Source of the DNA: Arthrobacter sp. AQ5-06
Lineage (GTDB): Bacteria; Actinomycetota; Actinomycetes; Actinomycetales; Micrococcaceae
Length of the DNA: 64,000 bases
Assembly: GCF_003287955.1 (NCBI RefSeq)
Contig: NZ_QMKP01000011.1
Coordinates: 1 to 64,000, forward strand
Direction: 5' to 3'
Part shown: positions 1-64,000 of the stretch, piece after piece
Layout of the letters: every line of letters begins with the position of its first letter
How positions within the stretch are numbered: the stretch's first letter is position 1
Position numbers and translations under genes: made by a program
The notes under the pieces: generated by a model
What the model was told of the DNA's origin: nothing
Seen by the model: only the letters and a program-made list of their open reading frames with translations
Databases searched by the model: none

Positions 1-125
1 TGCACCTACGAGATGCCTCTCGGATTGGCCAAACGGAGTTCTAGACAAACCCCATTTTTCCCGATCCGACAGGCATTCTCCGTTTAAACCGCCGCTACAC
101 CCTCAACCCGACCGGTGGATCGAGG

Positions 126-2045
126 CTAAGAGGTGGTCACCGCTGTGTCGTCGACGTAGAAGTACGTCGCCAGCGACGAGTCCTCAACACCCAGGAAGCG
201 CAGGGTCACGCTCTTGCCCTTGTAGGCGGAGAGGTCGAGCTGCTTCTGCAGATAGCCGGCGGACTCGTTGAGGTTGGAGTAACTGGCCAGCGTGGTGGTG
301 ACACCGTTGCTGACCGCCTGAACCCTCAGGGTGTCGTAGGCCGCGCTGGATGTGGTTTCGTCCGACTGCACCTTCAGGTAGAAGGACAGCGACGCGGTGG
401 CCACCGTGGACGGGACTGCAAACGCCTGGTCGAGCATGTAGGACGTTGTCTGGCCCCAGCCGTTGAGGTCGGCGAAGCCGGAACCGGTCCGGGCGTTCGT
501 TCCGGTATCGAACGTGTCGGCGTGGTCAGAGGTCCAGGAGGCTGCGCCCGATTCGAAGCCCGGGTTCAGCAGCAGGTTGCCGGACGGCGGGGGAATGGCC
601 CCGCCCAGTAGGCCCATGGTCTTGGTGGCGTCCGAGAGCCCTGTGCCGCAGCCCGTGGTGCAGCCGCCCGGCATTGCCCGGGTTCCCTCTTTGAGCGTGG
701 ACTCCACTTGGGCCGGGGTGAGCGTCGACGATTTGGACTTCATGAGTGCGGCCAGCCCGGCCACGTGCGGAGCTGCCATGGACGTTCCCTGGTAGCTGGC
801 GTAGCCGGCGGAGCCCGGTGTGGAGGTACCGGTGTTGATAGTGGAGAGTATTCCGCCGCCTGCTACACGGACGTCGCCGCCGGGTGCGGTCAGGTCAACC
901 GTGGAGCCGTAGTTGGAGTAGTAGGAGAGGCTGCCGCTCGGGTTGCTGGCGGCCACGCTCACAACGCTGTTGCAGTTGGCCGGGCGGAATCCGGAAGCAT
1001 CCTGGTTGCTGTTGCCGGCCGCCACCACCACGGTGGCTCCCCGCGAAACTGCGGAGTTGATGGCTGCCTGGTACGTGCTGCCGCAGGCCCCGGACCCGCC
1101 CAGGCTCATGTTGATGACCGTGGCGGGATTGGCGTTGGCCGGGATGCCAGGGACGGTGCCGCCGGCTGACCAGATAATCGCATCGGCAATGTCGGACAGT
1201 GACCCGCCGCATTTGGCCAGGACGCGTACCGGCACCACTTTGGCGTTGGGTGCGACGCCCGCCACCCCGGTGGCATTGCCGGTCACGGCTGTAACGGTGC
1301 CGGCGACGTGCGTGCCGTGCCAAGAGCTGTTGCCAGCTGTCGACTGGCCGCACTCGCCGGCGGCGTACCAGTCACCCTGGTCCTGCGCATTCGCGTCCCG
1401 TCCGTTGCCGTCACGCGCTGCCGTGGCGTCGGAGACGAAGTCGTAGCCCGGCAGCACATTCGCGTCGAGGTCCGGATGGGCCGTGATTCCGGTGTCGATC
1501 ACGGCCACCGTCACGCCGGTGCCGGTGGCAACGTCCCAAGCCCCGGGGACCCGCATGCCGTTGGTGCCAGTGAAATCCCACTGCTCGCCATAGCGTGGGT
1601 CGTTGGGCGTGAGAGCCACGGTCATGCGGGCGTCAGGTTCCACGTAGTCGACCGATCCGGACGCCGCAATCTCGGCCATGAAGTCTTCGGCAGCCTGCCC
1701 GGACAGGGCCCTGTCCGCCTCGATCAGCGTTCCGCCGGTGGCCAGCGTGCGGAGTTCCTGCACCTTCACGCCCTGTGACTTGGCTGCTTTGCCCCAGGCA
1801 TTGGCACGGCCGTTCGGGGTGGCGTTCGCCGCGGTCTCCTTGTATTCGACGATGAACTTCGTGTAGGCCTCTCCGGCGGCCACGTCGTGCACCGCAGTGC
1901 CCTGGACAGCGGCCGGCCCGGCTGCAGTGCCGTCACCGTCTTCGGGGGTGGCGAAGACCGGCGAACTGGCGAAGGCCAGGGTGCCGACTGCTGCGGCGAG
2001 CGACAGGGCCAGGATGCGGTGGCGCCTGATTGATGAACGTCCCAT
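126..2045 (-). CDS. Secreted S8 (subtilisin-like) serine protease
   Basis: 639-residue subtilisin-family peptidase, probably exported. Residues 1-32 form a Sec signal peptide (basic start, hydrophobic core, cut near AFASSPVFA). An inhibitor-I9-like propeptide spans about 60-143. The S8 catalytic domain follows, with Asp184 (VIDTG), His243 (HGTH), oxyanion Asn345 (AAGN) and Ser422 (GTSMAAPH). From about 492 to the end is a beta-rich module starting NLLLNPGFESG, like the carbohydrate- or cell-surface-binding tails of secreted actinobacterial proteases. A GAAAGAAG purine stretch precedes the ATG. It is transcribed away from the neighbouring guaB3-like gene across a 220-bp AT-rich spacer. The substrate cannot be told from sequence. 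Confidence 0.93.
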   Translation of the reverse strand: MGRSSIRRHRILALSLAAAVGTLAFASSPVFATPEDGDGTAAGPAAVQGTAVHDVAAGEAYTKFIVEYKETAANATPNGRANAWGKAAKSQGVKVQELRTLATGGTLIEADRALSGQAAEDFMAEIAASGSVDYVEPDARMTVALTPNDPRYGEQWDFTGTNGMRVPGAWDVATGTGVTVAVIDTGITAHPDLDANVLPGYDFVSDATAARDGNGRDANAQDQGDWYAAGECGQSTAGNSSWHGTHVAGTVTAVTGNATGVAGVAPNAKVVPVRVLAKCGGSLSDIADAIIWSAGGTVPGIPANANPATVINMSLGGSGACGSTYQAAINSAVSRGATVVVAAGNSNQDASGFRPANCNSVVSVAASNPSGSLSYYSNYGSTVDLTAPGGDVRVAGGGILSTINTGTSTPGSAGYASYQGTSMAAPHVAGLAALMKSKSSTLTPAQVESTLKEGTRAMPGGCTTGCGTGLSDATKTMGLLGGAIPPPSGNLLLNPGFESGAASWTSDHADTFDTGTNARTGSGFADLNGWGQTTSYMLDQAFAVPSTVATASLSFYLKVQSDETTSSAAYDTLRVQAVSNGVTTTLASYSNLNESAGYLQKQLDLSAYKGKSVTLRFLGVEDSSLATYFYVDDTAVTTS

Positions 2046-2171
2046 AGGGGCTTCTTTCTCGGAACGGGCACAGGTGTGGCCCGTATGAAGGGGAGTGATG
2101 AGTGGTCACGTGGTTTGGATCAGGTGGTAACCGAGAGTAAACATAAAGGTATTTTCAAAACTTGTAAATGG

Positions 2172-2188
2172 TTGACAAAATGTGTCAA
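2172..2188. promoter_or_regulatory. Inverted repeat TTGACA-N5-TGTCAA between divergent genes
   Basis: Perfect 6-bp inverted repeat with a 5-bp spacer in the AT-rich gap between the divergent protease and guaB3-like genes. Each arm reads as a consensus -35 hexamer on one strand, so it may be the shared -35 region of divergent promoters or an operator. I did not find a convincing -10 box at ideal spacing on either side. Confidence 0.35.
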
Positions 2189-2269
2189 TAAAGTGTGGAC
2201 TATCAGTTTCAGGATGAACACAAGAGGAGGCGCCCCACCGCATCCCGTGTGGTCAAGTAAAGTGGTCAC

Positions 2270-3406
2270 GTGACTTACGAGATCGAGATCGGCCGTGGCA
2301 AGCGTGGGCGTCGTGCCTACTCCCTGGATGACATTGCGATTATCCCCAACCGTCGTACCCGCGACCCCAAGGACGTTTCCGTTTCCTGGCAGATCGATGC
2401 CTACAAGTTCGACATGCCCGTGATTGCCGCCCCGATGGATTCGGCCATGTCCCCGGAGACGGCCATCGCCTTGGGCCGCCTGGGCGGGCTCGGCGTGCTG
2501 GACCTTGAGGGCCTCTGGACCCGCTACGAGGACCCGCAGCCCATCCTTGACGAGATCGGCGCCCTCCAGGACGAGGTCAACAGCCCCGCGGTGACCGGCC
2601 GGATGCAGGAGCTGTACCGCGCTCCCATCCAGCCTGAACTGATCACCTCCCGCCTCGCCGAGATCCGCGCCGCCGGCGTGACGGTGGCCGGCTCACTGAC
2701 GCCGCAGCGCACCCAGGAACACTACAAAACCGTGGTGGCTGCCGGCGTCGACATCTTTGTGATCCGCGGGACCACCGTGTCAGCCGAGCACGTCTCGAAA
2801 GACCACGAACCCCTGAACCTCAAGCAGTTCATCTACGAACTGGACGTCCCCGTGATTGTGGGCGGCGCGGCCGGCTACACGCCTGCCCTGCACCTGATGC
2901 GCACCGGCGCCGCCGGCGTCCTGGTCGGCTTCGGCGGAGGAGCCACCGCCACCACGCGGCGCGCCCTGGGGATCCACTCACCCATGGCCTCCGCCATCTC
3001 CGACGTCGCGGCCGCCCGCCGTGACTACATGGATGAATCCGGCGGACGGTACGTCCATGTAATTGCCGACGGCGGCATGGGCACCTCGGGTGACATTGTC
3101 AAGGCAATTGCCATGGGCGCCGACGCCGTGATGCTGGGCAGCGCCCTCGCCCGGGCCGAAGAAGCACCCGGCAAGGGCTGGCACTGGGGCCAGGAGGCCC
3201 ACCACCTGGAGCTTCCCCGCGGTGACCGCGCCAATGTCGGCACCGTCGGACCGCTCGAAGAGGTGCTTTTCGGACCCGGCCACCACACCAACGGCACGTC
3301 CAACCTGATCGGCGCACTCCGCCGTTCGATGGCGACCACCGGCTATTCGGACCTGAAGGAATTCCAGCGCGTCGACGTCGTAGTTTCTCCGTACACGGGT
3401 AACTGA
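2270..3406 (+). CDS. guaB3: GuaB3 family IMP dehydrogenase-related protein
   Basis: 378-residue TIM-barrel protein of the IMPDH/GMPR superfamily, without the CBS pair of full-length IMPDH. It starts at GTG. The N-terminus ([28 protein letters not shown]) and IMPAPMDSAM-like segment match the actinobacterial GuaB3 group, a paralogue of GuaB2. The flavin/nucleotide phosphate site ([27 protein letters not shown]) is present. In the active loop where true IMPDH has SICTTR, this protein has ATATTR, so the catalytic cysteine is replaced by alanine. Catalysis as a classical IMPDH is therefore doubtful. guaA lies 4 kb downstream on the same strand. Confidence 0.9.
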
Positions 3407-3543
3407 CGGCCTCAAACTGACAAGCGGCCGACACCGCTGATGTCATCCGGAGCGCCTCCCTCGGTGGACCCCGCCCTGCCCAACCGTGTGGCAAAGAAGT
3501 AGTGTGGATCTACTACCGGCAGCAGCGGCAAGGGAGGCGTTCA

Positions 3544-5283
3544 GTGAACACTGTTCCAAACGAAGGCGGGGCCCTTGGTCCCGCGGCCAGGGAAGCATCG
3601 ATCGCCAGGTTCAGGGCCACCTCGGAACCCGGCAACGAACTGGACATCCTGATTGTCGGCGGCGGCATCGTGGGCACCGGTGCGGCGCTGGACGCCGTGA
3701 CCCGAGGCCTCAGTGTAGGGATCGTGGAGGCCAACGACTGGGCGGCCGGCACGTCCTCCCGGTCATCCAAGCTGATCCACGGCGGTCTGCGCTACCTGGA
3801 GATGCTGGATTTCGGGCTGGTGAAGGAAGCGCTGCACGAGCGTGGCCTGATCCTTTCGGTCCTGGCCCCGCATCTGGCCCGGCCCGTGCCGTTCCTGTAC
3901 CCGCTGACAAAACCGTTCCTGGAGCGGCCCTACGTGGGCGCCGGGATCGCCCTCTATGACGCCATGTCCATTACCGGCGGGCACAGCCGCGGCGTGCCGT
4001 TCCACAAACACCTCAGCAGGCGGGGCACGCTCAGGGCCGCCCCCAGCCTGAAAAAAGACGCCTTTGTGGGCTCCATCCGCTATTACGACGGCCAGGTGGA
4101 TGACGCCAAGTACGTGGCCAACCTGGTCCGGACGGCGGCACACTACGGCGCCCATGCGGTGAACCAGATGGCGGTGGTGGACTTCCTGCGGGAAGGTGAA
4201 CGCGTGGTGGGGGCCAAAGTGGTCAACCACGAAGACAATACGCACTTCAACATCAAAGCCAAGCAGGTCATCAACGCCACCGGTGTGTGGACCGACGAAA
4301 CCCAGGCCATGGTCACTGACCGCGGGCAGCTGAAGGTCCGGGCGTCCAAGGGCATCCACCTCGTAGTGCCCCGCGACCGGTTCCAGTCCACGGTGGGTTT
4401 GATCCTGCGCACCGAAAAATCCGTGCTGTTCGTCATTCCGTGGGGCAGGCACTGGATCATCGGCACCACGGACACTGACTGGAACCTCGACAAAGCACAC
4501 CCGGCGGCCTCCAGCAAGGACATCGATTACATCCTCGAGCACGTCAACCGGGTCCTGAAACGCCCGCTGACCAGGGAGGATGTTGAAGGTGTCTACGCCG
4601 GACTGCGCCCACTCCTGGCGGGGGAGAACGATTCCACGGCGAAACTGTCCCGTGAACACATCGTGGCCCACCCCGTACCGGGCCTGGTGGTGGTGGCCGG
4701 CGGCAAATGGACCACCTACCGGGTCATGGCCAAGGACGCCGTGGACGAGGCCACCCGCACCATGGATGAGCGGGTCCCGGCGAGCTGCACCGAAACCATC
4801 CCGCTGCTCGGTGCCAGCGGCTTCAAGGCCGCCTGGAACCGCCGCAGCAGGACTGCTGAAGAGTCCGGCGTACACGTGGCCAGGGTGGAGCATCTGCTCA
4901 ACCGTTACGGGTCCATGACTCCGGAGGTGCTGGACATCATCGCCCGGAATCCCGAACTGGCGGAGCCGTTGCCCGGCGCTGACGACTACCTGCAGGCCGA
5001 AGCCGTGTACGCCGCAACCCACGAAGGCGCCCGGCATGTCCATGACGTCCTGACCCGGCGGACGCGGATCTCCATCGAGGCCTGGGACCGTGGCGTGTCG
5101 GCGGTGCCGGTTGTCGCTAAACTTATGGGCGAAGTCCTTGGCTGGAGCGATGTACAGCGCGAAAGCGAAATAAAGCACTACATCGCACGCGTTGAAGCTG
5201 AACGGCTGAGCCAGCAGCAGCCGGACGACGAATCCGCCGACGCCGCACGGCTGGGTGTGGAGGACATCGTCCCTTTGCGCTGA
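3544..5283 (+). CDS. glpD: Glycerol-3-phosphate dehydrogenase (FAD-dependent)
   Basis: 579-residue flavoprotein that oxidises sn-glycerol 3-phosphate to dihydroxyacetone phosphate at the membrane and feeds electrons to the quinone pool. The FAD Rossmann motif GGGIVGTGAALDA sits near residues 37-50, followed by the family signature SSRSSKLIHGGLRYLE. A DAO C-terminal domain fills the last third. I start at GTG 3544 because GGGAGG lies 6 bases upstream; an open frame continues to 3502 without a ribosome site. Neither a glycerol kinase nor a facilitator is adjacent, so it is not in a classical glp operon here. Confidence 0.95.
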   Translation: MNTVPNEGGALGPAAREASIARFRATSEPGNELDILIVGGGIVGTGAALDAVTRGLSVGIVEANDWAAGTSSRSSKLIHGGLRYLEMLDFGLVKEALHERGLILSVLAPHLARPVPFLYPLTKPFLERPYVGAGIALYDAMSITGGHSRGVPFHKHLSRRGTLRAAPSLKKDAFVGSIRYYDGQVDDAKYVANLVRTAAHYGAHAVNQMAVVDFLREGERVVGAKVVNHEDNTHFNIKAKQVINATGVWTDETQAMVTDRGQLKVRASKGIHLVVPRDRFQSTVGLILRTEKSVLFVIPWGRHWIIGTTDTDWNLDKAHPAASSKDIDYILEHVNRVLKRPLTREDVEGVYAGLRPLLAGENDSTAKLSREHIVAHPVPGLVVVAGGKWTTYRVMAKDAVDEATRTMDERVPASCTETIPLLGASGFKAAWNRRSRTAEESGVHVARVEHLLNRYGSMTPEVLDIIARNPELAEPLPGADDYLQAEAVYAATHEGARHVHDVLTRRTRISIEAWDRGVSAVPVVAKLMGEVLGWSDVQRESEIKHYIARVEAERLSQQQPDDESADAARLGVEDIVPLR

Positions 5284-5328
5284 GGCGGCACCGCACACCA
5301 GCAATTCTCCTGACTGAAGGGACACGCC

Positions 5329-5817
5329 TTGGCGGAACCACTTGACCGGTACGATGCCGATCTCACCACCTCCGATTTGGTGATTCTGGAGTTGGAGGCA
5401 ACGGACAAGTCGGACGCCGCAGCGCAACTGGCAGAACGTCTCTTCGCCGCCGGTCGGGTCACAGACCTGCCGCGGTTCCTGGAGCACGTCAACGCCCGCG
5501 AACACCAGCTCGCCACCGGCCTGCCGGGCGGGATCGGGCTGCCGCACGCCCGCAGCGAATTCGTCTCGCGGACGTCCATCGCCGTGGGCATTACCAAGTA
5601 CGGTCACTCGCTGGACTTCGGTGCCGCCGACGGTCCGGCCACCGTCATTCTGCTGATCGCCACCCCTGCTAGCTCGTTTTCCGATCATCTCGAAGTCCTG
5701 GCCACGCTGGCCCGCTCTCTGTCCAAGGATTCCTTCCGGGAGTCGCTGCGGCGGGCGTACGATGCTGAAGTCATCGCCGAGCTCATCAACTCCAGCCTGG
5801 TGTTCTTCGACCACTAG
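5329..5817 (+). CDS. PTS sugar transporter subunit IIA (fructose/nitrogen type)
   Basis: 162-residue single-domain EIIA of the mannitol/fructose/Ntr class. The phosphorylated histidine is His73 in the motif GIGLPHAR. It would take phosphate from HPr and pass it to an IIB partner or act in regulation. No IIB or IIC gene is nearby, so a partner elsewhere or a purely regulatory role is likely. The start is TTG with GAAGG about 9 bases upstream. It lies 45 bp after glpD and is probably cotranscribed. Confidence 0.88.
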   Translation: MAEPLDRYDADLTTSDLVILELEATDKSDAAAQLAERLFAAGRVTDLPRFLEHVNAREHQLATGLPGGIGLPHARSEFVSRTSIAVGITKYGHSLDFGAADGPATVILLIATPASSFSDHLEVLATLARSLSKDSFRESLRRAYDAEVIAELINSSLVFFDH

Positions 5818-5873
5818 GGATTGGGCCCTTGGTCGTTTAGTTGTTCTACAGAGGAACGAAGTACGGTTAACAC

Positions 5874-6734
5874 GTGTGGAAAACAGCCCTTAAGCCCCGA
5901 TGGATCGCAGGCCTGATCTTCGCGATCGCCGTCTCCGGGGTGTTTGTCCTGCTCAGCCAGTGGCAGTTCGGGCGCTCCACGCAGCCCGAAGTTGCGGTGA
6001 ATCCCGCCACCGAGGACGTCAGGGTGCTGACGGAGACGCTTGAGCCCGGAGCCTTCTTCCCAGGTTCAGTGTCAGACCAGATGGTCTCCGCCGACGGAAC
6101 CTACGACCCCGCCAAACAGGTCCTGGTGCCAGGGCGCCTGAAGAATGGCGAAAACGGCTATTGGGTGGTTTCCGCCTTCGCCGTGACCGGAGCGCCCGCG
6201 GTCACCGGAGTCGCTGCTTCCCCCCAGACCTGGATTCCAGTAGCCCGCGGCTGGGTGGCAGATCCTGACGACGCCGGCGCACCGCCGTCGGGCATTGTGA
6301 ACCTGACCGGACGGCTGCTGCCGTCTGAATCGCCGCTGCCGTCCACCGCACCGGACGCGGGACGCGCCTCCAACGTGTCGGTTGCCGAACTCATCAACTA
6401 CTGGGACATCAGCATGTACCCGGGATTCGTGGCCGCAACCTCCGAACTGGCGGCCGGGTCCGACGTGTCCGCGGCAGCCGTTGACGGAGCCCTGAAACCC
6501 CTGGAAATCGGTCCCCAGCCGCCCGCACAGCAGGTCAACTGGCTCAACCTCTTCTACTCGCTCGAATGGGTGGTGTTCGCCGGCTTCGCCCTGTTTATCT
6601 GGTGGCGCCTGGTGAAGGACGACTACCGGCGGGACCTCGAAGAGGAACTCGACGACGATCTTCACCAGGATGCTCAGCCCACGCCACCCACCCAAGCAAC
6701 TTCTGAACAGCTTCAACAAAAGGTAAAGCCATGA
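5874..6734 (+). CDS. SURF1 family cytochrome oxidase assembly protein
   Basis: 286-residue membrane protein with the SURF1 layout: one transmembrane helix at about 13-30 followed by the typical WQFGR motif, a large periplasmic-side domain, a second helix at about 228-246 (FYSLEWVVFAGFALFIWWRL), and a charged tail. SURF1 proteins help insert haem into aa3-type cytochrome c oxidase. It starts at GTG. Its stop overlaps the ATG of the next gene by 4 bp, so the two are translationally coupled. Confidence 0.9.
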   Translation: MWKTALKPRWIAGLIFAIAVSGVFVLLSQWQFGRSTQPEVAVNPATEDVRVLTETLEPGAFFPGSVSDQMVSADGTYDPAKQVLVPGRLKNGENGYWVVSAFAVTGAPAVTGVAASPQTWIPVARGWVADPDDAGAPPSGIVNLTGRLLPSESPLPSTAPDAGRASNVSVAELINYWDISMYPGFVAATSELAAGSDVSAAAVDGALKPLEIGPQPPAQQVNWLNLFYSLEWVVFAGFALFIWWRLVKDDYRRDLEEELDDDLHQDAQPTPPTQATSEQLQQKVKP

Positions 6735-7231
6735 TCGAACCGAAACCGGCCGTCCAGCAGGGTCCTGCGCAGGGCAAGAGCAAGAAGCGCCGCTTCGGCG
6801 GTACGGAGCGGCAGATCCGTTCCGCCCTGAAGTTCTACAAGGTGCTGGCATACCTGACGGGCGCCATGCTGCTGCTGCTCTGCGCCGAACTCATCGCCCG
6901 TTACGCCTTTGGCCAGTACCTGTTTGCCGGCGGCACCAGCGCCGTCACGGGCCAGCCGTTCGGCCTGGGTTTCGCCGACGCTGAGCCCAACGGCGTGGTG
7001 GGCGGCGCGAACATCTCCGTCGCCGTGCTGATCGTCCACGGCTGGATGTACGTGGTGTACCTGATCTCCAACTTCCGCCTGTGGACGCTGATGCGGTGGC
7101 CGTTCATGAAGCTCATCCTCCTGGCGCTGGGCGGCGTAGTGCCTTTCCTGTCCTTCGTGGTGGAGAAGAAGTTCCACGCCGAGGTGGATGCCGAACTGGC
7201 CGCGAACCCGCAGGCCGCACAGCGGTACTGA
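6731..7231 (+). CDS. DUF3817 integral membrane protein
   Basis: 166 residues with a basic N-terminus (KSKKRRFGGTERQIRSALKFYKV) and three hydrophobic segments at about 37-58, 92-112 and 117-140, matching the DUF3817 family. Function is unknown. The 4-bp overlap with the SURF1 gene suggests work in the same membrane or respiratory context. guaA follows after 100 bp. Confidence 0.85.
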   Translation: MIEPKPAVQQGPAQGKSKKRRFGGTERQIRSALKFYKVLAYLTGAMLLLLCAELIARYAFGQYLFAGGTSAVTGQPFGLGFADAEPNGVVGGANISVAVLIVHGWMYVVYLISNFRLWTLMRWPFMKLILLALGGVVPFLSFVVEKKFHAEVDAELAANPQAAQRY

Positions 7232-7333
7232 GGAAGCCAGAGCGGGGCCGGCACCGGGACGGGGAGAGTCTGCTCCGTCACAGCGGGGCACGCCAAGGTG
7301 CGGCAGGGCGACGCCGCAAAGTAGGCTAGTACG

Positions 7334-8923
7334 GTGACTACTCCCACTGCATCCCAGACTTCCCAGAAGCCGGTGCTGGTTGTTGACTACGGTGCCCAGT
7401 ACGCGCAGCTGATTGCCCGCCGCGTCCGGGAAGCGAATGTGTATTCGGAAGTGGTTCCGCATACCATCACCACCGAGCAGCTCCTGGCCAAGGACCCCGC
7501 CGCCATCATCCTTTCCGGTGGCCCCTCCAGCGTTTACGCGGACGGGGCACCCTCCGTCGGGGCCGACCTCTTTGAGGCCGGAATCCCGGTCTTCGGCATT
7601 TGCTACGGCTTCCAGGCCATGGCCAACGCCCTGGGCGGGAAGGTCGACAAGACCGGCCTGCGCGAGTACGGCTCCACCCGGACCACCATCCTCGGCGAGG
7701 GCCGCTCGGTCCTCGAAGGGATGGCGCAGCACCAGAACACCTGGATGAGCCACGGCGACTCCGTGCACGAGGCCCCCGACGGCTTCGAAGTGCTGGCGAC
7801 GACGGCCGGCGCTGAAGTGGCTGCCTTCGCCAACGAAGAGAAAGCCCTCTACGGCGTGCAGTGGCACCCCGAGGTCAAGCACTCGGCCTATGGCCAGCAG
7901 GTGCTGGAAAATTTCCTGTTCAAGGGCGCAAAGCTGGAGCCCAACTGGACCACGGGGAACATCCTCGAGGAGCAGGTGGACCGGATCCGTAAGCAGATCG
8001 GCGACGCCCGGGTTATCTGCGGGCTCTCCGGCGGCGTTGACTCTGCCGTTGCAGCGGCGCTCGTCCAGCGGGCGGTCGGCGACCAGCTGACCTGTGTGTT
8101 CGTTGACCACGGCCTGCTGCGTGAAGGCGAAGCCGAGCAGGTGGAACGCGACTTCGTTGCTGCCACAGGCGTCAAGCTGTATGTAGCCAACGAGCAGGAG
8201 CGCTTCCTGTCGGCCCTGGCCGGCGTCAGCGATCCGGAAACCAAGCGCAAGATCATCGGCCGCGAGTTCATCCGCGCGTTCGAAGAGGCTGAGCTGGCCA
8301 TCATCGCCGAGGCCGCGGCCCACGGCGAGAAGATCAAGTTCCTGGTCCAGGGCACGCTGTACCCGGACGTCGTCGAATCCGGCGGCGGCGAAGGTGCTGC
8401 GAACATCAAGAGCCACCACAATGTCGGTGGCCTTCCCGAGGACCTGCAGTTCGAATTGGTGGAACCGCTCCGGGCACTGTTCAAGGACGAGGTCCGCGCC
8501 GTGGGCGCCCAGCTGGGCCTGCCGCAGGAAATCGTCGGACGCCAGCCGTTCCCCGGCCCCGGACTGGGAATCCGCATCGTCGGCGACATCACCCAGGAGC
8601 GCCTGGACCTGCTCCGCAAGGCGGACGCAATTGCGCGTGCAGAGCTGACCGCAGCCGGGCTGGACAACGAGGTGTGGCAGATGCCTGTGGTCCTCCTGGC
8701 CGACGTACGGAGTGTGGGCGTCATGGGTGACGGCCGCACCTACGGCCACCCGATCGTGCTCCGTCCCGTTTCGTCCGAGGATGCCATGACGGCGGACTGG
8801 TCCCGCCTGCCGTACGATCTCCTGGCCCGGATTTCGAACCGGATCACCAACGAGGTGGAAGGCGTCAACCGCGTGGTGCTGGACGTGACCAGCAAGCCGC
8901 CGGGAACCATCGAGTGGGAATAG
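7334..8923 (+). CDS. guaA: GMP synthase (glutamine-hydrolysing)
   Basis: 529 residues, normal length. It converts XMP to GMP using ATP and glutamine. An N-terminal class I glutamine amidotransferase domain has nucleophile Cys90 in GICYGFQ and the later QWHPEV His/Glu pair. The ATP-pyrophosphatase domain has the PP-loop GLSGGVDSA from residue 230. The C-terminal dimerisation domain contains the [12 protein letters not shown] motif and ends KPPGTIEWE, as in the family. It starts at GTG. A strong terminator hairpin follows. Confidence 0.98.
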
Positions 8924-8932
8924 CAGTGTGAG

Positions 8933-8962
8933 TGGCCGGTCTCCGTAAGCGGAGGCCGGCCA
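8933..8962 (+). terminator. Terminator hairpin after guaA
   Basis: 13-bp stem (TGGCCGGTCTCCG against CGGAGGCCGGCCA, one G-T pair) with a TAAG loop, starting 10 bases after the guaA stop. There is no long U tract, which is common for actinobacterial terminators. Confidence 0.7.
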
Positions 8963-9052
8963 TTGCTATCATCTCTTGAAATCCACCGCAATTTGGCCTG
9001 ATCCAGTGTTGCGGTCTCTCATCCCGGCTTCTTTGCGGCTACGCTCGAAAGT

Positions 9053-12000
9053 ATGCCGGTATGGTCCAGGGCGTCACGTGCAAACGCAGAAAAGAAGGCA
9101 GTAGTGTCAGTTGGTCAAGGCCACTCGGAGGGTTCTGAGGAGCTCGGAAAATGGCTGTCCGGGCTTAAACCCGTCACCGGGGCAGACACCATGCTGCGTT
9201 TCACCAAGACCCCCGAAGGTTCCATTGACCTGACCCATGCCCACCCGTCCGGTCTGGCCCAGCTCATGGCCGGCCGCCGCACTCGGTTGTCCACACTCAT
9301 CCGTGACCACCAGCAGTACGTCGTCGCGGCCCGGGCATCGCGGAACATCCGCTCGAAAATCTTCGAACTCGGAAATGACCGTGGCATTGATGCCGGTTAC
9401 CTTTCCGCGGGCACGGTCGTGTGGACGTCTGCGGTTGGCGGCAAACCCCAGCGGGTTTCCGCGCCGGTGATGCTCACCGCAATTTCGCTCACGGTCCGCC
9501 CGGGTGAGGACGACTACGAACTGCAGCTCACCGAGCAGGCCAATATCAACCCGGCCCTGGTCCGGCACCTGAAGACCATCCATGGCATTGTTTTTGACGT
9601 TAACGCCGTGACACGCCTCGCGTACAGCACCGCACGCTTCGATCCCCAGCCTGTCCTGGACAAGCTCGCAACTCTCATCCGGCCCATCCACGGCGCCGAG
9701 GCCCAGCACAATCTGCTGGTGTCGACTTTCGCGGACCTCTCCGGCAACCTGGACGATCCCTGGATCAATGAGGGCAACCCGCTGGTCGCCGCCCTGGCCA
9801 AGGCAGCCAGCGGTGAGGTCATTGACGTACCCGCGCCGGACCCCTTCCGCTTCCCGAGTGTGGACGCGCGCCACCCGGACGACGAACTCCTCCTCCTCGA
9901 CGCCGATCCGGACCAGCAGTACGTCATTGATGCCGCCCGCGCAGGAGACTCCCTGGTGGTCAGCAGCCCGCCGGGCACGGGCCAGACCCAGACGGCCATC
10001 AACACCATCGGTGCCCTGGTGGACGCGGGGCGGTCAGTCCTGGTGGTCGGTGACCGCCGGGCCAGCCTGAACGAAGTATCGGCACAACTGGAATCGCTTG
10101 GACTTGAATCCATCCTGTTCCAGCTCTCCGGCACAGCCACACCGCAGCAGCTCAAGGCCCAGCTGGTGCGGGCCATCGTGCGGAATGAAAAATCACTCGA
10201 ACCGCAGCTGGGGAACCTCCACCGGACCCTCACCGAGCACCGGCACGCGCTGATGGACCACGTGGCGTCCCTGCATAACGTGCGCCAGCGCTGGGGTTGC
10301 TCGCCGTATCAGGCCATGCAGTCGCTGGCCGAGCTGACCTCCATCCACCCCGCCCCCGCCACCACGGTGCGGCTCAAGCGCAGTGTGCTGGATAGCATCC
10401 GCGACCGCAACGAGCTCGCCGGCAGGCTTCGCCGCGCCGCCGAACTTGGCAGCTTCAGCCGCGCATCCACCACCAGCCCGTGGCACGGCGCCCGGCTGCT
10501 CACCCGTAAGGAGACCGAGGAAGCCCAGGAGCTTGCCCGGTCAGTGGCCAAGAACCTGCCGGTCCTGCGCGACCGGATGAACAGCGTCGCCGAACATGCC
10601 GAGATTCGGCTTGGGACATCCTTCTCGGAGTGGGGGGAGCAGCTCGAACTCCTCATGGCTGTCCGCGAAAGCCTCGATAAGTTCACACCGGACATCTTCG
10701 ACAGGCCGGTCAACGACCTCATCTCCGCTACGGCGTCCTCCGCCTGGCGCCGGGAGCGGAACGTCGACATGGCCTCCATGCAGCGTTCCCGCCTGCGCCG
10801 CGTCGCGAAAGAGTACGTCCGTCCGGGCGTCCACATCACCGATCTCCACAGCTCACTGGTGCTGGTGCAGGACCAGCGTGCCCTCTGGTCCGGGTACGCG
10901 ACCTCGCAGCGCCACCCGGCCGTCCCCTCGGGCCTAGCCGAAATGAACGTGATGTACCGGTCGCTGGACCGGGAGCTGACCCAGCTGGGGGAGGCACTCC
11001 GGCACACACAGGCCGGCGGCTCCCTGGCAACGGCCCGCTATGTGGAACTCATGGAGCGGCTGGAGCGGCTCGTGGCCGACACCCACACGCTGAAAACGCT
11101 GCCCGAGCGCACGCTGCTCGTGGAAAATATGCGCGAGCACGGACTGGGGGAGCTCCTCGCCGATCTTGCGGAACGGGAGGTTCCGGCAGGGTCCGTCGCA
11201 GCCGAGCTTGAGCTGGCCTGGTGGCAGTCCGCTCTGGAAGCGATGATCAGCGGCGACGATTACCTGGCCATGTCTGACGGGGACGCACTCCGGCAGCTTG
11301 AGGCCGAATACCGGCTGGCGGACAACGCCCATATTGCCAGCGGCGCGGCGCGCCTGCGCTGGGACCTGTCCGAACGATGGCGGGCCGCGCTTGCGGAACA
11401 CCCGCGCCAGGCCCAGCTTCTCAGGAGCCTGCTCAAGGACGGCCGGGTTACCCTCGCCGCGCTGACGGCCCAGGCCGCCGAGCTGGTCCCCATGCTGGTA
11501 CCGGTCTGGTCGGTCAGCCCTTACCTCATGACCGGGCTCCTGCCCGCCGAACAGCGCTTCGATGCCGTGGTCATCCTGGACGCCGAAGCGACGTCCCTGC
11601 AGGCCGTCCTTCCCGCCATCGCCCGCGCCAGTCAGGTCATAGCTTTCGGTGATGCCCAGATTGCCAGCCCCCGGACTTTCACCGTGGGCGTCGAGCGGCT
11701 GGCCGCCGGTGAAGCGGCCCACCAGCGCGTCGAAAGCGCCTACTCGGCACTGTCTGCCGTCCTGCCTGTCTGGCGGTTGAATTTTGTCTACCGCGCGGTT
11801 GACGAGGACCTGGTCCTGCAGCTGAGCAAAAACTCCTACGACGGCGCCCTCCACAGGCTCCCGGAGGGGCAGTCGGCCACAGGGCTGGACAGAGCGCTCC
11901 TGGTTGAGTACCTGCCCGACGGCACGGGGCTGCCCAGCGCCGACCACGAAGGCGTCGAATCCGTGGTGGCCGAGGTTAACCGGGTGGTGCAGCTGGTCTT

Positions 12001-13159
12001 TGAGCACGCCCGGACGCGGCCACGCACGTCGCTGGCAGTGGTCACCGCCAGCCTGCGCCATGCTGCCCGGATCGGTGAGTCCATTCGTCTTCAGCTGCCG
12101 AACCACCCGGGGCTGGCCAGCTTCTTCAGCGCAGGATCCGAGTCGTTCCGGGTGGTTGACCTTGAGCGGGCGCAGGGCCTGGTCCGTGACCACGTGATCT
12201 TCTCGCCCGGTTTCGGCCGCACTCCCCATGGCCGGGCGCTGCATAACTTCGGACCCCTGTCCGCTGAGGGCGGGCGGGAAAAATTCGCTTTGGCCATGAC
12301 ACGTGCCCGGCGTTCGCTCCACGTCCTGACTTGTTTCCAGCCCGAGGACCTCGATCACACGCGGCTGTCCTACGGGGCGGTGGATTTCTACGAGCTTCTG
12401 AACCGTGAGATTGCGGGAAAGACCGATCTCGGCACTCCGGCGTCCCGTGCCGCTGCCAGTGAGCAGGCGCTTGGAGCCGATCCCCTCGTGGCCGATCTTG
12501 GCGACCGGCTGCGTGCCCGTGGTGCCCGCGTCTGGCACCAGTACGATGGCGTGATTGACGTGGTGGCGGCGGCAGACCCGCTCAGCACCATGGGTCAGGA
12601 CGACGCCGAGATTCCGCGGCCGGTGGCCATCGAATCGGATGGCACGGAGCAATACCGCACCATGAGCGTCCGGGAACGGAGCCGACTCCGCCCGCAGCTG
12701 CTCGAACGGATGGGCTGGCGGTACATGCCGCTGTGGACCATCGAGGTCTTCACGGACCCGTCCGCCTGTGCGGACCGGATCGCGGGTTACCTGGGCCTCG
12801 AGAATGTCCTGCCGCCCGGAAGAGGAACAGCCTCGGGCGGATTCTTCGACGAGGACATGGACTCCCTCGCGCTGGGGAGCGTACAAAGTGACAGGAACGA
12901 AGACCAGGCAGGACGCCTGGCCAGTGAGGAGGCGGTGGTTGTGACCCCACAGAATGCCGATCAGGAAGATACGCACGGTAACGACCAGGCGGACAACCCA
13001 GTCACCGGGAACGCCGCTGTGCCCGACCGCCAGCTGCCAGGGACAGCGGGCATCCTGCCCAACAAGGCTGCGGAGGATGACCCGAAGCGCTGGGGCGATG
13101 GCCCAGACAACGACCACGACGCATGGCTGAAGGAAAACAAGCCGCCGCACTGGGGCTGA
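9053..13159 (+). CDS. Large SF1-helicase-like protein with degenerate ATPase site and C-terminal nuclease-like domain
   Basis: 1368-residue protein built like large AAA/SF1 helicase fusions: an N-terminal domain of unknown fold, a P-loop region from about 300, a long helical insert, a second helicase half (about 830-1130) and a C-terminal PD-(D/E)XK/Vsr-like segment (AIESDGTEQYRTMSVRERSRL, then LERMGWRYMPLWTIEVF). The Walker A reads PPGTGQTQT, with Gln311 where the essential Lys should be. Motif II reads VVILDAEATS, close to DEA(S/T) but altered. It sits alone between guaA and a SAF-domain gene, in normal codon usage, so it seems a resident gene. The start (ATG 9053 or GTG 9104) is uncertain. 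Function unknown. Confidence 0.8.
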   Translation: MPVWSRASRANAEKKAVVSVGQGHSEGSEELGKWLSGLKPVTGADTMLRFTKTPEGSIDLTHAHPSGLAQLMAGRRTRLSTLIRDHQQYVVAARASRNIRSKIFELGNDRGIDAGYLSAGTVVWTSAVGGKPQRVSAPVMLTAISLTVRPGEDDYELQLTEQANINPALVRHLKTIHGIVFDVNAVTRLAYSTARFDPQPVLDKLATLIRPIHGAEAQHNLLVSTFADLSGNLDDPWINEGNPLVAALAKAASGEVIDVPAPDPFRFPSVDARHPDDELLLLDADPDQQYVIDAARAGDSLVVSSPPGTGQTQTAINTIGALVDAGRSVLVVGDRRASLNEVSAQLESLGLESILFQLSGTATPQQLKAQLVRAIVRNEKSLEPQLGNLHRTLTEHRHALMDHVASLHNVRQRWGCSPYQAMQSLAELTSIHPAPATTVRLKRSVLDSIRDRNELAGRLRRAAELGSFSRASTTSPWHGARLLTRKETEEAQELARSVAKNLPVLRDRMNSVAEHAEIRLGTSFSEWGEQLELLMAVRESLDKFTPDIFDRPVNDLISATASSAWRRERNVDMASMQRSRLRRVAKEYVRPGVHITDLHSSLVLVQDQRALWSGYATSQRHPAVPSGLAEMNVMYRSLDRELTQLGEALRHTQAGGSLATARYVELMERLERLVADTHTLKTLPERTLLVENMREHGLGELLADLAEREVPAGSVAAELELAWWQSALEAMISGDDYLAMSDGDALRQLEAEYRLADNAHIASGAARLRWDLSERWRAALAEHPRQAQLLRSLLKDGRVTLAALTAQAAELVPMLVPVWSVSPYLMTGLLPAEQRFDAVVILDAEATSLQAVLPAIARASQVIAFGDAQIASPRTFTVGVERLAAGEAAHQRVESAYSALSAVLPVWRLNFVYRAVDEDLVLQLSKNSYDGALHRLPEGQSATGLDRALLVEYLPDGTGLPSADHEGVESVVAEVNRVVQLVFEHARTRPRTSLAVVTASLRHAARIGESIRLQLPNHPGLASFFSAGSESFRVVDLERAQGLVRDHVIFSPGFGRTPHGRALHNFGPLSAEGGREKFALAMTRARRSLHVLTCFQPEDLDHTRLSYGAVDFYELLNREIAGKTDLGTPASRAAASEQALGADPLVADLGDRLRARGARVWHQYDGVIDVVAAADPLSTMGQDDAEIPRPVAIESDGTEQYRTMSVRERSRLRPQLLERMGWRYMPLWTIEVFTDPSACADRIAGYLGLENVLPPGRGTASGGFFDEDMDSLALGSVQSDRNEDQAGRLASEEAVVVTPQNADQEDTHGNDQADNPVTGNAAVPDRQLPGTAGILPNKAAEDDPKRWGDGPDNDHDAWLKENKPPHWG

Positions 13160-13178
13160 CCTTCAGGCCGCCACGGCG

Positions 13179-13949
13179 TCACCCGGCCCCGCCCTCGGGT
13201 CCCACCAGGACAAAGAACAGCTTGCCCTGCGTGGAGGCCCCCGCCAGCCGGGCAGCCTGCTCCGGGGCTGCTGCCACGACGATCAGCCCGTCGGTCTCGC
13301 CGGTGCCCAACCACTGACCCGTCTTGCCGCCCTGTCCTGACGTCCAGAGGACGGGAACGGATGAAGCCAGCACTTCTGAGGGCGATTGCTGGTCGTAGCC
13401 GTTCGCCCCGGTCAGTACCACGTTAACGAGTTGCCCGGGCGATACCAGCTGGATGGAGGAAGGATCGGCCATTCTCAAGGGCACGGCTGCGGAGCCTGGA
13501 GGCGTTCCGATCAGGAGGCCGGGTCCCAGCAGCAGGGAGTCCGTCGCCAGTTGGCCCTTCCGCAAAGGGGCTGCCAGTTGTTTTCCCGCGGCTTCACTGG
13601 TGTCGGACATGGACCCGGCGGTAAGCATCCCAGGCGGGATCTGCATTGCAGTCAGGTCCGTGGCTGACAAGGCCGTACCTGCGGGGAGATCCCGCGCCGC
13701 CGCCAAGACCGAGACCGTATCGGCGGGCGGGGGAGTGAGCTGATGGACCGTGATTCCGGCAGCAAGGCTGAGTAGGAGGGCTATCGCAAGACGCCGGTTC
13801 CGGCCCAGCCAGGACAACAGCCTGTGGCCGCGCGCGCCTCGGGTGCGTGCTGACGGGAGCGGGCGGCGGACCTGGCGTCCCGTCAGGGCGGATCCGCGGC
13901 TGGAACGAAAGAGGGTAACGGGCATGGGAACCACGCTACGTAGCGGCAA
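13179..13949 (-). CDS. SAF-domain membrane protein (CpaB/RcpC-like)
   Basis: 256 residues. A basic cytoplasmic head is followed by one transmembrane helix (RRLAIALLLSLAAGITVHQL, about 51-70) and a SAF domain (VLAAARDLPAGTALSATDLTAMQIP, about 80-140), the layout of CpaB/RcpC proteins of Flp/Tad pili. No tad genes are near, so a pilus role is unproven. ATG 13925 is an alternative start. It is convergent with the large helicase-like gene. Confidence 0.75.
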   Translation of the reverse strand: MPLRSVVPMPVTLFRSSRGSALTGRQVRRPLPSARTRGARGHRLLSWLGRNRRLAIALLLSLAAGITVHQLTPPPADTVSVLAAARDLPAGTALSATDLTAMQIPPGMLTAGSMSDTSEAAGKQLAAPLRKGQLATDSLLLGPGLLIGTPPGSAAVPLRMADPSSIQLVSPGQLVNVVLTGANGYDQQSPSEVLASSVPVLWTSGQGGKTGQWLGTGETDGLIVVAAAPEQAARLAGASTQGKLFFVLVGPEGGAG

Positions 13950-14024
13950 CCGAACCCGACAGCAGCAAAAGTGCCTATGTGGACAACCGTGCTGCCGGCG
14001 TCGTACGTCTTTTTAGACCCGAGG

Positions 14025-14288
14025 TCAGCTGGCGGCAGCGGCCGTGGCAGGTGCCGGCGCCGGCGCGGCTGCGGGGGCGGAGGGGGCAGCCGAAACGGTG
14101 CTTCCCTTGGCATCCCGGGAATCGGTCCGGTAGAAACCGGAGCCCTTGAAGACCACACCCACGCTGTTGAACTTCTTGCGCAAGGCGCCCTGGCACTCCG
14201 GACATGAAGTCAGGGTGCTGTCGGTAAACGACTGGAAAACGTCGAAGGCGTGGCCGCAATCCTTGCAGGCGTAGGCATACGTGGGCAC
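14025..14288 (-). CDS. FmdB family zinc-ribbon protein
   Basis: 87 residues beginning MPTYAYACKDCGHAFD with a second CPEC motif, the two Cys pairs of the FmdB/CxxC_CXXC_SSSS zinc ribbon. The tail after residue 60 is a low-complexity Ala/Pro stretch. The function of the family is unsettled. Zinc binding is inferred from the four cysteines. It lies downstream of the 5-FTHF cyclo-ligase gene on the same strand. Confidence 0.88.
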   Translation of the reverse strand: MPTYAYACKDCGHAFDVFQSFTDSTLTSCPECQGALRKKFNSVGVVFKGSGFYRTDSRDAKGSTVSAAPSAPAAAPAPAPATAAAAS

Positions 14289-14404
14289 TGGTGATCCTCC
14301 TCTGGGGCAAACGAGAGGTCCTGTGCTCCGCTGAACGGAAACCGTCCATTAGCAGTCGCAGGGCCTGAGTGCCAATTCTATCACCCCCGGAAAGTAGCCC
14401 TCAG

Positions 14405-14437
14405 TCAGGTTTGATCCGCCAGCCGGATCAAACCTGA
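14405..14437 (-). terminator. Hairpin overlapping the stop of the cyclo-ligase gene
   Basis: A 14-bp perfect stem (arms TCAGGTTTGATCCG and its complement) with a 5-base loop. The stem includes the stop codon and the last codons of the minus-strand gene, so the terminator is partly inside the coding sequence. No U tract follows. Confidence 0.55.
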
Positions 14438-15025
14438 GGGAGTCAGGGCAGCCGGGACCCTCCGGTCAAAGTCTTCGGCGGGAATGCTCCCGGCCGGGAG
14501 CAATTCGGACTCGAAGACGATGGCCGCAAACGGGATCTCAAGTCCGTGCCCGGCCAGGGAGCCCAGCAGGACGTCGTAGTAGCCGCCGCCCTGGCCGATG
14601 CGGTTGCCGTCCCTGTCCACGGCCGTGGCGGGGATGAATAGTGCGGCAACGGACGCCATGATGCCGAGGTCCAGGCGCGGTCCGGCCGGTTCCAGCACCG
14701 GCGCATAGCGGCTGCGGACAAACTCGACGCCGGGGGTCCACTGCGTCCAGCTCAGCCGGCGGCCGGGCTCACAGACAGGGAGCAGGACGGTGTGGCCATG
14801 CCGGTGGAGTTCGCTGATCAGGGGCAGCGTGGGCGGTTCAGGTACGACGCCCAGGTAAGCGCAAAATGTCGACGGCGTCCCACCGGTAAGCTGTTCGGCC
14901 CATGCGGCGCCGTGGACGGCCAGGGCGGCACCGGCCGCGTCGCGCTGGGTGGGATCCGTCGCGGCGCGGCGCGCACGATGGCGTGCGCGGATGTCCGCCT
15001 TGGCTACGCTGCTGCCTTCGGACAT
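14405..15025 (-). CDS. 5-formyltetrahydrofolate cyclo-ligase
   Basis: 206 residues. It converts 5-formyl-THF to 5,10-methenyl-THF with ATP. Seen are the N-terminal basic helix (KADIRARHRARRAATD) and the nucleotide-binding signature DRDGNRIGQGGGYYDVLLG. The start at 15025 is chosen because AAGGAG lies 5 bases upstream; the frame is open further to 15094. It is divergent from galU. Confidence 0.92.
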   Translation of the reverse strand: MSEGSSVAKADIRARHRARRAATDPTQRDAAGAALAVHGAAWAEQLTGGTPSTFCAYLGVVPEPPTLPLISELHRHGHTVLLPVCEPGRRLSWTQWTPGVEFVRSRYAPVLEPAGPRLDLGIMASVAALFIPATAVDRDGNRIGQGGGYYDVLLGSLAGHGLEIPFAAIVFESELLPAGSIPAEDFDRRVPAALTPSGLIRLADQT

Positions 15026-15133
15026 GCCGCTCCTTCGTTGCCGTTCAGTGTGGCCGTTGCAGCGTCTGCGGCGTGCTGGCCCAGGAGCCACCAATAATTA
15101 CTGAATGATCAGCCCCTCCGTTAGATTAGTCCA

Positions 15134-16039
15134 GTGACTACCACTCAGCAGACAGTACGCAAGGCCGTTATCCCCGCTGCCGGACTCGGCACCAGATTCC
15201 TGCCGGCCACAAAAGCAATGCCCAAGGAAATGCTCCCGGTGGTGGACAAGCCTGCCATCCAGTACGTGGTTGAAGAGGCTGTCAACGTTGGCCTTAACGA
15301 CATTCTGATGATCACGGGACGCAACAAGCGTGCCCTGGAGGACCACTTCGACAGGGTTCCTTCGTTGGAGGACACCTTGGAAGCCAAGGGCGACCTGGCC
15401 AAACTTGAGTCCATCCAAGCGGCCAGCAACCTAGGTGACATTCACTACGTCCGCCAGGGTGATCCCAACGGCCTGGGTCACGCAGTACTGCGTGCAAAGC
15501 AGCACGTCGGCAACGAACCGTTTGCTGTCCTCCTCGGCGACGACCTGATCGATGCCCGGGACGAACTCCTCAGCACCATGATCGAAGTCCAGGCCAAGAC
15601 CGGCGGATCCGTGGTGGCCCTCATCGAGGTGGAACCGTCCCAGATCAGTGCCTACGGCTGTGCCGATGTGCAGGCGATCGACGGTGAAGATTACGTCAGG
15701 ATCAACAAGCTCGTCGAAAAGCCCGACGTGGACGAGGCCCCCTCGAACCTGGCCGTCATCGGCCGCTACGTCCTCCACCCGGCAGTTTTTGACGTGCTGG
15801 AGCACACCGGCCCGGGCCGCGGCGGGGAGATCCAGTTGACCGACGCCCTGCAGGAACTGGCAGCCGGCGAAGGCGAGGGCTACGGAGTTTACGGCGTGGT
15901 CTTCCGCGGCCGCCGTTACGACACCGGCGACAAGCTCAGCTACCTCAAGGCCTGCGTCCAGCTCGCCATTGACAGCGACGACCTCGGCCCTGGCCTGAGG
16001 GAGTGGCTGCCGGCCTTCACGGCCGGTCTCGCTAAATAG
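15134..16039 (+). CDS. galU: UTP-glucose-1-phosphate uridylyltransferase
   Basis: 301 residues, normal length, GTG start. It makes UDP-glucose for cell-envelope and storage polysaccharides. The N-terminal nucleotidyltransferase signature AAGLGTRFLPATKAMPKEML is complete, as are LLGDDLID and the RYDTGDKLSYLKA C-terminal motif. rimJ follows after 5 bp, so the two form an operon. Confidence 0.97.
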   Translation: MTTTQQTVRKAVIPAAGLGTRFLPATKAMPKEMLPVVDKPAIQYVVEEAVNVGLNDILMITGRNKRALEDHFDRVPSLEDTLEAKGDLAKLESIQAASNLGDIHYVRQGDPNGLGHAVLRAKQHVGNEPFAVLLGDDLIDARDELLSTMIEVQAKTGGSVVALIEVEPSQISAYGCADVQAIDGEDYVRINKLVEKPDVDEAPSNLAVIGRYVLHPAVFDVLEHTGPGRGGEIQLTDALQELAAGEGEGYGVYGVVFRGRRYDTGDKLSYLKACVQLAIDSDDLGPGLREWLPAFTAGLAK

Positions 16040-16044
16040 CTGCC

Positions 16045-16662
16045 GTGCGCCCCGGACCCATCTGGCCCGTAACACTGGAATGCGGCGACCTGAACCTGCG
16101 CCCCATTCGGTATCGGGACAAGAAGGAGTGGACCCAGGTCCGGGGGCGCAACAGCGAGTGGCTGGCGCCTTGGGAAGCATCCAACCCGGCGCCTGGCGGT
16201 GCTCTGCCTGACTACCGGCAGATGGTGCGGTCCTTGAAGCTCCAGGCCGCCCAAGGGACGGCCTTGCCGTTCCTGATCACTGAGCGCACGCCTAGGTTGG
16301 CCGCCCCTGTCATCGTTGGCCAGCTGACTGTGTCCTCGATTGTGTGGGGTTCGGCCATGATGGCCACACTGGGGTACTGGGTTGACCAGGCGCGCGCCGG
16401 TCATGGCATCGCGCCCACGGCAGTGGCCATGGCCACTGACCATTGCTTCCAGGCCCTCGGCCTGCACCGGATGGAGATCAACATCCGGCCCGAGAATGGC
16501 CCCAGCCTGCGCGTGGTTGAGAAACTGGGCTTCCGCGACGAAGGCTACCGTCCACGCTTCCTGCACATCAACGGCGAGTGGGCGGACCACCGGACCTTCG
16601 CGCTGACCGCTGAAGAGGTCCCGGAGGGGCTGCTCGCCGGGTGGCTCGCGTCCCGGTCCTGA
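16045..16662 (+). CDS. GNAT N-acetyltransferase, RimJ/RimL-like
   Basis: 205 residues with the GNAT fold; the acetyl-CoA site reads YWVDQARAGHGIAPTAVA, and the RimJ/RimL motif HRMEINIRPENGPSLRVVEKLGFRDEG is complete. It starts at GTG 5 bp after galU. In mycobacteria, as I recall, galU-moeA1-rimJ-membrane protein is the order; here the moeA/glp-like gene is absent between galU and this gene. The acetylated target is unknown. Confidence 0.88.
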   Translation: MRPGPIWPVTLECGDLNLRPIRYRDKKEWTQVRGRNSEWLAPWEASNPAPGGALPDYRQMVRSLKLQAAQGTALPFLITERTPRLAAPVIVGQLTVSSIVWGSAMMATLGYWVDQARAGHGIAPTAVAMATDHCFQALGLHRMEINIRPENGPSLRVVEKLGFRDEGYRPRFLHINGEWADHRTFALTAEEVPEGLLAGWLASRS

Positions 16663-16786
16663 CCCTCCGGACCTGAACCCGCCATGTGTACTTTCAAGGT
16701 CATAAATCCAATGAATTGCCACGTAGCCGGCGACACACCGTGGCTAATGCGGGGGCGGCTGCCGTAATACTCATACGGTTTTGATT

Positions 16787-17713
16787 GTGGACTTCCCCCT
16801 AAGCAGCTCAGTGATCCTTGTGGTTGCCGTTGTGCTCTGGATCGTGTGGGTTGCGCCCTATGTTCTGCGGAACCGCCAGCACCAGACACAGGCCGCTGCC
16901 GGCTTCCTGGCGGAAGTACCAGCCATTGAATCATCGGAACCGAGAGCCGGGACGGTACTGAACATCACCGCCCAGCAGGAGAAAGCCATGGAGATCAGGA
17001 AGAGCCCCGAGACCGCAACGGAAACGTCCGGCAGTGCGACGACGGGCGGAGCGTTCCGGATCCGCTATGGCAGGACTGGGATCGCCCTCGGTGGTGTCCT
17101 GGCGTTGCTGACCGCGTTTGTTTCGGGTGTTCTTCTGCCGTTCGGAATCGGAAGCGCGCTGCTGCCGGTCGCAGGCCTTGCCGTTACCGTCGCAGCTGTG
17201 GCCGTGCTCCGCTTCCTGGCCGTGCGGGACCGCAAAGCTAAAGTGAACGCCGCGTTCCGCTCAGCGATGAGTGCCCCGGTGCGGCGTCAAGGATCTGTCG
17301 CCACGGACACCGCAGCGCGTCCGGCCGCCCGGCCGGAAAGCCGGCTCTTTGACGCCGAGGCCCACCAGCCCAAGCCGAAGCCCAAGCCCCTGACAGCCAT
17401 GGAGCTCCGGGAAGCCGCACTGGCCGTCGCGGTAGCCGCCGGAGATGCCAGCGCCGCCGCGTCGCTGAAGCCGGCTGACACAACCTGGGAACCGGTGGAC
17501 GTGCCGAAGCCGGTGTACGTTGAGGCCGCGAAGGCTGAGCGCCCGGCCCCCCAGCCGCTTGATCTCCCCGAGGCGCCCAAAGCCGTCGGTAAACCGTCTC
17601 TGAAACAGGGCGTTCCCGCGGCCGCGCCCGCCGCGCCTGCCGCCAAGCCCCTCACCAAGGCGCAGAGCGCCCTGAGCAACCTCGACGACGTCCTCCAGCG
17701 CCGCCGCGCGTGA
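16787..17713 (+). CDS. Membrane protein downstream of galU-rimJ
   Basis: 308 residues from GTG 16787 (TTG 16781 is an alternative). An N-terminal transmembrane helix (SVILVVAVVLWIVWVAPYVL) is followed by a cytoplasmic stretch, a hydrophobic pair at about 97-143, then a long Ala/Pro/Lys-rich tail with no clear domain. By position it matches the membrane protein that follows rimJ in other Actinobacteria and has been tied to the divisome partner Glp; that link is inference. A TACTCAT -10-like box lies just upstream. Confidence 0.75.
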   Translation: MDFPLSSSVILVVAVVLWIVWVAPYVLRNRQHQTQAAAGFLAEVPAIESSEPRAGTVLNITAQQEKAMEIRKSPETATETSGSATTGGAFRIRYGRTGIALGGVLALLTAFVSGVLLPFGIGSALLPVAGLAVTVAAVAVLRFLAVRDRKAKVNAAFRSAMSAPVRRQGSVATDTAARPAARPESRLFDAEAHQPKPKPKPLTAMELREAALAVAVAAGDASAAASLKPADTTWEPVDVPKPVYVEAAKAERPAPQPLDLPEAPKAVGKPSLKQGVPAAAPAAPAAKPLTKAQSALSNLDDVLQRRRA

Positions 17714-17849
17714 TACCTCACCAGGGTCGCTAAAAGCAGACCCAGTCGGCCGTCAGCCCGGGGCGGAGTGTCAATTCGCAATGCGGGACGAAAATTTGTA
17801 GCCTAAGGTCACCGGTACCGCCGTTCTTCCCGGGGACGCGGACTCTTCC

Positions 17850-17922
17850 GGGGCTATAGCTCAGTTGGTAGAGCGCTTCGTTCGCATCGAAGAGGTCAGG
17901 AGTTCGAATCTCCTTAGCTCCA
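17850..17922 (+). tRNA. tRNA-Ala (anticodon CGC)
   Basis: 73-nt cloverleaf. The acceptor stem GGGGCTA pairs with TAGCTCC (one G-T). The D arm TAGCTCAGTTGGTAGAGC is standard. The anticodon stem CTTCG/CGAAG encloses loop TTCGCAT, giving anticodon CGC for GCG codons. The T arm AGGAGTTCGAATCTCCT is standard and the discriminator base is A. CCA is not encoded. Confidence 0.97.
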
Positions 17923-17993
17923 CACATCATCTGTCAGGCCAGAACCGTGTTTCCCAGGCCCGCAGCTAGCTAGCACTGGATTGGACACCATCA

Positions 17994-19589
17994 ATGAGTT
18001 TGATCCGGCTGAACGACGTCAACGTGAGCTTTGACAAAACCCAGGTTCTCCGCGAAGCCTTTTTCAAGCTTGAAGCAGGGGACAGGGTTGGCCTGATCGG
18101 CAAGAACGGTTCGGGCAAGTCCACCATCCTGAAGCTGATCCAGGGCCAGGTGGCTCCCGATTCCGGGACCGTCGCCGTCGAGCTCGGAACCAAGGCCGCC
18201 TACTTCTCGCAGTTCTCAGAGTTGAACGGCGAATCCACCATCGCGGAAGTCCTGGACGGGCTGTTCGCCCACGTGAAAGACATCGAAACCGAACTCGCCG
18301 GCATCGACGCGGCCATCGCCGCCGACTCCTCGGACGCAGCGCGGCTGGATGAACTGATCCACCGCCAGTCCGAACTCTTTGAGGCCATGGACCGGCTGGA
18401 TGGCTGGGACTATCAGCGCAGCATCGACAAAGTACTTAGCACCCTCGGCTTCAGCGACCACCACCGCACGTGCGCCATCGACGAGCTCTCCGGCGGCTGG
18501 CGGAACCGGGCAGCCCTGGCAAAGATCCTGCTGGAAGCCCCGGACGTCCTCCTGCTTGATGAACCCACGAACTACCTTGATGTGGCCGGCGTCGAATGGC
18601 TTGAAGGCTGGTTCCGGACCTTCAAAGGCGCTGCGATCATCGTCTCGCACGACCGGAAGTTCCTGGACTCCGTTGTCACCCGGATCATCGAAGTGGAGAA
18701 CTTCCACCTCCACGAATACCCGGGCAACTTCGCCGAATACGTGGTGGCGAAGCAGTTCAAGCTCAAAAGCCTGGAGAGCCAGTTCGTCCATGAGTCTGAG
18801 TTGCTCGCCTTCGAAGCCGAAGGCATCTCCGACCGGCGGGAAGCGGCCAAGGCAGCAGGCAAAGGACTCGCAAACCAGCTGGCCAGGATCAAGAAGTCCC
18901 GTGCGCCCCGGCCAGTGGACCAGATCATCACGGAGATCTACGGCGGTCTGTACGTCAAGGACGTCCTGTGCCGGGTGGAATCCCTGAGCAAGGCCTACGG
19001 CGGCAGGACACTGTTCAGCGGCCTCAGTTTCGAGATCGGGCGCGGCAACCGCATCGCCGTCGTCGGGTCCAACGGCAGCGGCAAGACCACGTTGCTCCGG
19101 GCACTCGCCGGCGAAGAGCCGGCCGATTCAGGCAGCGTCGCCTGGGCTAAGGGCGCCGGAATGGTCTCCTACAACCAGGTGCTGGAAGAACTGGACGACG
19201 ACGACACGGTCACCCATGCGGTCAACGCGATGCCTGAGAGCCTGGCCCTGACAGCGACGAAGAAGTCGGTGAACAGGTTCCTGGCGATGTTCCAGTTCTC
19301 GGAAGCTGATCTCAAGCAAAAAATCGGCAACCTCTCAGGCGGCCAGCGTGCCCGCGTGGCCATGGCCCAATGCCTGCTCTCGGGCGCCTCTGTCCTGCTG
19401 CTGGATGAGCCCACCAACCACCTGGACCTCTCCAGCACGCAGGTCATGGAGCGCGCCCTGCTGCATTTCCCGGGAGCAGTGGTGGTGGTCAGCCACGACC
19501 GTTTCTTTACGGACAAGATCGCCAACCGCCGTCTGGTCTTCAGCGCCGCGGACTCGGGCCACGGGACTGTGGACCTGCAGGTCGCCTGA
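17994..19589 (+). CDS. ABC-F family ATPase
   Basis: 531 residues with two ABC cassettes and no membrane domain. Walker A motifs are GKNGSGKST and GSNGSGKTT; signatures are LSGGWRNRAALAK and LSGGQRARVAMAQ; Walker B motifs are LLLDEPTNYLD and LLLDEPTNHLD. The lysine-rich linker around 270-305 is typical. ABC-F proteins act on ribosomes (translation factors or antibiotic protection). Which subfamily this is cannot be told by eye. The signature of cassette 1 (GGWRNR) is the common Uup/EttA-like variant. Confidence 0.93.
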   Translation: MSLIRLNDVNVSFDKTQVLREAFFKLEAGDRVGLIGKNGSGKSTILKLIQGQVAPDSGTVAVELGTKAAYFSQFSELNGESTIAEVLDGLFAHVKDIETELAGIDAAIAADSSDAARLDELIHRQSELFEAMDRLDGWDYQRSIDKVLSTLGFSDHHRTCAIDELSGGWRNRAALAKILLEAPDVLLLDEPTNYLDVAGVEWLEGWFRTFKGAAIIVSHDRKFLDSVVTRIIEVENFHLHEYPGNFAEYVVAKQFKLKSLESQFVHESELLAFEAEGISDRREAAKAAGKGLANQLARIKKSRAPRPVDQIITEIYGGLYVKDVLCRVESLSKAYGGRTLFSGLSFEIGRGNRIAVVGSNGSGKTTLLRALAGEEPADSGSVAWAKGAGMVSYNQVLEELDDDDTVTHAVNAMPESLALTATKKSVNRFLAMFQFSEADLKQKIGNLSGGQRARVAMAQCLLSGASVLLLDEPTNHLDLSSTQVMERALLHFPGAVVVVSHDRFFTDKIANRRLVFSAADSGHGTVDLQVA

Positions 19590-19626
19590 GGCCCTGCGCC
19601 GCTGAAGCCCCGCGTTGCCTCCAGCC

Positions 19627-20622
19627 CTACAGCCAGCCTTTCCTTTTGAAAATGGCGTACATCAGGGCTGCGGTCCCTGCCATCAGCGCGATGGCCATCG
19701 GGTAGCCAACGGCCCAGTGGAGTTCGGGCATATGATCGAAGTTCATTCCGTAGACCCCGGCCACGATGGAAGGTGCAAAGAAGATCGCCGCCCAGGAGGA
19801 GATCTTCTTGACCTGTTCGTTCTGTTCGGCGCTGGCCTCGTTCTGCCGGTTGGCGGTCAGCGTTCCGTCCAGCGTGAGCGCGTTCTGCAACAGGTCACGG
19901 AATGAATCCGCGCGCGAGATGACCCGCTCGACGTGGTCCTCGACGTCCCGCAGGCTGTGCTGCAGTTCAGAATCCACGCCGTACTTTTCAAAGCCCCGCT
20001 TGAGCTGCTGCATCATGTCCGGCAGGGGATGGATGGCGCGCTGGAACTGGATGACTTCACGGGCCAGTTCATAGATGCGGCGGGAGACGGTGGTGTCCCC
20101 GCTGAAGAGCTGGTCCTCGATCTCGTCAATGTCGTTTTCCAGCCCGGCCACCACCGGTGCGTAATCGTCCACCACCAGGTCTAAGAGCGCGTAGAGAACG
20201 GCTTCCGGGCCGTGCCGGAGCAGGTCGGGGCGGCCCTCCAGGCGCCGCCTCACCCGGGCAACGCCGGCCATTTCGGCATGGCGGATGGTGACCACGAAAT
20301 TCCGGCCGGTGAAGATGTGCAGCTCGCCGAACTCCACGGTCTCGGTGGCATCCAGGTACCGCGCCGGGCGCAGCACCGTAAAGAGGTTGTCCTCGTAGCG
20401 TTCAAGCTTGGGCCGCTGGTGCGCTGAAATGGCGTCCTCCACAGCCAGGGCATGCAGCCCGAATTCGTTGGCCACGGCCGTCATTTCCGCCGCCGTGGGC
20501 CGGTACAGCCCGATCCAGGCCATGCCCCCGTGCTCCGAGAGCGTTTCGAAGGTCTGTTCCAGGCTCTCCGGCTCCGCGCTGCGGACGCCGTCCACGTAGA
20601 CGGCATTGTCGATGATGGTCAT
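19627..20622 (-). CDS. corA: CorA family Mg2+/Co2+ channel
   Basis: 331 residues. A large cytoplasmic domain is followed by two C-terminal transmembrane helices (KKISSWAAIFFAPSIVAGVY and HWAVGYPMAIALMAGTAALM) separated by the diagnostic YGMNFDHMPEL loop with the GMN filter motif. It ends with a basic FKRKGWL tail. It forms a pentameric divalent-cation channel. It lies 1 bp from the DUF1761 gene and reads in the same direction. Confidence 0.95.
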   Translation of the reverse strand: MTIIDNAVYVDGVRSAEPESLEQTFETLSEHGGMAWIGLYRPTAAEMTAVANEFGLHALAVEDAISAHQRPKLERYEDNLFTVLRPARYLDATETVEFGELHIFTGRNFVVTIRHAEMAGVARVRRRLEGRPDLLRHGPEAVLYALLDLVVDDYAPVVAGLENDIDEIEDQLFSGDTTVSRRIYELAREVIQFQRAIHPLPDMMQQLKRGFEKYGVDSELQHSLRDVEDHVERVISRADSFRDLLQNALTLDGTLTANRQNEASAEQNEQVKKISSWAAIFFAPSIVAGVYGMNFDHMPELHWAVGYPMAIALMAGTAALMYAIFKRKGWL

Positions 20623-20623
20623 G

Positions 20624-21049
20624 TCAGGACATGGCCCCGATGATCGCGCCGGCCAACGTCATGGCGAGCAGATCGTGTCCGGAATCGATCAGGGTGACAG
20701 AAGTGGGGCGGCCTGCGAACCCGTTATGGATGACATGCGCGCCGGCGCGGAACACCAGCGCGAGCACCAGGGCGAACCAGCCGCCCGCCACGGCGCTGTC
20801 CAGGCCCAGCTTGCTGATCAGGACCGCCAGCAGGACGGCGGTCAGGGCGGCGGCAACCATCATGGGAACCCAGATCCCCGCGCCGCCACCAATGTTTTTG
20901 AGGTCCTCTTCAGTCTTTCCGATGGCGGCCATCCACCGCTTGCCCAGCACGGCCGGCATGTACCAGACAAAGCCGATAGCCATGCTCGAGATGAAAGCCA
21001 GCAGCACGGCGAGCCAGTTGATCTGTGAAATATGTGAAAGCCAATCCAT
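20624..21049 (-). CDS. DUF1761 membrane protein
   Basis: 141 residues with four hydrophobic segments (about 10-30, 55-75, 83-103, 117-138) and the DUF1761 look (LAVLLAFISSMAIGFVWYMP near the start). Function unknown. It is packed between an Lrp regulator (9 bp away) and corA (1 bp), so the three likely share a transcript. Confidence 0.8.
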   Translation of the reverse strand: MDWLSHISQINWLAVLLAFISSMAIGFVWYMPAVLGKRWMAAIGKTEEDLKNIGGGAGIWVPMMVAAALTAVLLAVLISKLGLDSAVAGGWFALVLALVFRAGAHVIHNGFAGRPTSVTLIDSGHDLLAMTLAGAIIGAMS

Positions 21050-21058
21050 GCTCGAATC

Positions 21059-21676
21059 CTAACTGCCTTCAGCGGACCCGCCGCCGCGCCCGGACAATTG
21101 CTTGGGCCGTGTTGGGGTGCCGGGCACGGCCTGTGCGAGGCGGCTGATCAGGGGTTCGGTCCGGTACGGAATATGGGTGTGAAGCGCCAGGACAGTTTCT
21201 GTCCGGATGACGCCCTTGATGCGGAGGATCTGGCGGAGGGCGGACTGCAGATTGTGCGTATCGGTGGCCACCACGCGGCACCACACATCACCTCGCCCCG
21301 AGATCTCATGGACCTCCAGAACCTGGGGGAGCAGCCGGAGGGCGCCCACAACTCCGTCCAGTTCCCGGTGGGTCACTTCGATCGTGACGAAAGCGACGAC
21401 GTCGTACCCCACCGCTGCGAGGTCGATCTCGCGTCCGCCGTCGTGCAGCACCCCGGCGCGGAGCAGGCGCCGCACGCGCGACTGCGCTGTGTTTCGCGCA
21501 ATCCCCAGCAGATCGGCCAACTCGCCGATCTGGACGCGGGGATCGCGGATGAGTTCCAGCAGGATCTTCAAATCAGTGGGATCAAGACTAGGCAAACTGT
21601 CACTTTCACTTATTAGGGGTACAGGGAATTGCGTATTTTGCTCAATTATTCCACTAGCAAGGACTAAATCAGTCAA
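21059..21676 (-). CDS. Lrp/AsnC family transcriptional regulator
   Basis: 205 residues. The winged-helix DNA-binding domain runs from about 29 to 85 (LDPTDLKILLELIRDPRVQIGELADLLGIARNTAQSRVRRL), followed by the RAM ligand-binding domain with GRGDVWCRVVA. It is divergent from the MFS gene at 21764, its most likely target, across an 87-bp spacer. The start at 21676 gives a longer N-terminus than usual; an internal start is possible. Confidence 0.88.
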   Translation of the reverse strand: MTDLVLASGIIEQNTQFPVPLISESDSLPSLDPTDLKILLELIRDPRVQIGELADLLGIARNTAQSRVRRLLRAGVLHDGGREIDLAAVGYDVVAFVTIEVTHRELDGVVGALRLLPQVLEVHEISGRGDVWCRVVATDTHNLQSALRQILRIKGVIRTETVLALHTHIPYRTEPLISRLAQAVPGTPTRPKQLSGRGGGSAEGS

Positions 21677-21763
21677 CCGTGAAGCATTCTTTAGGTATCA
21701 ATTTCCACCCGGGGCGGCTTCCCACAAGGACCTCCCGCCCCGGTCGACGCTAAGGCAGCAGCA

Positions 21764-23008
21764 ATGACAGTCTTCAGTGAACTCCGCATGCGTCCGGCCA
21801 CCGCCGGGCCGCAGGGCTGGGATGCATCCACCACCGCACGGCTGGTGATGGCCGGCGCCGTCATTTTCACGTTGCTGGTCGGAGCGAACCTGGCCACGCC
21901 CCTGTATCCGCTGCTCCAGGCAAACCTCGGCCTCTCGGCCCTCGGGGTCACAGCGGCTTTTGCCAGCTATGTCCTGGCCTTGGTGGCAACGCTGATGCTG
22001 GCCGGCCACTGGTCGGACCACATCGGCCGGCGGGCAACGCTCATCCTGGCAGTCCTCGCCGGCCTGGCGGGAAGCTGGGTCTTCTCGCAGGCAGATAACC
22101 TGGTGGCACTCTCTGCCGGACGGGCCCTTCAGGGTGTGGCCGTTGCCCTCGCCACGGGGGCCAGTGCCGCCGCACTGCGGGAACTGCTCCCGTCCCGGCC
22201 GGAGTGGGCCACCCGCTTCACCCTGCTGGCGACGGCGGGTGGAGTAGCGGCCGGTCCGGTCATCGGCGGCCTGCTGTCGCTGCTGCCGGGGCCCACCACC
22301 GCCCCGTACTACGTTCACTCACTCGTCCTGGCGGGAATGCTGGTGCCGCTCTACCTGCTTCAGGCCCGGCCAGCCATCAAGCCTCCGGCCGGCCGGCGCC
22401 CCGTCCTGGTCCTGGCTCCCCGCCGGCCCTCGGTGTCTACCGAGGCGAGGGGCGCGTTCTGGCTTGCGGCCGCCGTCGGATTCCTCAGCTTCTCCGTCTT
22501 TGGATTCTGCCTGTCGCTGGCACCGGCCTATTTCGCCCCGATCGTTCACACCGATTCACGCCCGTTGATCGGCGCCCTGGCCGGGATGACGCTGGCTGCC
22601 TCAGCCCTGAGCCAGGTGCTGTCCGTGCGGGGCCGCTTTGTAGTGCCCGCCGGGCTGGCAGTCCTGGGAGCCTCGGTGCTGCTCCTGGCCGCAGCAGCGG
22701 CATGGAGCAGTCCGCTGCTTCTGGCCGCTGCCAGCGTCTGCGCGGGGCTGGGGCAGGGAATCGCCTTCCGCACGGTCTTCAATGATGTGGCCGCCAAGGT
22801 GGAATCGTCACAGCATGCCCAGGTCATCAGCACCGTTTATGTCATCACGTACCTGGGCAGCGCCGTGCCGGTCATCGGGCTGGGCTGGGCCACAGCGGTG
22901 TTCGGGCTGCCGACGTCGGTCACGGGCTTTGTGGTGCTGTGCAGCGCCGCCGCACTGGCGCTGTCCGCCGTCACGCTTCGGACAGCGCTACAGCGCGGAG
23001 GGCAATAG
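21764..23008 (+). CDS. MFS transporter
   Basis: 414 residues with about twelve hydrophobic helices. The cytoplasmic loop 2-3 signature reads GHWSDHIGRRATLI. It looks like a drug- or metabolite-efflux MFS protein. An Lrp regulator is divergent upstream and a second convergent Lrp gene lies downstream. The substrate is unknown. Confidence 0.88.
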   Translation: MTVFSELRMRPATAGPQGWDASTTARLVMAGAVIFTLLVGANLATPLYPLLQANLGLSALGVTAAFASYVLALVATLMLAGHWSDHIGRRATLILAVLAGLAGSWVFSQADNLVALSAGRALQGVAVALATGASAAALRELLPSRPEWATRFTLLATAGGVAAGPVIGGLLSLLPGPTTAPYYVHSLVLAGMLVPLYLLQARPAIKPPAGRRPVLVLAPRRPSVSTEARGAFWLAAAVGFLSFSVFGFCLSLAPAYFAPIVHTDSRPLIGALAGMTLAASALSQVLSVRGRFVVPAGLAVLGASVLLLAAAAAWSSPLLLAAASVCAGLGQGIAFRTVFNDVAAKVESSQHAQVISTVYVITYLGSAVPVIGLGWATAVFGLPTSVTGFVVLCSAAALALSAVTLRTALQRGGQ

Positions 23009-23063
23009 TCAGTGCGCCATAGCCGGTGGGGGAGTGCGCAGAGCGCCGCCGGACGGGGGCGGA

Positions 23064-23567
23064 TCAGTCCGGCAGTGGACCGTGGTTCCCCTGGATGTGC
23101 TCAAAGACGAGGGTGGTCTCGGTGTGGCCGACTACGGGGTCGGTAGCGAGATTGTCCAGGACCCAATCCCGCAGGTCCTCGGTGCTGGCAACGGCGATGT
23201 GCAGCAGGTAGTCCACGGAGCCTGACGTGTGGAACGTGGAGAGGACCGCGGGCAGGTGCGGAACGCGGGCGGTGAAGCGGTCGATCTGGTCCCGGTCGTG
23301 GGCCCTCAACCGGACAGCTACCAGTGCCTGGACGGACCTGCCGATGGCCGAGAGGCTGAGCTTCGCCTCAAATCCCTGGACGATGCCACGTTCGGATAAT
23401 GCGCGGGTCCGCATGAGCGCGGTGGACGGGGCGATCCCAACGAGTTCTGCCAACTGCTTGTTGGAGATCCGTGCATCGTCCACCAAGGCGGCGAGAAGCC
23501 GTTCATCAATGGCATCCAGCGGCTCAAAGTGGCTGGCCGGCCGGATGTTTTTTGGGTTGCTGCTCAT
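23064..23567 (-). CDS. Lrp/AsnC family transcriptional regulator
   Basis: 167 residues, the standard length. The helix-turn-helix is at about 18-75 (LDAIDERLLAALVDDARISNKQLAELVGIAPSTALMRTRAL) and the RAM domain has the SGSVDYLLHIAVAS motif. A good ribosome site (AAGGAG) precedes the ATG. It is convergent with the MFS gene at 21764 and 120 bp upstream of the next minus-strand gene. It may sense an amino acid. Confidence 0.92.
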   Translation of the reverse strand: MSSNPKNIRPASHFEPLDAIDERLLAALVDDARISNKQLAELVGIAPSTALMRTRALSERGIVQGFEAKLSLSAIGRSVQALVAVRLRAHDRDQIDRFTARVPHLPAVLSTFHTSGSVDYLLHIAVASTEDLRDWVLDNLATDPVVGHTETTLVFEHIQGNHGPLPD

Positions 23568-23687
23568 GGAATCTCCTTGAATGTCCGTCAGTTCATCCTA
23601 GACGCCGGATTCCGGCCGATCACCCCGGAACGCGTCCTTCTCGCCGAACAATCGCCAGAGCCACCTGCCATTTGATGGCTGATAGTT

Positions 23688-24974
23688 CTAGGGCTGTGCG
23701 GCTTCCGTCCGCCCTCGTGTGCCGGGCCGTGCGGTTTCGTCATTCCCCCGGGGATGTACGACGGCGACTGTCACCGCCGTGATGCAGGCCAGGACCATGA
23801 TTGCCACGGCAAGCGCCGCCCAGCCCAGGGACTGGAACACCAGGCCGCCCGCCCAACCGATGACGCTCGAGCCCAGGTAATAGGCAAGGTTGTAGAGCGA
23901 CGACGCCTGGGCGCGGCCGGTGGTGGCGATGCTTCCGGTCCAACCGGCGCCGATGCTGTGGGCCGCGAAGAAGCCGCCGGTGAAGATCACCAGGCCGGCC
24001 AGGATCACGGCGAGCACCTGTGTCAGCGTTAGGGCCAGCCCAACCACCATCAGGACGATGCCCACGAGCAGCACATTCCTGCGGCCGAATCTGGCCGTCA
24101 GCCCACCTGCCCAGCGGGAGGAGAACGTTCCGGAAAGGTAGGCCAGGAAGATGAGACTGATGAGTGTGGCAGGCAGCGTGAAAGGCTCAGCGGACAGGCG
24201 GAAGCCAAGGTAGTTGTAGACGGCCACAAACCCGCCCATCATCAGGAACGCCTGGATGTAGAGCGCCAGCAGCCGGGGATTGCGGACATGCCCGCCGAGA
24301 GTCGCCACGGCACCGCGCAGCCCGGCGGCCTTGGCAGCGGTGAATCCCTTCGCCTTCGGTACAAGGACCAGGAAGAGCCCGGCGGCCACTGTTGCCAGCA
24401 GGGACACGGCCAGGGCGGCTGTGCGCCAGCCCCATAACTCGCCTGCCGGGCCTGCCACCAGCCGGCCGGCCAGCCCGCCCAGCGTTGTGCCGGCAACGTA
24501 GCTGCCTGCGGCCATCGCAGCATGGGCCCTGTTCACTTCCTCGTTCAGGTAGGCGATGGCGATGGCCGGGATCCCGCCCAGTGCCATGCCTTCCAGTAGC
24601 CGCAAGGCAAGCAGCGCGCCGAAGGTGGGGGCGACCGGTACCAGCAGGCCCAGGACGGTAGCAGCGGAGATGCCCCATGCCATGGCCTTGACCCGGCCGA
24701 TCCTGTCCGCCAGGAAGGACCAGGGAATGACAGTGATGGCCAGGCCCACAGTGGCCAGCGAAATGGTCAACGCGGCCTCTGCGGCGGTCACCTTCAGGTC
24801 TGCGGCCAGGAGCGGCAATACCGCCTGGGTGGAGTAGAGCTGGGCGAATGTTGCCACGCCCGCGAAGGCCAGGCCGGCGAGGATCTTGTTGTAGGCAGCG
24901 GAGCCTTTGGGATGTCCCGCCCAGTCACTCTGCGGTGGAGTGGAGGTTCCTGGGGCTGCGGCATTTTGAGGCAT
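23688..24974 (-). CDS. MFS transporter (YnfM-like)
   Basis: 428 residues from ATG 24974 (TTG 25010 is an alternative). Twelve hydrophobic helices; motif A reads FLADRIGRVKAMA; the sequence resembles the YnfM/arabinose-efflux type of MFS proteins. It is divergent from the LysR gene at 25066, which probably controls it. The tail after about 410 is charged. The substrate is unknown. Confidence 0.88.
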   Translation of the reverse strand: MPQNAAAPGTSTPPQSDWAGHPKGSAAYNKILAGLAFAGVATFAQLYSTQAVLPLLAADLKVTAAEAALTISLATVGLAITVIPWSFLADRIGRVKAMAWGISAATVLGLLVPVAPTFGALLALRLLEGMALGGIPAIAIAYLNEEVNRAHAAMAAGSYVAGTTLGGLAGRLVAGPAGELWGWRTAALAVSLLATVAAGLFLVLVPKAKGFTAAKAAGLRGAVATLGGHVRNPRLLALYIQAFLMMGGFVAVYNYLGFRLSAEPFTLPATLISLIFLAYLSGTFSSRWAGGLTARFGRRNVLLVGIVLMVVGLALTLTQVLAVILAGLVIFTGGFFAAHSIGAGWTGSIATTGRAQASSLYNLAYYLGSSVIGWAGGLVFQSLGWAALAVAIMVLACITAVTVAVVHPRGNDETARPGTRGRTEAAQP

Positions 24975-25065
24975 AGCTCGAGGGTAGGCTTCCGGAATGT
25001 ATGCTTCCAATGCATCTTTTAGATACGATCAATATCAGAAGTGCAACGCTTGGAAGGGTGGGCCA

Positions 25066-26052
25066 ATGCACGCCGACCACAAACAGCTGGTGAAGCTCCT
25101 GCCGCTGCTCCCCATCCTCGCTGAGCTGGGCCGGACCCAGCACGTCACGGAAACAGCTGAACTCCTTGGAGTACCCCAGTCCACGGTGAGCCGGGCACTG
25201 TCCCGGGCCAGCGCCGTCGTCGGAACTGAACTGCTGATCCGTGACGGACGGGGCATCCGACTCACGGCTGCCGCCCGGACCTTGCTGCCGTACATCGAGT
25301 CGGCACTGACTGAATTCCAGGCCGGACTGGACCTGGTCCGGCACGAGTCGGACGTGGTGCGGGGGAGAGTGTCCCTGTCCTTTCAGCACACGTTCGGCGA
25401 GGCCACCCTGCCCCTGCTCATCAGTGCCTTCCGCAGCCGCCACCCGGAGGCCGGCTTCGTCCTCAGCCAGGGGGCGCGGGACACCTGCCTCGCAGAACTC
25501 GCCTCGGGCCAGGCGGACCTGGCCCTGACGGCCCCTGTTCTGGCGGCAAGCAGCACCATCTCCTCGGCGTCGCTCTACCGTGAACCTCTTCGCCTGGTGG
25601 TTCACCACGGCCATCCGCTGGCCGGCCGGGGCAGCGTCAGGGTGCAGGACATCCGCCGGGACCCCTTCGTGGCGTTGGAGCCGGGGTACGGCATGCGGTC
25701 ACTGACCGATGCGCTGTTCCGCGAGGCAGGCTTCCGGCCTCGGATCGCGTTCGAAAGCCAGGACACCCACACCGCCCGTGGCCTGGTCGCCGCGGGCCTT
25801 GGTGTCAGCATTCTGCCACCCGGGGGCAATGCGCCGGGGCGCCACGTCAGCCCGGAAACGGGCAACCTGGGCTGGGTCGAGCTTGCCCTGGAATCCGGAC
25901 TCGCGTACCGGGAAATCGGGCTGGGCTGGCGCCGGCGGAAGGCTGGCCCCGATGCCGAGCCAGATCCTGTCCGCTTCTTCCGTGAGATGGTCCTGCAGGA
26001 GGGTCCCCAGTTGCTGGCCGGCCTGGTTGCCGCCCGTTCAGGGAGCGGGTAA
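25066..26052 (+). CDS. LysR family transcriptional regulator
   Basis: 328 residues. The N-terminal winged helix (LPILAELGRTQHVTETAELLGVPQSTVSRALSRA) is joined to a periplasmic-binding-protein-like sensor domain (from about 90). The start at 25066 has GGAAGGG upstream; the frame is open to 24997. It is divergent from an MFS exporter gene with about 90 bp between, the usual LysR layout. Confidence 0.9.
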   Translation: MHADHKQLVKLLPLLPILAELGRTQHVTETAELLGVPQSTVSRALSRASAVVGTELLIRDGRGIRLTAAARTLLPYIESALTEFQAGLDLVRHESDVVRGRVSLSFQHTFGEATLPLLISAFRSRHPEAGFVLSQGARDTCLAELASGQADLALTAPVLAASSTISSASLYREPLRLVVHHGHPLAGRGSVRVQDIRRDPFVALEPGYGMRSLTDALFREAGFRPRIAFESQDTHTARGLVAAGLGVSILPPGGNAPGRHVSPETGNLGWVELALESGLAYREIGLGWRRRKAGPDAEPDPVRFFREMVLQEGPQLLAGLVAARSGSG

Positions 26053-26129
26053 GCGACGGGGTGTTGAGACACGACGGCGGCCCACGGCCCGGCCGTGATT
26101 CGCCGGCAGCATTTCAGTAGGCTGGGGAC

Positions 26130-27107
26130 GTGACTGACAGCGAGCACCCCCAGACCGCAACTTCCCGAAACCAGCCCGTGGGCGGCGCCCCGTCCGCGGC
26201 GGCCCAAGGTCCCCTCGCGGGCGTCATCATCGGCATGGACATCGGCGGCACAAAGACCCGCGGTGTCAGGTTTGAGGACGGAGTTGCCGTGGCCGACCAG
26301 TCCGCCGGCAGCTCCAACGTCCAGAACGTCAGCCGCGAACAGGCAGCCTTGAACCTCGCGGATCTGTTCGCCCGGATCGGCGGCGGCCAGGTGCTCCAGG
26401 TGTATGCGGGAGCCGGGGGCATCGACACCGACGACGACGCTGCTGCCCTTGCGGCGCTGATCGAACCCCATGTTCCGGGAGCAAGGATCACGGTGGTCCA
26501 CGATTCCCGCCTCCTGCTGGCCGCGGGCGGTGCCAGCACCGGCGTGGCCGTGATCGCAGGAACGGGCTCCGCCGCCTGGGGACGGAACGCCGCCGGCGAT
26601 GAGGCGCGTGCCGGTGGCTGGGGCTACCTGCTCGGTGATGAAGGCAGCGGCTACTGGCTGGGCCGCGAGGCGGTCCGGCACAGCCTGCGCCGGATGAACC
26701 AGGGACTCCCGGCGGACCAGCTGACCGATGCGCTCCTTTCCGCGTGCGGAGCGGACCACCCCAACAGGCTGATTGCGCTTTTCCATTCCCCGGCCACCGG
26801 CCGCCGGTTCTGGGCCCAGCAGGCACGCCTGGTGGTGGACGCGGCAGCGGCGGGCCACGCGGCCAGCCAGGAGCTGCTGGACCAGGCCGGCAAGGATCTT
26901 GCCGGCCTGGCTGCCCAGGCATTGCGGAAGCTTGGAATCGACGGCCCGGTAATTCTCGGCAGCGGACTGGGCATGAACGTGGTCCCGCTGCAGGACTCTT
27001 TCCGGAGCCATCTGGCGGCCGCCGGCGTCACCGATGTCCGTGTCCTGGACCAGGACCCCGTATTTGGTGTCCTGAAGCTGGTTTCGGAAGAGTCAGGTGC
27101 CTACTGA
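26130..27107 (+). CDS. BadF/BadG/BcrA/BcrD-type kinase (N-acetylglucosamine kinase-like)
   Basis: 325 residues with the ASKHA fold: phosphate-1 motif GMDIGGTKTRGV, phosphate-2 AGTGSAAWG, and GDEGSGYWLGREAV, which is characteristic of the BadF group that includes GlcNAc kinase. It starts at GTG. It likely phosphorylates an amino sugar in the cytoplasm. It converges on the pirin gene with a 15-bp 3' overlap. Confidence 0.85.
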   Translation: MTDSEHPQTATSRNQPVGGAPSAAAQGPLAGVIIGMDIGGTKTRGVRFEDGVAVADQSAGSSNVQNVSREQAALNLADLFARIGGGQVLQVYAGAGGIDTDDDAAALAALIEPHVPGARITVVHDSRLLLAAGGASTGVAVIAGTGSAAWGRNAAGDEARAGGWGYLLGDEGSGYWLGREAVRHSLRRMNQGLPADQLTDALLSACGADHPNRLIALFHSPATGRRFWAQQARLVVDAAAAGHAASQELLDQAGKDLAGLAAQALRKLGIDGPVILGSGLGMNVVPLQDSFRSHLAAAGVTDVRVLDQDPVFGVLKLVSEESGAY

Positions 27108-28121
27108 CCGCTTCCGCGGTGTCAGCCTGACGGCCGGCATGATGGGAGCGGGGATGCGACCGACTTCGGCGCCTGCGCCGGGGCTGTGCCCTTCAACCAG
27201 CCCGTAGCGGGCCCCGCGGGCGGCATCGTCGGCCAGGACCGCCTGCGCTTCCCAGTCCTCGCGGGCCTGCTCCACTTCGTCGTGCGTGCGGCCCACGAAG
27301 TTCCACCACATCAGCAGTTCCTCCTGGAAGGGCTCCCCGCCGATCAGGAGGAACCGTGTGCCCGGCCGGGCCTGGAAGTCCAGTGACGCGCGTCCCGCGC
27401 CCAGGTAGCCCAGCGGCCCTGGCGGGACCTCCTGCCCGTCCAGCGTCAGCCCGCCGTCGAGCACCAGGACGGCATGTTCAAAGTGAGCGTTCAGCGGCAG
27501 GACGGCCAAGCCCTCGCAGGAGATGTCTGCTCCGACGATGGGGGAGTACATCGTGGCCGGTGACACCGCCCCGGCGAATTCGCCCACCATCACCGTCGCA
27601 GTGAAACCTTGCCCCGTCACAGATGGCAGTTCCCGGTGCTGCTCGAACGCGGGTTCGCGGCGGCGTTCCGCGTCCGGCAACGCTACCCAGAGCTGCAGGC
27701 CGCGCTGCACGGGCAGCGGTGCGCCAGCGTCGGGATCCGGCAGGACGGCGAACTCGGAGTGGGACACCCCGTGTCCGGCGGTCATGATGTTCAGCTCACC
27801 GGGCCGGACCACAACGTCGCTGCCCACGCTGTCCCGGTGCCGGACGTTCCCGGCGAGCGGCCAAGTCACCGTCTGCAGCCCGGTGTGCGGGTGGGGGAGC
27901 ACGGACATGGCGGTGCGGTCCGGACCGAAACTGTCCAGGAAACACCAGGCGCCGATGGTGGGCAGGCCTCGCTGCGGGAGCGTGCGCCGGACGTTCATGG
28001 CCCGCACGCCGCCCAGCGGAACCTCCCGTTCGGGCCATAGCTGCAGGCAGGAGCCGGACGTACCTTCGGGGCCGGCAGGCGGACAAAGTTCCTGTTGCGG
28101 AGCCACTTCCAAGTTGGTCAC
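27093..28121 (-). CDS. Pirin family protein
   Basis: 342 residues, two cupin halves. The N-terminal metal-site motif PHPHTGLQTVTWPLAG and the later PGELNIMTAGHGVSHSE are the pirin signature (three His and one Glu). Related proteins have quercetinase or regulatory roles. I start at GTG 28121 because the family begins here; a TATTGT box 7-12 bases upstream suggests a leaderless transcript. It overlaps the kinase gene at the 3' end and is divergent from the osmoprotectant operon. Confidence 0.88.
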   Translation of the reverse strand: MTNLEVAPQQELCPPAGPEGTSGSCLQLWPEREVPLGGVRAMNVRRTLPQRGLPTIGAWCFLDSFGPDRTAMSVLPHPHTGLQTVTWPLAGNVRHRDSVGSDVVVRPGELNIMTAGHGVSHSEFAVLPDPDAGAPLPVQRGLQLWVALPDAERRREPAFEQHRELPSVTGQGFTATVMVGEFAGAVSPATMYSPIVGADISCEGLAVLPLNAHFEHAVLVLDGGLTLDGQEVPPGPLGYLGAGRASLDFQARPGTRFLLIGGEPFQEELLMWWNFVGRTHDEVEQAREDWEAQAVLADDAARGARYGLVEGHSPGAGAEVGRIPAPIMPAVRLTPRKRSVGT

Positions 28122-28200
28122 AGTCCAACAATAGGCCGGGGCAGAGTCGGGCGTAAGCGCAGCGCGGCACGCGGTGATCGAAGGGACCCATCCACGCGCT

Positions 28201-28283
28201 GTTACAGAACGAATGGTTACAGTCGGGATTCTCTTGCCCGGATTGCCTGCTGATCCGGTTACGCTGGCCACGGATTGCGTTAC
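28201..28283. promoter_or_regulatory. Four GTTAC boxes in the divergent pirin/ABC promoter region
   Basis: GTTAC occurs at 28201, 28216, 28258 and 28279 within the 230-bp gap upstream of the osmoprotectant operon. The first two lie in a longer direct repeat (GTTACAG twice, 15 bp apart). This could be a regulator-binding cluster; chance is not excluded. Confidence 0.25.
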
Positions 28284-28350
28284 CGTAAATATCAGTGAGC
28301 TTATGACCCAACGCTGTCCGATGCCGTCCAACAGAACAGGTAAGTCCGGA

Positions 28351-29451
28351 ATGGACCAAGCCATGATTGAGTTCCAGAGCGTCACCAAGCAGTATCAGGG
28401 CGGGCATCCGGCCGTGGACCAGCTCACCATGTCCATCGATAAGGGCTCCATCACCGTGTTTGTGGGGCCGTCCGGCTGCGGCAAGACCACCTCGCTGCGG
28501 ATGATCAACCGCATGGTGGAACCGACATCCGGCGTGATCACCGTGGACGGGCGGGATGTGACCTCGGTTCCGGCCGCGGAGCTGAGAAGGTCCATGGGCT
28601 ACGTCATGCAGTCCTCCGGACTGATGCCGCACCGTTCCGTGCTGGACAACATCGCTACCGTCCCCCGGCTCAACGGGGTTTCCAAGGCAGCGGCCCGCAA
28701 GCGCGCCGCGGAACTGCTCGACGTCGTCGGACTGGCTTCCGCGCTCGGAAAGCGGTACCCGTCCCAGCTCTCCGGCGGCCAGCAGCAGCGCGTCGGGGTA
28801 GCCCGGGCGCTCGCCGCCGATCCGCCCGTCCTGCTGATGGACGAACCGTTCAGTGCCGTTGATCCCGTGGTGCGTGATGAATTGCAACAGGAACTCCTGA
28901 GGCTGCAGAAAGACCTCGCAAAAACCATCGTTTTCGTCACGCACGATATCGACGAGGCAACCATTCTCGGCGACAAGGTGGCCGTGTTCGCCGTCGGCGG
29001 CCGGCTTGCCCAGTACGCCACCCCTGAGGAGATCCTCCGGGCACCGGCCAATGATTTTGTGGCGTCCTTCGTGGGGCGGGACCGTGGTTTCCGCCACCTG
29101 GGGTTCACCACGTCCGACGCCGTGACCATCCACCCGGTGCCGACGCTCGTTATGAGTGCCGGCCAGTTCGCCGGCGATCCCGCTGCGGTGACCGACTGGC
29201 AGCTCGTGGTGGATCCGGACCTGCGCCCTTTGGGCTGGGCAAGGCCGGGGACGGACTCTGAGCTCATCCCTGGCGGGTCACTCTTCCGCCCCGGCGAGAC
29301 CTTGCGGCGGGCACTGGACTCGGCGCTTTCGTCCCCTTCCGGCCAAGGTGTGGCGGTGGACGGCGACGGCCGCGTGGTGGGAACAGTCAGGGCACAGGAA
29401 GTCCTCGGTGTCATTGAACAAGCCCGCCAGGTCAGGCAGGCTGCGCTCTGA
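28351..29451 (+). CDS. Osmoprotectant (glycine betaine/choline type) ABC transporter ATP-binding protein
   Basis: 366 residues. ABC cassette with Walker [11 protein letters not shown], signature [15 protein letters not shown], Walker [13 protein letters not shown] and the switch His in FVTHDIDEA. The C-terminal part after about 240 holds CBS-like sequence, as in OpuCA/ProV. ATG 28363 is an alternative start. It is the first gene of a four-gene operon joined by 1- to 4-bp overlaps. Confidence 0.92.
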
Positions 29452-30161
29452 TGGAGTGGTTCCTGGCAAACAGCGGCATGGTCATGGGGCTGGCAGGCCA
29501 GCACCTGGTTCTTGCCCTCATTCCGATGGTCCTGGGGCTGGTTATTTCCATTCCGCTGGCGCAGTTGGCTCGGACCCACCCGGCGCTGCGGTCGGTGGTG
29601 GTGACCGCGAGTTCATTGATGTACACCATCCCGTCGCTGGCGCTGTTCATCATCCTGCCCTCGATTCTTGCAACCCGGATCCTGGACCCGCTCAACGTCA
29701 TTGTCGCCCTGACCATCTACGCGGTGGCGCTGCTGGTCCGGGCCGCCCTGGATGCTTTTGACTCCGTGGAGGAGGACCTCCGGCAGGCTGCCATTGCCAT
29801 GGGGTATAGGCCCTGGCTCCGCTTTGTCCAGATTGACCTGCCGCTCTCCCTTCCGGTCCTGTTTGCCGGGCTTCGGGTGGTCTCCGTCAGCAACATCTCC
29901 CTGGTGAGCGTCGCAGCACTCCTGGGCGTGGGGAACCTGGGCATGCTCTTTACGGATGGACTGCAACGGAACTTCGTCACGGAAGTGGTGGTGGGAATCA
30001 TCGCCATCCTGGTGCTCGCGCTGCTGATGGATGCCGTGCTGGTCCTCCTCGAACGGCTGCTGACGCCGTGGACCCGAGCCGCCAAAGCGTCCGGCCCCTC
30101 GGCGCCTTGGGCTGCAGGCTACGTGGCCGATGCCAACGTCCACGCGGGGGCCGCGCAGTGA
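29451..30161 (+). CDS. Osmoprotectant ABC transporter permease 1
   Basis: 236 residues, five or six transmembrane helices, with the binding-protein-dependent transport signature [20 protein letters not shown] that contacts the ATPase. Its ATG shares a base with the stop of the ATPase gene, so translation is coupled. OpuCB/OpuCD-like. Confidence 0.92.
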
Positions 30162-30904
30162 GCAACGTTTTTGTGGACACCCTGGCCTGGATTGCCGATC
30201 CCCTGCACTGGACCGGCAGTTCAGGCATCCCGGTCCGGTTGCTGGAGCACCTCCAGTACAGCGGGCTGGTCCTCGTGATTGCCGCTGGCATCGCGGTTCC
30301 CGCAGGGCTCTACATCGGCCATACGGGCCGCGGGCGCGTGGTGGCCGTAGCAGTGGCAGGTGCGCTGCGGGCCCTGCCTACCCTGGGCCTGTTGGTCCTT
30401 TTCGCCCTCCTGGCGGGAAGCAGCCTGATGCCACCGGTGTGGGCGCTGGTCATCCTGACCGTGCCGCCGCTCCTTGCCGGAACGTACGCCGGCATTTCGA
30501 GTGTGGACAGGGCCGTGGTGGACGCTGCCCGGGCCACGGGCATGACCGAGCTGCAGATCCTGTTCCGGGTTGAGCTGCCCAACGGGCTGCAGGTCATGTT
30601 CGGCGGTGTCCGAACCGCCGTTCTGCAGGTCATAGCCACGGTTTCGGTGGTTGCGTACCTGCCCTTGGGCGGGCTGGGCCGCTACCTTTTTGACGGCCTA
30701 GCGCTGCAGGACTTTCCGCGGATGCTTGCCGGGTCCTTCCTGATTGCAGGGCTGGCCATCGTTGTTGACCTCATCCTGGCCGCGGTGCAAAGAGTCCTTC
30801 TTTCGCCTGGCCTCAAAACCGATCTGCACGGTGGCCGGAAGGCCGCCGCTGATCTCCCAGCTGCCGCGCCTGCGCCAGCTGCTGTTCAAGGAGGTAACCC
30901 ATGA
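30158..30904 (+). CDS. Osmoprotectant ABC transporter permease 2
   Basis: 248 residues from GTG 30158, which overlaps the previous stop (GTGA). Five to six transmembrane helices and the EAA-like loop DRAVVDAARATGMTELQILFR. It pairs with permease 1 to form a heterodimeric channel. The frame is open upstream to 30068, but that would overlap the first permease by 90 bp. Confidence 0.92.
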   Translation: MSNVFVDTLAWIADPLHWTGSSGIPVRLLEHLQYSGLVLVIAAGIAVPAGLYIGHTGRGRVVAVAVAGALRALPTLGLLVLFALLAGSSLMPPVWALVILTVPPLLAGTYAGISSVDRAVVDAARATGMTELQILFRVELPNGLQVMFGGVRTAVLQVIATVSVVAYLPLGGLGRYLFDGLALQDFPRMLAGSFLIAGLAIVVDLILAAVQRVLLSPGLKTDLHGGRKAAADLPAAAPAPAAVQGGNP

Positions 30905-31854
30905 AAGAGAACACCAAGACAATCCTTACCCGCCGGGGACTGGCTGGCATGGCTGCCGGCGTCGGCCTGGCCGTCGCGCTGACAGCCTGCGGCGGGAGTG
31001 ATCCGTTGGCGACCCCCAGCACCAGCGCGGGAAGCGCCGACGGCGGATCGTTGGTGGTCGGCTCGGCTGACTTCCCGGAGAGCCAGATCGTGGCTGAGAT
31101 CTATGCCGGTGCACTGACTGCCGCAGGGGTCACTGCAACCACCAAGCCCAATATCGGTGCCCGCGAAATATACTTCAAGGCGGTCCAGGACGGCTCTGTC
31201 GACCTCGTCCCCGACTACTCCGGCAACCTGCTCTCGCATGTGGATCCTGAAGCTGCCGAGGTCGCGGCCGATGACGTCTACAAGGCCCTGCCGGGGAAGC
31301 TCCCCGAAGGGCTGGCAGTCCTGCAGGCGTCCAAAGCTGAGTCCAAGGACGCCATGGTGGTCACCAAGGCCACCGCTGAGAAGTACCAGCTGAAGTCCGT
31401 TGAGGACCTGGCCAAAGTCTGCAAGGACCTGACCATGGCTGCCCCGGCGACGTTCGAAACCCGCGCCTATGGTCTGCCCGGGCTCAAGGCGAACTACGGC
31501 TGCGAACTCAAGGCCCTGAAGCCCTTCAGCGACGGCGGCGGCAACCTGACGCTGCAGGCACTGCTGACCGACGACGTCCAGGTGGCTGACATTTACACCA
31601 CCACGCCGTCCATCGCCGACAACGACCTGGTGGTACTGGAGGATCCCAAGAACAACTTCAAGGCCCAGCAGGTCCTGCCGCTCTACAACAAGGCAAAAAT
31701 GACCGACAAGGCCAAGGACGCGCTCAACGCCGTATCAAAGATCCTGACCACTGAGGACCTGGTCAACCTCAACCGCGCGGTCAGCGGCAGCCAGAAGCAA
31801 AATGCCAAAGACGCAGCGGCCACCTGGCTCAAGGACAAGGGCATCGTCAAGTAA
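30901..31854 (+). CDS. Osmoprotectant-binding lipoprotein
   Basis: 317 residues. Twin-Arg-like and lipoprotein signal (TRRGLAGMAAGVGLAVALTAC, lipid-attached Cys about 30). The mature part is an OpuAC-type binding domain (VVGSADFPESQIVAEIYAGAL, and DLVPDYSGNLL). It captures a quaternary-ammonium osmolyte such as glycine betaine or choline and hands it to the two permeases. Last gene of the operon, followed by a strong terminator. Confidence 0.93.
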   Translation: MKENTKTILTRRGLAGMAAGVGLAVALTACGGSDPLATPSTSAGSADGGSLVVGSADFPESQIVAEIYAGALTAAGVTATTKPNIGAREIYFKAVQDGSVDLVPDYSGNLLSHVDPEAAEVAADDVYKALPGKLPEGLAVLQASKAESKDAMVVTKATAEKYQLKSVEDLAKVCKDLTMAAPATFETRAYGLPGLKANYGCELKALKPFSDGGGNLTLQALLTDDVQVADIYTTTPSIADNDLVVLEDPKNNFKAQQVLPLYNKAKMTDKAKDALNAVSKILTTEDLVNLNRAVSGSQKQNAKDAAATWLKDKGIVK

Positions 31855-31877
31855 CGCCTGACTCCACAACGCAGATC

Positions 31878-31922
31878 ACGACGGCGGCTGCCGGACCCAC
31901 ACGGGCCGGCAGCCGCCGTCGT
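31878..31922 (+). terminator. Terminator after the osmoprotectant operon
   Basis: 17-bp perfect stem (31878-31894 against 31906-31922) with an 11-base loop, 24 bases after the operon stop. Very GC-rich, no long U tract. Confidence 0.8.
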
Positions 31923-31989
31923 CTGCTCTCTACACTTCTGTGTCTGAGGTCTCAACGGAAGTACATCCGTCATATGGCATATTTGATGA

Positions 31990-33210
31990 ATGGCAGAATT
32001 CAAGCAGTCCACCAAGCTTCACAACGTCCTTTACGACATCCGTGGACCGATCCTTCAGGCCGCCCAGCAGATGGAGGCGGAGGGTCACCGGATCCTCAAA
32101 CTGAACATCGGAAACCCCGCGCCGTTTGGATTTGAAGCCCCGGACGCCATCCTGGTGGACATGATCCGCCATCTGCCCCATGCCCAGGGCTACAGCGACT
32201 CCCGGGGCATCTTCTCGGCCCGGACCGCCGTCTCCCAGTACTACCAGACCCGCGGAATCCAGAACATCCATGTGGACGACATCTACTTGGGCAACGGCGT
32301 CAGCGAACTGATCACCATGTCCCTCATGGCGCTGCTCAACGACGGCGATGAAGTGCTGATCCCCACACCGGATTACCCGCTGTGGACGGCTTCCGTTGCC
32401 CTGGCGAGCGGGAAGCCCGTGCACTACCTCTGCGATGAGGAATCAGGCTGGCAGCCGGACATTGAGGATCTTGAAGCCAAGATCACGCCGCGCACTAAAG
32501 GCATTGTGGTGATCAACCCCAACAACCCCACAGGCGCGGTCTATCCGGAAGAGACACTGAAGAAGATCGTGGCCCTGGCCGAAAAGCACGGACTGATCCT
32601 TTTCGCGGATGAAATCTACGAAAAGATCCTGTACGAGGACGCCGTGCACATCAACATGGCCGCGCTTACGGGCGACGACGTCCTTTGCCTCACGTTCAGC
32701 GGACTGTCCAAGGCGTACCGCGTCTGCGGCTACCGTGCCGGCTGGATGGCCATCTCGGGCCCGAAGAAGGATGCCTCGGACTATCTGGAGGGCATCAGCC
32801 TCCTGGCCAACATGCGCCTCTGTGCCAATGTGCCCGCCCAGCATGCCATCCAGACCGCTCTCGGCGGCTACCAGAGCATCAACGACCTCATCCTGCCCGG
32901 CGGCCGGCTCTTGGAACAGCGGAACAAGGCCTACGACATGCTCAACGCCATCCCGGGTGTGAGCACGCAGCAGGCCCGTGGCGCCATGTACCTCTTCCCG
33001 AAGCTCGATCCCGAGGTATTCCACATCCGCGACGACGAGAAGTTCGTTTTGGACCTGCTGCGCGAGCAGAAAATCCTGGTCTCCCACGGCCGGGCCTTCA
33101 ACTGGGTCCGCCCCGACCACTTCCGGATGGTTACCCTGCCGCTGGTGAAGGACCTCGAGGAGGCCATCAACCGCATGGGGGACTTCCTGAGCAGGTACAA
33201 AGGGAACTAG
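31990..33210 (+). CDS. PLP-dependent alanine-type aminotransferase
   Basis: 406 residues, fold type I class I/II aminotransferase closest in look to AlaA (glutamate-pyruvate transaminase). PLP lysine is Lys241 in FSGLSKAYRVCGYRAGW; the NPNNPTGAVY motif and the DEIYEKILYED Asp/Tyr are present. ATG start. It stands alone between the osmoprotectant operon and ppk2. Confidence 0.92.
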   Translation: MAEFKQSTKLHNVLYDIRGPILQAAQQMEAEGHRILKLNIGNPAPFGFEAPDAILVDMIRHLPHAQGYSDSRGIFSARTAVSQYYQTRGIQNIHVDDIYLGNGVSELITMSLMALLNDGDEVLIPTPDYPLWTASVALASGKPVHYLCDEESGWQPDIEDLEAKITPRTKGIVVINPNNPTGAVYPEETLKKIVALAEKHGLILFADEIYEKILYEDAVHINMAALTGDDVLCLTFSGLSKAYRVCGYRAGWMAISGPKKDASDYLEGISLLANMRLCANVPAQHAIQTALGGYQSINDLILPGGRLLEQRNKAYDMLNAIPGVSTQQARGAMYLFPKLDPEVFHIRDDEKFVLDLLREQKILVSHGRAFNWVRPDHFRMVTLPLVKDLEEAINRMGDFLSRYKGN

Positions 33211-33259
33211 CCTGTGGGGACGCGCCTGTTGGCGCGGACACTGCGGACAAAGGACCCCG

Positions 33260-34114
33260 ATGGCCGACTTGGTTGAGTTCAAGAAGCACCCCGTCGATAC
33301 GCTGAGGGTGGGGAAAGGCTTCTCGCTGGCCGACGCCGATCCTGACGCGACGCCCGGTTACAAGGGCAACAAAGCCGATGGCCAGACAATTCTGGCTGAA
33401 TTGGACGGCGCGTTGGCCGAACTTCAGGAAAAGCTGTTCGCGGAGTCGCGCTTCGGCGGGAAAAAACGGCTTCTGCTGATCCTGCAGGCCATGGACACCG
33501 CGGGCAAGGGCGGAATCGTCAACCATGTCATGGCCACCATGGATCCGCAGGGCGTCCAGTTCAAGGCTTTCAAGGCACCCACCGAGGAGGAGAAGTCCTA
33601 TGACTTCCTCTGGCGGATCGAGAAGGAGGTGCCCGGAGCGGGCATGGTGGGCATCTTCGACCGCTCCCAGTATGAGGACGTCCTGATCCACCGGGTCCAT
33701 AACTGGGCGACGCCTGACGAACTTAAGCGCCGCTACCGGGCCATCAATGAGTTCGAGGCGCGCCAGACCGATGCCGGAACCAAAATCATCAAGGTGATGC
33801 TCAATATCAGCAAGGATGAACAGAAGACCCGGCTCCTTGCCCGGCTTGACAACCCCGCCAAGCACTGGAAGTACAGCGGCAGTGACCTCAAGGAACGGGC
33901 GTTCTGGGGCGACTACATGGGCGCCTACCAGGCTGCCTTCGACGAGACCAACACGGAAGCGGCACCCTGGCATGTGGTTCCGGCCAACAAAAAATGGTAC
34001 GCCAGGATCGCGGTGCAGCAGTTGGTCCTAGGCGCGCTGTCTGACATGAAGCTGGAATGGCCAAAAGCTGAATTCGATGTATCCATCGAACGGGAAGTGG
34101 TTGATCGGTCCTGA
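33260..34114 (+). CDS. Polyphosphate kinase 2 family protein
   Basis: 284 residues. Walker A-like AMDTAGKGG at 77-85, the PPK2 motif GIFDRSQYEDVLIHRV near 131-146, and the lid segment. It transfers phosphate between polyphosphate and nucleotides. The class (ADP- or AMP-preferring) cannot be fixed by eye. It starts 49 bp after the aminotransferase and converges on xseB. Confidence 0.92.
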   Translation: MADLVEFKKHPVDTLRVGKGFSLADADPDATPGYKGNKADGQTILAELDGALAELQEKLFAESRFGGKKRLLLILQAMDTAGKGGIVNHVMATMDPQGVQFKAFKAPTEEEKSYDFLWRIEKEVPGAGMVGIFDRSQYEDVLIHRVHNWATPDELKRRYRAINEFEARQTDAGTKIIKVMLNISKDEQKTRLLARLDNPAKHWKYSGSDLKERAFWGDYMGAYQAAFDETNTEAAPWHVVPANKKWYARIAVQQLVLGALSDMKLEWPKAEFDVSIEREVVDRS

Positions 34115-34171
34115 CCTGTTTGGGGCAGGTTGTTCCGAGGGCGGGCCCGCACTGGGTGGTCAGAGGGCTGG

Positions 34172-34390
34172 TCAGAGCGGCTGGTCGCGGGCGGCAGCGA
34201 GCCGCTTGCGGGCGCCCTCCAGCCACTCCTCGCAGCGCTTTGCCAGGGCTTCGCCGCGTTCCCAGAGCGCCAGGGATTCCTCGAGGCTGGCGCCGCCCGC
34301 CTCAAGCCTCCCCACCACCTGTACCAGCTGTTCGCGGGCTTCCTCATAGCTCAGTGCTTCGATTTCCGGGTCAGGCTTTGTCTCGGGCAT
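34172..34390 (-). CDS. xseB: Exodeoxyribonuclease VII small subunit
   Basis: 72 residues, the family's usual size, with the core [36 protein letters not shown]. It binds XseA to form the single-strand-specific exonuclease VII. The ATG has GGAGAAG just upstream. It overlaps the end of xseA by 20 bp. Confidence 0.95.
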
Positions 34391-35696
34391 GTGCTTCTCC
34401 TTGTTGAAGTTCCCCAGTGGATGTGGCGCCGAACAGGCCCTGGGCCACGCGTACGGACAACGCAGTTCCCGACGGCGCCTCCGAAGGGTCGCGGACCACA
34501 GCGTGGCCGGAAGCTTCAGTGGCACGGGCCGGCCGGCCGTTGGCCAGTTCGACCACGGCGTAACCGCGGTCCAGCGTCTTTTGCGGTGACAGGGCACGGA
34601 CTTGGGCCTGGAGGTGAACCAGCCGGTCAGCCGCCCGCACCACCGTTGAACTGACGGCGGCCGATGACCTCCGCAGGAGGCGTTCGATTTCCTCCGCGCG
34701 TCCGGTGACCATCGCTTCGGGGGTTGCCAGAACCGGCCGGGAATGGAGGGCGGACAACCGGTCCGACTCCCTGTCCACGAGCCTGCCGATGCTCCTGCGC
34801 AGGTGCTCGCGTGCCTGGCGCACGCCGGCCAGTTCCTCGGCAACGTCAGGCACGATCCGCTTGGCAGCATCAGTGGGCGTTGACGCGCGGAGATCCGCCA
34901 CGTCATCGAGAAGGGGGCGGTCCGCCTCATGTCCGATGGCGCTGACTACCGGGGTGGCCGTGGCCGCGACGGCACGGATCAGTTCCTCGCTGTTGAACGG
35001 CAGCAGGTCCTCCAACGCTCCGCCGCCCCGGGCGATGACAATGACATCCACGTCGGGGCGGCCGTCCAGCTCCTGGAGGGCACGGATGATCTGCGAGACC
35101 GCGCTGTTGCCCTGGACCGCCACCTCCCGGATCTCGAATTCGACGGCGGGCCAGCGCAGTGCGGCGTTTTGGACGACGTCTTTCTTAGCGTCGGAGTCCC
35201 GTCCGGTAATCAGGCCGATACGGTGGGGGAGCAGCGGCAGCGGCTTCTTCCGTGAATCGGCAAACAGCCCCTCGGCGGCGAGGGCCTGGCGCAACCGTTC
35301 GATCCGCGCCAGCAGATCGCCAAGCCCTACAGGCCTGATGTCCCTGACCTGCATATTGAGCCGCCCGGTCTTCAGCCAGAACTCCGGCTTGAGCAAGGCC
35401 ACCACGCGGGAGCCACGCTCCAGGGGCATGTTCTGGCGGTCCAGAACCTTGGTCCAGACCGACGCCGGCAGGGAAACTTCCGCGTCCACATCCCGGAGGG
35501 TGAGGTACGCGTTGCCGCCCCGGCGGTTCATCTCGATGACCTGGCCCTCCACCCACGCCGACGGTGTGCGGTCGATATGGGCTTTGAGTTTCTGGGACAG
35601 CAACTGCAGCGGCCATGGATTGTCCGGGCTGGTCTCAGCGGCTGTGGCAGGCAGCGTGGTGGCAGCAGTGCCTGGCAGGGCGGCCTGTTCAGACAT
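34371..35696 (-). CDS. xseA: Exodeoxyribonuclease VII large subunit
   Basis: 441 residues. N-terminal OB-fold ([24 protein letters not shown]) and catalytic domain with [29 protein letters not shown] and [26 protein letters not shown]. It degrades single-stranded DNA from both ends. I start at ATG 35696, where the conserved protein begins; an open frame runs to 35822. Confidence 0.95.
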
Positions 35697-35879
35697 GTCC
35701 GCTGCCCCGGGATGCTGTGGGTGGCGGCATGGCGGTCCTTTGTTCGGCAGGTGGCGGTTCGTGTTTGAATGGCGGCTGTCAGTCAACGGACTGCTGTCAG
35801 TGAGCTGGCGGTTGCCATTCAACCTTATCCATAAGCTGTATCACCCGGGACTGACATTCTTTGTCCAGACACCAGCCCT

Positions 35880-36770
35880 ATGATGGCTGTGCCGCCGCCA
35901 ACCAGTGAGGACCTGTTCTTGCGCACCTTCGTTTCAGCCGTCGCCGTCGTCCTGGGCGTTTTACTGTCCGCCCTCGCCGTTCCCGCCATCTGGCTTGACC
36001 GCAATGTGGTTCAGGAGGACGGCTTCGTGGCGCTGGCTGCTCCGCTGGGGCAGGACGCAGAATTCCAACAGCGGCTGGCCGCCGCCGCTGTGGGAACCAT
36101 CGACACGGGGGCTATCCCGGACGCCCTGGCAGGTCTGGTGAGGCCAGTGCTCGAGGCGGCTGCCGGTTCCCTCACGGCGCTGCCCGGCTACCCGGCGGCC
36201 TGGGAGGAGACACTACGGAAGAGCCATCGGCTCAGCTTCGCGGCACCCGCATCCGTTCCTGCCGAACCGAACTCCCCGTCGTCGCTCACCTTGGACGTGG
36301 CGCCACTGGTGGCCCTGGCGACGGAGGAGCTCGCGCGCACCACGGGACTGCCGCTGACTGCGCCCGAGCAGACGCTGGTCAACGTTGGAGAACCGGAGCA
36401 GCTCCAGATGGTCGAGCGGGTGTCCGCCTATGCGCCGCTCGGCTACTCCCTTGCCATCGGAGCAGGTTTCGCCTTAGCGCTTGCCCTGGTTTCCGCCCGC
36501 CGTCGCTGGTCAGTGGTCTTCGCTGTGGGACTTGCGGCGCTGGTGCTGGCCGGCCTGTGGTCTGTCGGCTCGCGACTCGCGAGGGACGCCGTCGTGGGGA
36601 CGGCGAGCGGCAACGGGCTTTCGGACATGTTCAAGGATGCGTTTGTGGCGGCCGCTTCCAGCAGCTTCCAATCCTGGGTCGGTGGTGCCGCGATAACCGG
36701 CGGTGTGCTGGTCGCGGCGGCCCTTGTGATCCGGATCGCCTCGCCGGGGCGGCGGCCCCCAAGCCGGTAG
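35880..36770 (+). CDS. Membrane protein of unknown function
   Basis: 296 residues. Transmembrane helices at about 19-38, 185-203, 207-224 and 262-284 surround an extracytoplasmic domain of about 140 residues without a recognised motif. It starts at one of two tandem ATGs. Its stop lies 10 bp before the ispH start, so it may be cotranscribed with ispH. Confidence 0.7.
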   Translation: MMAVPPPTSEDLFLRTFVSAVAVVLGVLLSALAVPAIWLDRNVVQEDGFVALAAPLGQDAEFQQRLAAAAVGTIDTGAIPDALAGLVRPVLEAAAGSLTALPGYPAAWEETLRKSHRLSFAAPASVPAEPNSPSSLTLDVAPLVALATEELARTTGLPLTAPEQTLVNVGEPEQLQMVERVSAYAPLGYSLAIGAGFALALALVSARRRWSVVFAVGLAALVLAGLWSVGSRLARDAVVGTASGNGLSDMFKDAFVAAASSSFQSWVGGAAITGGVLVAAALVIRIASPGRRPPSR

Positions 36771-36779
36771 CATGGAGGG

Positions 36780-37859
36780 ATGACTTCCTCAGCTGTGTCC
36801 CTCTCGATGCCAACTGTCCCGCGCAGGCGGCGCTCGCCTGAGGACGTAGCCGCCGCGGCTCCGGTGACCGGTCCCAAAAAGGTACTCCTGGCTGCGCCCC
36901 GCGGCTATTGCGCCGGGGTGGACCGGGCCGTGATCGCCGTCGAGAAGGCCTTGGAGCACTACGGTCCGCCGGTCTACGTCCGGAAGCAGATTGTGCACAA
37001 CGTCCACGTGGTGAGCTCGCTGGAGGCACAGGGCGCCATCTTCGTCGATGAGACGGACGAGGTCCCGGAAGGCGCCTTGGTGATCTTTTCCGCCCACGGC
37101 GTGTCCCCGGCCGTCGTCCAGTCAGCGGAGGACCGCGGGCTGCGGACTATTGACGCCACCTGCCCGTTGGTGACGAAAGTCCATAAGGAAGCCGTGAGGT
37201 TCGCCAAGGACGACTTCGACATCCTTCTGATCGGCCACGACGGTCACGAAGAAGTTGAAGGGACCGCCGGCGAGGCCCCTGAACACATCCAGATCATTAA
37301 CGGTCCCCATGAAGTGGACAAGGTAACCGTCAGGGATCCAGAAAAGGTCATCTGGCTGTCCCAAACCACTCTCAGTGTGGACGAGACCATGGAAACGGTC
37401 CGCCTGCTGAAGGATCGGTTCCCCACCCTGCAGGATCCGCCCAGCGACGACATCTGCTACGCCACCACCAACCGTCAGGTGGCCATTAAGAAGATCTCCC
37501 CCCAGGCTGACCTGGTCATTGTGGTGGGATCGGCCAACTCCTCGAACTCGGTCCGCCTGGTCGAAGTCGCCCTGGAGTACGGCGCCAAGGCCTCCTACCG
37601 CGTGGACTTCGCCAACGAAGTGGACGAGGCGTGGTTTGAAGGCGTGGCAACTGTCGGAGTCACGTCAGGGGCTTCCGTGCCCGAGATCCTGGTCACGGAC
37701 GTCCTGCGACTGCTGGCCGACTACGGCTATGGCTCGGTGGAGGAAGTTGTCACGGCCGAGGAAGACCTCCTTTTCTCGTTGCCCAAGGAGCTCCGCGCAA
37801 CCCTGAAGGAAGCCGGCGACGTCAGCCGGGCGCTCGGCGGACGCCGGTCCCGCAACTGA
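36780..37859 (+). CDS. ispH: 4-hydroxy-3-methylbut-2-enyl diphosphate reductase
   Basis: 359 residues. Last enzyme of the MEP isoprenoid pathway, making IPP and DMAPP. The three iron-sulfur-cluster cysteines are Cys44 ([10 protein letters not shown]), Cys128 ([10 protein letters not shown]) and Cys226 ([10 protein letters not shown]). The catalytic His/Glu region (SAHGVSP, EEVEGT) is present. Its stop codon lies in the first unit of a 16-bp tandem repeat. Confidence 0.96.
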
Positions 37860-37903
37860 CATCTCCTGCAGCTGACATGTCCCGCGACTGACATGTCCCG
37901 CGC
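37856..37903. repeat. 16-bp tandem repeat, three units, starting in the ispH stop
   Basis: Units 37856-37871, 37872-37887 and 37888-37903 follow CTGACATGTCCCGCGA with one to four differences, and the end of ispH adds part of a fourth unit. The first unit contains the ispH stop codon. It lies in the short gap between convergent ispH and rmuC genes. Confidence 0.8.
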
Positions 37904-37914
37904 TTGGCCGAGCG

Positions 37915-39123
37915 TCAGGCGGCGGCCTCGTCCTGCTGAAACTCCGGGGCCGCCAGCGAACGTGGCGTGACCTCGAGTGCTGGCGGGGTGAGCAGCCCGG
38001 ATTCATCCATGGCGTTGAGCTTCCGCGCGGTGGGCAGGATCCGCGCTTCCAGGGTGCCGATCAGGGAGTTGTACCGGTCCACCGAAGACTTCAGGGACGA
38101 ACCCAGCTTGCCCACGTTTTCCCCGAGCGTTCCCATGCGTTCGTAAAGCTGACGTGCGAGGTCAAACAGTTCGCGCGCACTGTCCGTCAGCACATCCTGG
38201 CGCCACGTGAAGGCCACCGACTTGAGCACTGCGAGCAGCGTACTTGGCGAGGCGAGCACCACATTCCTCGACAGCGCGTGGTCCAACAGCGTCGCATCGG
38301 CCATCAAGGCGGCGGCCAGGATGGATTCCGCCGGCAGGAAGCAGATCACCAGCTCCGGGGAGTTCCCGGGGATGTCCCAGTACTTCTTGTTACTCAGCGA
38401 GTCCACGTGGGCCCGCAGCGCCTTGGCGTGGGCGGCCAGCAGGGATTGCTCGCTGCCGGGGTTCCCTGGTCCGCCCGAATCCTGACGCGCACCCAGCTCC
38501 TGGGCCTCCAGGTAGGAGGACAACGGCACCTTGGCGTCCACCACCAGCTGCTTCGCGCCCGGAAGCTGGACCACGAGGTCGGGACGGACCGCTGAATCGG
38601 TCCCGGCACTGTGGACCTGCTCCAGGAAATCCACGTGCTTGAGCATGCCCGATGCCTCAACCACGCGGCGCAATTGAACTTCGCCCCACTGTCCACGCGC
38701 ACTGTTGGAGCGCAGCGCTGACTCGAGGGCGTGCGTGGAGCGGATCAGCTGCGCATCAGACAGCCTGGCCTCCTGCAGTTGTTGCGCCAGCTGGCCGTAC
38801 TGTTCCAGGCGGTCGCGTTCCAACAGGGCCACCTGCTGCTGCACTGCGGTCAGCTTTTCCGCCACCGGGGCGAGTGCGCGGAGTACGCTCCCGTCCTGGT
38901 TGCGGGACTCGCCGAGCTCCCGGTTCTGCAGGGAAAGGAGGCGGCGCTCCGCGTCCGCGGCGGCGAACTGGGCGCTTACCTCGGAAAGACGCGACGAGAC
39001 GGCGTCGAAGTCGTCCTCCAGGGCACGACCGTGCCGGCGCAAGGAAAAGTAGGCGGCGGCGGCGCCGGCGACGGCACCCACCAGCAGCATCAACAGGGCA
39101 AGAATCAGGGCTAAAGCATCCAT
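37915..39123 (-). CDS. rmuC: DNA recombination protein RmuC
   Basis: 402 residues. N-terminal transmembrane helix (ALILALLMLLVGAVAGAAAAYF), a coiled coil at about 30-135, then the RmuC nuclease-like domain with RGQWGEVQLRRVVEASGML, LVVDAKVPLSSYLEA and the SPSTLLAVLKSVAFTWRQ motif. The family limits inversions at short inverted repeats in E. coli. Convergent with ispH. Confidence 0.93.
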   Translation of the reverse strand: MDALALILALLMLLVGAVAGAAAAYFSLRRHGRALEDDFDAVSSRLSEVSAQFAAADAERRLLSLQNRELGESRNQDGSVLRALAPVAEKLTAVQQQVALLERDRLEQYGQLAQQLQEARLSDAQLIRSTHALESALRSNSARGQWGEVQLRRVVEASGMLKHVDFLEQVHSAGTDSAVRPDLVVQLPGAKQLVVDAKVPLSSYLEAQELGARQDSGGPGNPGSEQSLLAAHAKALRAHVDSLSNKKYWDIPGNSPELVICFLPAESILAAALMADATLLDHALSRNVVLASPSTLLAVLKSVAFTWRQDVLTDSARELFDLARQLYERMGTLGENVGKLGSSLKSSVDRYNSLIGTLEARILPTARKLNAMDESGLLTPPALEVTPRSLAAPEFQQDEAAA

Positions 39124-39240
39124 ATCCTCACTGTGGCATGACCCTGTGACAATTTACGGAAGCGACATATTCGACCACCCGTTCCATCAAGGTGCCGATA
39201 CCGCGGGGGACCGCCTGGGGCCCATGTGTCCGGCAACCGG

Positions 39241-39246
39241 TAGAAT
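39241..39246 (+). promoter_or_regulatory. Putative -10 box (TAGAAT) for ychF
   Basis: TAGAAT sits 9 bases before the GTG chosen for ychF, the spacing expected for a leaderless transcript in Actinobacteria. No Shine-Dalgarno is seen before that GTG. Confidence 0.4.
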
Positions 39247-39254
39247 CAATGCTC

Positions 39255-40340
39255 GTGGCTCTTACTATTGGCATCGTCGGACTGCCCAACGTCGGCAAAT
39301 CAACTCTTTTCAACGCACTGACCCGCAACCAGGTGCTCGCGGCGAACTATCCGTTCGCAACGATCGAACCCAATGTCGGCGTCGTGAACCTGCCGGATCC
39401 CCGGCTCCAGCAGCTGGCTGACATCTTTGGCTCGCAGCGCCTGTTGCCGGCTCCGGTGTCCTTCGTGGACATCGCCGGAATCGTGAAGGGCGCGTCGGAG
39501 GGCGAAGGCCTGGGCAACAAGTTCCTTGCCAACATCCGCGAGGCAGAGGCCATCGTCCAGGTGGTCCGGGTGTTTGATGATCCCGACGTCATCCACGTCG
39601 ACGGCAAAGTGGATCCCCGCTCGGATATGGAAACCATCAACACCGAGCTGATCCTGGCTGACCTTCAGACCATCGAAAATGCGATTCCCCGGATCGAAAA
39701 AGAAGTCAAGATCAAGAAACGGGAAGCCGCCGAGCTGGCGGCCATCAAGGCCGCGCAGTCGGTCCTGGAACGCGGCGACACAATCTTCTCCTCGATCAAG
39801 AGCGACAAGCTGGAGATGGAGCACCTCAAGGAGCTCAGCCTCCTGACCGCCAAGCCGTTCATCTACGTCTTCAACGCCGACGAAGGCATCCTGGGCAGCC
39901 CGGAGAAGCAGGACGAGCTGCGGGCCCTGGTGGCCCCTGCGGACGCCATCTTCCTCGATGCGAAGCTCGAATCCGACCTCGTGGAGCTGGACGAGGAGGA
40001 GGCGCGCGAAATGCTGGAAATGAACGGCCAGGACGAGTCCGGCCTCGACCAGCTGGCACGCGTCGGCTTCCACACCCTGGGCCTGCAGACCTACCTTACG
40101 GCCGGTCCGAAGGAAACGCGTGCCTGGACCATCCACCAAGGCGACACCGCGCCGCAGGCGGCCGGCGTCATCCACAGCGATTTCCAGCGAGGCTTCATCA
40201 AGGCGGAAGTCGTTTCCTTCCATGACCTCATCGAGGCCGGGTCCATGGCTGAAGCCAAGTCCCGCGGCAAGGTTCGCATTGAAGGCAAAGAGTATGTGAT
40301 GGCTGACGGCGATGTAGTGGAGTTCCGCTTCAACGTCTAA
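39255..40340 (+). CDS. ychF: Redox-regulated ATPase/GTPase YchF
   Basis: 361 residues, Obg-family P-loop protein. G1 [13 protein letters not shown]3 [20 protein letters not shown], and the C-terminal TGS-like domain with [14 protein letters not shown]. Family members start [16 protein letters not shown], so GTG 39255 is preferred over ATG 39249. This is the last gene of the conserved chromosome before the genomic island. Confidence 0.95.
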
Positions 40341-40342
40341 TT

Positions 40343-40358
40343 AGGGCCTTCTTGCCCT
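40343..40358 (+). terminator. Small hairpin after ychF
   Basis: AGGGC-CTTCTT-GCCCT, a 5-bp stem two bases after the ychF stop, in the 31-bp gap before the end of the integrase gene. It may end ychF transcription. This gap is also the likely site of the island's left attachment core. Confidence 0.4.
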
Positions 40359-40371
40359 GTAAATAAGGGGA

Positions 40372-41478
40372 TCAAGCGCTGTCAGTCCGCACACAGTCCG
40401 CAAGACTGCCAAGAGCTTCGCTCATCATGGCCCCGGCGGCGGATCGTGTGCGGTCCTCAGCGGTCGGCCACAGGTGGGAATAAGTGTTCAGCGTCGTGGT
40501 GGCCTTGGAGTGCCCAAGTGCCCTCTGAACGGTCACCACGTCGCACCCGGCAGCGATAAGGCCGGAGGCGTAAAAGTGCCGCAGGTCATGCAGGCGCACT
40601 CCTGACAGCCCCGCATCCCTAACTGTCTTGCGCCACCAGTAGCCAACGGTGTTCTGATGCGGCGGCATCCCGCCGCCGCCAACAAACAGCCACTGCTCAG
40701 CCCCGTACACGCCGAACTTCTCAACATGGGCAGCGACCATCTGCACCAGTCCGTCAGGGATATGCACCATGCGCTCCGAACCATACTTAGGTGGGGTGAT
40801 GGATACGTTGCCTTCCCCCGCCCTCTGGACCTGCCTTTGAACGCTGAGAGTGCGGCGGAGAAAATCAACGTCGCTGAGCTGCACGGCGGCGGCTTCCCCC
40901 AGCCGCAGGCCTGCGAAAGCGCACAGGGCGATGAATGGGCGGAACCAGTCCTCACAGGCTTCCAGAAGTCTCCCTACATCGGTGGTGGAGGGTATAGCCA
41001 TCGCGTGCTCAGCCTTCCGTCCACGGGGCACGGAAACCCCCTCGGCAGGGTCTGTGGCAAGGCACCTGTCATTCCGGGCACCGTGAAGTACGGAGCGCAC
41101 GTTGTTCAGCCGGGTTTTGATCGTTCCGGGAGCCAAGCCGCCCTGATTCATCTTCTTGACCCACGTCTCCACATGGGAGCGCTTCAGGTTCCGGAACTCC
41201 ACGTCGGCAAAGGTGCAGGAGCGCACGGCCAGGCTCATGGCCTTAGCGGTGCCAGCCGCCCATATCTGGCGTTCTGACCAGTCCTCGAAGAAGGCGGTGA
41301 GGGTAGTTGTCCCAGCCTTTGGGCTGACGTATGTGCCGGTAACGATGGCGGCGGTTACTTCATTCAGCCACATTTGGGCATCGATTTTCCGGGCGAAATG
41401 CCGGGCGTGTTCTTTGCCCGCTGAGTCCCGGTAGCGTGCCCGCCACTTTCCGTCGTCACGCCTCTGAACCGAAGCCAT
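40372..41478 (-). CDS. int: Tyrosine-type site-specific integrase
   Basis: 368 residues. N-terminal arm-binding domain (RRDDGKWRARYRDSAGKEHARHFARKIDA), core-binding domain, then the catalytic domain with Arg192 (AGLRLGE), His297/Arg300 (LHDLRHF), His323 (LGHS) and nucleophile Tyr333, all present. It is the left-end gene of an integrated phage-like element, its 3' end 31 bp from ychF. The repressor gene overlaps its start by 23 bp. It should catalyse integration and, with the excisionase, excision. Confidence 0.95.
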   Translation of the reverse strand: MASVQRRDDGKWRARYRDSAGKEHARHFARKIDAQMWLNEVTAAIVTGTYVSPKAGTTTLTAFFEDWSERQIWAAGTAKAMSLAVRSCTFADVEFRNLKRSHVETWVKKMNQGGLAPGTIKTRLNNVRSVLHGARNDRCLATDPAEGVSVPRGRKAEHAMAIPSTTDVGRLLEACEDWFRPFIALCAFAGLRLGEAAAVQLSDVDFLRRTLSVQRQVQRAGEGNVSITPPKYGSERMVHIPDGLVQMVAAHVEKFGVYGAEQWLFVGGGGMPPHQNTVGYWWRKTVRDAGLSGVRLHDLRHFYASGLIAAGCDVVTVQRALGHSKATTTLNTYSHLWPTAEDRTRSAAGAMMSEALGSLADCVRTDSA

Positions 41479-41947
41479 AAAGAACCTCCCCCCCGTCAGA
41501 TGGGCCTGAATCCGCAGCCGGGGCGATGTTTAACACTTCTGCCGCCGCCAGCTGCTGGTTACCCGCTTGATTCAGCGTGGTCTGGAACTGTTCCAGCTGC
41601 TCCATGAACGAGGCGACGCTTCCGTTTAGTCGACCCACCCAGTCATCCAGGTCTCTCCGAAGTACTTCCGCCCTAATGTTTTGATTCTGGGCTTCCTTGT
41701 CCAAGGCAAGCATCCCCGCCAGGGAGATGCCCAAAATCTGGGCGATATCGTGCGCCTCACCCAGGCGGACAATTCGCTCAAATTTTTCGACTCTGCTCAC
41801 GGTCGTTTGCCGCCAGTAGTCCCAACCGGCGTTGACCATCCGGGCGGCTAGCTCGACTTGACTGATGCGCTGGACCTCCCGCAGCAGCTTCATCTGCTGG
41901 ATGAACTGTTCTTCGATCTGAGCCCCTTGGGCCTTTTCAACAACCAT
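41456..41947 (-). CDS. HTH (XRE-like) phage repressor
   Basis: 163 residues. A helix-turn-helix at about 20-75 (LLREVQRISQVELAARMVNAGWDYWRQTTVSRVEKFER) followed by an amphipathic helical region and an acidic tail. It lies upstream of int on the same strand and is divergent from the excisionase gene, the position of a lysogeny repressor. Low similarity to classic XRE proteins means the role is inferred partly from position. Confidence 0.78.
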   Translation of the reverse strand: MVVEKAQGAQIEEQFIQQMKLLREVQRISQVELAARMVNAGWDYWRQTTVSRVEKFERIVRLGEAHDIAQILGISLAGMLALDKEAQNQNIRAEVLRRDLDDWVGRLNGSVASFMEQLEQFQTTLNQAGNQQLAAAEVLNIAPAADSGPSDGGEVLYGFGSEA

Positions 41948-42065
41948 GGATTAAGTTCTACCCGAATCTGCATGAGCGGTCAACATCGCAACATCAAACG
42001 GTGGTAGTATGGTTCGTGTTACAGCTCAAAGATGTTCACATCGGATCGAGGTAGTGGTGGAGTTA
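41948..42065. promoter_or_regulatory. Divergent regulatory region between repressor and excisionase
   Basis: 118-bp spacer between divergent genes. TAGTAT at 42005-42010 could be the -10 of the excisionase promoter. I see no clear operator palindrome. Confidence 0.35.
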
Positions 42066-42236
42066 ATGACGTTGGAGGAGGCGGCGCTGTTCCTGAAGAA
42101 GTCCCCGGCGCAGATGCGGTGGATGAGGCACGCGGGAACCGGGCCGAGGTCAGCCAAGGTTGGTGGCCGGGTGATGTTCCGGAAATCGGATGTCCTGGCG
42201 TGGATTGATGCCCAGTTCGAGGCAGAGGCAAGCTGA
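42066..42236 (+). CDS. xis: Excisionase/AlpA-like MerR-type HTH protein
   Basis: 56 residues from ATG 42066, with GTGGAG just upstream. The sequence MTLEEAALFLKKSPAQMRWM...RVMFRKSDVLAWIDAQ is the helix-turn-helix-17 excisionase fold. It likely bends DNA at the attachment site and directs the integrase to excision. A hairpin follows 20 bases after the stop. Confidence 0.85.
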   Translation: MTLEEAALFLKKSPAQMRWMRHAGTGPRSAKVGGRVMFRKSDVLAWIDAQFEAEAS

Positions 42237-42256
42237 CCGGAAGGTGACGATGCTAA

Positions 42257-42287
42257 GGCCCCACCGGGTGACGCAAGTAGGTGGGCC
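42257..42287 (+). terminator. Hairpin after xis
   Basis: GGCC(C)CACC pairs with GGTGGGCC around a 14-base loop, with one bulged C. TTTT follows 8 bases after. It could end the xis transcript or begin the structured block. Confidence 0.4.
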
Positions 42288-42781
42288 AACAGGGTTTTGA
42301 ACAACCTCCAGAAATGGAGAAGCCCCCCAAGCTCTTGCAAAGCCTGAGGGGCGGAGGCAATCAGCGTTTTCTAGGCGTGATGATTGCGACTGCCACCTTA
42401 CCGGGGTTAGTCACAACCAGTCCAGCGCAACGCCGAGTGCCGAAAAAGGCACCGAACCTCTTACAACGGCGTAAGGCATCGGCAGGGCATCAAGTGAGGC
42501 GGATCGGGGAAACCCGGCAGGCTTGGTGCTATCCCAAACTGAAATCTCCCTCCGGCTAGCTCACCGGGAGAATTGATCAACACAGACGAGCCCATCGAAG
42601 TGGGGTACCCGTGCGCCTTGAAGGCGGACCCGAGCGCACCCCTTGGCGGCAGGATTGCAAACAGCCGCTGGAGACCCCACACACTCCCCGGTCCCGGCGC
42701 ACGCGAGCAATACCCGTAGCGCGGGCGCGTACTGGCTCGGCTCCATACCTCGTCCTAACGAGTGCGGTGTCAACCGGCGTC

Positions 42782-42823
42782 CCTCCCTGCTTGGCAGTCC
42801 CAACGGATTGCCAAGCAGGGGGG
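42782..42823. repeat. 19-bp hairpin with tetraloop
   Basis: Arms 42782-42800 and 42805-42823 pair over 19 positions (17 Watson-Crick, 2 G-T) around loop CAAC. Its 3' G run can instead pair with CCCCT at 42826-42830, so two folds compete. No U tract follows. Confidence 0.8.
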
Positions 42824-43357
42824 AACCCCTAACCCGACCCCCGCCCTGAGCCTTCAAATACGGTGGGAGCAGACTCTGAACCGGTCATCTACCGAAGCAG
42901 TGCCCACACCTTCTTACGCTCCTGGGTCAGGCTTACTCGTCCCTCGGCCAGGCGTTCCAAGGTTGGCTGAAGATCCCAGCAGACCACGGTTGCGGGAGCT
43001 GACCGGATCAACTGCACTGGCAAGCCAGACGGTTGCGCTGTCCGGCAAGGACACCCGCCTTGTCTACACCTTCACTGGGGCACAACTCAATGGCCTGTCG
43101 CGTGGCCGTGCTGCTTCGCCAACGTCGTCGGTTGATGTCCAGCACGTTGATTCTCGTGACCCGTAACCACTTGCTGCGGGCCGCAGCCAAACGATGTAGA
43201 CCTGCCTCTGACCAAACTGGAATTAGCGGTTGCTCGGCCCCGAGGGTTCCCAGCCACAACACGCCACAGATCGCCTCTGAGTCTGGTGTGAGCCCTCTGA
43301 GGCAGGAAGCCCCTCTCCTGTTGAATCCGGAGTTTCCGGAGCCGCTAAGAGGTGTTT

Positions 43358-43373
43358 GGGGGCTTCGGCCCCC
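43358..43373. terminator. UUCG tetraloop hairpin
   Basis: GGGGGC-TTCG-GCCCCC, a perfect 6-bp stem with the very stable UUCG loop, 200 bp before the small-terminase gene. It is terminator-like on the plus strand but lacks a U tract. Confidence 0.45.
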
Positions 43374-43572
43374 GGCGTGGCTTGAGTGCCTGTTTCGGCG
43401 CTCGCATTGGAAAATTGCCTCATGAGGCCGCGTACACGGGCATCCACTTTCTGACGATGGCAGTGCTGTCCGTTTACACCGGCCGCTGGGCAACATTGTG
43501 TTCCATGCAGTCAAGACAAGTGAGGCGTACGACCGATGACTTTACTCACCGATCAGCGGAAGGATAACCAAA

Positions 43573-44229
43573 GTGACAGATAAGGCGGACACCCAAAAAA
43601 AGAAACGCGTCCCGCCCCAGCCCAGGGCAGGCGGGGCACCAACAAACGGACGGTACTCCCAACTGTCCATCACCCGGTGCAAGAACATCGTCGGTGCCAT
43701 CGAACTGGGCAACTACATCGGCACGGCATGCGAGTACGCAGGCATCGGCAGGTCCACCTACCACGAGTGGGTCAAGCGCGGAGAAGTCGAACTCGACCGG
43801 GTCCACAGTCTGCCAGGCGTAGACCTCGAAGACATCATGAACCGGTTTGAAGGCAAAGACCCGGACGAAGTGGACGACAACACCGGGCAGCCCAAAGACA
43901 AAGGCACCGTGGAGTACATGTGGGTACACCGGCCCACCCAGTTCGGGGAAGTCGAATGGCCCTACGTCGTCTTCAACCACCTCACGTCCAAGGCCCGCGC
44001 CACGGCGGAGGTACGGCACATCAGCAACATCATGAGCGCCGGCCGGACCCAGTGGCAGGCGTCAGGCTGGTGGCTTGAGCGCACACTCCCTGAGAGATAC
44101 GGGCGCAGGGACCGGCTACAGATGAGCGGAACCGCGGGCGGTGAGCCGATCCGGACAGAGACGGTCATCACGGTAGAGCAGGTCAATGACGCGCTGGAGA
44201 AACTCATGAACCCCGACGGATCTGATTGA
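43573..44229 (+). CDS. Phage terminase small subunit-like protein
   Basis: 218 residues from GTG, GAAGGA 8 bases upstream. The N-terminal half has a helix-turn-helix typical of small terminases (NYIGTACEYAGIGRSTYHEWVKRGE) with a long acidic insert, and the C-terminal part (NIMSAGRTQWQASGWWLERTLPERYGRRDRLQM) is common in actinophage TerS-like proteins. It would recognise packaging DNA. Its stop overlaps the ATG of a large-terminase stump by 1 bp, as in phage ter operons. Confidence 0.75.
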   Translation: MTDKADTQKKKRVPPQPRAGGAPTNGRYSQLSITRCKNIVGAIELGNYIGTACEYAGIGRSTYHEWVKRGEVELDRVHSLPGVDLEDIMNRFEGKDPDEVDDNTGQPKDKGTVEYMWVHRPTQFGEVEWPYVVFNHLTSKARATAEVRHISNIMSAGRTQWQASGWWLERTLPERYGRRDRLQMSGTAGGEPIRTETVITVEQVNDALEKLMNPDGSD

Positions 44230-44345
44230 TGCCCCTCGCACGGCTAAGCCCGGAGGAACGCAAAAGCATCATCAAGCACCTTCGGCAGGACGAACGCGTT
44301 GCGCTCATCAAGGCGGCGGAGTACGCCAGCAACCCGTGGATGTAG
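44229..44345 (+). pseudogene. N-terminal stump of a large terminase
   Basis: 38 codons, MPLARLSPEERKSIIKHL..., ending KAAEYASNPWM then TAG. Position directly after terS and the N-terminal style fit a large-terminase subunit cut after its first codons. All ATPase and nuclease parts are missing. The sequence after 44345 no longer resembles phage DNA, so the phage module was probably deleted here. The identity is inferred from context and N-terminal resemblance. Confidence 0.5.
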
Positions 44346-44360
44346 CCGGGTAGGTGCCGA

Positions 44361-44504
44361 TTAGGGGACCGCCGTGTTTCCTAAAAGCCCGTTGAAATAG
44401 AGAATCACAACTGCCGCGACGAAAAGCAGTGCGATGATAGGCAGCTGCCATTTTTCCTCTGTACCGGCACCTTCCACCAGGGCCTCCCGGAGTGCCGAGC
44501 GCAT
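44361..44504 (-). CDS. Possible small single-pass membrane protein
   Basis: 47 codons on the minus strand: a polar head (MRSALREALVEGAGTEEKWQ), one strong hydrophobic helix (LPIIALLFVAAVVILYF) and a short tail. The helix is too regular to ignore, but no ribosome site is clear, so it could be chance. It is the only candidate gene in the 370-bp gap between the terminase stump and the lipoprotein gene. Confidence 0.4.
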   Translation of the reverse strand: MRSALREALVEGAGTEEKWQLPIIALLFVAAVVILYFNGLLGNTAVP

Positions 44505-44714
44505 CGAATGGCGCTCTGGTATCAGTGTTCAAGATGGCTGCTCAAGGCCGCTCCCCTGCACGAAATCCATGTCTCCCCTGTGATCTATCAGAGCATGTCC
44601 GATTGGTTAACGGGAGACCACAGCAGGCAGCTTTGCCGAGGCGCCCCTGATTTCTGGAGCTCGCGAAGGCTCGGGCGTACCCTTTGAATTACGGGACACG
44701 ATAGGAGGTCCACG

Positions 44715-45356
44715 GTGAAAGCACCGGCTCTTTGGACGGCTGGTATTGCGGCGGTGTTACTTGTTGGGTGCAGCTCTCCTCCCCAGTCTGCGCCGTCGGC
44801 CACTCCGATCCCGAGCGCTGCGGGGACCTCCAGTAGTGCCGGCCCTTCACTGTCCGCCAGCAGCACCCCCACCCAAGATGTCAGCGGCCCACCCGTGTCC
44901 GTCCGTGGAAACCTGATCAAACACGTCGGGGACACATCGGTCGTGAATGCACCAAAGAGCTTCGCTCCGATGGTGAACGTCACCGTCAGGGCCATCGAGG
45001 TTGACCCGGCGTGCACGGCCACGTCCCCTCGGCAACCAGAGAATGGTCACTTCGTGGTCCTCACCATCGACCTGGAAGCCGCGCCTGGCCTAGCCGATGA
45101 CGGCGATAAGAAGTGGGGGCTGTACTCGACCGGATGGAAGATCATCGCCGCTAACGGCACCACCCAGAACGGACATCCGCAGACGACAGCTGCGATTCTG
45201 TGCTTAGCCGATACGGAACAGCTGCCGTATGAGATCGGCCTGGGCGAGAAAGCAACCGGCAAAGTGGTCCTGGACGTAGCTTCCCCTTCCGGTACGGTCG
45301 TTTACTCCGATCCCGGCTGGCCCAGCGGACTGGAGTGGGACTACCCCTCCAAGTGA
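44715..45356 (+). CDS. Lipoprotein, DUF4352-like
   Basis: 213 residues from GTG with AGGAGG upstream. Lipobox LLVGC places the lipidated Cys at 19. A Ser/Thr/Pro-rich linker to about 55 leads to a beta-sandwich-like domain (GHFVVLTIDLEAAPGL, WKIIAANGTTQNG) similar to DUF4352 immunoprotective-like domains. Extracytoplasmic, function unknown. An isolated accessory gene of the island. Confidence 0.78.
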   Translation: MKAPALWTAGIAAVLLVGCSSPPQSAPSATPIPSAAGTSSSAGPSLSASSTPTQDVSGPPVSVRGNLIKHVGDTSVVNAPKSFAPMVNVTVRAIEVDPACTATSPRQPENGHFVVLTIDLEAAPGLADDGDKKWGLYSTGWKIIAANGTTQNGHPQTTAAILCLADTEQLPYEIGLGEKATGKVVLDVASPSGTVVYSDPGWPSGLEWDYPSK

Positions 45357-45437
45357 TTCATGGGGTGCATAAGATTTGGACCCGACGCTGATATTGGGTC
45401 TGTCTACAGCAACCGGCAACTGCCCAACCTCGACCGG

Positions 45438-45700
45438 CTACCGCCCACCAACGCGCCGGGGCAGTAAACCTGTGCAAGTCGGGTCGAAGAGTCCAGCCCT
45501 GTATGCCAGCGCGTGAGCGGACGTCGCCCGGTAGGGCAATCCCGCCACCGAGTTGCGCCGCAGCTCCCTGGACACCGTCGAGGCCGATCTGCCGACCACG
45601 GCCCCGATCTGCCGCAGTGATTGTCCCTGGGCGCGCAGCACCGCGATCTCCTCTCGCTGGGCGAAGGTCAGGCAACGGCCCTTCAAATCCCGGCCGCGCC
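45438..45700 (-). pseudogene. IS30-family transposase fragment
   Basis: The minus-strand sequence carries the IS30 N-terminal HTH: RCLTFAQREEIAVLRAQGQSLRQIGAVVGRSASTVSRELRRNSVAG, followed by YRATSAHALAYRA. The DDE catalytic domain is absent, and the flanks do not look like transposase. It is a dead remnant and shows past IS activity in this part of the island. I could not find the terminal inverted repeats. Confidence 0.8.
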
Positions 45701-45846
45701 GGGGCCTGACGCCCCCGGCCTCCGCGAGGACCCGGCGCCCGGTCCGCCTGCTCGTATTGCACCGCAAGAACAAAGTCCTCTGGCGAGACGTCGGCAGGGT
45801 CAGGCGAGCGTCACGCGCGCTTGCATCGGTCAGCGATACTCGATTC

Positions 45847-46700
45847 ATGGTTATCAACATCAGGCTAATCGACCGACAGAATGCCGACAGCGATGATCCG
45901 CTTCCGCGTGACTGGTGGGGCTACGACCCTGACGCAACACCGGAGCAGCTTTGGAATCATAATCGTGGCATCTGGGCCCTGAGCGGGAGCCGCATCGCAA
46001 GTGAGCGCTGCCCAGCGCTCACTTGCGATGGGCAGCGCTCAACTATCAAGGCCGGATCGTGCTGGTCGCGGAACTCCACGGCCCGGATCACGAGATCTTG
46101 GCGGATAACCGCACAGGGGCACCAAAGAAGGCGCTCATTGGCCGCGTTCTGCCGGTTGGACATCCGATTCACGGGGCCTTGATGGGGACACTGGTTGAAT
46201 ACCGCAGGAATCCGGTTTCGTATGACCCGGACCCTGACACCGCTAACCCGGCAGACGCCGACCCATCTGGCGGGGCGTGGGACGCGCCCGGTGCATCGGG
46301 CCAAGGGCTGCAGATGGACCCCGACGTCCGCAGAGCGATTGAGAATGCTGCACAGGATCGCCTCATGCGCCACTACAGAGACCGCGGCTGGACCGTTACA
46401 GACACTCGGCAGAATCATCCCTACGACGCCATCGCGGTCAGGGATGTGAAGCGGATCTACCTTGAAGCGAAAGGCACCCAGAGCGGAGGTCATTCGGTCA
46501 TCGTCACGCGCAATGAGGTCGATCATGCCCGCCAGCATCCGGGACGATGCGTGATGGGCGTGTGGTCCGGAATGCGGTTTGTGGACGGCGAAGTGGATCC
46601 TGAAACGGGAGACTTCAGGATTTTAGACTTCAATCCAACCGACCCTCAGCTCAATCCTCGTGACTTCGATTGGAGGCTTCCCGGCGACGACGCGACATGA
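45847..46700 (+). pseudogene. DUF3883-like protein gene broken by a 20-bp inverted duplication
   Basis: Two frames form one protein. Frame 1 from ATG 45847 reads MVINIRLIDRQNADSDDPLP... to ASER, then goes off course at 46009. Frame 2 resumes WAALNYQGRIVLVAELHG from 46032 to 46700. Removing 46010-46029 (20 bp) restores a 277-residue frame. The C-terminal part (NAAQDRLMRHYRDRGW ... YLEAKGT ... VIVTRNEVDHA) is a DUF3883 nuclease-like domain (PD-(D/E)XK-related). Such genes are common in defence islands. A C-terminal copy lies at 51941-52075. It is unclear whether the break is biological or an assembly error. Confidence 0.75.
45993..46030. repeat. Perfect 18-bp palindrome (2-bp centre) inside the DUF3883-like gene
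   Basis: CATCGCAAGTGAGCGCTG, then CC, then its exact reverse complement. The 20 bases 46010-46029 equal the reverse complement of the 20 bases that would flank the junction without them, the mark of a template-switch (inverted-duplication) event. It shifts the reading frame. Confidence 0.92.
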
Positions 46701-46850
46701 CGACCACTGCGCCCCGCCGTCGTCCGACTGGCTCCCGCCGTCCCAAAGGCACCGCTCAAGCTAGGCAAACATGTCGGCGGCAACGCGGACGAGGATGGGT
46801 CCCGAGCGGGCACGCGGGAGAGAAGCTTCGCGTCCTATAAAGGATCGGTT
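46569..46850. repeat. Direct repeat, copy A
   Basis: 46569-46688 matches 51941-52060 with about 8 differences in 120 bases and no gaps (my hand count). A second block, about 46763-46850, matches about 52065-52160. Copy A has roughly 75 extra bases between the blocks. The repeats bracket 5.2 kb of accessory genes. The stretch 46701-46992 after the DUF3883-like gene contains no gene apart from this repeat. Confidence 0.85.
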
Positions 46851-46992
46851 ACTGAGACAGGCCTGACCGGCCATGTCCGGGGGAGTGGTTCCGCTGTGAA
46901 ATGCAGCGATAGATGGCGGCGTTTTTGGAGACACCGTCGCGCCACTCTAAGCTCTCGAAGAGTGCTTGATGTCCAGGCCAATAGGGAGCAAC

Positions 46993-47697
46993 ATGACGAC
47001 AGCAACAGGTGTGAAGTACGAGACGAGGTCCGTCAAGACGGTTCGCGGCTTGGAGGCCAGGACTAGAGCCAAATTAGAGAAAGAGGGCTGGGAGTTCGTC
47101 TCTCAGGAACAGGGGACAGTGCGGTCGGAGCTGACCTTCCGGCGTCCGAAACCAGAGACTCCGTGGAAATTGATCGGGGCGGGTGGCGGTCTGCTCGCAC
47201 TGCTCGTCGTCGGATCGCTCATCGCCAGTGCATTCGGGGGAGAGGGTAGTTCAAACAGCAGTACTGAGGCGCTCCCGTCGTCGACCCCGTCCCTAGTCGT
47301 AGAAACCGAAGCCCAGACCGCTCCGCCTGAAGCAACGACACCATCAGCCGAGCCCTCGTCTCCTGCTCCTGTGGTGACAGCTATCACCGTCAATGAACTG
47401 CTCGACAAGATCAACTCCGCCCAGATGGGTGGAATTCAAAACGGTGACCAGTTCAGGCTAACTGGCGAGCTGTTCATGTCCGACCTGTGGACGACCGGGG
47501 CATCCGGCGAATATTACGTCTTGCTAAAGGCCCAAGGGGGAGACCAGGACCTGTCCGTGTTCGTGGACGAGTCAGATACTGCCGGGTGGCGGGACGGTAC
47601 GAAGGTCCAGATGGTTGTGGAGGCGGGTGAGGCAACGATGAACGGTGAGACCACAGATGGTTGGCTGAGGGCCCTGTCCGTAGAGACGATCCAGTAG
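46993..47697 (+). CDS. Single-pass membrane protein with OB-like C-terminal domain
   Basis: 234 residues from ATG 46993 with GGGAG upstream. A cytoplasmic head (KTVRGLEARTRAKLEKEGWEFVSQEQG, like the short double-stranded-beta/helix heads seen in SHOCT-type proteins), a transmembrane helix at about 56-78 (LIGAGGGLLALLVVGSLIASAF), a Ser/Thr/Pro linker and an outer domain (about 125-234) with alternating strands resembling an OB-fold. Function unknown. Confidence 0.7.
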   Translation: MTTATGVKYETRSVKTVRGLEARTRAKLEKEGWEFVSQEQGTVRSELTFRRPKPETPWKLIGAGGGLLALLVVGSLIASAFGGEGSSNSSTEALPSSTPSLVVETEAQTAPPEATTPSAEPSSPAPVVTAITVNELLDKINSAQMGGIQNGDQFRLTGELFMSDLWTTGASGEYYVLLKAQGGDQDLSVFVDESDTAGWRDGTKVQMVVEAGEATMNGETTDGWLRALSVETIQ

Positions 47698-47984
47698 ACG
47701 GGGCAACCGCATCCGCGTTACGGCCACCACGGATACTTCTGCGTAAAACGATTCCCTTCCGCTCGCTCAAATCCTCCATCTGGGTGCGGCACGAGTAGCC
47801 GTCGGCCGGTACGACGGCGTCAGCATCCGCCGCGGACCGCCGGCAACGGCTGCTGCTCAGCCACCCGTAGACTCATTTTCCGCGGGACCAGGAACAACGA
47901 CGTTCCAACCGTGGCAGCAACATCAACAGATTCAGCTACGCTGAACCACAAATTTCCTTTGCAGAGGGAAAAACCAGGGAGGGC

Positions 47985-48014
47985 TGGCACTAGGGTGCCT
48001 GGCACTAGGGTGCC
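47985..48014. repeat. Tandem 15-bp hairpin units between convergent genes
   Basis: TGGCACTAGGGTGCC occurs twice head to tail (47985-47999, 48000-48014). Each unit can fold as GGCAC-TAGG-GTGCC, and the pair is framed by GAGGGC/GCCCTC. It lies in the 374-bp gap between convergent genes and may act as a two-way terminator. I see no gene in that gap. Confidence 0.7.
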
Positions 48015-48071
48015 GGCCCTCACTGGTGCTGCTATGAAGTAGCCGCATCACCACGGCCGAGTTTGCTCGAA

Positions 48072-49751
48072 CTACTTCCTGCCCCTGTCACGAAGGTCCT
48101 TGAGTTCGCTAATCAACGACCTCAACTCCGCGGTCTTTGTGTCTTCTGCCACGGCGTCCGCGCTGTTAAGTAAATCCTCGACCGGAAGCCATTCCTTCGG
48201 GAAGCGGAAGTGCGCTCTAAGATACTGGTCACCCGTGGAAGCGTCCGTCTGGGTACTTGTTCCTGCTACGGCGAGGACAAGAAATGCTCCCATCTCGGGG
48301 CTGACCTTGGCCGCGGCGCTCAACTGAGATCGCACTGCCTCGGTCGATGTGACGCTGGCGAAGATGTCGAGCATCATCCCCGAGGCAAGTCCATTGGCTT
48401 TCCATTCACGGACGTCGTCCCAGCCGAAACCCTCGACAAGACGTTCGAGCGCCTTGTGAGCATCGCTGGCTAGTTCGTCATGCCCATCCTCTTCCAGGAC
48501 GTTTTTCAGCTCCAGAAGAAGCAAGGCTGCGGCCGCTACGGGCTTGTGCTCCGTATGGGAGGCGATGATTGCTTCAATATCCTCATTTGTACCCCGCCGA
48601 GCCACGTGCGCGGCAACCAATGCGGTTGACGGAAGGTCAAACCCAATAGAACTGCCCGTGAGGTGACAGGCAAGTTTCGTTTGGGTCGTCAGCTGATCAT
48701 GCAAAACCGCGTCGAAGGGTTTGTTCGGCACCCGCACGAAAGGCCAGCCGCGCTCCAGCACTTCCCGGTGCTCTTCCAGCAGTTCCTCAGCGCGGTTCGG
48801 AGGCTCCTCTGTGACTTTGACCATGATCTCAGGCGGCTCCGGTGCGTCCATGCCGCGTAGGTGCAGGACAAGCGCTTCCAAGGACTTGCGGACGTCGTCC
48901 ATGGCTGCGAGGAGGATGGCGTCTTCGGTCGAAGTGACAGCGTCAGGTGTCGTAGCGCTCGAAGTAAGCTCACTGATTGACCTGCGCAGCCAGGAGGACC
49001 ATGGGCCTGCATCAGTGGCACCTGAAACCGCTGCGGCGAGCTCGGTTTCAACCTCGATGAGTAGCGGCTTGAGCACAACGGCCACCTCGTCTAGAGATGC
49101 TTGAATACGAGCTGCATAATCATCGCGGGCGGTTCGAGACGGGCTGGAGTATTTTGGCTCACCCGTGTCTGGATCCCATCCGACCGAACGGCTCCGTAAT
49201 CGTATAAGTTCCGCCTGCCATTGTGCAGCGATTCGTAGAGGGCCTTGTCGGGTCTGCTCTACCGTGGCCAACATTCGAGTCACTGCTTTCACCAGCGGCA
49301 AGGTCCGGTCAATCCGCGCGAACTCCCGCTGCTCCGATACGCGAAGTACCTCGGCGGCCTGAGCGTCTGAGATTTCCATTGGCCTAGCGTAGGGAGGAGA
49401 TGAAGTACCAAGTTCGATCTGGACTGCTTTCCACTGCCGAAGATCATCTGCGGGGTAGTCGGGCTCATTGGCCGGATCATCCACAACTCCATGGTGGAGG
49501 TCGCAGAGGATGATCAGATTTTCTTTGGCCTGATTCTCCTTGGGAGTCATCGTCGCGAGCCACCGTGGCCCTCCTTCAGAGCGCGCATGTATATGCGCCA
49601 TCTCGCTATTCAGCGATAGCCCCCCGTTGACGACTTTGTACGGCGGCTCGTAACATCCCGGGAAGCCACAGGAGACTGCAGCACCGTAGAGCTCTTTAGC
49701 AGTCTGGAGCGTCGGCCCAGGGTGTTGGATCTTGCCGTTGTTTTTGGCCAT
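48072..49751 (-). CDS. HNH-motif protein, 559 residues
   Basis: The first about 110 residues carry an HNH-like zinc/nuclease motif: CGFPGCYEPP, then EMAHIHARSEGGPRW, then ENLIILCDLHHGVVDD and YPADDLRQWK. The remaining about 440 residues are largely helical with no recognised motif (possible sensor or regulatory region). ATG 49766 is an alternative start and neither has a clear ribosome site. HNH proteins with long C-terminal regions are often anti-phage effectors; that is inference from the island setting. Convergent with the membrane protein gene. Confidence 0.72.
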   Translation of the reverse strand: MAKNNGKIQHPGPTLQTAKELYGAAVSCGFPGCYEPPYKVVNGGLSLNSEMAHIHARSEGGPRWLATMTPKENQAKENLIILCDLHHGVVDDPANEPDYPADDLRQWKAVQIELGTSSPPYARPMEISDAQAAEVLRVSEQREFARIDRTLPLVKAVTRMLATVEQTRQGPLRIAAQWQAELIRLRSRSVGWDPDTGEPKYSSPSRTARDDYAARIQASLDEVAVVLKPLLIEVETELAAAVSGATDAGPWSSWLRRSISELTSSATTPDAVTSTEDAILLAAMDDVRKSLEALVLHLRGMDAPEPPEIMVKVTEEPPNRAEELLEEHREVLERGWPFVRVPNKPFDAVLHDQLTTQTKLACHLTGSSIGFDLPSTALVAAHVARRGTNEDIEAIIASHTEHKPVAAAALLLLELKNVLEEDGHDELASDAHKALERLVEGFGWDDVREWKANGLASGMMLDIFASVTSTEAVRSQLSAAAKVSPEMGAFLVLAVAGTSTQTDASTGDQYLRAHFRFPKEWLPVEDLLNSADAVAEDTKTAELRSLISELKDLRDRGRK

Positions 49752-49865
49752 GCAGTAATTCTGCATGATGTGGAGCTTGAAGCCTTCGCAACTTCGGGCG
49801 TTGCGCTGCGAAGTCGGCCGGCCGCTACCGTTTGTAAATTCCGTACGGCCCTCTCCTGGTACTAC

Positions 49866-50655
49866 TTAGCGGCCTGCACTCACAGTGGGTCGCAATTCTG
49901 CGAGCTGGGTGGTTCGTAGGTCTCCGATCCATTGGGTCGGTAGTGCTCGCTCTTGGCTGAAGATGTCGGCGACGCCCCCGCCTGTCTGGGTTGTTCAGAC
50001 TGCGAACTCGCCGCCAGGCACGGACGATTTTGTCGTGAAGGTTCAGGACTTGGTCCGGGCGCAGGAGCCAAAGGTGGTCCTCGGCGACGAGCGCCGCAGC
50101 AGGATGCGCCCGCGTCTGCGGAGTGACGATGAACCCGAACGAGTCGCCGGGTAGGTCTTGGTCGCGACTGCGTGAGAGGTAGCGCAGGTGACCGCCGGCC
50201 TCACGTGTGTAGTCGGCGCCAAGTTCGCCATCGTCCTTAGCCTCGCTCTTGGCCTCCCAGGAGATCCATGTGATGTCGCCAAACAGCCAAGCACCGTCCG
50301 GGGCAGCGGAGGCCTTGGACCGCGCCAGGCTCTCGCTGGCACCGGCGTAGTGGCCAAGGTCGACGAGGGACTGCTCGTAGGGAGTGGCTGGTTTCTCCGA
50401 CACCGCCTTCCGCATTCGGGTGATCGCGGTGTCGAAGGCGCCGGGCCGACCGAGCGTGGCCAGCCGGGTCAGGATGTTGTCGATTGCAAGCTGGTCGAGC
50501 GGATCCAGCTCGGCCTGCCGGGTTGGGTCATCGAGAGTGTCGGCTGCGGAGACGAGATAGTCGAGCCACTTAGTTCCGCGGGCGCAGCCGCGAGCGGCGC
50601 GAAGGTAGGCCGCAGCGGTAGCGGCATATTGGGCGTCGTTTAGCCGCAGGTATGG
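49866..50655 (-). pseudogene. Truncated C-terminal fragment of a large protein, with a frameshift
   Basis: A continuous minus-strand frame (from VPYLRLNDAQYAATAAAYLRAARG near 50655) runs through YEQSLVDLGHYAGASESLA, DITWISWEAKSEA, GFIVTPQTRAHPAA and LWLLRPDQVLNLHDKI, then loses frame in a GGGGG run near 49985. Shifting frame there gives a sensible end, GVADIFSQERALPTQWIGDL...VSAGR and stop at 49866. No start exists upstream: a stop and unrelated sequence follow. It looks like the tail of a large defence-type ATPase or nuclease (EAK is nuclease-like), but I cannot name it. Confidence 0.6.
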
Positions 50656-50796
50656 GACTGAGGCTCATCAAAATATGTTGAGGTAACCCCCGGGCGGCCA
50701 CGAGCAAAGGTTGTTGTCCATCCCGTCTGGTGAGAACGGGACATATGGCCCTTGGTTAGGATTGAGGACCTCACACTTACGTTCCAAGGAGACACC

Positions 50797-51744
50797 TTGA
50801 CTACGGATCCGGCAGCCAGCTCAGTTGAGCCCAAGCGAGTATTTGTTATCTCACCTATCGGAGGGCCAGGAGGCCCCGAGCGTACGCGCGCCGACAGGTT
50901 TCTCAAGTACATCGTCCGAGCCGCCCTGCCCGAACCCGATTACGCAGTCGAACGAGCCGACGAACATGACTCCCCGCTGGCAATTACCGCAGCCATGTTG
51001 AGTTCCATCGTCGAATCCGATATCTGCGTCGCAGACATAACCGGCCGCAACCCGAACGTGTTTTATGAACTGGCGCTAGCCCATGCCATGGACAAACATG
51101 TGGTCATCATGGACGGCGACCCCGAGCGGTCCCCTTTTGACATCCAAGACCAACGCGCGATCAAGTACGGTCTCATGCCAGATGAGATAGAGGCTGCAAT
51201 TGGCCAGTTGCGCGCTAAAGCTGCTCACCATGGAGAGCCTTCCGAGTTCAGAGACATGATGAACCCGGTTGCAACGGCCTTCCGCACCTGGACCGACAGG
51301 CAGCGGGTTGAGTCGGCCGGGGATTCCACTGAGCAGGCGCTACTCGGGATGATGGAGCGCTTCGAAGAAAAGCTAGAGCAGGTCGTCCAGAAATCTGCGC
51401 CGGCGCGGACGAGCACCGTAAGTTTTGGCGACTACACAGTGCCCTTTTCCAGCCTGATCGATCACGGAGAGGCAATCCTGCCGGCGCTCAACAACTACTG
51501 GGTAGAGGGCAAGATTCCGGAATCCCTGAAATGGTTCATTGACGAAGGCGCTGACAGTCTCAGAGTGGCAAAGCACTTCAATGACTCCGCAAAACTGCAG
51601 AGATGGGTCATGTATGCGGAAGAGCTAATGGACCAAGCAGCAGCTGGACAGCCTATCTCCGAGGAGAGGTACCAGTTCCTGGAGGCCACGTTCAATAAGA
51701 CGATGTACAGAGGGTCCAACATGAAAGGTGATATCAGAACTTAG
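50797..51744 (+). CDS. TIR-like/nucleoside deoxyribosyltransferase-like domain protein
   Basis: 315 residues from TTG 50797, AAGGAG 6 bases upstream; the frame is open to 50752. The N-terminal about 170 residues have the fold signature of TIR-like/deoxyribosyltransferase hydrolases: VFVISPIGGPGGPERTRADRF, then SDICVADITGRNPNVFYELALAHAM with the catalytic-type Glu. The C-terminal half has a predicted coiled coil (LLGMMERFEEKLEQVV) and an unassigned helical region. Such domains often cleave NAD or nucleotides in phage defence; here the role is inference. It stands alone between two pseudogenes. Confidence 0.75.
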   Translation: MTTDPAASSVEPKRVFVISPIGGPGGPERTRADRFLKYIVRAALPEPDYAVERADEHDSPLAITAAMLSSIVESDICVADITGRNPNVFYELALAHAMDKHVVIMDGDPERSPFDIQDQRAIKYGLMPDEIEAAIGQLRAKAAHHGEPSEFRDMMNPVATAFRTWTDRQRVESAGDSTEQALLGMMERFEEKLEQVVQKSAPARTSTVSFGDYTVPFSSLIDHGEAILPALNNYWVEGKIPESLKWFIDEGADSLRVAKHFNDSAKLQRWVMYAEELMDQAAAGQPISEERYQFLEATFNKTMYRGSNMKGDIRT

Positions 51745-51940
51745 TCACCCTGATGTCGGCAGTTCTTGTGGCGGGTTTGCTGGCGCTCGCAGGCCCGGCG
51801 CTCGAAACGATGTTCAACCAGGCTATGGACAAGGGCGGAAAGTAGGCCATGCCGGAGTACCGCCCGCGGGGAAGTGGCGGCGACTCAGGCAAGGGCGGCC
51901 CGGAAGAACGCGGCTCTGCGGTGGTGGGCTTCGTGATGGT

Positions 51941-52160
51941 GGAATGCGGTTCGTGGACGGCGAAGTAGATCCTGAGACGGGAGACTTCAGGATTTTTGAC
52001 TTCAATCCAACCGACCGGCAGCTCAATCCGCGTGACTTCGATTGGACGCTTCCCGGCGACACCAGGCAAGCATGATGGCGGCAACGCGGACGAGATGGTG
52101 CCCGTCCGGAAGATTGGAGCGGGCACGCGGGAGACGAGGCTTCGCGTCCTATCAAAGGTT
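51941..52160 (+). pseudogene. C-terminal copy of the DUF3883-like gene (direct repeat, copy B)
   Basis: Bases 51941-52075 encode MRFVDGEVDPETGDFRIFDF...NPRDFDWTLPGDTRQA and stop, nearly the same as the C-terminus of the gene at 45847. Everything before GMRF is missing. Similarity continues to about 52160 beyond the stop. The surrounding 51745-52264 has no other recognisable gene, only two short open frames (51752 and 51849) of 30 and 39 codons. Confidence 0.75.
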
Positions 52161-52264
52161 CCTTTATCCAAATGGGACGGGCCAGGCACCGATCGCATGC
52201 GAGGCTTCGATCAACACGATGAACTGGGTAGGTCTATCGGCCAGCTGAACGGTCTGGGTGACGC

Positions 52265-52975
52265 CGCGGCCTTGAGCCCATCCCGGACTTCCACCTTGCT
52301 CCGCACATGTTCAGACGGACGATGGCAATCATCACCGCCCAACAACCCGACGGAGAAATCGCCCTCGGTCGGCAACTAAACACGCAGCCAGGCGGGCCGT
52401 GGCCAACGGGACAACCGGCGGATATGCTGCCGAGACAGCGGAATGGGCCAAAGAATTCGAGCACAAGCTACAGGAATCCGTGGCCGCCAAACTCGTCGCT
52501 CTTTGGAGCGGCACCACCCAGGACAGGACCATTACGCTCGGCGCGGGCGCCCAAGGGCTGAAGGAACGGATGGAGTCCGTCAGGGACGCGCATTCCTCAA
52601 CCTCCCTCGCACTGCGGGCAAAGATCGGAGACGCCCGACTCCTTCGGAACCTCCTCCGCGACAAATTCAGCACATTCCGCTGGGGCACCCTCAACCACTG
52701 CCTCGGAATCCCTGACCTGGCCCGCTGCCTGGACGGGCTCCCCGCAGAGACCGCAGAACACGGCATGATGCCCAACCGATGCCAGCCCGCGACTTGCCGA
52801 AACTCCGTCATTACCGACGAACACTAGCCAGTCTGGATCGCAGAGGAGAGAGACCTGATGGCTAAGCTGAGAGACAGAAAAATGGCCACTCACAACCGGG
52901 AGCAACTGGGAGTCGGAGCTGGCAACGGTCCAAAAGGTCACAAGAATGGTTGCTCATGGCCGCGGAGATGAATGA
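52265..52975 (+). pseudogene. Decayed tyrosine recombinase (C-terminal part)
   Basis: Three frames join into one recombinase tail. Frame A from 52268 reads GLEPIPDFHLAPHMFRRTMAIITAQQPDGEIALGRQL; a missing base near 52378 leads to frame B, KHAARRAVANGTTGGYAAE..., through FRWGTLNHCLGIPDLARCLDGLP and CRNSVITDEH; TAG at 52825-52827 interrupts; then PVWIAEERDLMAKLRDRKMATHNREQL, an extra G near 52909, and ELATVQKVTRMVAHGRGDE with stop at 52973-52975. This is the C-terminus of the long tyrosine recombinases found in actinobacterial integrative elements. The catalytic Tyr region and the N-terminal half are lost. Confidence 0.72.
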
Positions 52976-53393
52976 ACCAACCGTGTCGCCTACATCAGTG
53001 ACAAAGCTGCGTGAGGCCATGGACCGGCTGCTCTCCGGCAAGCCGCTGCGGACTGACGGGCGCCTCATCAAGGAAAACCTCTACAAGGAGGCCGGCGTCA
53101 GCCGGGCGACTATGAATCGTGCCACCAGCATTCTGGCCGAGTGGGAAGACAAATCCGGTGGCCCTCAGCCGCGTGACCGGACTATCGAACATCTACAGGC
53201 AACCGACGTTGAACACCGGGCCACCATCAAGAATCTGCGGCAGAAAATCCGTGGCCTCGAGGACCAACTAACGGCTGCGGCAACGACGATTGGGGAACTC
53301 CACGTCGAGAACCAGATTCTGCGAGGCCAAGATCCGACACGAAATGTCAGTCCTCTGAGACAAGATGTCTCAGGAGCCGCCACACGCCGCTAG
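52968..53393 (+). CDS. DUF6262-like HTH/coiled-coil protein
   Basis: 141 residues from ATG 52968 (ATG 52956 is possible). A winged-helix-like region (LREAMDRLLSGKPLRTDGRLIKENLYKEAGVSRATMNRATSIL) is followed by a coiled coil (HRATIKNLRQKIRGLEDQLTAAATTIGELHVENQIL). Its start overlaps the restored end of the decayed recombinase by 8 bp, the usual partner arrangement in these integrative elements. It may bind DNA at recombination sites. Probably orphaned now. Confidence 0.65.
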   Translation: MNEPTVSPTSVTKLREAMDRLLSGKPLRTDGRLIKENLYKEAGVSRATMNRATSILAEWEDKSGGPQPRDRTIEHLQATDVEHRATIKNLRQKIRGLEDQLTAAATTIGELHVENQILRGQDPTRNVSPLRQDVSGAATRR

Positions 53394-53585
53394 AGTCGAA
53401 AGCGCATATTGGTCCTGAATGGCTGGAGCCCGAAGGATTCAATACACAGCCAGGGCCAGCCCGTGGATGCACACTGTTCCTGCCTTGGAGGCGTTGCGCA
53501 GTGGATCGTTGCCACGGCGGTGAATGCGGACGCGCGATACAACTCCGGGTGATGACCCACGACAGCACTACAGGAAGAACGAAAA

Positions 53586-55133
53586 TTGACTGAGGACGAG
53601 GCTCGCGCTGCCGCGTTGGCAATGATCCCGTCGACGGCAGATACACTCACGCTGTCGATGCTGGAGAACCACCTCGCCGCGGCTGCGGATCTGCTGCGAG
53701 GATCGATCGATCAAGCTGACTTCAAGGCCTACATTTTCCCATTGCTGTTCTTCAAGCGGATCAGCGATGTCTATCTCGAAGAGTACGGGCATGCACTGGC
53801 CGATTCCGGCGGGGACCACGAGTTCGCCTCATTTGCGGAGAACCACCGTTTTGCGATCCCGCACGACTGCCTGTGGGACGACGTCCGCGCCCGTACGGAG
53901 AATGTAGGCCAAGCTCTCGTCACTGCGTTTCGTGCTATCGAAAATGCTAATCCAGACACGCTCTACGGCATTTTCGGCAACGCCGCGTGGACCAACAAAC
54001 AGAAGCTCCCTGATTCGCGTCTCAATGACCTGATCGAGCATTTCTCTGCCAAACCGTTGACTAACGAGTCGGTCTCCCCAGATGTCTTCGGGCAGGCATA
54101 TGAATACCTGATAAAGCGCTTCGCGGACGCCTCCAACAAGAAAGCTGGCGAGTACTACACCCCGCGCTCCGTGGTTCGGTTGCTGGTGAACATATTGGAC
54201 CCTCACGAGGGCGAGACCGTCTATGACCCGGCCTGCGGCACGGGCGGCATGCTCATTGAGGTCATCCAGCACGTGAAAGCAGCCGGCGGCCGGCCACAGC
54301 TGTTGTGGGGCAAGCTCTACGGCCAGGAGAAGGTTCTTGCCACGTCTGGAATAGCCCGCATGAACCTGCTTCTGCACGGTGTAGAGGACTTCCGCGTCGT
54401 CCGCGGGGACACCCTGCGGGACCCGGCGTTCTTCAACCGCGACCACCTAGCTACCTTCGATTGCGTGATCGCCAACCCACCGTTTTCCCTCAAGAGCTGG
54501 GGCGACGAAGCGTGGGCCTCGGACCGCTGGGGGCGCAACGCGATGGGTGGGTTGCCGCCCAAAGGGTACGCGGACTGGGCTTGGGTGCAGCATATGCTCG
54601 CGTCAGCCACGAATAAGACCGGCCGCGTGGCAGTTGTCCTCCCCCAGGGAGCACTGTTCCGCCAAGGTTCGGAAGGCCGAATCCGCGAATTCATACTTCG
54701 GCAAGACAAAGTGGAAGCCGTCATTGGTTTGGCGCCAAACCTGTTCTACGGCACAGGGCTGGCCGCATGTGTTCTTATCCTCCGTCAACAGAAGCCGGCC
54801 GCCCATTCGGGCAAGGTCCTGTTCGTCAATGGTGAGTCCTTGTTCCGCAAGGGCCGCAACCAGAACACGCTGGAGGACGAGCACACTGAAAGACTGCTGG
54901 AGATATACCAGAAGTTCGCAGATCAGCCCGGCCTTGCACAGCTAGTGGATCTTGCGGCCATAGAGACAAAGGGTTTCAACCTAAACATTTCTCTCTACGT
55001 CGCGCCTGTGCAGATGAATGACGGACTGACGCTGGAGCAGGCGCTGTCACAGCTGGAAATAGCACAGAAGAGTGCAGCTCAAACCCGGGCCGCTCTGGAG
55101 GCCGAACTTGCCACGTGGGGATTGAACGCATGA
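53586..55133 (+). CDS. hsdM: Type I restriction-modification DNA methyltransferase (HsdM), first copy
   Basis: 515 residues from TTG 53586. HsdM N-terminal helical domain (LENHLAAAADLLRGSIDQADFKAYIFPLLFFKRISDVY), then an N6-adenine methyltransferase domain: SAM motif DPACGTGGML from Asp214 and catalytic NPPFSLKSW from Asn297. Both are intact. The next gene's ATG overlaps its stop (ATGA). It likely methylates the target adenine with HsdS. A second complete hsdM follows, which is unusual. Confidence 0.92.
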   Translation: MTEDEARAAALAMIPSTADTLTLSMLENHLAAAADLLRGSIDQADFKAYIFPLLFFKRISDVYLEEYGHALADSGGDHEFASFAENHRFAIPHDCLWDDVRARTENVGQALVTAFRAIENANPDTLYGIFGNAAWTNKQKLPDSRLNDLIEHFSAKPLTNESVSPDVFGQAYEYLIKRFADASNKKAGEYYTPRSVVRLLVNILDPHEGETVYDPACGTGGMLIEVIQHVKAAGGRPQLLWGKLYGQEKVLATSGIARMNLLLHGVEDFRVVRGDTLRDPAFFNRDHLATFDCVIANPPFSLKSWGDEAWASDRWGRNAMGGLPPKGYADWAWVQHMLASATNKTGRVAVVLPQGALFRQGSEGRIREFILRQDKVEAVIGLAPNLFYGTGLAACVLILRQQKPAAHSGKVLFVNGESLFRKGRNQNTLEDEHTERLLEIYQKFADQPGLAQLVDLAAIETKGFNLNISLYVAPVQMNDGLTLEQALSQLEIAQKSAAQTRAALEAELATWGLNA

Positions 55134-56656
55134 GCCTGAACTCCGAACTAGCGCCAACGGCGGTGCGCATCGGTCAGCGCGAGCTGGAACAATACCTGTG
55201 GGGTGCTGCTGTACGATTGCGCGGGCTGATCGACGCCGGCGACTACAAGCAATTCATCTTCCCATTGGTATTCCTCAAGCGACTCTCTGACGTCTACGAC
55301 GAAGAACACGCCAACGCTTTGGCGATTTACGGTGATGACCAACTGGCGGATCTCCCTGAAAACCACCTGTTTGTCATCCCCGACGACGCCCATTGGGACC
55401 AGCTTCGAGCAACGACCCGCAATAAGGGCACCGCGATCCTAAAGGCCATGCGGGCCATCGAATCCGCCAACCCGGACACCCTGCATGGCGTCTTCAGCGA
55501 TGGAGACTGGGGCAACAAAGACTTCTTACCAGACGCCACGTTGAACGACTTGGTGGAGCACTTCTCAACAAAGACTCTTTCCGCGGCGAATCTACCGGAG
55601 GACGAACTAGGCCAGGGCTACGAGTTCTTGATCAAGAAGTTCGCTGACGATTCCGGCCATACGGCCCAGGAGTTCTACACCAACCGGACCCTAGTGCGGC
55701 TGATGACACTCATGCTCAAACCAGAGCCCGGGGAATCCGTCTACGATCCCACTTGCGGCACCGGCGGCATGCTCATCTCCACCGCGGCGGAACTCAAGCG
55801 ACAAGGCAAAGAGTGGCGCAACCTACGGCTTTACGGACAGGAGCTTAACTACGGGACGTCCGCTATTGCACGGATGAACCTGTTCCTGCACGGCGTCAAC
55901 GACGGTCACGTTGCCCATGGGGATACCCTCTCATCACCCGCTTTCCTAAATGCACACGGGGAATTGCAGCAGTTTGACGTAGTGTTGGCCAACCCCCCGT
56001 ATTCCATTAAGGCCTGGAACCGTGACGCTTTTGCCAGCGACCCGCACGGGCGCAACGTGTGGGGCGTCCCTCCGCAGGGTCGCGCTGATTATGCGTTCTT
56101 CCAGCACATTGCCGCCAGTCTGGATCCTCATACCGGCCGCGCTGCCGTTCTGTTCCCGCACGGTGTCCTGTTCCGCAAAGAGGAGGCTGCACTCCGTGAA
56201 GCCCTCGTGAAATCAGACTTGATTGAATGCGTCCTAGGGCTGGGACCCGGGTTATTCTACAACTCGCCGATGGAAGCCGTGGTAGTAACCCTGCGCACCC
56301 AGAAGCCGGATGAGCGCAAGGGTCGTGTGCTGTTCATAAACGCGATCAACGAGTACGCCCGTGAACAGGCGCAGTCCTTCCTGCGTGAACCTAACCAGCA
56401 AAAGATCCTAGCGACCTATGAGGCGTTTGCTGACGAACCTGTATTTGCCAAAGTGGCGAAGCTGGAGGACATCGCTGGAAAAGGATTTAGCCTCGCGATT
56501 CCGATGTACGTTGCCCCAGGTGCGGGTGCTTCATCTGACGGCGACGACGCGCCTGACGTCGACTCAGCTGCTCGGGCATGGCTGCAGGCTGCCGATGCTG
56601 CGGAAGGAGCTGTGACAAATGTGATTCAGCTGCTGAGGAAGGATACGCGCCGATGA
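55130..56656 (+). CDS. hsdM: Type I restriction-modification DNA methyltransferase (HsdM), second copy
   Basis: 508 residues from ATG 55130, overlapping the first hsdM stop. Complete HsdM: helical N-terminus (LEQYLWGAAVRLRGLIDAGDYKQFIFPLVFLKRLSDVY), SAM motif DPTCGTGGML and catalytic NPPYSIKAW. It is clearly paralogous to, but much diverged from, the first copy, so this is not a recent duplication. The two may form a heterodimeric modification core with one HsdS. Its stop overlaps the hsdS start. Confidence 0.92.
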   Translation: MSLNSELAPTAVRIGQRELEQYLWGAAVRLRGLIDAGDYKQFIFPLVFLKRLSDVYDEEHANALAIYGDDQLADLPENHLFVIPDDAHWDQLRATTRNKGTAILKAMRAIESANPDTLHGVFSDGDWGNKDFLPDATLNDLVEHFSTKTLSAANLPEDELGQGYEFLIKKFADDSGHTAQEFYTNRTLVRLMTLMLKPEPGESVYDPTCGTGGMLISTAAELKRQGKEWRNLRLYGQELNYGTSAIARMNLFLHGVNDGHVAHGDTLSSPAFLNAHGELQQFDVVLANPPYSIKAWNRDAFASDPHGRNVWGVPPQGRADYAFFQHIAASLDPHTGRAAVLFPHGVLFRKEEAALREALVKSDLIECVLGLGPGLFYNSPMEAVVVTLRTQKPDERKGRVLFINAINEYAREQAQSFLREPNQQKILATYEAFADEPVFAKVAKLEDIAGKGFSLAIPMYVAPGAGASSDGDDAPDVDSAARAWLQAADAAEGAVTNVIQLLRKDTRR

Positions 56657-57849
56657 GCCTCGACTTGGATAACAGCCTGTGGAAGCGTGTGAAATTCGGC
56701 GACGTCGTTGAGTCGTCCAAGGAGAAGGTGGATCCGACCGACGGCACCGTTTCCCGGGTGGTTGCTGGGGAGCACATGGACTCGGATGTGCTGAAGATTC
56801 ACCGCTGGGGCAGTGTCGCCGAAGGATACCTTGGACCAGCTTTCCACCGCCGGTTCCGTCCCGGGCAAGTCCTCTATGGCTCGCGGCGGACCTATTTGCG
56901 AAAAGTCGCCGTCGCCGACTTCGATGGAGTCTGCGCCAACACTACGTTCGTCCTATCATCCAAGGATGAGAACTATCTGCTGCCCGATTTTCTGCCATGG
57001 GTGATGACGTCAGAGCCGTTCCACGCATTTGCGATTGCAGAGTCCAAGGGATCGGTCAACCCTTATGTGAATTTTTCAGACCTTGCTCGCTACGAGTTCG
57101 ATTTGCCACCGCTCAACCAGCAGCGGCGCATCGCAGACCTCTTGTGGACTATTCAGAGCCATGTGAGCACCAAACAATCGATCTCCATGAGATTGGATGA
57201 TTTGAGGGACGCGCTGTTCCATGCCGAGCTAGAATCAGGCCAGAAAGATTCGGGGTGGGTCTCGAGACCGGTTTCCGAAGTCGTCATCTCTGGCCCAACC
57301 AATGGCAAATCTGCAACTTCAAACGACGAGCAACGAGGCATACCCACGCTTAGCATTAGCGCAGTGCGCCACGGCCGAATCGAAGCTGGAAAAGCAGTAA
57401 AGTACGTTGACATTAGCCCCCGAGAAGTCGAGGCGTTTGTACTCCAAGACGAAGATTTCTTAGTGGTGCGAGGTAACGGAAACAAACAATTGACGGGCCT
57501 TGGAGGGCTTGTCGATGATGCCCTTCCTGACGGCTGCTTCTTTCCTGACTTGTTAATCCGCTTGCGGTTCGATCCAGATAAGATACTCCCCAGATTCGCA
57601 TCCGAGCAATGGAACAGCGCGTCTTGTCATCAAGCCCTGTTGCGCAATGCAAAATCGACCAATGGCATTTGGAAAATCAATGGTAAAGACGTCAAGCAGC
57701 ATCGTCTCGTCGTGCCGCCAATCCCGGAACAAATACGGATCCTTGGCGACATAAGCGACATTCAATCAGCAAAGGTGAAAGTGGATGCAGAAGTCAGGGA
57801 CATACGCTCCTTGCGCGCTAAATTGATCGCGGAGGTGTTTACCTCGTGA
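56653..57849 (+). CDS. hsdS: Type I specificity subunit (HsdS)
   Basis: 398 residues from ATG 56653 (ATGA overlap with hsdM2). Two target-recognition domains, about 8-165 (KFGDVVESSKEKVDPTDG ... YEFDLPPLNQQRRIADLL) and about 205-375 (RPVSEVVISGPTNGKSATS ... HRLVVPPIPEQIRILGDI), each followed by a conserved helical spacer. Two domains imply a bipartite recognition site. GC is lower than in neighbours, as is common for recently exchanged hsdS genes. Its stop overlaps the hsdR start (GTGA). Confidence 0.92.
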   Translation: MSLDLDNSLWKRVKFGDVVESSKEKVDPTDGTVSRVVAGEHMDSDVLKIHRWGSVAEGYLGPAFHRRFRPGQVLYGSRRTYLRKVAVADFDGVCANTTFVLSSKDENYLLPDFLPWVMTSEPFHAFAIAESKGSVNPYVNFSDLARYEFDLPPLNQQRRIADLLWTIQSHVSTKQSISMRLDDLRDALFHAELESGQKDSGWVSRPVSEVVISGPTNGKSATSNDEQRGIPTLSISAVRHGRIEAGKAVKYVDISPREVEAFVLQDEDFLVVRGNGNKQLTGLGGLVDDALPDGCFFPDLLIRLRFDPDKILPRFASEQWNSASCHQALLRNAKSTNGIWKINGKDVKQHRLVVPPIPEQIRILGDISDIQSAKVKVDAEVRDIRSLRAKLIAEVFTS

Positions 57850-60779
57850 CCTTCAACGAAGCCAATTCAGTCCGTGATTTCGTCCGAGACCTGATTTCAT
57901 CCAACATTGACGTCCAGTTCGTTGCGGGTTCTGATCTTCCCCGTAACACCGGCGGCGTTCTACTTGAAGCCCAGGTCAAGGAAGCCCTGATCAGGCTCAA
58001 CCCGGAAATCGCAGATCGTCCGGAACGTGGGGACGAGGTTATTCACCAGCTTCGCGCCATCATCCTGTCCGCGCGCCACGGCGGGTTACTGAAGGCCAAC
58101 GAGGAGTTCGCCGCTTGGCTCAAGGGCGACAGGTCCATGCCATTCGGACCCGCGGGCGCGCACACCACGGTCCAGCTGATCGATCTCAACAATGTCGACG
58201 CTTCAGCCAATCACTGGATCGTCTCCACCGAGGTTACTTTCGTGCAGGGCCGACTCGAGCGCCGCTTTGACTTGGTCATGTGGTGCAACGGCATACCTCT
58301 GGTCGTCGGCGAGGCCAAATCCCCCGTCCGACCTGCCTACACGTGGATTGATGCTGCCGCGCAGATAAATGACGACTACGAGAAAAACGTCCCGGCATTC
58401 TTCGTACCCAACGTGCTCTCCTTTGGCACCGAGGGGAAAGACTTTCGTTACGGATCCGTCGGCATGCCCGTCAATCACTGGGGACCGTGGCGTGAGGACC
58501 CCAGCGAGACGAACCAAGCCCCCGCCGTCGGACTGGCCCATGTGAAGGAGGCCGTCAACGGCGTTTTAGCACCCGGCGTCATTCTGGATTTCCTACGGTT
58601 CTTTACCCTCTACGCAACTGATAGCAAGCACCGCAAGATCAAGGTCATCGCCCGCTACCAACAATTCCAAGGCGCCAACGCCATTATCGAACGCGTCCTT
58701 TTGGGCGAAATCCGTAAGGGCCTGATCTGGCACTTCCAAGGTTCGGGAAAATCGCTGCTCATGGTCTTTACCGCCCAGAAGCTCCGTGCAGCTCTGGATC
58801 TTGCCAGCCCCACCGTATTGATCGTCGTTGACCGCATCGACCTTGACACGCAGATCACAGCCACGTTCAACGCCGCGGACGTGCCCAACTTGGTCTCCAC
58901 CGACAGCCGCGCCGAACTCCAACAGCTGCTTCGCGACGGAGCCCGGAAGGTCATCATCACCACCATCCACAAGTTTGGTGAAGCGCCTGGCGTGTTGGAT
59001 GACCGCGACAATATCATCGCGATGGTTGATGAAGCTCACCGAAGCCAAGAGGGCGATCTGGGTCGAAAAATGCGTGAGGCTCTGCCCAACGCATTCTTGT
59101 TCGGTCTCACCGGTACCCCGATCAACAAAACGGACCGGAACACCTTCTGGGCGTTCGGATCCGAGGAGGACAAAGGGGGATACCTCTCACGATACTCTTT
59201 CCACGATTCCATCCGCGACGGAGCCACGCTCCCACTGCACTTCGAGCCACGGCTCACTGAAATGCGAGTAGACCAGGGGGCCATCGACGCCGGTTTTGCC
59301 GAACTTGCCGCGCGCAACGACCTTTCGGAAGCTCAACGAACCACACTGTCCAGGAAGGCCGCGTCCCTGGAGCACCTGATCAAGGCTTCGGACCGGGTTC
59401 AGAAGGTCGCGTCGGACATTGCCGGGCACTTCACTGAGAAAGTAGCCACAAACGGGTTCAAGGCCCAAGTTGTGGTCTATGACAAGGCGGCCTGTGTCGC
59501 CTACAAGGATGCGCTAGATGCTCATCTGGGGCCGGAAACTTCCGCAGTCGTCATGAGCATTGATGCCCGCGATCCGCAGGACTGGAAAGACCGCTTCGCC
59601 CTAGACCGGGATGCCGAAGGCAAGCTCCTGAATCGCTTCCGGGATCCGGCGGACCCGCTGCAGATCATCATCGTAACTGCCAAGCTCCTCACAGGCTTTG
59701 ACGCTCCCATTCTCCAGGCCCAGTATCTGGACAAGCCCTTGAGAGATCACACCCTGCTGCAGGCCATCTGCCGCACAAACCGGACTCACCCGGGCAAGAC
59801 TCACGGCCTGATTGTGGATTACCTGGGCATATTCGACGACGTCGCCAAGTCTCTCTTGTTTGACGACGCCTCAGTACAGCGGGTCATCACCAACATCGCC
59901 GAGCTGCGCGAGAAGCTCCCTGCCGCCATGGCAGCGGCACTGGTGTTCTTCCCCGGGGTCGACCGTACCGTCGGTGGATACGAGGGACTCATCCAAGCCC
60001 AAGCGCAACTGCCTGACGACGCAAGACGAGACGCATTCGCATTGGCCTACAGCTACCTCGGACAGCTGTGGGAAGCCATCAGCCCCGACCCTGTACTGAA
60101 CACACATGAGGCGGATTACAGGTGGCTGTCGGACATCTACGAATCCATCAAGCCGTCCGACCACACGGGCCGACTCGTGTGGCATTCATTAGGTGCCAAG
60201 ACGCTGGAACTTATCAATGAAAACGTAACGGTTGAGGTACCAAGGGGCGACCTGGAAACAATCGTTCTGGACGCCGTCGTCATCGAGGACCTGACCACCG
60301 GCGGTGACCGGGACAAGAAGGTCCAGGAGCTCGAGAAACAGATCACGGCCCGCATCGCCAAACACCTAACCAATCCCACTTTCGTTGCCCTTGGCCAGCG
60401 GCTGAACGAACTGCGAGACAAGTACGCCCACGGACAACAAGCGAGCCTGGATTTCCTCAAGGAACTCTTCGAGCTAGCCCGGGATACCGTTGCCGCGGAG
60501 AAAACGGTAGCGGAGGTACCGCGCGAGGAACGGGGGAAGGCGGCTCTAACTGAGTTGTTCGACTCTCTCAAGGACGCGGATACTCCGATCATGGTGGAGA
60601 AGGTGGTTTCCGACGTGGACGAGGTGGTGAGGGCCGTCCGATTCGACGGCTGGCAGGATACCCGCGACGGCGACCGATCAGTCCGCCAGGCTTTGCGGCA
60701 GACGCTGTACGTCAAGTACAAAATCCGCGATCAGGAGATTTATGACCGCGCCTACGACTACATACGCGAGTACTACTAG
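57846..60779 (+). CDS. hsdR: Type I restriction endonuclease subunit (HsdR)
   Basis: 977 residues from GTG 57846. N-terminal PD-(D/E)XK nuclease (RRFDLVMWCNGIPLVVGEAKSP), then an SF2 translocase: Walker A HFQGSGKSLLM near 300, DEAH from Asp395 (MVDEAHRSQEGDLGRKMR), LTGTPINKTDRNTFWAF near 420, motif VI region LLQAICRTNRTHPGK. A C-terminal helical domain ends RAYDYIREYY. It cuts unmodified DNA after ATP-driven translocation. It overlaps hsdS by 4 bp; a 117-bp gap separates it from the CBASS operon. Confidence 0.95.
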   Translation: MTFNEANSVRDFVRDLISSNIDVQFVAGSDLPRNTGGVLLEAQVKEALIRLNPEIADRPERGDEVIHQLRAIILSARHGGLLKANEEFAAWLKGDRSMPFGPAGAHTTVQLIDLNNVDASANHWIVSTEVTFVQGRLERRFDLVMWCNGIPLVVGEAKSPVRPAYTWIDAAAQINDDYEKNVPAFFVPNVLSFGTEGKDFRYGSVGMPVNHWGPWREDPSETNQAPAVGLAHVKEAVNGVLAPGVILDFLRFFTLYATDSKHRKIKVIARYQQFQGANAIIERVLLGEIRKGLIWHFQGSGKSLLMVFTAQKLRAALDLASPTVLIVVDRIDLDTQITATFNAADVPNLVSTDSRAELQQLLRDGARKVIITTIHKFGEAPGVLDDRDNIIAMVDEAHRSQEGDLGRKMREALPNAFLFGLTGTPINKTDRNTFWAFGSEEDKGGYLSRYSFHDSIRDGATLPLHFEPRLTEMRVDQGAIDAGFAELAARNDLSEAQRTTLSRKAASLEHLIKASDRVQKVASDIAGHFTEKVATNGFKAQVVVYDKAACVAYKDALDAHLGPETSAVVMSIDARDPQDWKDRFALDRDAEGKLLNRFRDPADPLQIIIVTAKLLTGFDAPILQAQYLDKPLRDHTLLQAICRTNRTHPGKTHGLIVDYLGIFDDVAKSLLFDDASVQRVITNIAELREKLPAAMAAALVFFPGVDRTVGGYEGLIQAQAQLPDDARRDAFALAYSYLGQLWEAISPDPVLNTHEADYRWLSDIYESIKPSDHTGRLVWHSLGAKTLELINENVTVEVPRGDLETIVLDAVVIEDLTTGGDRDKKVQELEKQITARIAKHLTNPTFVALGQRLNELRDKYAHGQQASLDFLKELFELARDTVAAEKTVAEVPREERGKAALTELFDSLKDADTPIMVEKVVSDVDEVVRAVRFDGWQDTRDGDRSVRQALRQTLYVKYKIRDQEIYDRAYDYIREYY

Positions 60780-60896
60780 TACGGAAGGTACCTCGCGATT
60801 GCGCTGATGCAACCGCTTCGCCGGATTAATTGTCAGAGGTGGCTGCCAGACTTGGCTGTGACAGGTGATATCCGTGCCAACAGATGGGAGAGCCCG

Positions 60897-61901
60897 ATGG
60901 CTCGCCTCAAGCAGCAGTTTAAAGATGCACTGAGCTCGATCGAACCCGGTGACGACAAGGTCAACGCCCCCGACGCGCATCGACAGGTCCGTGAAGCACT
61001 TGAAGCGGACCCCTTGTTGGCGGAATACGGCATTGACCCAGTGCTCATCGGTTCCTACAAGCGGAATGTTTCTATCAAGCGCATCAAGGACGTGGATGTT
61101 TTCGGCAGGCTTCCTGAGCTTCCAGACGATGTCACGTCGACCGATATTCTGGATCGCTTCTTCAAAGTACTGCACGCCGAGTTCGGGACTGACAGTGACG
61201 GGCACCGACGTACGAAACGCCAGGACCGCAGCCTCCAAGTGAGTTTCCCCGAGTTCGATCTGTACGTCGACGCAGTACCTGCGCGCCCGAACAGCGATGG
61301 AGCGACTTGGGAGATCCCCCAGAAAGGCGACGAAGACGAGTGGGTCCGTACGAATCCGGATGCACTCACCACACTATCGACTCAGATGAACGCAGAGCAT
61401 GAGGGGTTCTATGTTCCAACAGTCAAGCTGCTGCGCCAGACCCGGCGGACCCTCTTGGGAACGAAGAAACCCGGGGGATTCTTCATCGAAGCCGCGACCT
61501 ACCAGGCGTTCAAGTCCGGGGTCGTCTCAGGGAACAACCAGGCCGAATACTATGCCTCGGCCCTCCGTGCGGTGAGCAACATCATCAACGACTTCGTCCA
61601 GTATGGCGTCGAAGTCGGCGATCCGACCCTGGCCGGCGAACACATCAAGATCCGTGCAACCGACGACGAACTCGACAATATGAAGACCAAGTTTGAAGAT
61701 GGGGCTGCGACAGCAGAAGTTGCCCTTTCCGAGGAGGACGAAGGCAAGGCGGCGACACGCTTCCGTCAGCTTCTCGGCAAGAACGGAGACGACGAGACTG
61801 TCTTCCCGATGCCGCCCGGATTCAACGAAGATGGCTCCAAGCGAGCCTCGGTGATAGCCGGAGAACGAGCAGTTCCGGCTGGCAGGAAGACATTTGGGTG
61901 A
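60897..61901 (+). CDS. CBASS CD-NTase (cGAS/DncV-like nucleotidyltransferase)
   Basis: 334 residues from ATG 60897 with GGGAG 8 bases upstream; the frame is open to 60807. SMODS-type nucleotidyltransferase: Gly52-Ser53 (IGSYKRNVSI), Asp65/Asp67 (KDVDVF) and third acidic Asp125 (FDLYVDAVPA). On phage infection such enzymes make a cyclic di- or trinucleotide that turns on an effector. The last residues are AGRKTFG: a free C-terminal glycine, which Cap2 partners use for conjugation. The product nucleotide and clade cannot be told by eye. Stop overlaps the cap2 start. Confidence 0.9.
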   Translation: MARLKQQFKDALSSIEPGDDKVNAPDAHRQVREALEADPLLAEYGIDPVLIGSYKRNVSIKRIKDVDVFGRLPELPDDVTSTDILDRFFKVLHAEFGTDSDGHRRTKRQDRSLQVSFPEFDLYVDAVPARPNSDGATWEIPQKGDEDEWVRTNPDALTTLSTQMNAEHEGFYVPTVKLLRQTRRTLLGTKKPGGFFIEAATYQAFKSGVVSGNNQAEYYASALRAVSNIINDFVQYGVEVGDPTLAGEHIKIRATDDELDNMKTKFEDGAATAEVALSEEDEGKAATRFRQLLGKNGDDETVFPMPPGFNEDGSKRASVIAGERAVPAGRKTFG

Positions 61902-63358
61902 GCTTGACTGATTTTTCCGATTTCGTTGCCCACTCGATACAGCACTTCGAGGAAGGTCTCATACGGGCGGGTTTCACCGAGGGCGATAAGGGCTGGAAGG
62001 GGTACGTCGAGCATCCAACCGGACCGACTCTCGTTGCGATCAGCCTCCCGGCCTATTTCCCCTTCAAGCCGCCCCAGGTGGTGCCAGTACACCGTGAGTC
62101 AGTGCCATGGTCGTGGCACCGCGAGCTAAATGGCGCCCTGTGCCTCGTCGCCGAGGACGACCATGAAGATTTGTGGTGGCGCGAGGCATCGGTCTTCCTT
62201 GAACACGTCCGAGCCTGGTTCGAAAGCTCGGACGACGGATGGAGAGGCGACCGCCCTGACCTGGATCTAGAGCGGTACTTCCACTCGTCCCAGGACGAGA
62301 GGCTCTACTTGTACGGGGACCTCGATGAGTATCGCGGAGCATTCGTCAGGTTCGTCCAAACGCCAAACAATGTGATGACGCTCAAGAGCAAGGGACCGCG
62401 TCCGGCCAAGGCTGCCAAGCGCGACCGGTTCGGCTTTGTCGCTGACCTGGGCGGCATCGATGTGCCTCCGCGAAATTGGGACGATCTCCTCGCTCGAATC
62501 GACGTGGCCTTGAACCTCGAGAAGAAAATCAGGGCATTCTCGGTGGAGATCCTTGTGCTGACTTACAAGCGCGGCGATCACGAAGGAACCATCGTCGTCG
62601 AAGTGTGGCCGACGACCGACGGCCGTATCGAGGTCCGGAGGCTGCGCAGCGGCGCCGACACGCGCATAGCGCGATCCGCGCGTTCCGGACCCCATTCCGC
62701 GGAACTGAGCACACGAAGCGTTGCCGTGGTCGGCCTTGGCGCACTCGGTTCGTTTCTCGCCGACATGCTGGTCCGCGCCGGAGTCGGCAAGCTTACACTG
62801 ATCGACGACGACGTAGTCATGCCCGGGAACCTCATCCGGCACTTGGTCGGGCCGAAGGGAGTAGGGCAGCCGAAGGTTGATGCCGTTCAGAGCCACATCA
62901 TCAGCAAGCATCGCCTCGCCGCAGACCAAGTCGATGCCCGACGCCAGAATGCTTTGGCATCCCACGTCGCCCTCGACGCCATCAAGGACCACGACCTTGT
63001 CATTAACGCCACCGCAGACTTCGCAGTGACGGCCCTCCTGCACGCCGCAGCGACGGCACTCAATAGGCATGTCCTTTCAACTGCCCTCCAAAACAACGGG
63101 AACACGTTCAGGATTGATGTCCTCCCTCCACTGGTCGGAGGGGCGCCGATCCCGGAGTCGGCCACGCCGGAAAACGCGCAAAACTCCGACTACTACGATG
63201 CAGGTTGCGGTGGTCCGATCTCGCCGACGACACCGCATGCCGTCGTCGAAACAGCCGCCGCCACCGTGAGACATGCCGTGGGGCTGCTCCTCGGCGAACC
63301 TGTCCATCTGTCAGGGGAAGTGCGTCACCTAACGCGGAGAAGCGGGGCCACCGAATGA
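61898..63358 (+). CDS. cap2: CBASS Cap2 (fused E2-E1 ubiquitin-transfer-like protein)
   Basis: 486 residues from GTG 61898 (overlaps the CD-NTase stop). N-terminal E2-like domain with candidate catalytic Cys82 (HRELNGALCLVAEDD). The C-terminal ThiF/E1 domain has VVGLGALGS (Gly279, 281, 284), an acidic LIDDDVV, NLIRHLVGPKGVGQPKVDAV and candidate E1 cysteine Cys437 (DAGCGGP). The family links the C-terminal glycine of the CD-NTase to cell proteins and primes it. It is shorter than the roughly 600 residues I would expect. Its stop overlaps the next start (ATGA). Confidence 0.9.
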   Translation: MSLTDFSDFVAHSIQHFEEGLIRAGFTEGDKGWKGYVEHPTGPTLVAISLPAYFPFKPPQVVPVHRESVPWSWHRELNGALCLVAEDDHEDLWWREASVFLEHVRAWFESSDDGWRGDRPDLDLERYFHSSQDERLYLYGDLDEYRGAFVRFVQTPNNVMTLKSKGPRPAKAAKRDRFGFVADLGGIDVPPRNWDDLLARIDVALNLEKKIRAFSVEILVLTYKRGDHEGTIVVEVWPTTDGRIEVRRLRSGADTRIARSARSGPHSAELSTRSVAVVGLGALGSFLADMLVRAGVGKLTLIDDDVVMPGNLIRHLVGPKGVGQPKVDAVQSHIISKHRLAADQVDARRQNALASHVALDAIKDHDLVINATADFAVTALLHAAATALNRHVLSTALQNNGNTFRIDVLPPLVGGAPIPESATPENAQNSDYYDAGCGGPISPTTPHAVVETAAATVRHAVGLLLGEPVHLSGEVRHLTRRSGATE

Positions 63359-64000
63359 ACGAGGCCCGCGGCAACATTTTCCTCCAACCGCACGCTCGGG
63401 ACACAATCACGGCTGAAAGCGCACAAGCCCTGCCGTTGGAAAGCGGCGGGATCCTCCTGGGATACCGCGAAGACCAAAACATCGTGGTTACGAACGCGCT
63501 TACAGTCCAGTCAGCTACCGCGACAACGTACAAATACATCCGCGACGACATCGTAGCGAATCGCAAATTACGGGAGTTTCTGTCAACCCGCAGCTCCGAA
63601 GACCCAGTCGGATACGTCGGGGAGTGGCATAGCCACCCCAAACCCAGCGGACCGAGTGCCACCGACATCAAAGCGATCAAATCGACCGCGAAGGCATCGG
63701 GTGGGAGTGTCGCTCTTGTGGTCTGCTCGCCAACTAATGAACCCAGATTTCACGGCGTGATCGCGACTCGACAGCGGTTCGGAAGAATCTCAACAGAGGA
63801 GGCAAATGTGGACGCTTTGACCCAGAACGACGCTGGACTTGGGCCCCTCCCTCACGGAGCCGTCCGCGGAGATGGCCCCGTCTTTATTTCCTACCGCCAA
63901 TCCGACGGGACAACCCGTGCATCGTCTCTTGAGGGCCTTCTCCGCGCATCCGGCCTCGTCGTTTGGCGCGACCGCAGCGACCTGCGTGCAGGAACCACCA
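63355..64000 (+). CDS. JAB/JAMM peptidase fused to a TIR domain (partial, runs off the window)
   Basis: The first 215 codons are present and there is no stop before the edge. Residues 1-150 are a JAB/JAMM isopeptidase (Cap3-like): Glu29 (LESGGILLGY), His92 and His94 (EWHSHP), Ser101 and Asp104 (SATD). After a linker (about 151-173), a TIR domain opens with VFISYRQSDG (176) and continues LVVWRDRSDLRAG; its catalytic Glu would lie beyond the window. Cap3 normally removes Cap2-made conjugates, while TIR domains in CBASS destroy NAD when activated. One frame thus joins a regulator and an effector. A receptor domain may follow. Confidence 0.82.
   Translation, partial: MNEARGNIFLQPHARDTITAESAQALPLESGGILLGYREDQNIVVTNALTVQSATATTYKYIRDDIVANRKLREFLSTRSSEDPVGYVGEWHSHPKPSGPSATDIKAIKSTAKASGGSVALVVCSPTNEPRFHGVIATRQRFGRISTEEANVDALTQNDAGLGPLPHGAVRGDGPVFISYRQSDGTTRASSLEGLLRASGLVVWRDRSDLRAGTT
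63795..63810 (+). promoter_or_regulatory. Internal ribosome-binding site and in-frame GTG in the JAB-TIR linker
   Basis: AGAGGAGG (63795-63802), five bases, then GTG 63808-63810, which is codon 152 and in frame. It falls at the end of the JAB domain and before TIR, so a TIR protein without JAB could be translated separately. An 8-base Shine-Dalgarno is stronger than the sites at the starts of most genes here. Confidence 0.55.

Follow-up and report, generated by a model that had tools for sequence, protein, structure and literature searches.

A conserved Actinomycetales protein with a helicase fold, degenerate ATPase motifs and a fused small-protein tail

The window, a 64,000-nucleotide stretch of Arthrobacter DNA, carries on its + strand an open reading frame (9053..13159) encoding a 1368-residue protein, which we describe as a pseudohelicase with a fused small-protein tail because it combines a helicase fold, degenerate motifs I and II, and purifying selection. 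The explanation that best covers the evidence as a whole, and to which we give an even chance of being right, is an ancient pseudohelicase serving as a static nucleic-acid-binding platform and acting together with the small protein.

The frame starts with ATG and runs unbroken, in agreement with the first-pass annotation, which had reported 1368 intact codons and normal codon use. GC by codon position is 0.72/0.48/0.81, codon use being ordinary, and GC3 (0.80) lies within the range of eight neighbouring genes (0.75–0.84). Long antisense ORFs over the gene, such as 10934-13150, were taken as shadow frames. Median dN/dS over residues 1–1250 was 0.099 (171 pairs from 19 sequences), indicating purifying selection and ruling out pseudogene status.

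Fold and domain organization

Profile and model comparisons show a protein with a predicted SF1B helicase fold of the Upf1/Dna2/IGHMBP2 type, followed by a degraded Vsr/MTES_1575-like end. The structure model (pLDDT 88.2) matched Upf1, Dna2 and IGHMBP2 with Z scores of 20.2, 20.0 and 19.9, respectively, and a profile match to SMUBP-2 came out at 8.6e-22. Near the N-terminus, residues 93–172 (9329..9568, + strand) correspond to DUF4011 (PF13195), scoring 21.1 bits, narrowly below the gathering score of 22.2; the model folds them into strands of an apparent 1B barrel, and the Upf1 and Dna2 alignments begin at model residue 1. A long helical insert between motifs Ia and II (approximately residues 401–800; 10253..11452, + strand) is under comparable constraint (dN/dS 0.094), while the RecA2 part (residues 881–1110; 11693..12382, + strand) keeps Arg914, Arg1045-Asp1046 and the motif VI sequence TRARR. 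The protein thus shares its fold and the aligned motifs with the Upf1/Dna2/IGHMBP2 helicases, from which it differs in the degenerate ATPase motifs I and II and in the insert of ~400 residues.

Degeneration of the ATPase motifs

The Walker A sequence is PPGTGQTQT (residues 306–314; 9968..9994, + strand). In the family profile alignment, this loop falls on the PPGTGKT loop of SMUBP-2 and the MPGTGKT loop of Dna2, so that Gln311 occupies the position of the Walker A lysine of active SF1 helicases and ATPases, a replacement that the first-pass annotation had already read from the letters. Motif II is FDAVVILDAEA (residues 836–846; 11558..11590, + strand). An ungapped register sets FDAVVILDAE against FDVVVFDEAS, placing Leu842 at the Mg-binding Asp, Asp843 at the catalytic Glu and Glu845 at the Ser; LDAE therefore stands where DEAS is expected. 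The same stretch had been flagged as degenerate before, but as DAEA, one residue too late. From these substitutions, we infer that the protein neither hydrolyses ATP nor translocates.

Apart from the Gln, the P-loop is preserved across the genus, so that ATP could still be bound without hydrolysis. A nucleotide-gated sensor, in which the Gln-bearing P-loop binds ATP or another nucleotide and changes shape without hydrolysing it, would account for a loop that is otherwise frozen in Micrococcaceae as PPG[TS]GQ[TS]QT, as if its pocket were in use. We consider such a sensor unlikely, given that Leu replaces the Mg-binding Asp in motif II and that in several other families the whole Walker A loop is unrecognizable while the protein is still present.

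Distribution and loss of the lysine

Gln occupies the Walker A lysine position in 205 of 206 Arthrobacter genomes; the remaining one lacks the region, and no Lys was seen at this position among the 206. A private mutation or sequencing error is thereby ruled out, and the comparison with homologues that the first-pass annotation had proposed as a check on strain-private change instead bears out its view of a degenerate site kept for a long time. Across the order Actinomycetales, 146 of 149 genomes gave a match, mostly at one conserved locus, with full-length open frames in nearly all listed loci. A functionless, decaying gene would explain why both catalytic centres are degraded, and further so in several families, but is highly improbable in view of these open frames, the near-universal matches and the fixation of Gln in the genus; a dN/dS of ~0.1 also contradicts it, unless the constraint acts at the DNA level.

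Lys is kept in only 9 of 109 sampled orthologues, and motif II follows it: DEA(S/T) occurs in 11/11 rows with Lys and in 0/103 others (duplicates included). Three full-length orthologues from other classes carry both Lys and DEAS, the Lys-bearing form is found at the same locus in related families, and Lys is basal in a tree rooted on Lys-bearing paralogues. The ancestor thus most likely bore Lys and DEAS. The rooted tree fits a single old loss of Lys, or two; repeated loss family by family, as read from a first tree, was dropped after the rooted mixture-model tree, and the two tree models disagree on branching. Two losses are suggested as a possibility by the f17 rows without Lys: all of them still have Gln in motif III, and some retain Glu in motif II. 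Together, these sequence comparisons show a pattern in which Lys and the motif II residues were apparently lost jointly, once or twice, the protein having since persisted as an intact core gene at one locus.

Of the columns conserved in Lys-bearing orthologues, the groups without Lys retain 49–69%, but three motif residues (Glu in motif II, Gln in motif III and Glu in motif V) have each disappeared from 8/9 groups. In the most diverged groups the losses extend to RecA2, with Arg914 and the Arg of motif VI among the residues gone, which weakens the idea of a shared binding cleft. The protein has no second match in its own genome at E ≤ 0.001, excluding a role as the dead partner of an active paralogue there. 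Several other genomes of the genus hold long Lys-bearing relatives.

The nuclease-like domain

The first-pass annotation had also proposed a nuclease-like C-terminus. This holds for the fold only, at approximately residues 1151–1250 (12503..12802, + strand), where MTES_1575 REase (PF18741) scored 32 bits (E 1.3e-7) without reaching the gathering score of 38.2; it does not extend to the last ~118 residues, which read as a linker and fused small protein. The domain carries Asp1169, Glu1194 and Asp1196 and lacks the His that follows the E-x-D-G stretch of MTES_1575 REase, which we take to be catalytic. That His is present in 4 of 9 motif-matched paralogues and missing from the window protein and from 104 of the 105 rows that include the region. 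The aromatic-His pair of the paralogues (YHS) stands at its place in a single row (L125), from outside the order.

All three acidic residues are present in 16/19 genus rows and in 64/81 rows of a second (named) set. Asp1169 is replaced by Asn in 3/19 and 8/81 rows, respectively, and several other families have lost the Asp or the Glu while keeping the gene. On these sequence features, the Vsr-like domain does not appear to be a convincing enzyme. Cutting would still be possible given that Asp1169 and Glu1194 are kept in 16/19 genus rows, and an ATP-independent nuclease, with the helicase part as a DNA clamp, would also suit the low dN/dS of the domain (0.068). The near-universal lack of the paralogues' His, the Asn substitutions and the loss of acidic residues in families that retain the gene nevertheless leave this alternative with a low probability.

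A fused small protein at the C-terminus

What is new here is that comparison with relatives resolves the last ~118 residues into a linker and a fused neighbouring gene. Residues 1251–1368 evolve faster (dN/dS 0.39) than the preceding part. The variable linker (residues 1251–1327; 12803..13033, + strand) is predicted to be disordered (pLDDT ~35 in a model of residues 881–1368), whereas the conserved tip, ...WGD...DAWLKENKPPHWG (residues 1328–1368; 13034..13156, + strand), reaches pLDDT 50–68 with one short helix. In most relatives, the counterpart of this tail is a separate small protein ending in PPHW, with the approximate pattern DDTDxGWGE...DxRxLxExPPHW; among 109 loci, it is fused in 23, separate in 62 and absent behind the gene in 20. 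In 32 of the 62 separate loci, its start lies at −1 and overlaps the helicase stop as RTGA, compared with a mean of 0.60 starts at other positions. PPHW was found behind the gene in 80/100 loci, against 0–4 in each of six control stretches.

Neither the tip nor the small proteins matched any Pfam or NCBIfam model. The small protein is class-wide, being found in 102 of 148 Actinomycetes genomes, and appears undescribed as far as our literature search went; in the portions of the literature that it covered, including part of PMC3710099, nothing was found in print on the pseudohelicase or the PPHW tip. Many genomes carry the small protein without the helicase, and in f25 the two lie on different contigs; together with its absence from 20 of the 109 loci, this argues against an obligate partner.

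A proposed nucleic-acid-binding platform

The pseudohelicase probably does not move along DNA but works by holding on to nucleic acid or to partner proteins. In the proposed mechanism, the Lys and the motif II residues would have been lost together from a Lys/DEAS-bearing ancestor, leaving a static platform built of the kept parts: the 1B barrel, the helical insert, the nuclease fold and a RecA2 that retains motif VI and the Arg-Asp of motif V. These parts would hold nucleic acid in the manner of Deinococcus radiodurans PriA, or of RecC and AddB with their inactivated domains. In Micrococcaceae, the flexible linker joins the small protein to the pseudohelicase C-terminus; in other lineages, the small protein is encoded by a separate gene, and the two would act together. 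The PPHW tip is a candidate docking peptide for some partner. By analogy with these precedents, an ATP-independent nucleic-acid-binding platform coupled to the small protein is likely, and the structural or sensing role suggested at first pass fits the data.

D. radiodurans PriA is described as having degenerate helicase motifs and no ATPase while binding DNA (PMC4504706). In both cases a whole lineage has retained a protein of a helicase family whose motifs are degenerate; PriA belongs to another helicase family, however. RecC and AddB are reported to combine SF1 helicase-like and nuclease-like folds that have lost their motifs and are reused for holding DNA (PMC1185551, PMC4824097). The pseudohelicase shares such folds with lost motifs, but RecC and AddB are subunits beside an active motor and it has no known partner motor. 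Core genes that span an order and lack an assigned function make good targets, and this one is unusually testable because related families carry a version with Lys at the corresponding locus, which makes the step from motor to non-motor directly comparable. Its link to a class-wide small protein without a Pfam or NCBIfam model gives two conserved unknowns a shared handle.

Relation to anti-phage helicase-nucleases and genomic locus

Profile matches show that the protein is related to ProA/Hhe-like helicase-nucleases, judging by sequence similarity. The helicase and nuclease regions of ProA, Hhe and PDC-S37, which are DUF4011-type anti-phage proteins, match residues ~610–1244, with 341.4 bits for ProA (NF058533; curated score 1500), 159.8 bits for Hhe (NF042953; curated score 2000) and 358 bits for PADLOC PDC-S37. 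Lys-bearing orthologues are closer to ProA (766–860 bits). Unlike these three systems, the pseudohelicase lacks the Walker A Lys, DEAS and the nuclease His, measures ~1250 residues against ~1900, and is a near-universal core gene of its order. Defence genes are usually patchy in presence. A motor-free anti-phage variant of ProA/Hhe would agree with the nearest family models all being anti-phage, but it is quite unlikely: the scores fall far short of the cutoffs for ProA and Hhe, and the gene sits near-universally at one housekeeping locus with conserved neighbours rather than at the patchy, variable sites of a defence island. In Pseudomonas aeruginosa, a DUF4011 gene is reported among the core genes that flank a defence hotspot (PMC10250203).

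A possible but doubtful history, compatible with the platform reading, is that an anti-phage-type helicase-nuclease was domesticated in an ancestor of the order, becoming a core protein that reads nucleic acid without enzymatic activity and would form a unit with the small protein, either through coupled amounts or, in Micrococcaceae, through a tethered docking arm. If true, a defence-type helicase became a household scaffold.

In the window, the gene lies downstream of guaA (7334..8923, + strand; Pfam GATase, GMP_synt_C), an adjacency repeated in three further family members (L058–L060), and converges with a gene for a SAF/RcpC-domain protein (13179..13949, − strand; Pfam SAF, RcpC). The order-wide downstream block follows, encoding an FmdB-type zinc ribbon protein (14025..14288, − strand; Zn_ribbon_8), a 5-formyltetrahydrofolate cyclo-ligase (14405..15094, − strand; 5-FTHF_cyc-lig) and a GalU-type nucleotidyltransferase (15134..16039, + strand; NTP_transferase). 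In many relatives, the locus lies next to mscL. When neighbours were compared between loci, the ORF clusters may include shadow frames. Pfam supports the names GuaA, SURF1, GalU, GNAT, SAF, zinc ribbon, 5-FCL, MscL and MoeA; other neighbours are presumably an antiporter, MTAP and a penicillin acylase, labels that we assigned by sequence recognition.

Locus and predicted fold

The window protein is encoded by a single unbroken ORF of 1368 amino acids (9053–13159, plus strand) with codon use close to that of the neighboring genes, in agreement with the intact frame and normal codon use described in the first-pass annotation. The gene is flanked by guaA on one side and, on the other, by a block encoding an SAF/RcpC-domain protein, an FmdB-type zinc ribbon protein, 5-formyl-THF cyclo-ligase and GalU; no second match to the protein was found in its own genome. 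Many families of the order have an MscL gene directly behind the helicase gene; none was found at window positions 13160–14025, nor at the same place in three other family members (L058–L060).

The core of the protein has the fold of an SF1B helicase, interrupted by a helical insert about 400 residues long, and a Vsr-like domain comes after it. The helicase assignment rests on the predicted structure of residues 31–1230 (pLDDT 88.2, pTM 0.78), which matched Upf1, Dna2 and IGHMBP2 with Z of about 19–20, and on a family profile that found SMUBP-2 at 8.6e-22. Matches to the MTES_1575 nuclease and DUF4011 models were below cutoff, and those to the anti-phage helicase-nuclease models ProA (341 bits) and Hhe (160 bits) far below it; PADLOC PDC-S37 gave 358 bits.

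Loss of the Walker A lysine and of other helicase motifs

The glutamine originally read in place of the Walker A lysine is found throughout the genus (205/206 genomes) and is not private to this strain. The loop is PPG[TS]GQTQT in 201 of 206 genomes and GQSQT or APGTGQTQT in three and one, respectively, the region being absent from the last, a 63% complete assembly. Glutamine also occupies the position in 73 of 80 named loci (Arthrobacter, Pseudarthrobacter, Paenarthrobacter, Sinomonas, Renibacterium sp., Zhihengliuella and others), with leucine in Psychromicrobium. Across the order, 146 of 149 genomes contained a match, a few of the best matches being weak (down to 6.8e-19) and possibly paralogues. 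At this position the 109 distinct loci read carry Gly in family f19 (9/9), Ala in f6 (8/9), f14 (4/4) and f7 (5/5), Arg in f38 (7/7), and Val, Leu, His, Thr, Ser or others in the remaining families; lysine is retained in nine (f17, 6/9; f5, 2/3; the single f45 row). Micrococcaceae-like copies with glutamine also occur in L222 (Sporosarcina beigongshangi REN13 scaffold8), a record named for another phylum, and L194, a MAG labelled Acidobacteria, which seem likelier to be mislabelled or contaminated assemblies than cases of transfer.

The lysine loss is real and old, and the change is a dismantling of several motifs rather than a single point change. DEA(S/T) is kept in 11/11 lysine rows and 0/103 others, counts that include duplicates and a few fragments. 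Nine non-lysine groups, whose lack of lysine follows from how they were built, keep 49–69% of 348 columns conserved in lysine-bearing orthologues. Three residues are each missing from eight of the nine: the motif II Glu, which 67% of the f17 group still have, the motif III Gln, retained in f17, and the motif V Glu, retained in f15. The motif II Asp is intact throughout three groups and absent from that of the window. Conservation is 100% for Arg1045 and Gly1053 in eight groups, for Asp1046 in seven and for Arg914 in six, several of these being lost as well in the most diverged groups.

Among 19 genus sequences, dN/dS was 0.099 for residues 1–1250 (171 pairs), 0.042 for the DUF4011 part, 0.104 for the first RecA1 part, 0.068 for the nuclease-like domain and 0.39 for the tail. 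The original observation is confirmed, and the earlier proposal of a dead ATPase that has long been kept is supported, the loss being old and the gene under purifying selection.

Order of events

Lysine was most likely the ancestral state and lost once or twice, because lysine-bearing orthologues are basal in a tree rooted on seven lysine-bearing paralogues, and because three full-length orthologues from other classes of the phylum carry lysine and DEAS (two of them also the nuclease YH). The 47 non-lysine rows fall on one side of a branch with support 60, or 99 (starred) when two f17 rows are left out; a simpler model gave a different branching order, in which the lysine state changes at least three times. 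The eight lysine-bearing f5 and f17 loci that were compared all have one and the same downstream block, MscL and FmdB included, which makes them orthologues by position; the block is missing from L125 and L126, both outside the order. In two f17 loci, L099 and L136, lysine is replaced by Val or Met and both the motif II Glu and the motif III Gln persist, which may reflect a second, more recent loss.

Nuclease-like domain

The nuclease-like C-terminus proposed at first was half right: a Vsr-like domain is present, but it appears degraded, and the tail is another gene. A motif search matched ECDGxxYHS...ARDRDRLR in four of nine paralogues and not in the other five; the window protein reads ESDGTEQYRTMSVRERSRLR at this place. 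Of the 105 rows that cover the region, one keeps the aromatic-His pair, whose histidine we take to be catalytic; this row, L125, is from outside the order, and the pair was therefore lost even in the order's lysine-bearing members. Asn replaces Asp1169 in 3/19 genus rows and, in the named set, in 8/81; the Asp or Glu of the site is lost in other families as well. We read the domain as degraded, though it may be active in this genus.

A fused small protein

The unexpected part of the outcome is the fused small protein: the C-terminal tail is another gene. Its tip (13034–13156), RWGDGPDNDHDAWLKENKPPHWG, is also found at the C-terminal end of relatives, and one search detected it in 25/25 genus genomes; in other families a like peptide ends a separate short ORF directly 3' of the helicase gene. 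Among the 109 distinct loci it is fused in 23, separate in 62, absent within 1000 nt in 20 and at a contig edge in four. In 53 of the 62 separate loci no more than 20 nt lie between a start codon and the helicase stop, and in 32 the start (ATG or GTG) overlaps that stop as RTGA, against a mean of 0.60 loci (maximum 8) for other in-frame start positions. PPHW follows the helicase gene in 80/100 loci; in six control stretches it occurs in 3/100, 1/101, 0/109, 2/108, 0/70 and 4/64. All eight lysine-bearing f5 and f17 rows have the tip, fused or directly behind the helicase gene, and the link is therefore older than the ATPase loss. The intervening stop comes and goes within the genus; in L117, L009, L012 and L013 the small ORF is separate, and elsewhere in the genus it is fused.

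Proposed role

Beyond the observed fold, lysine loss, conservation, locus and fusion, we suggest that the window protein would not hydrolyze ATP and would act as a static platform binding nucleic acid, with the tip, predicted as a short helix on a disordered linker, serving as a docking arm on this pseudohelicase. Loss of the ATPase taken alone is very probable; the reading as a whole has about an even chance of being correct. There are precedents: D. radiodurans PriA reportedly binds DNA while having neither ATPase nor unwinding activity (PMC4504706), RecC has an inactivated nuclease-like fold (PMC1185551), and AddB/RecC recognize Chi through inactivated helicase domains (PMC4824097).

Distribution of the small protein

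The small protein, which is acidic and has PPHW or PPHH at its end (homologues include L062, L134 and L294–L313), is widespread among Actinomycetes, often next to MscL, and had no Pfam or NCBIfam match. Within the order, its gene and the helicase gene are usually adjacent and coupled, and are fused in the window's family. Searching the class with the tip profile gave hits in 102 of 148 genomes at E ≤ 0.1 and in 83 at E ≤ 0.001, for the most part at a single place per genome. The small protein is more widely distributed than the helicase and independent of it, because many of these 102 genomes gave nothing in the helicase search and because the two lie apart in f25, where a helicase orthologue is on another contig, and in f38, where 2/7 loci have no tip within 1000 nt of the helicase. 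In 20 inspected loci of such genomes, f25 among them, two genomes had paralogue-like helicase matches only, and an MscL match adjoined the tip in 12.
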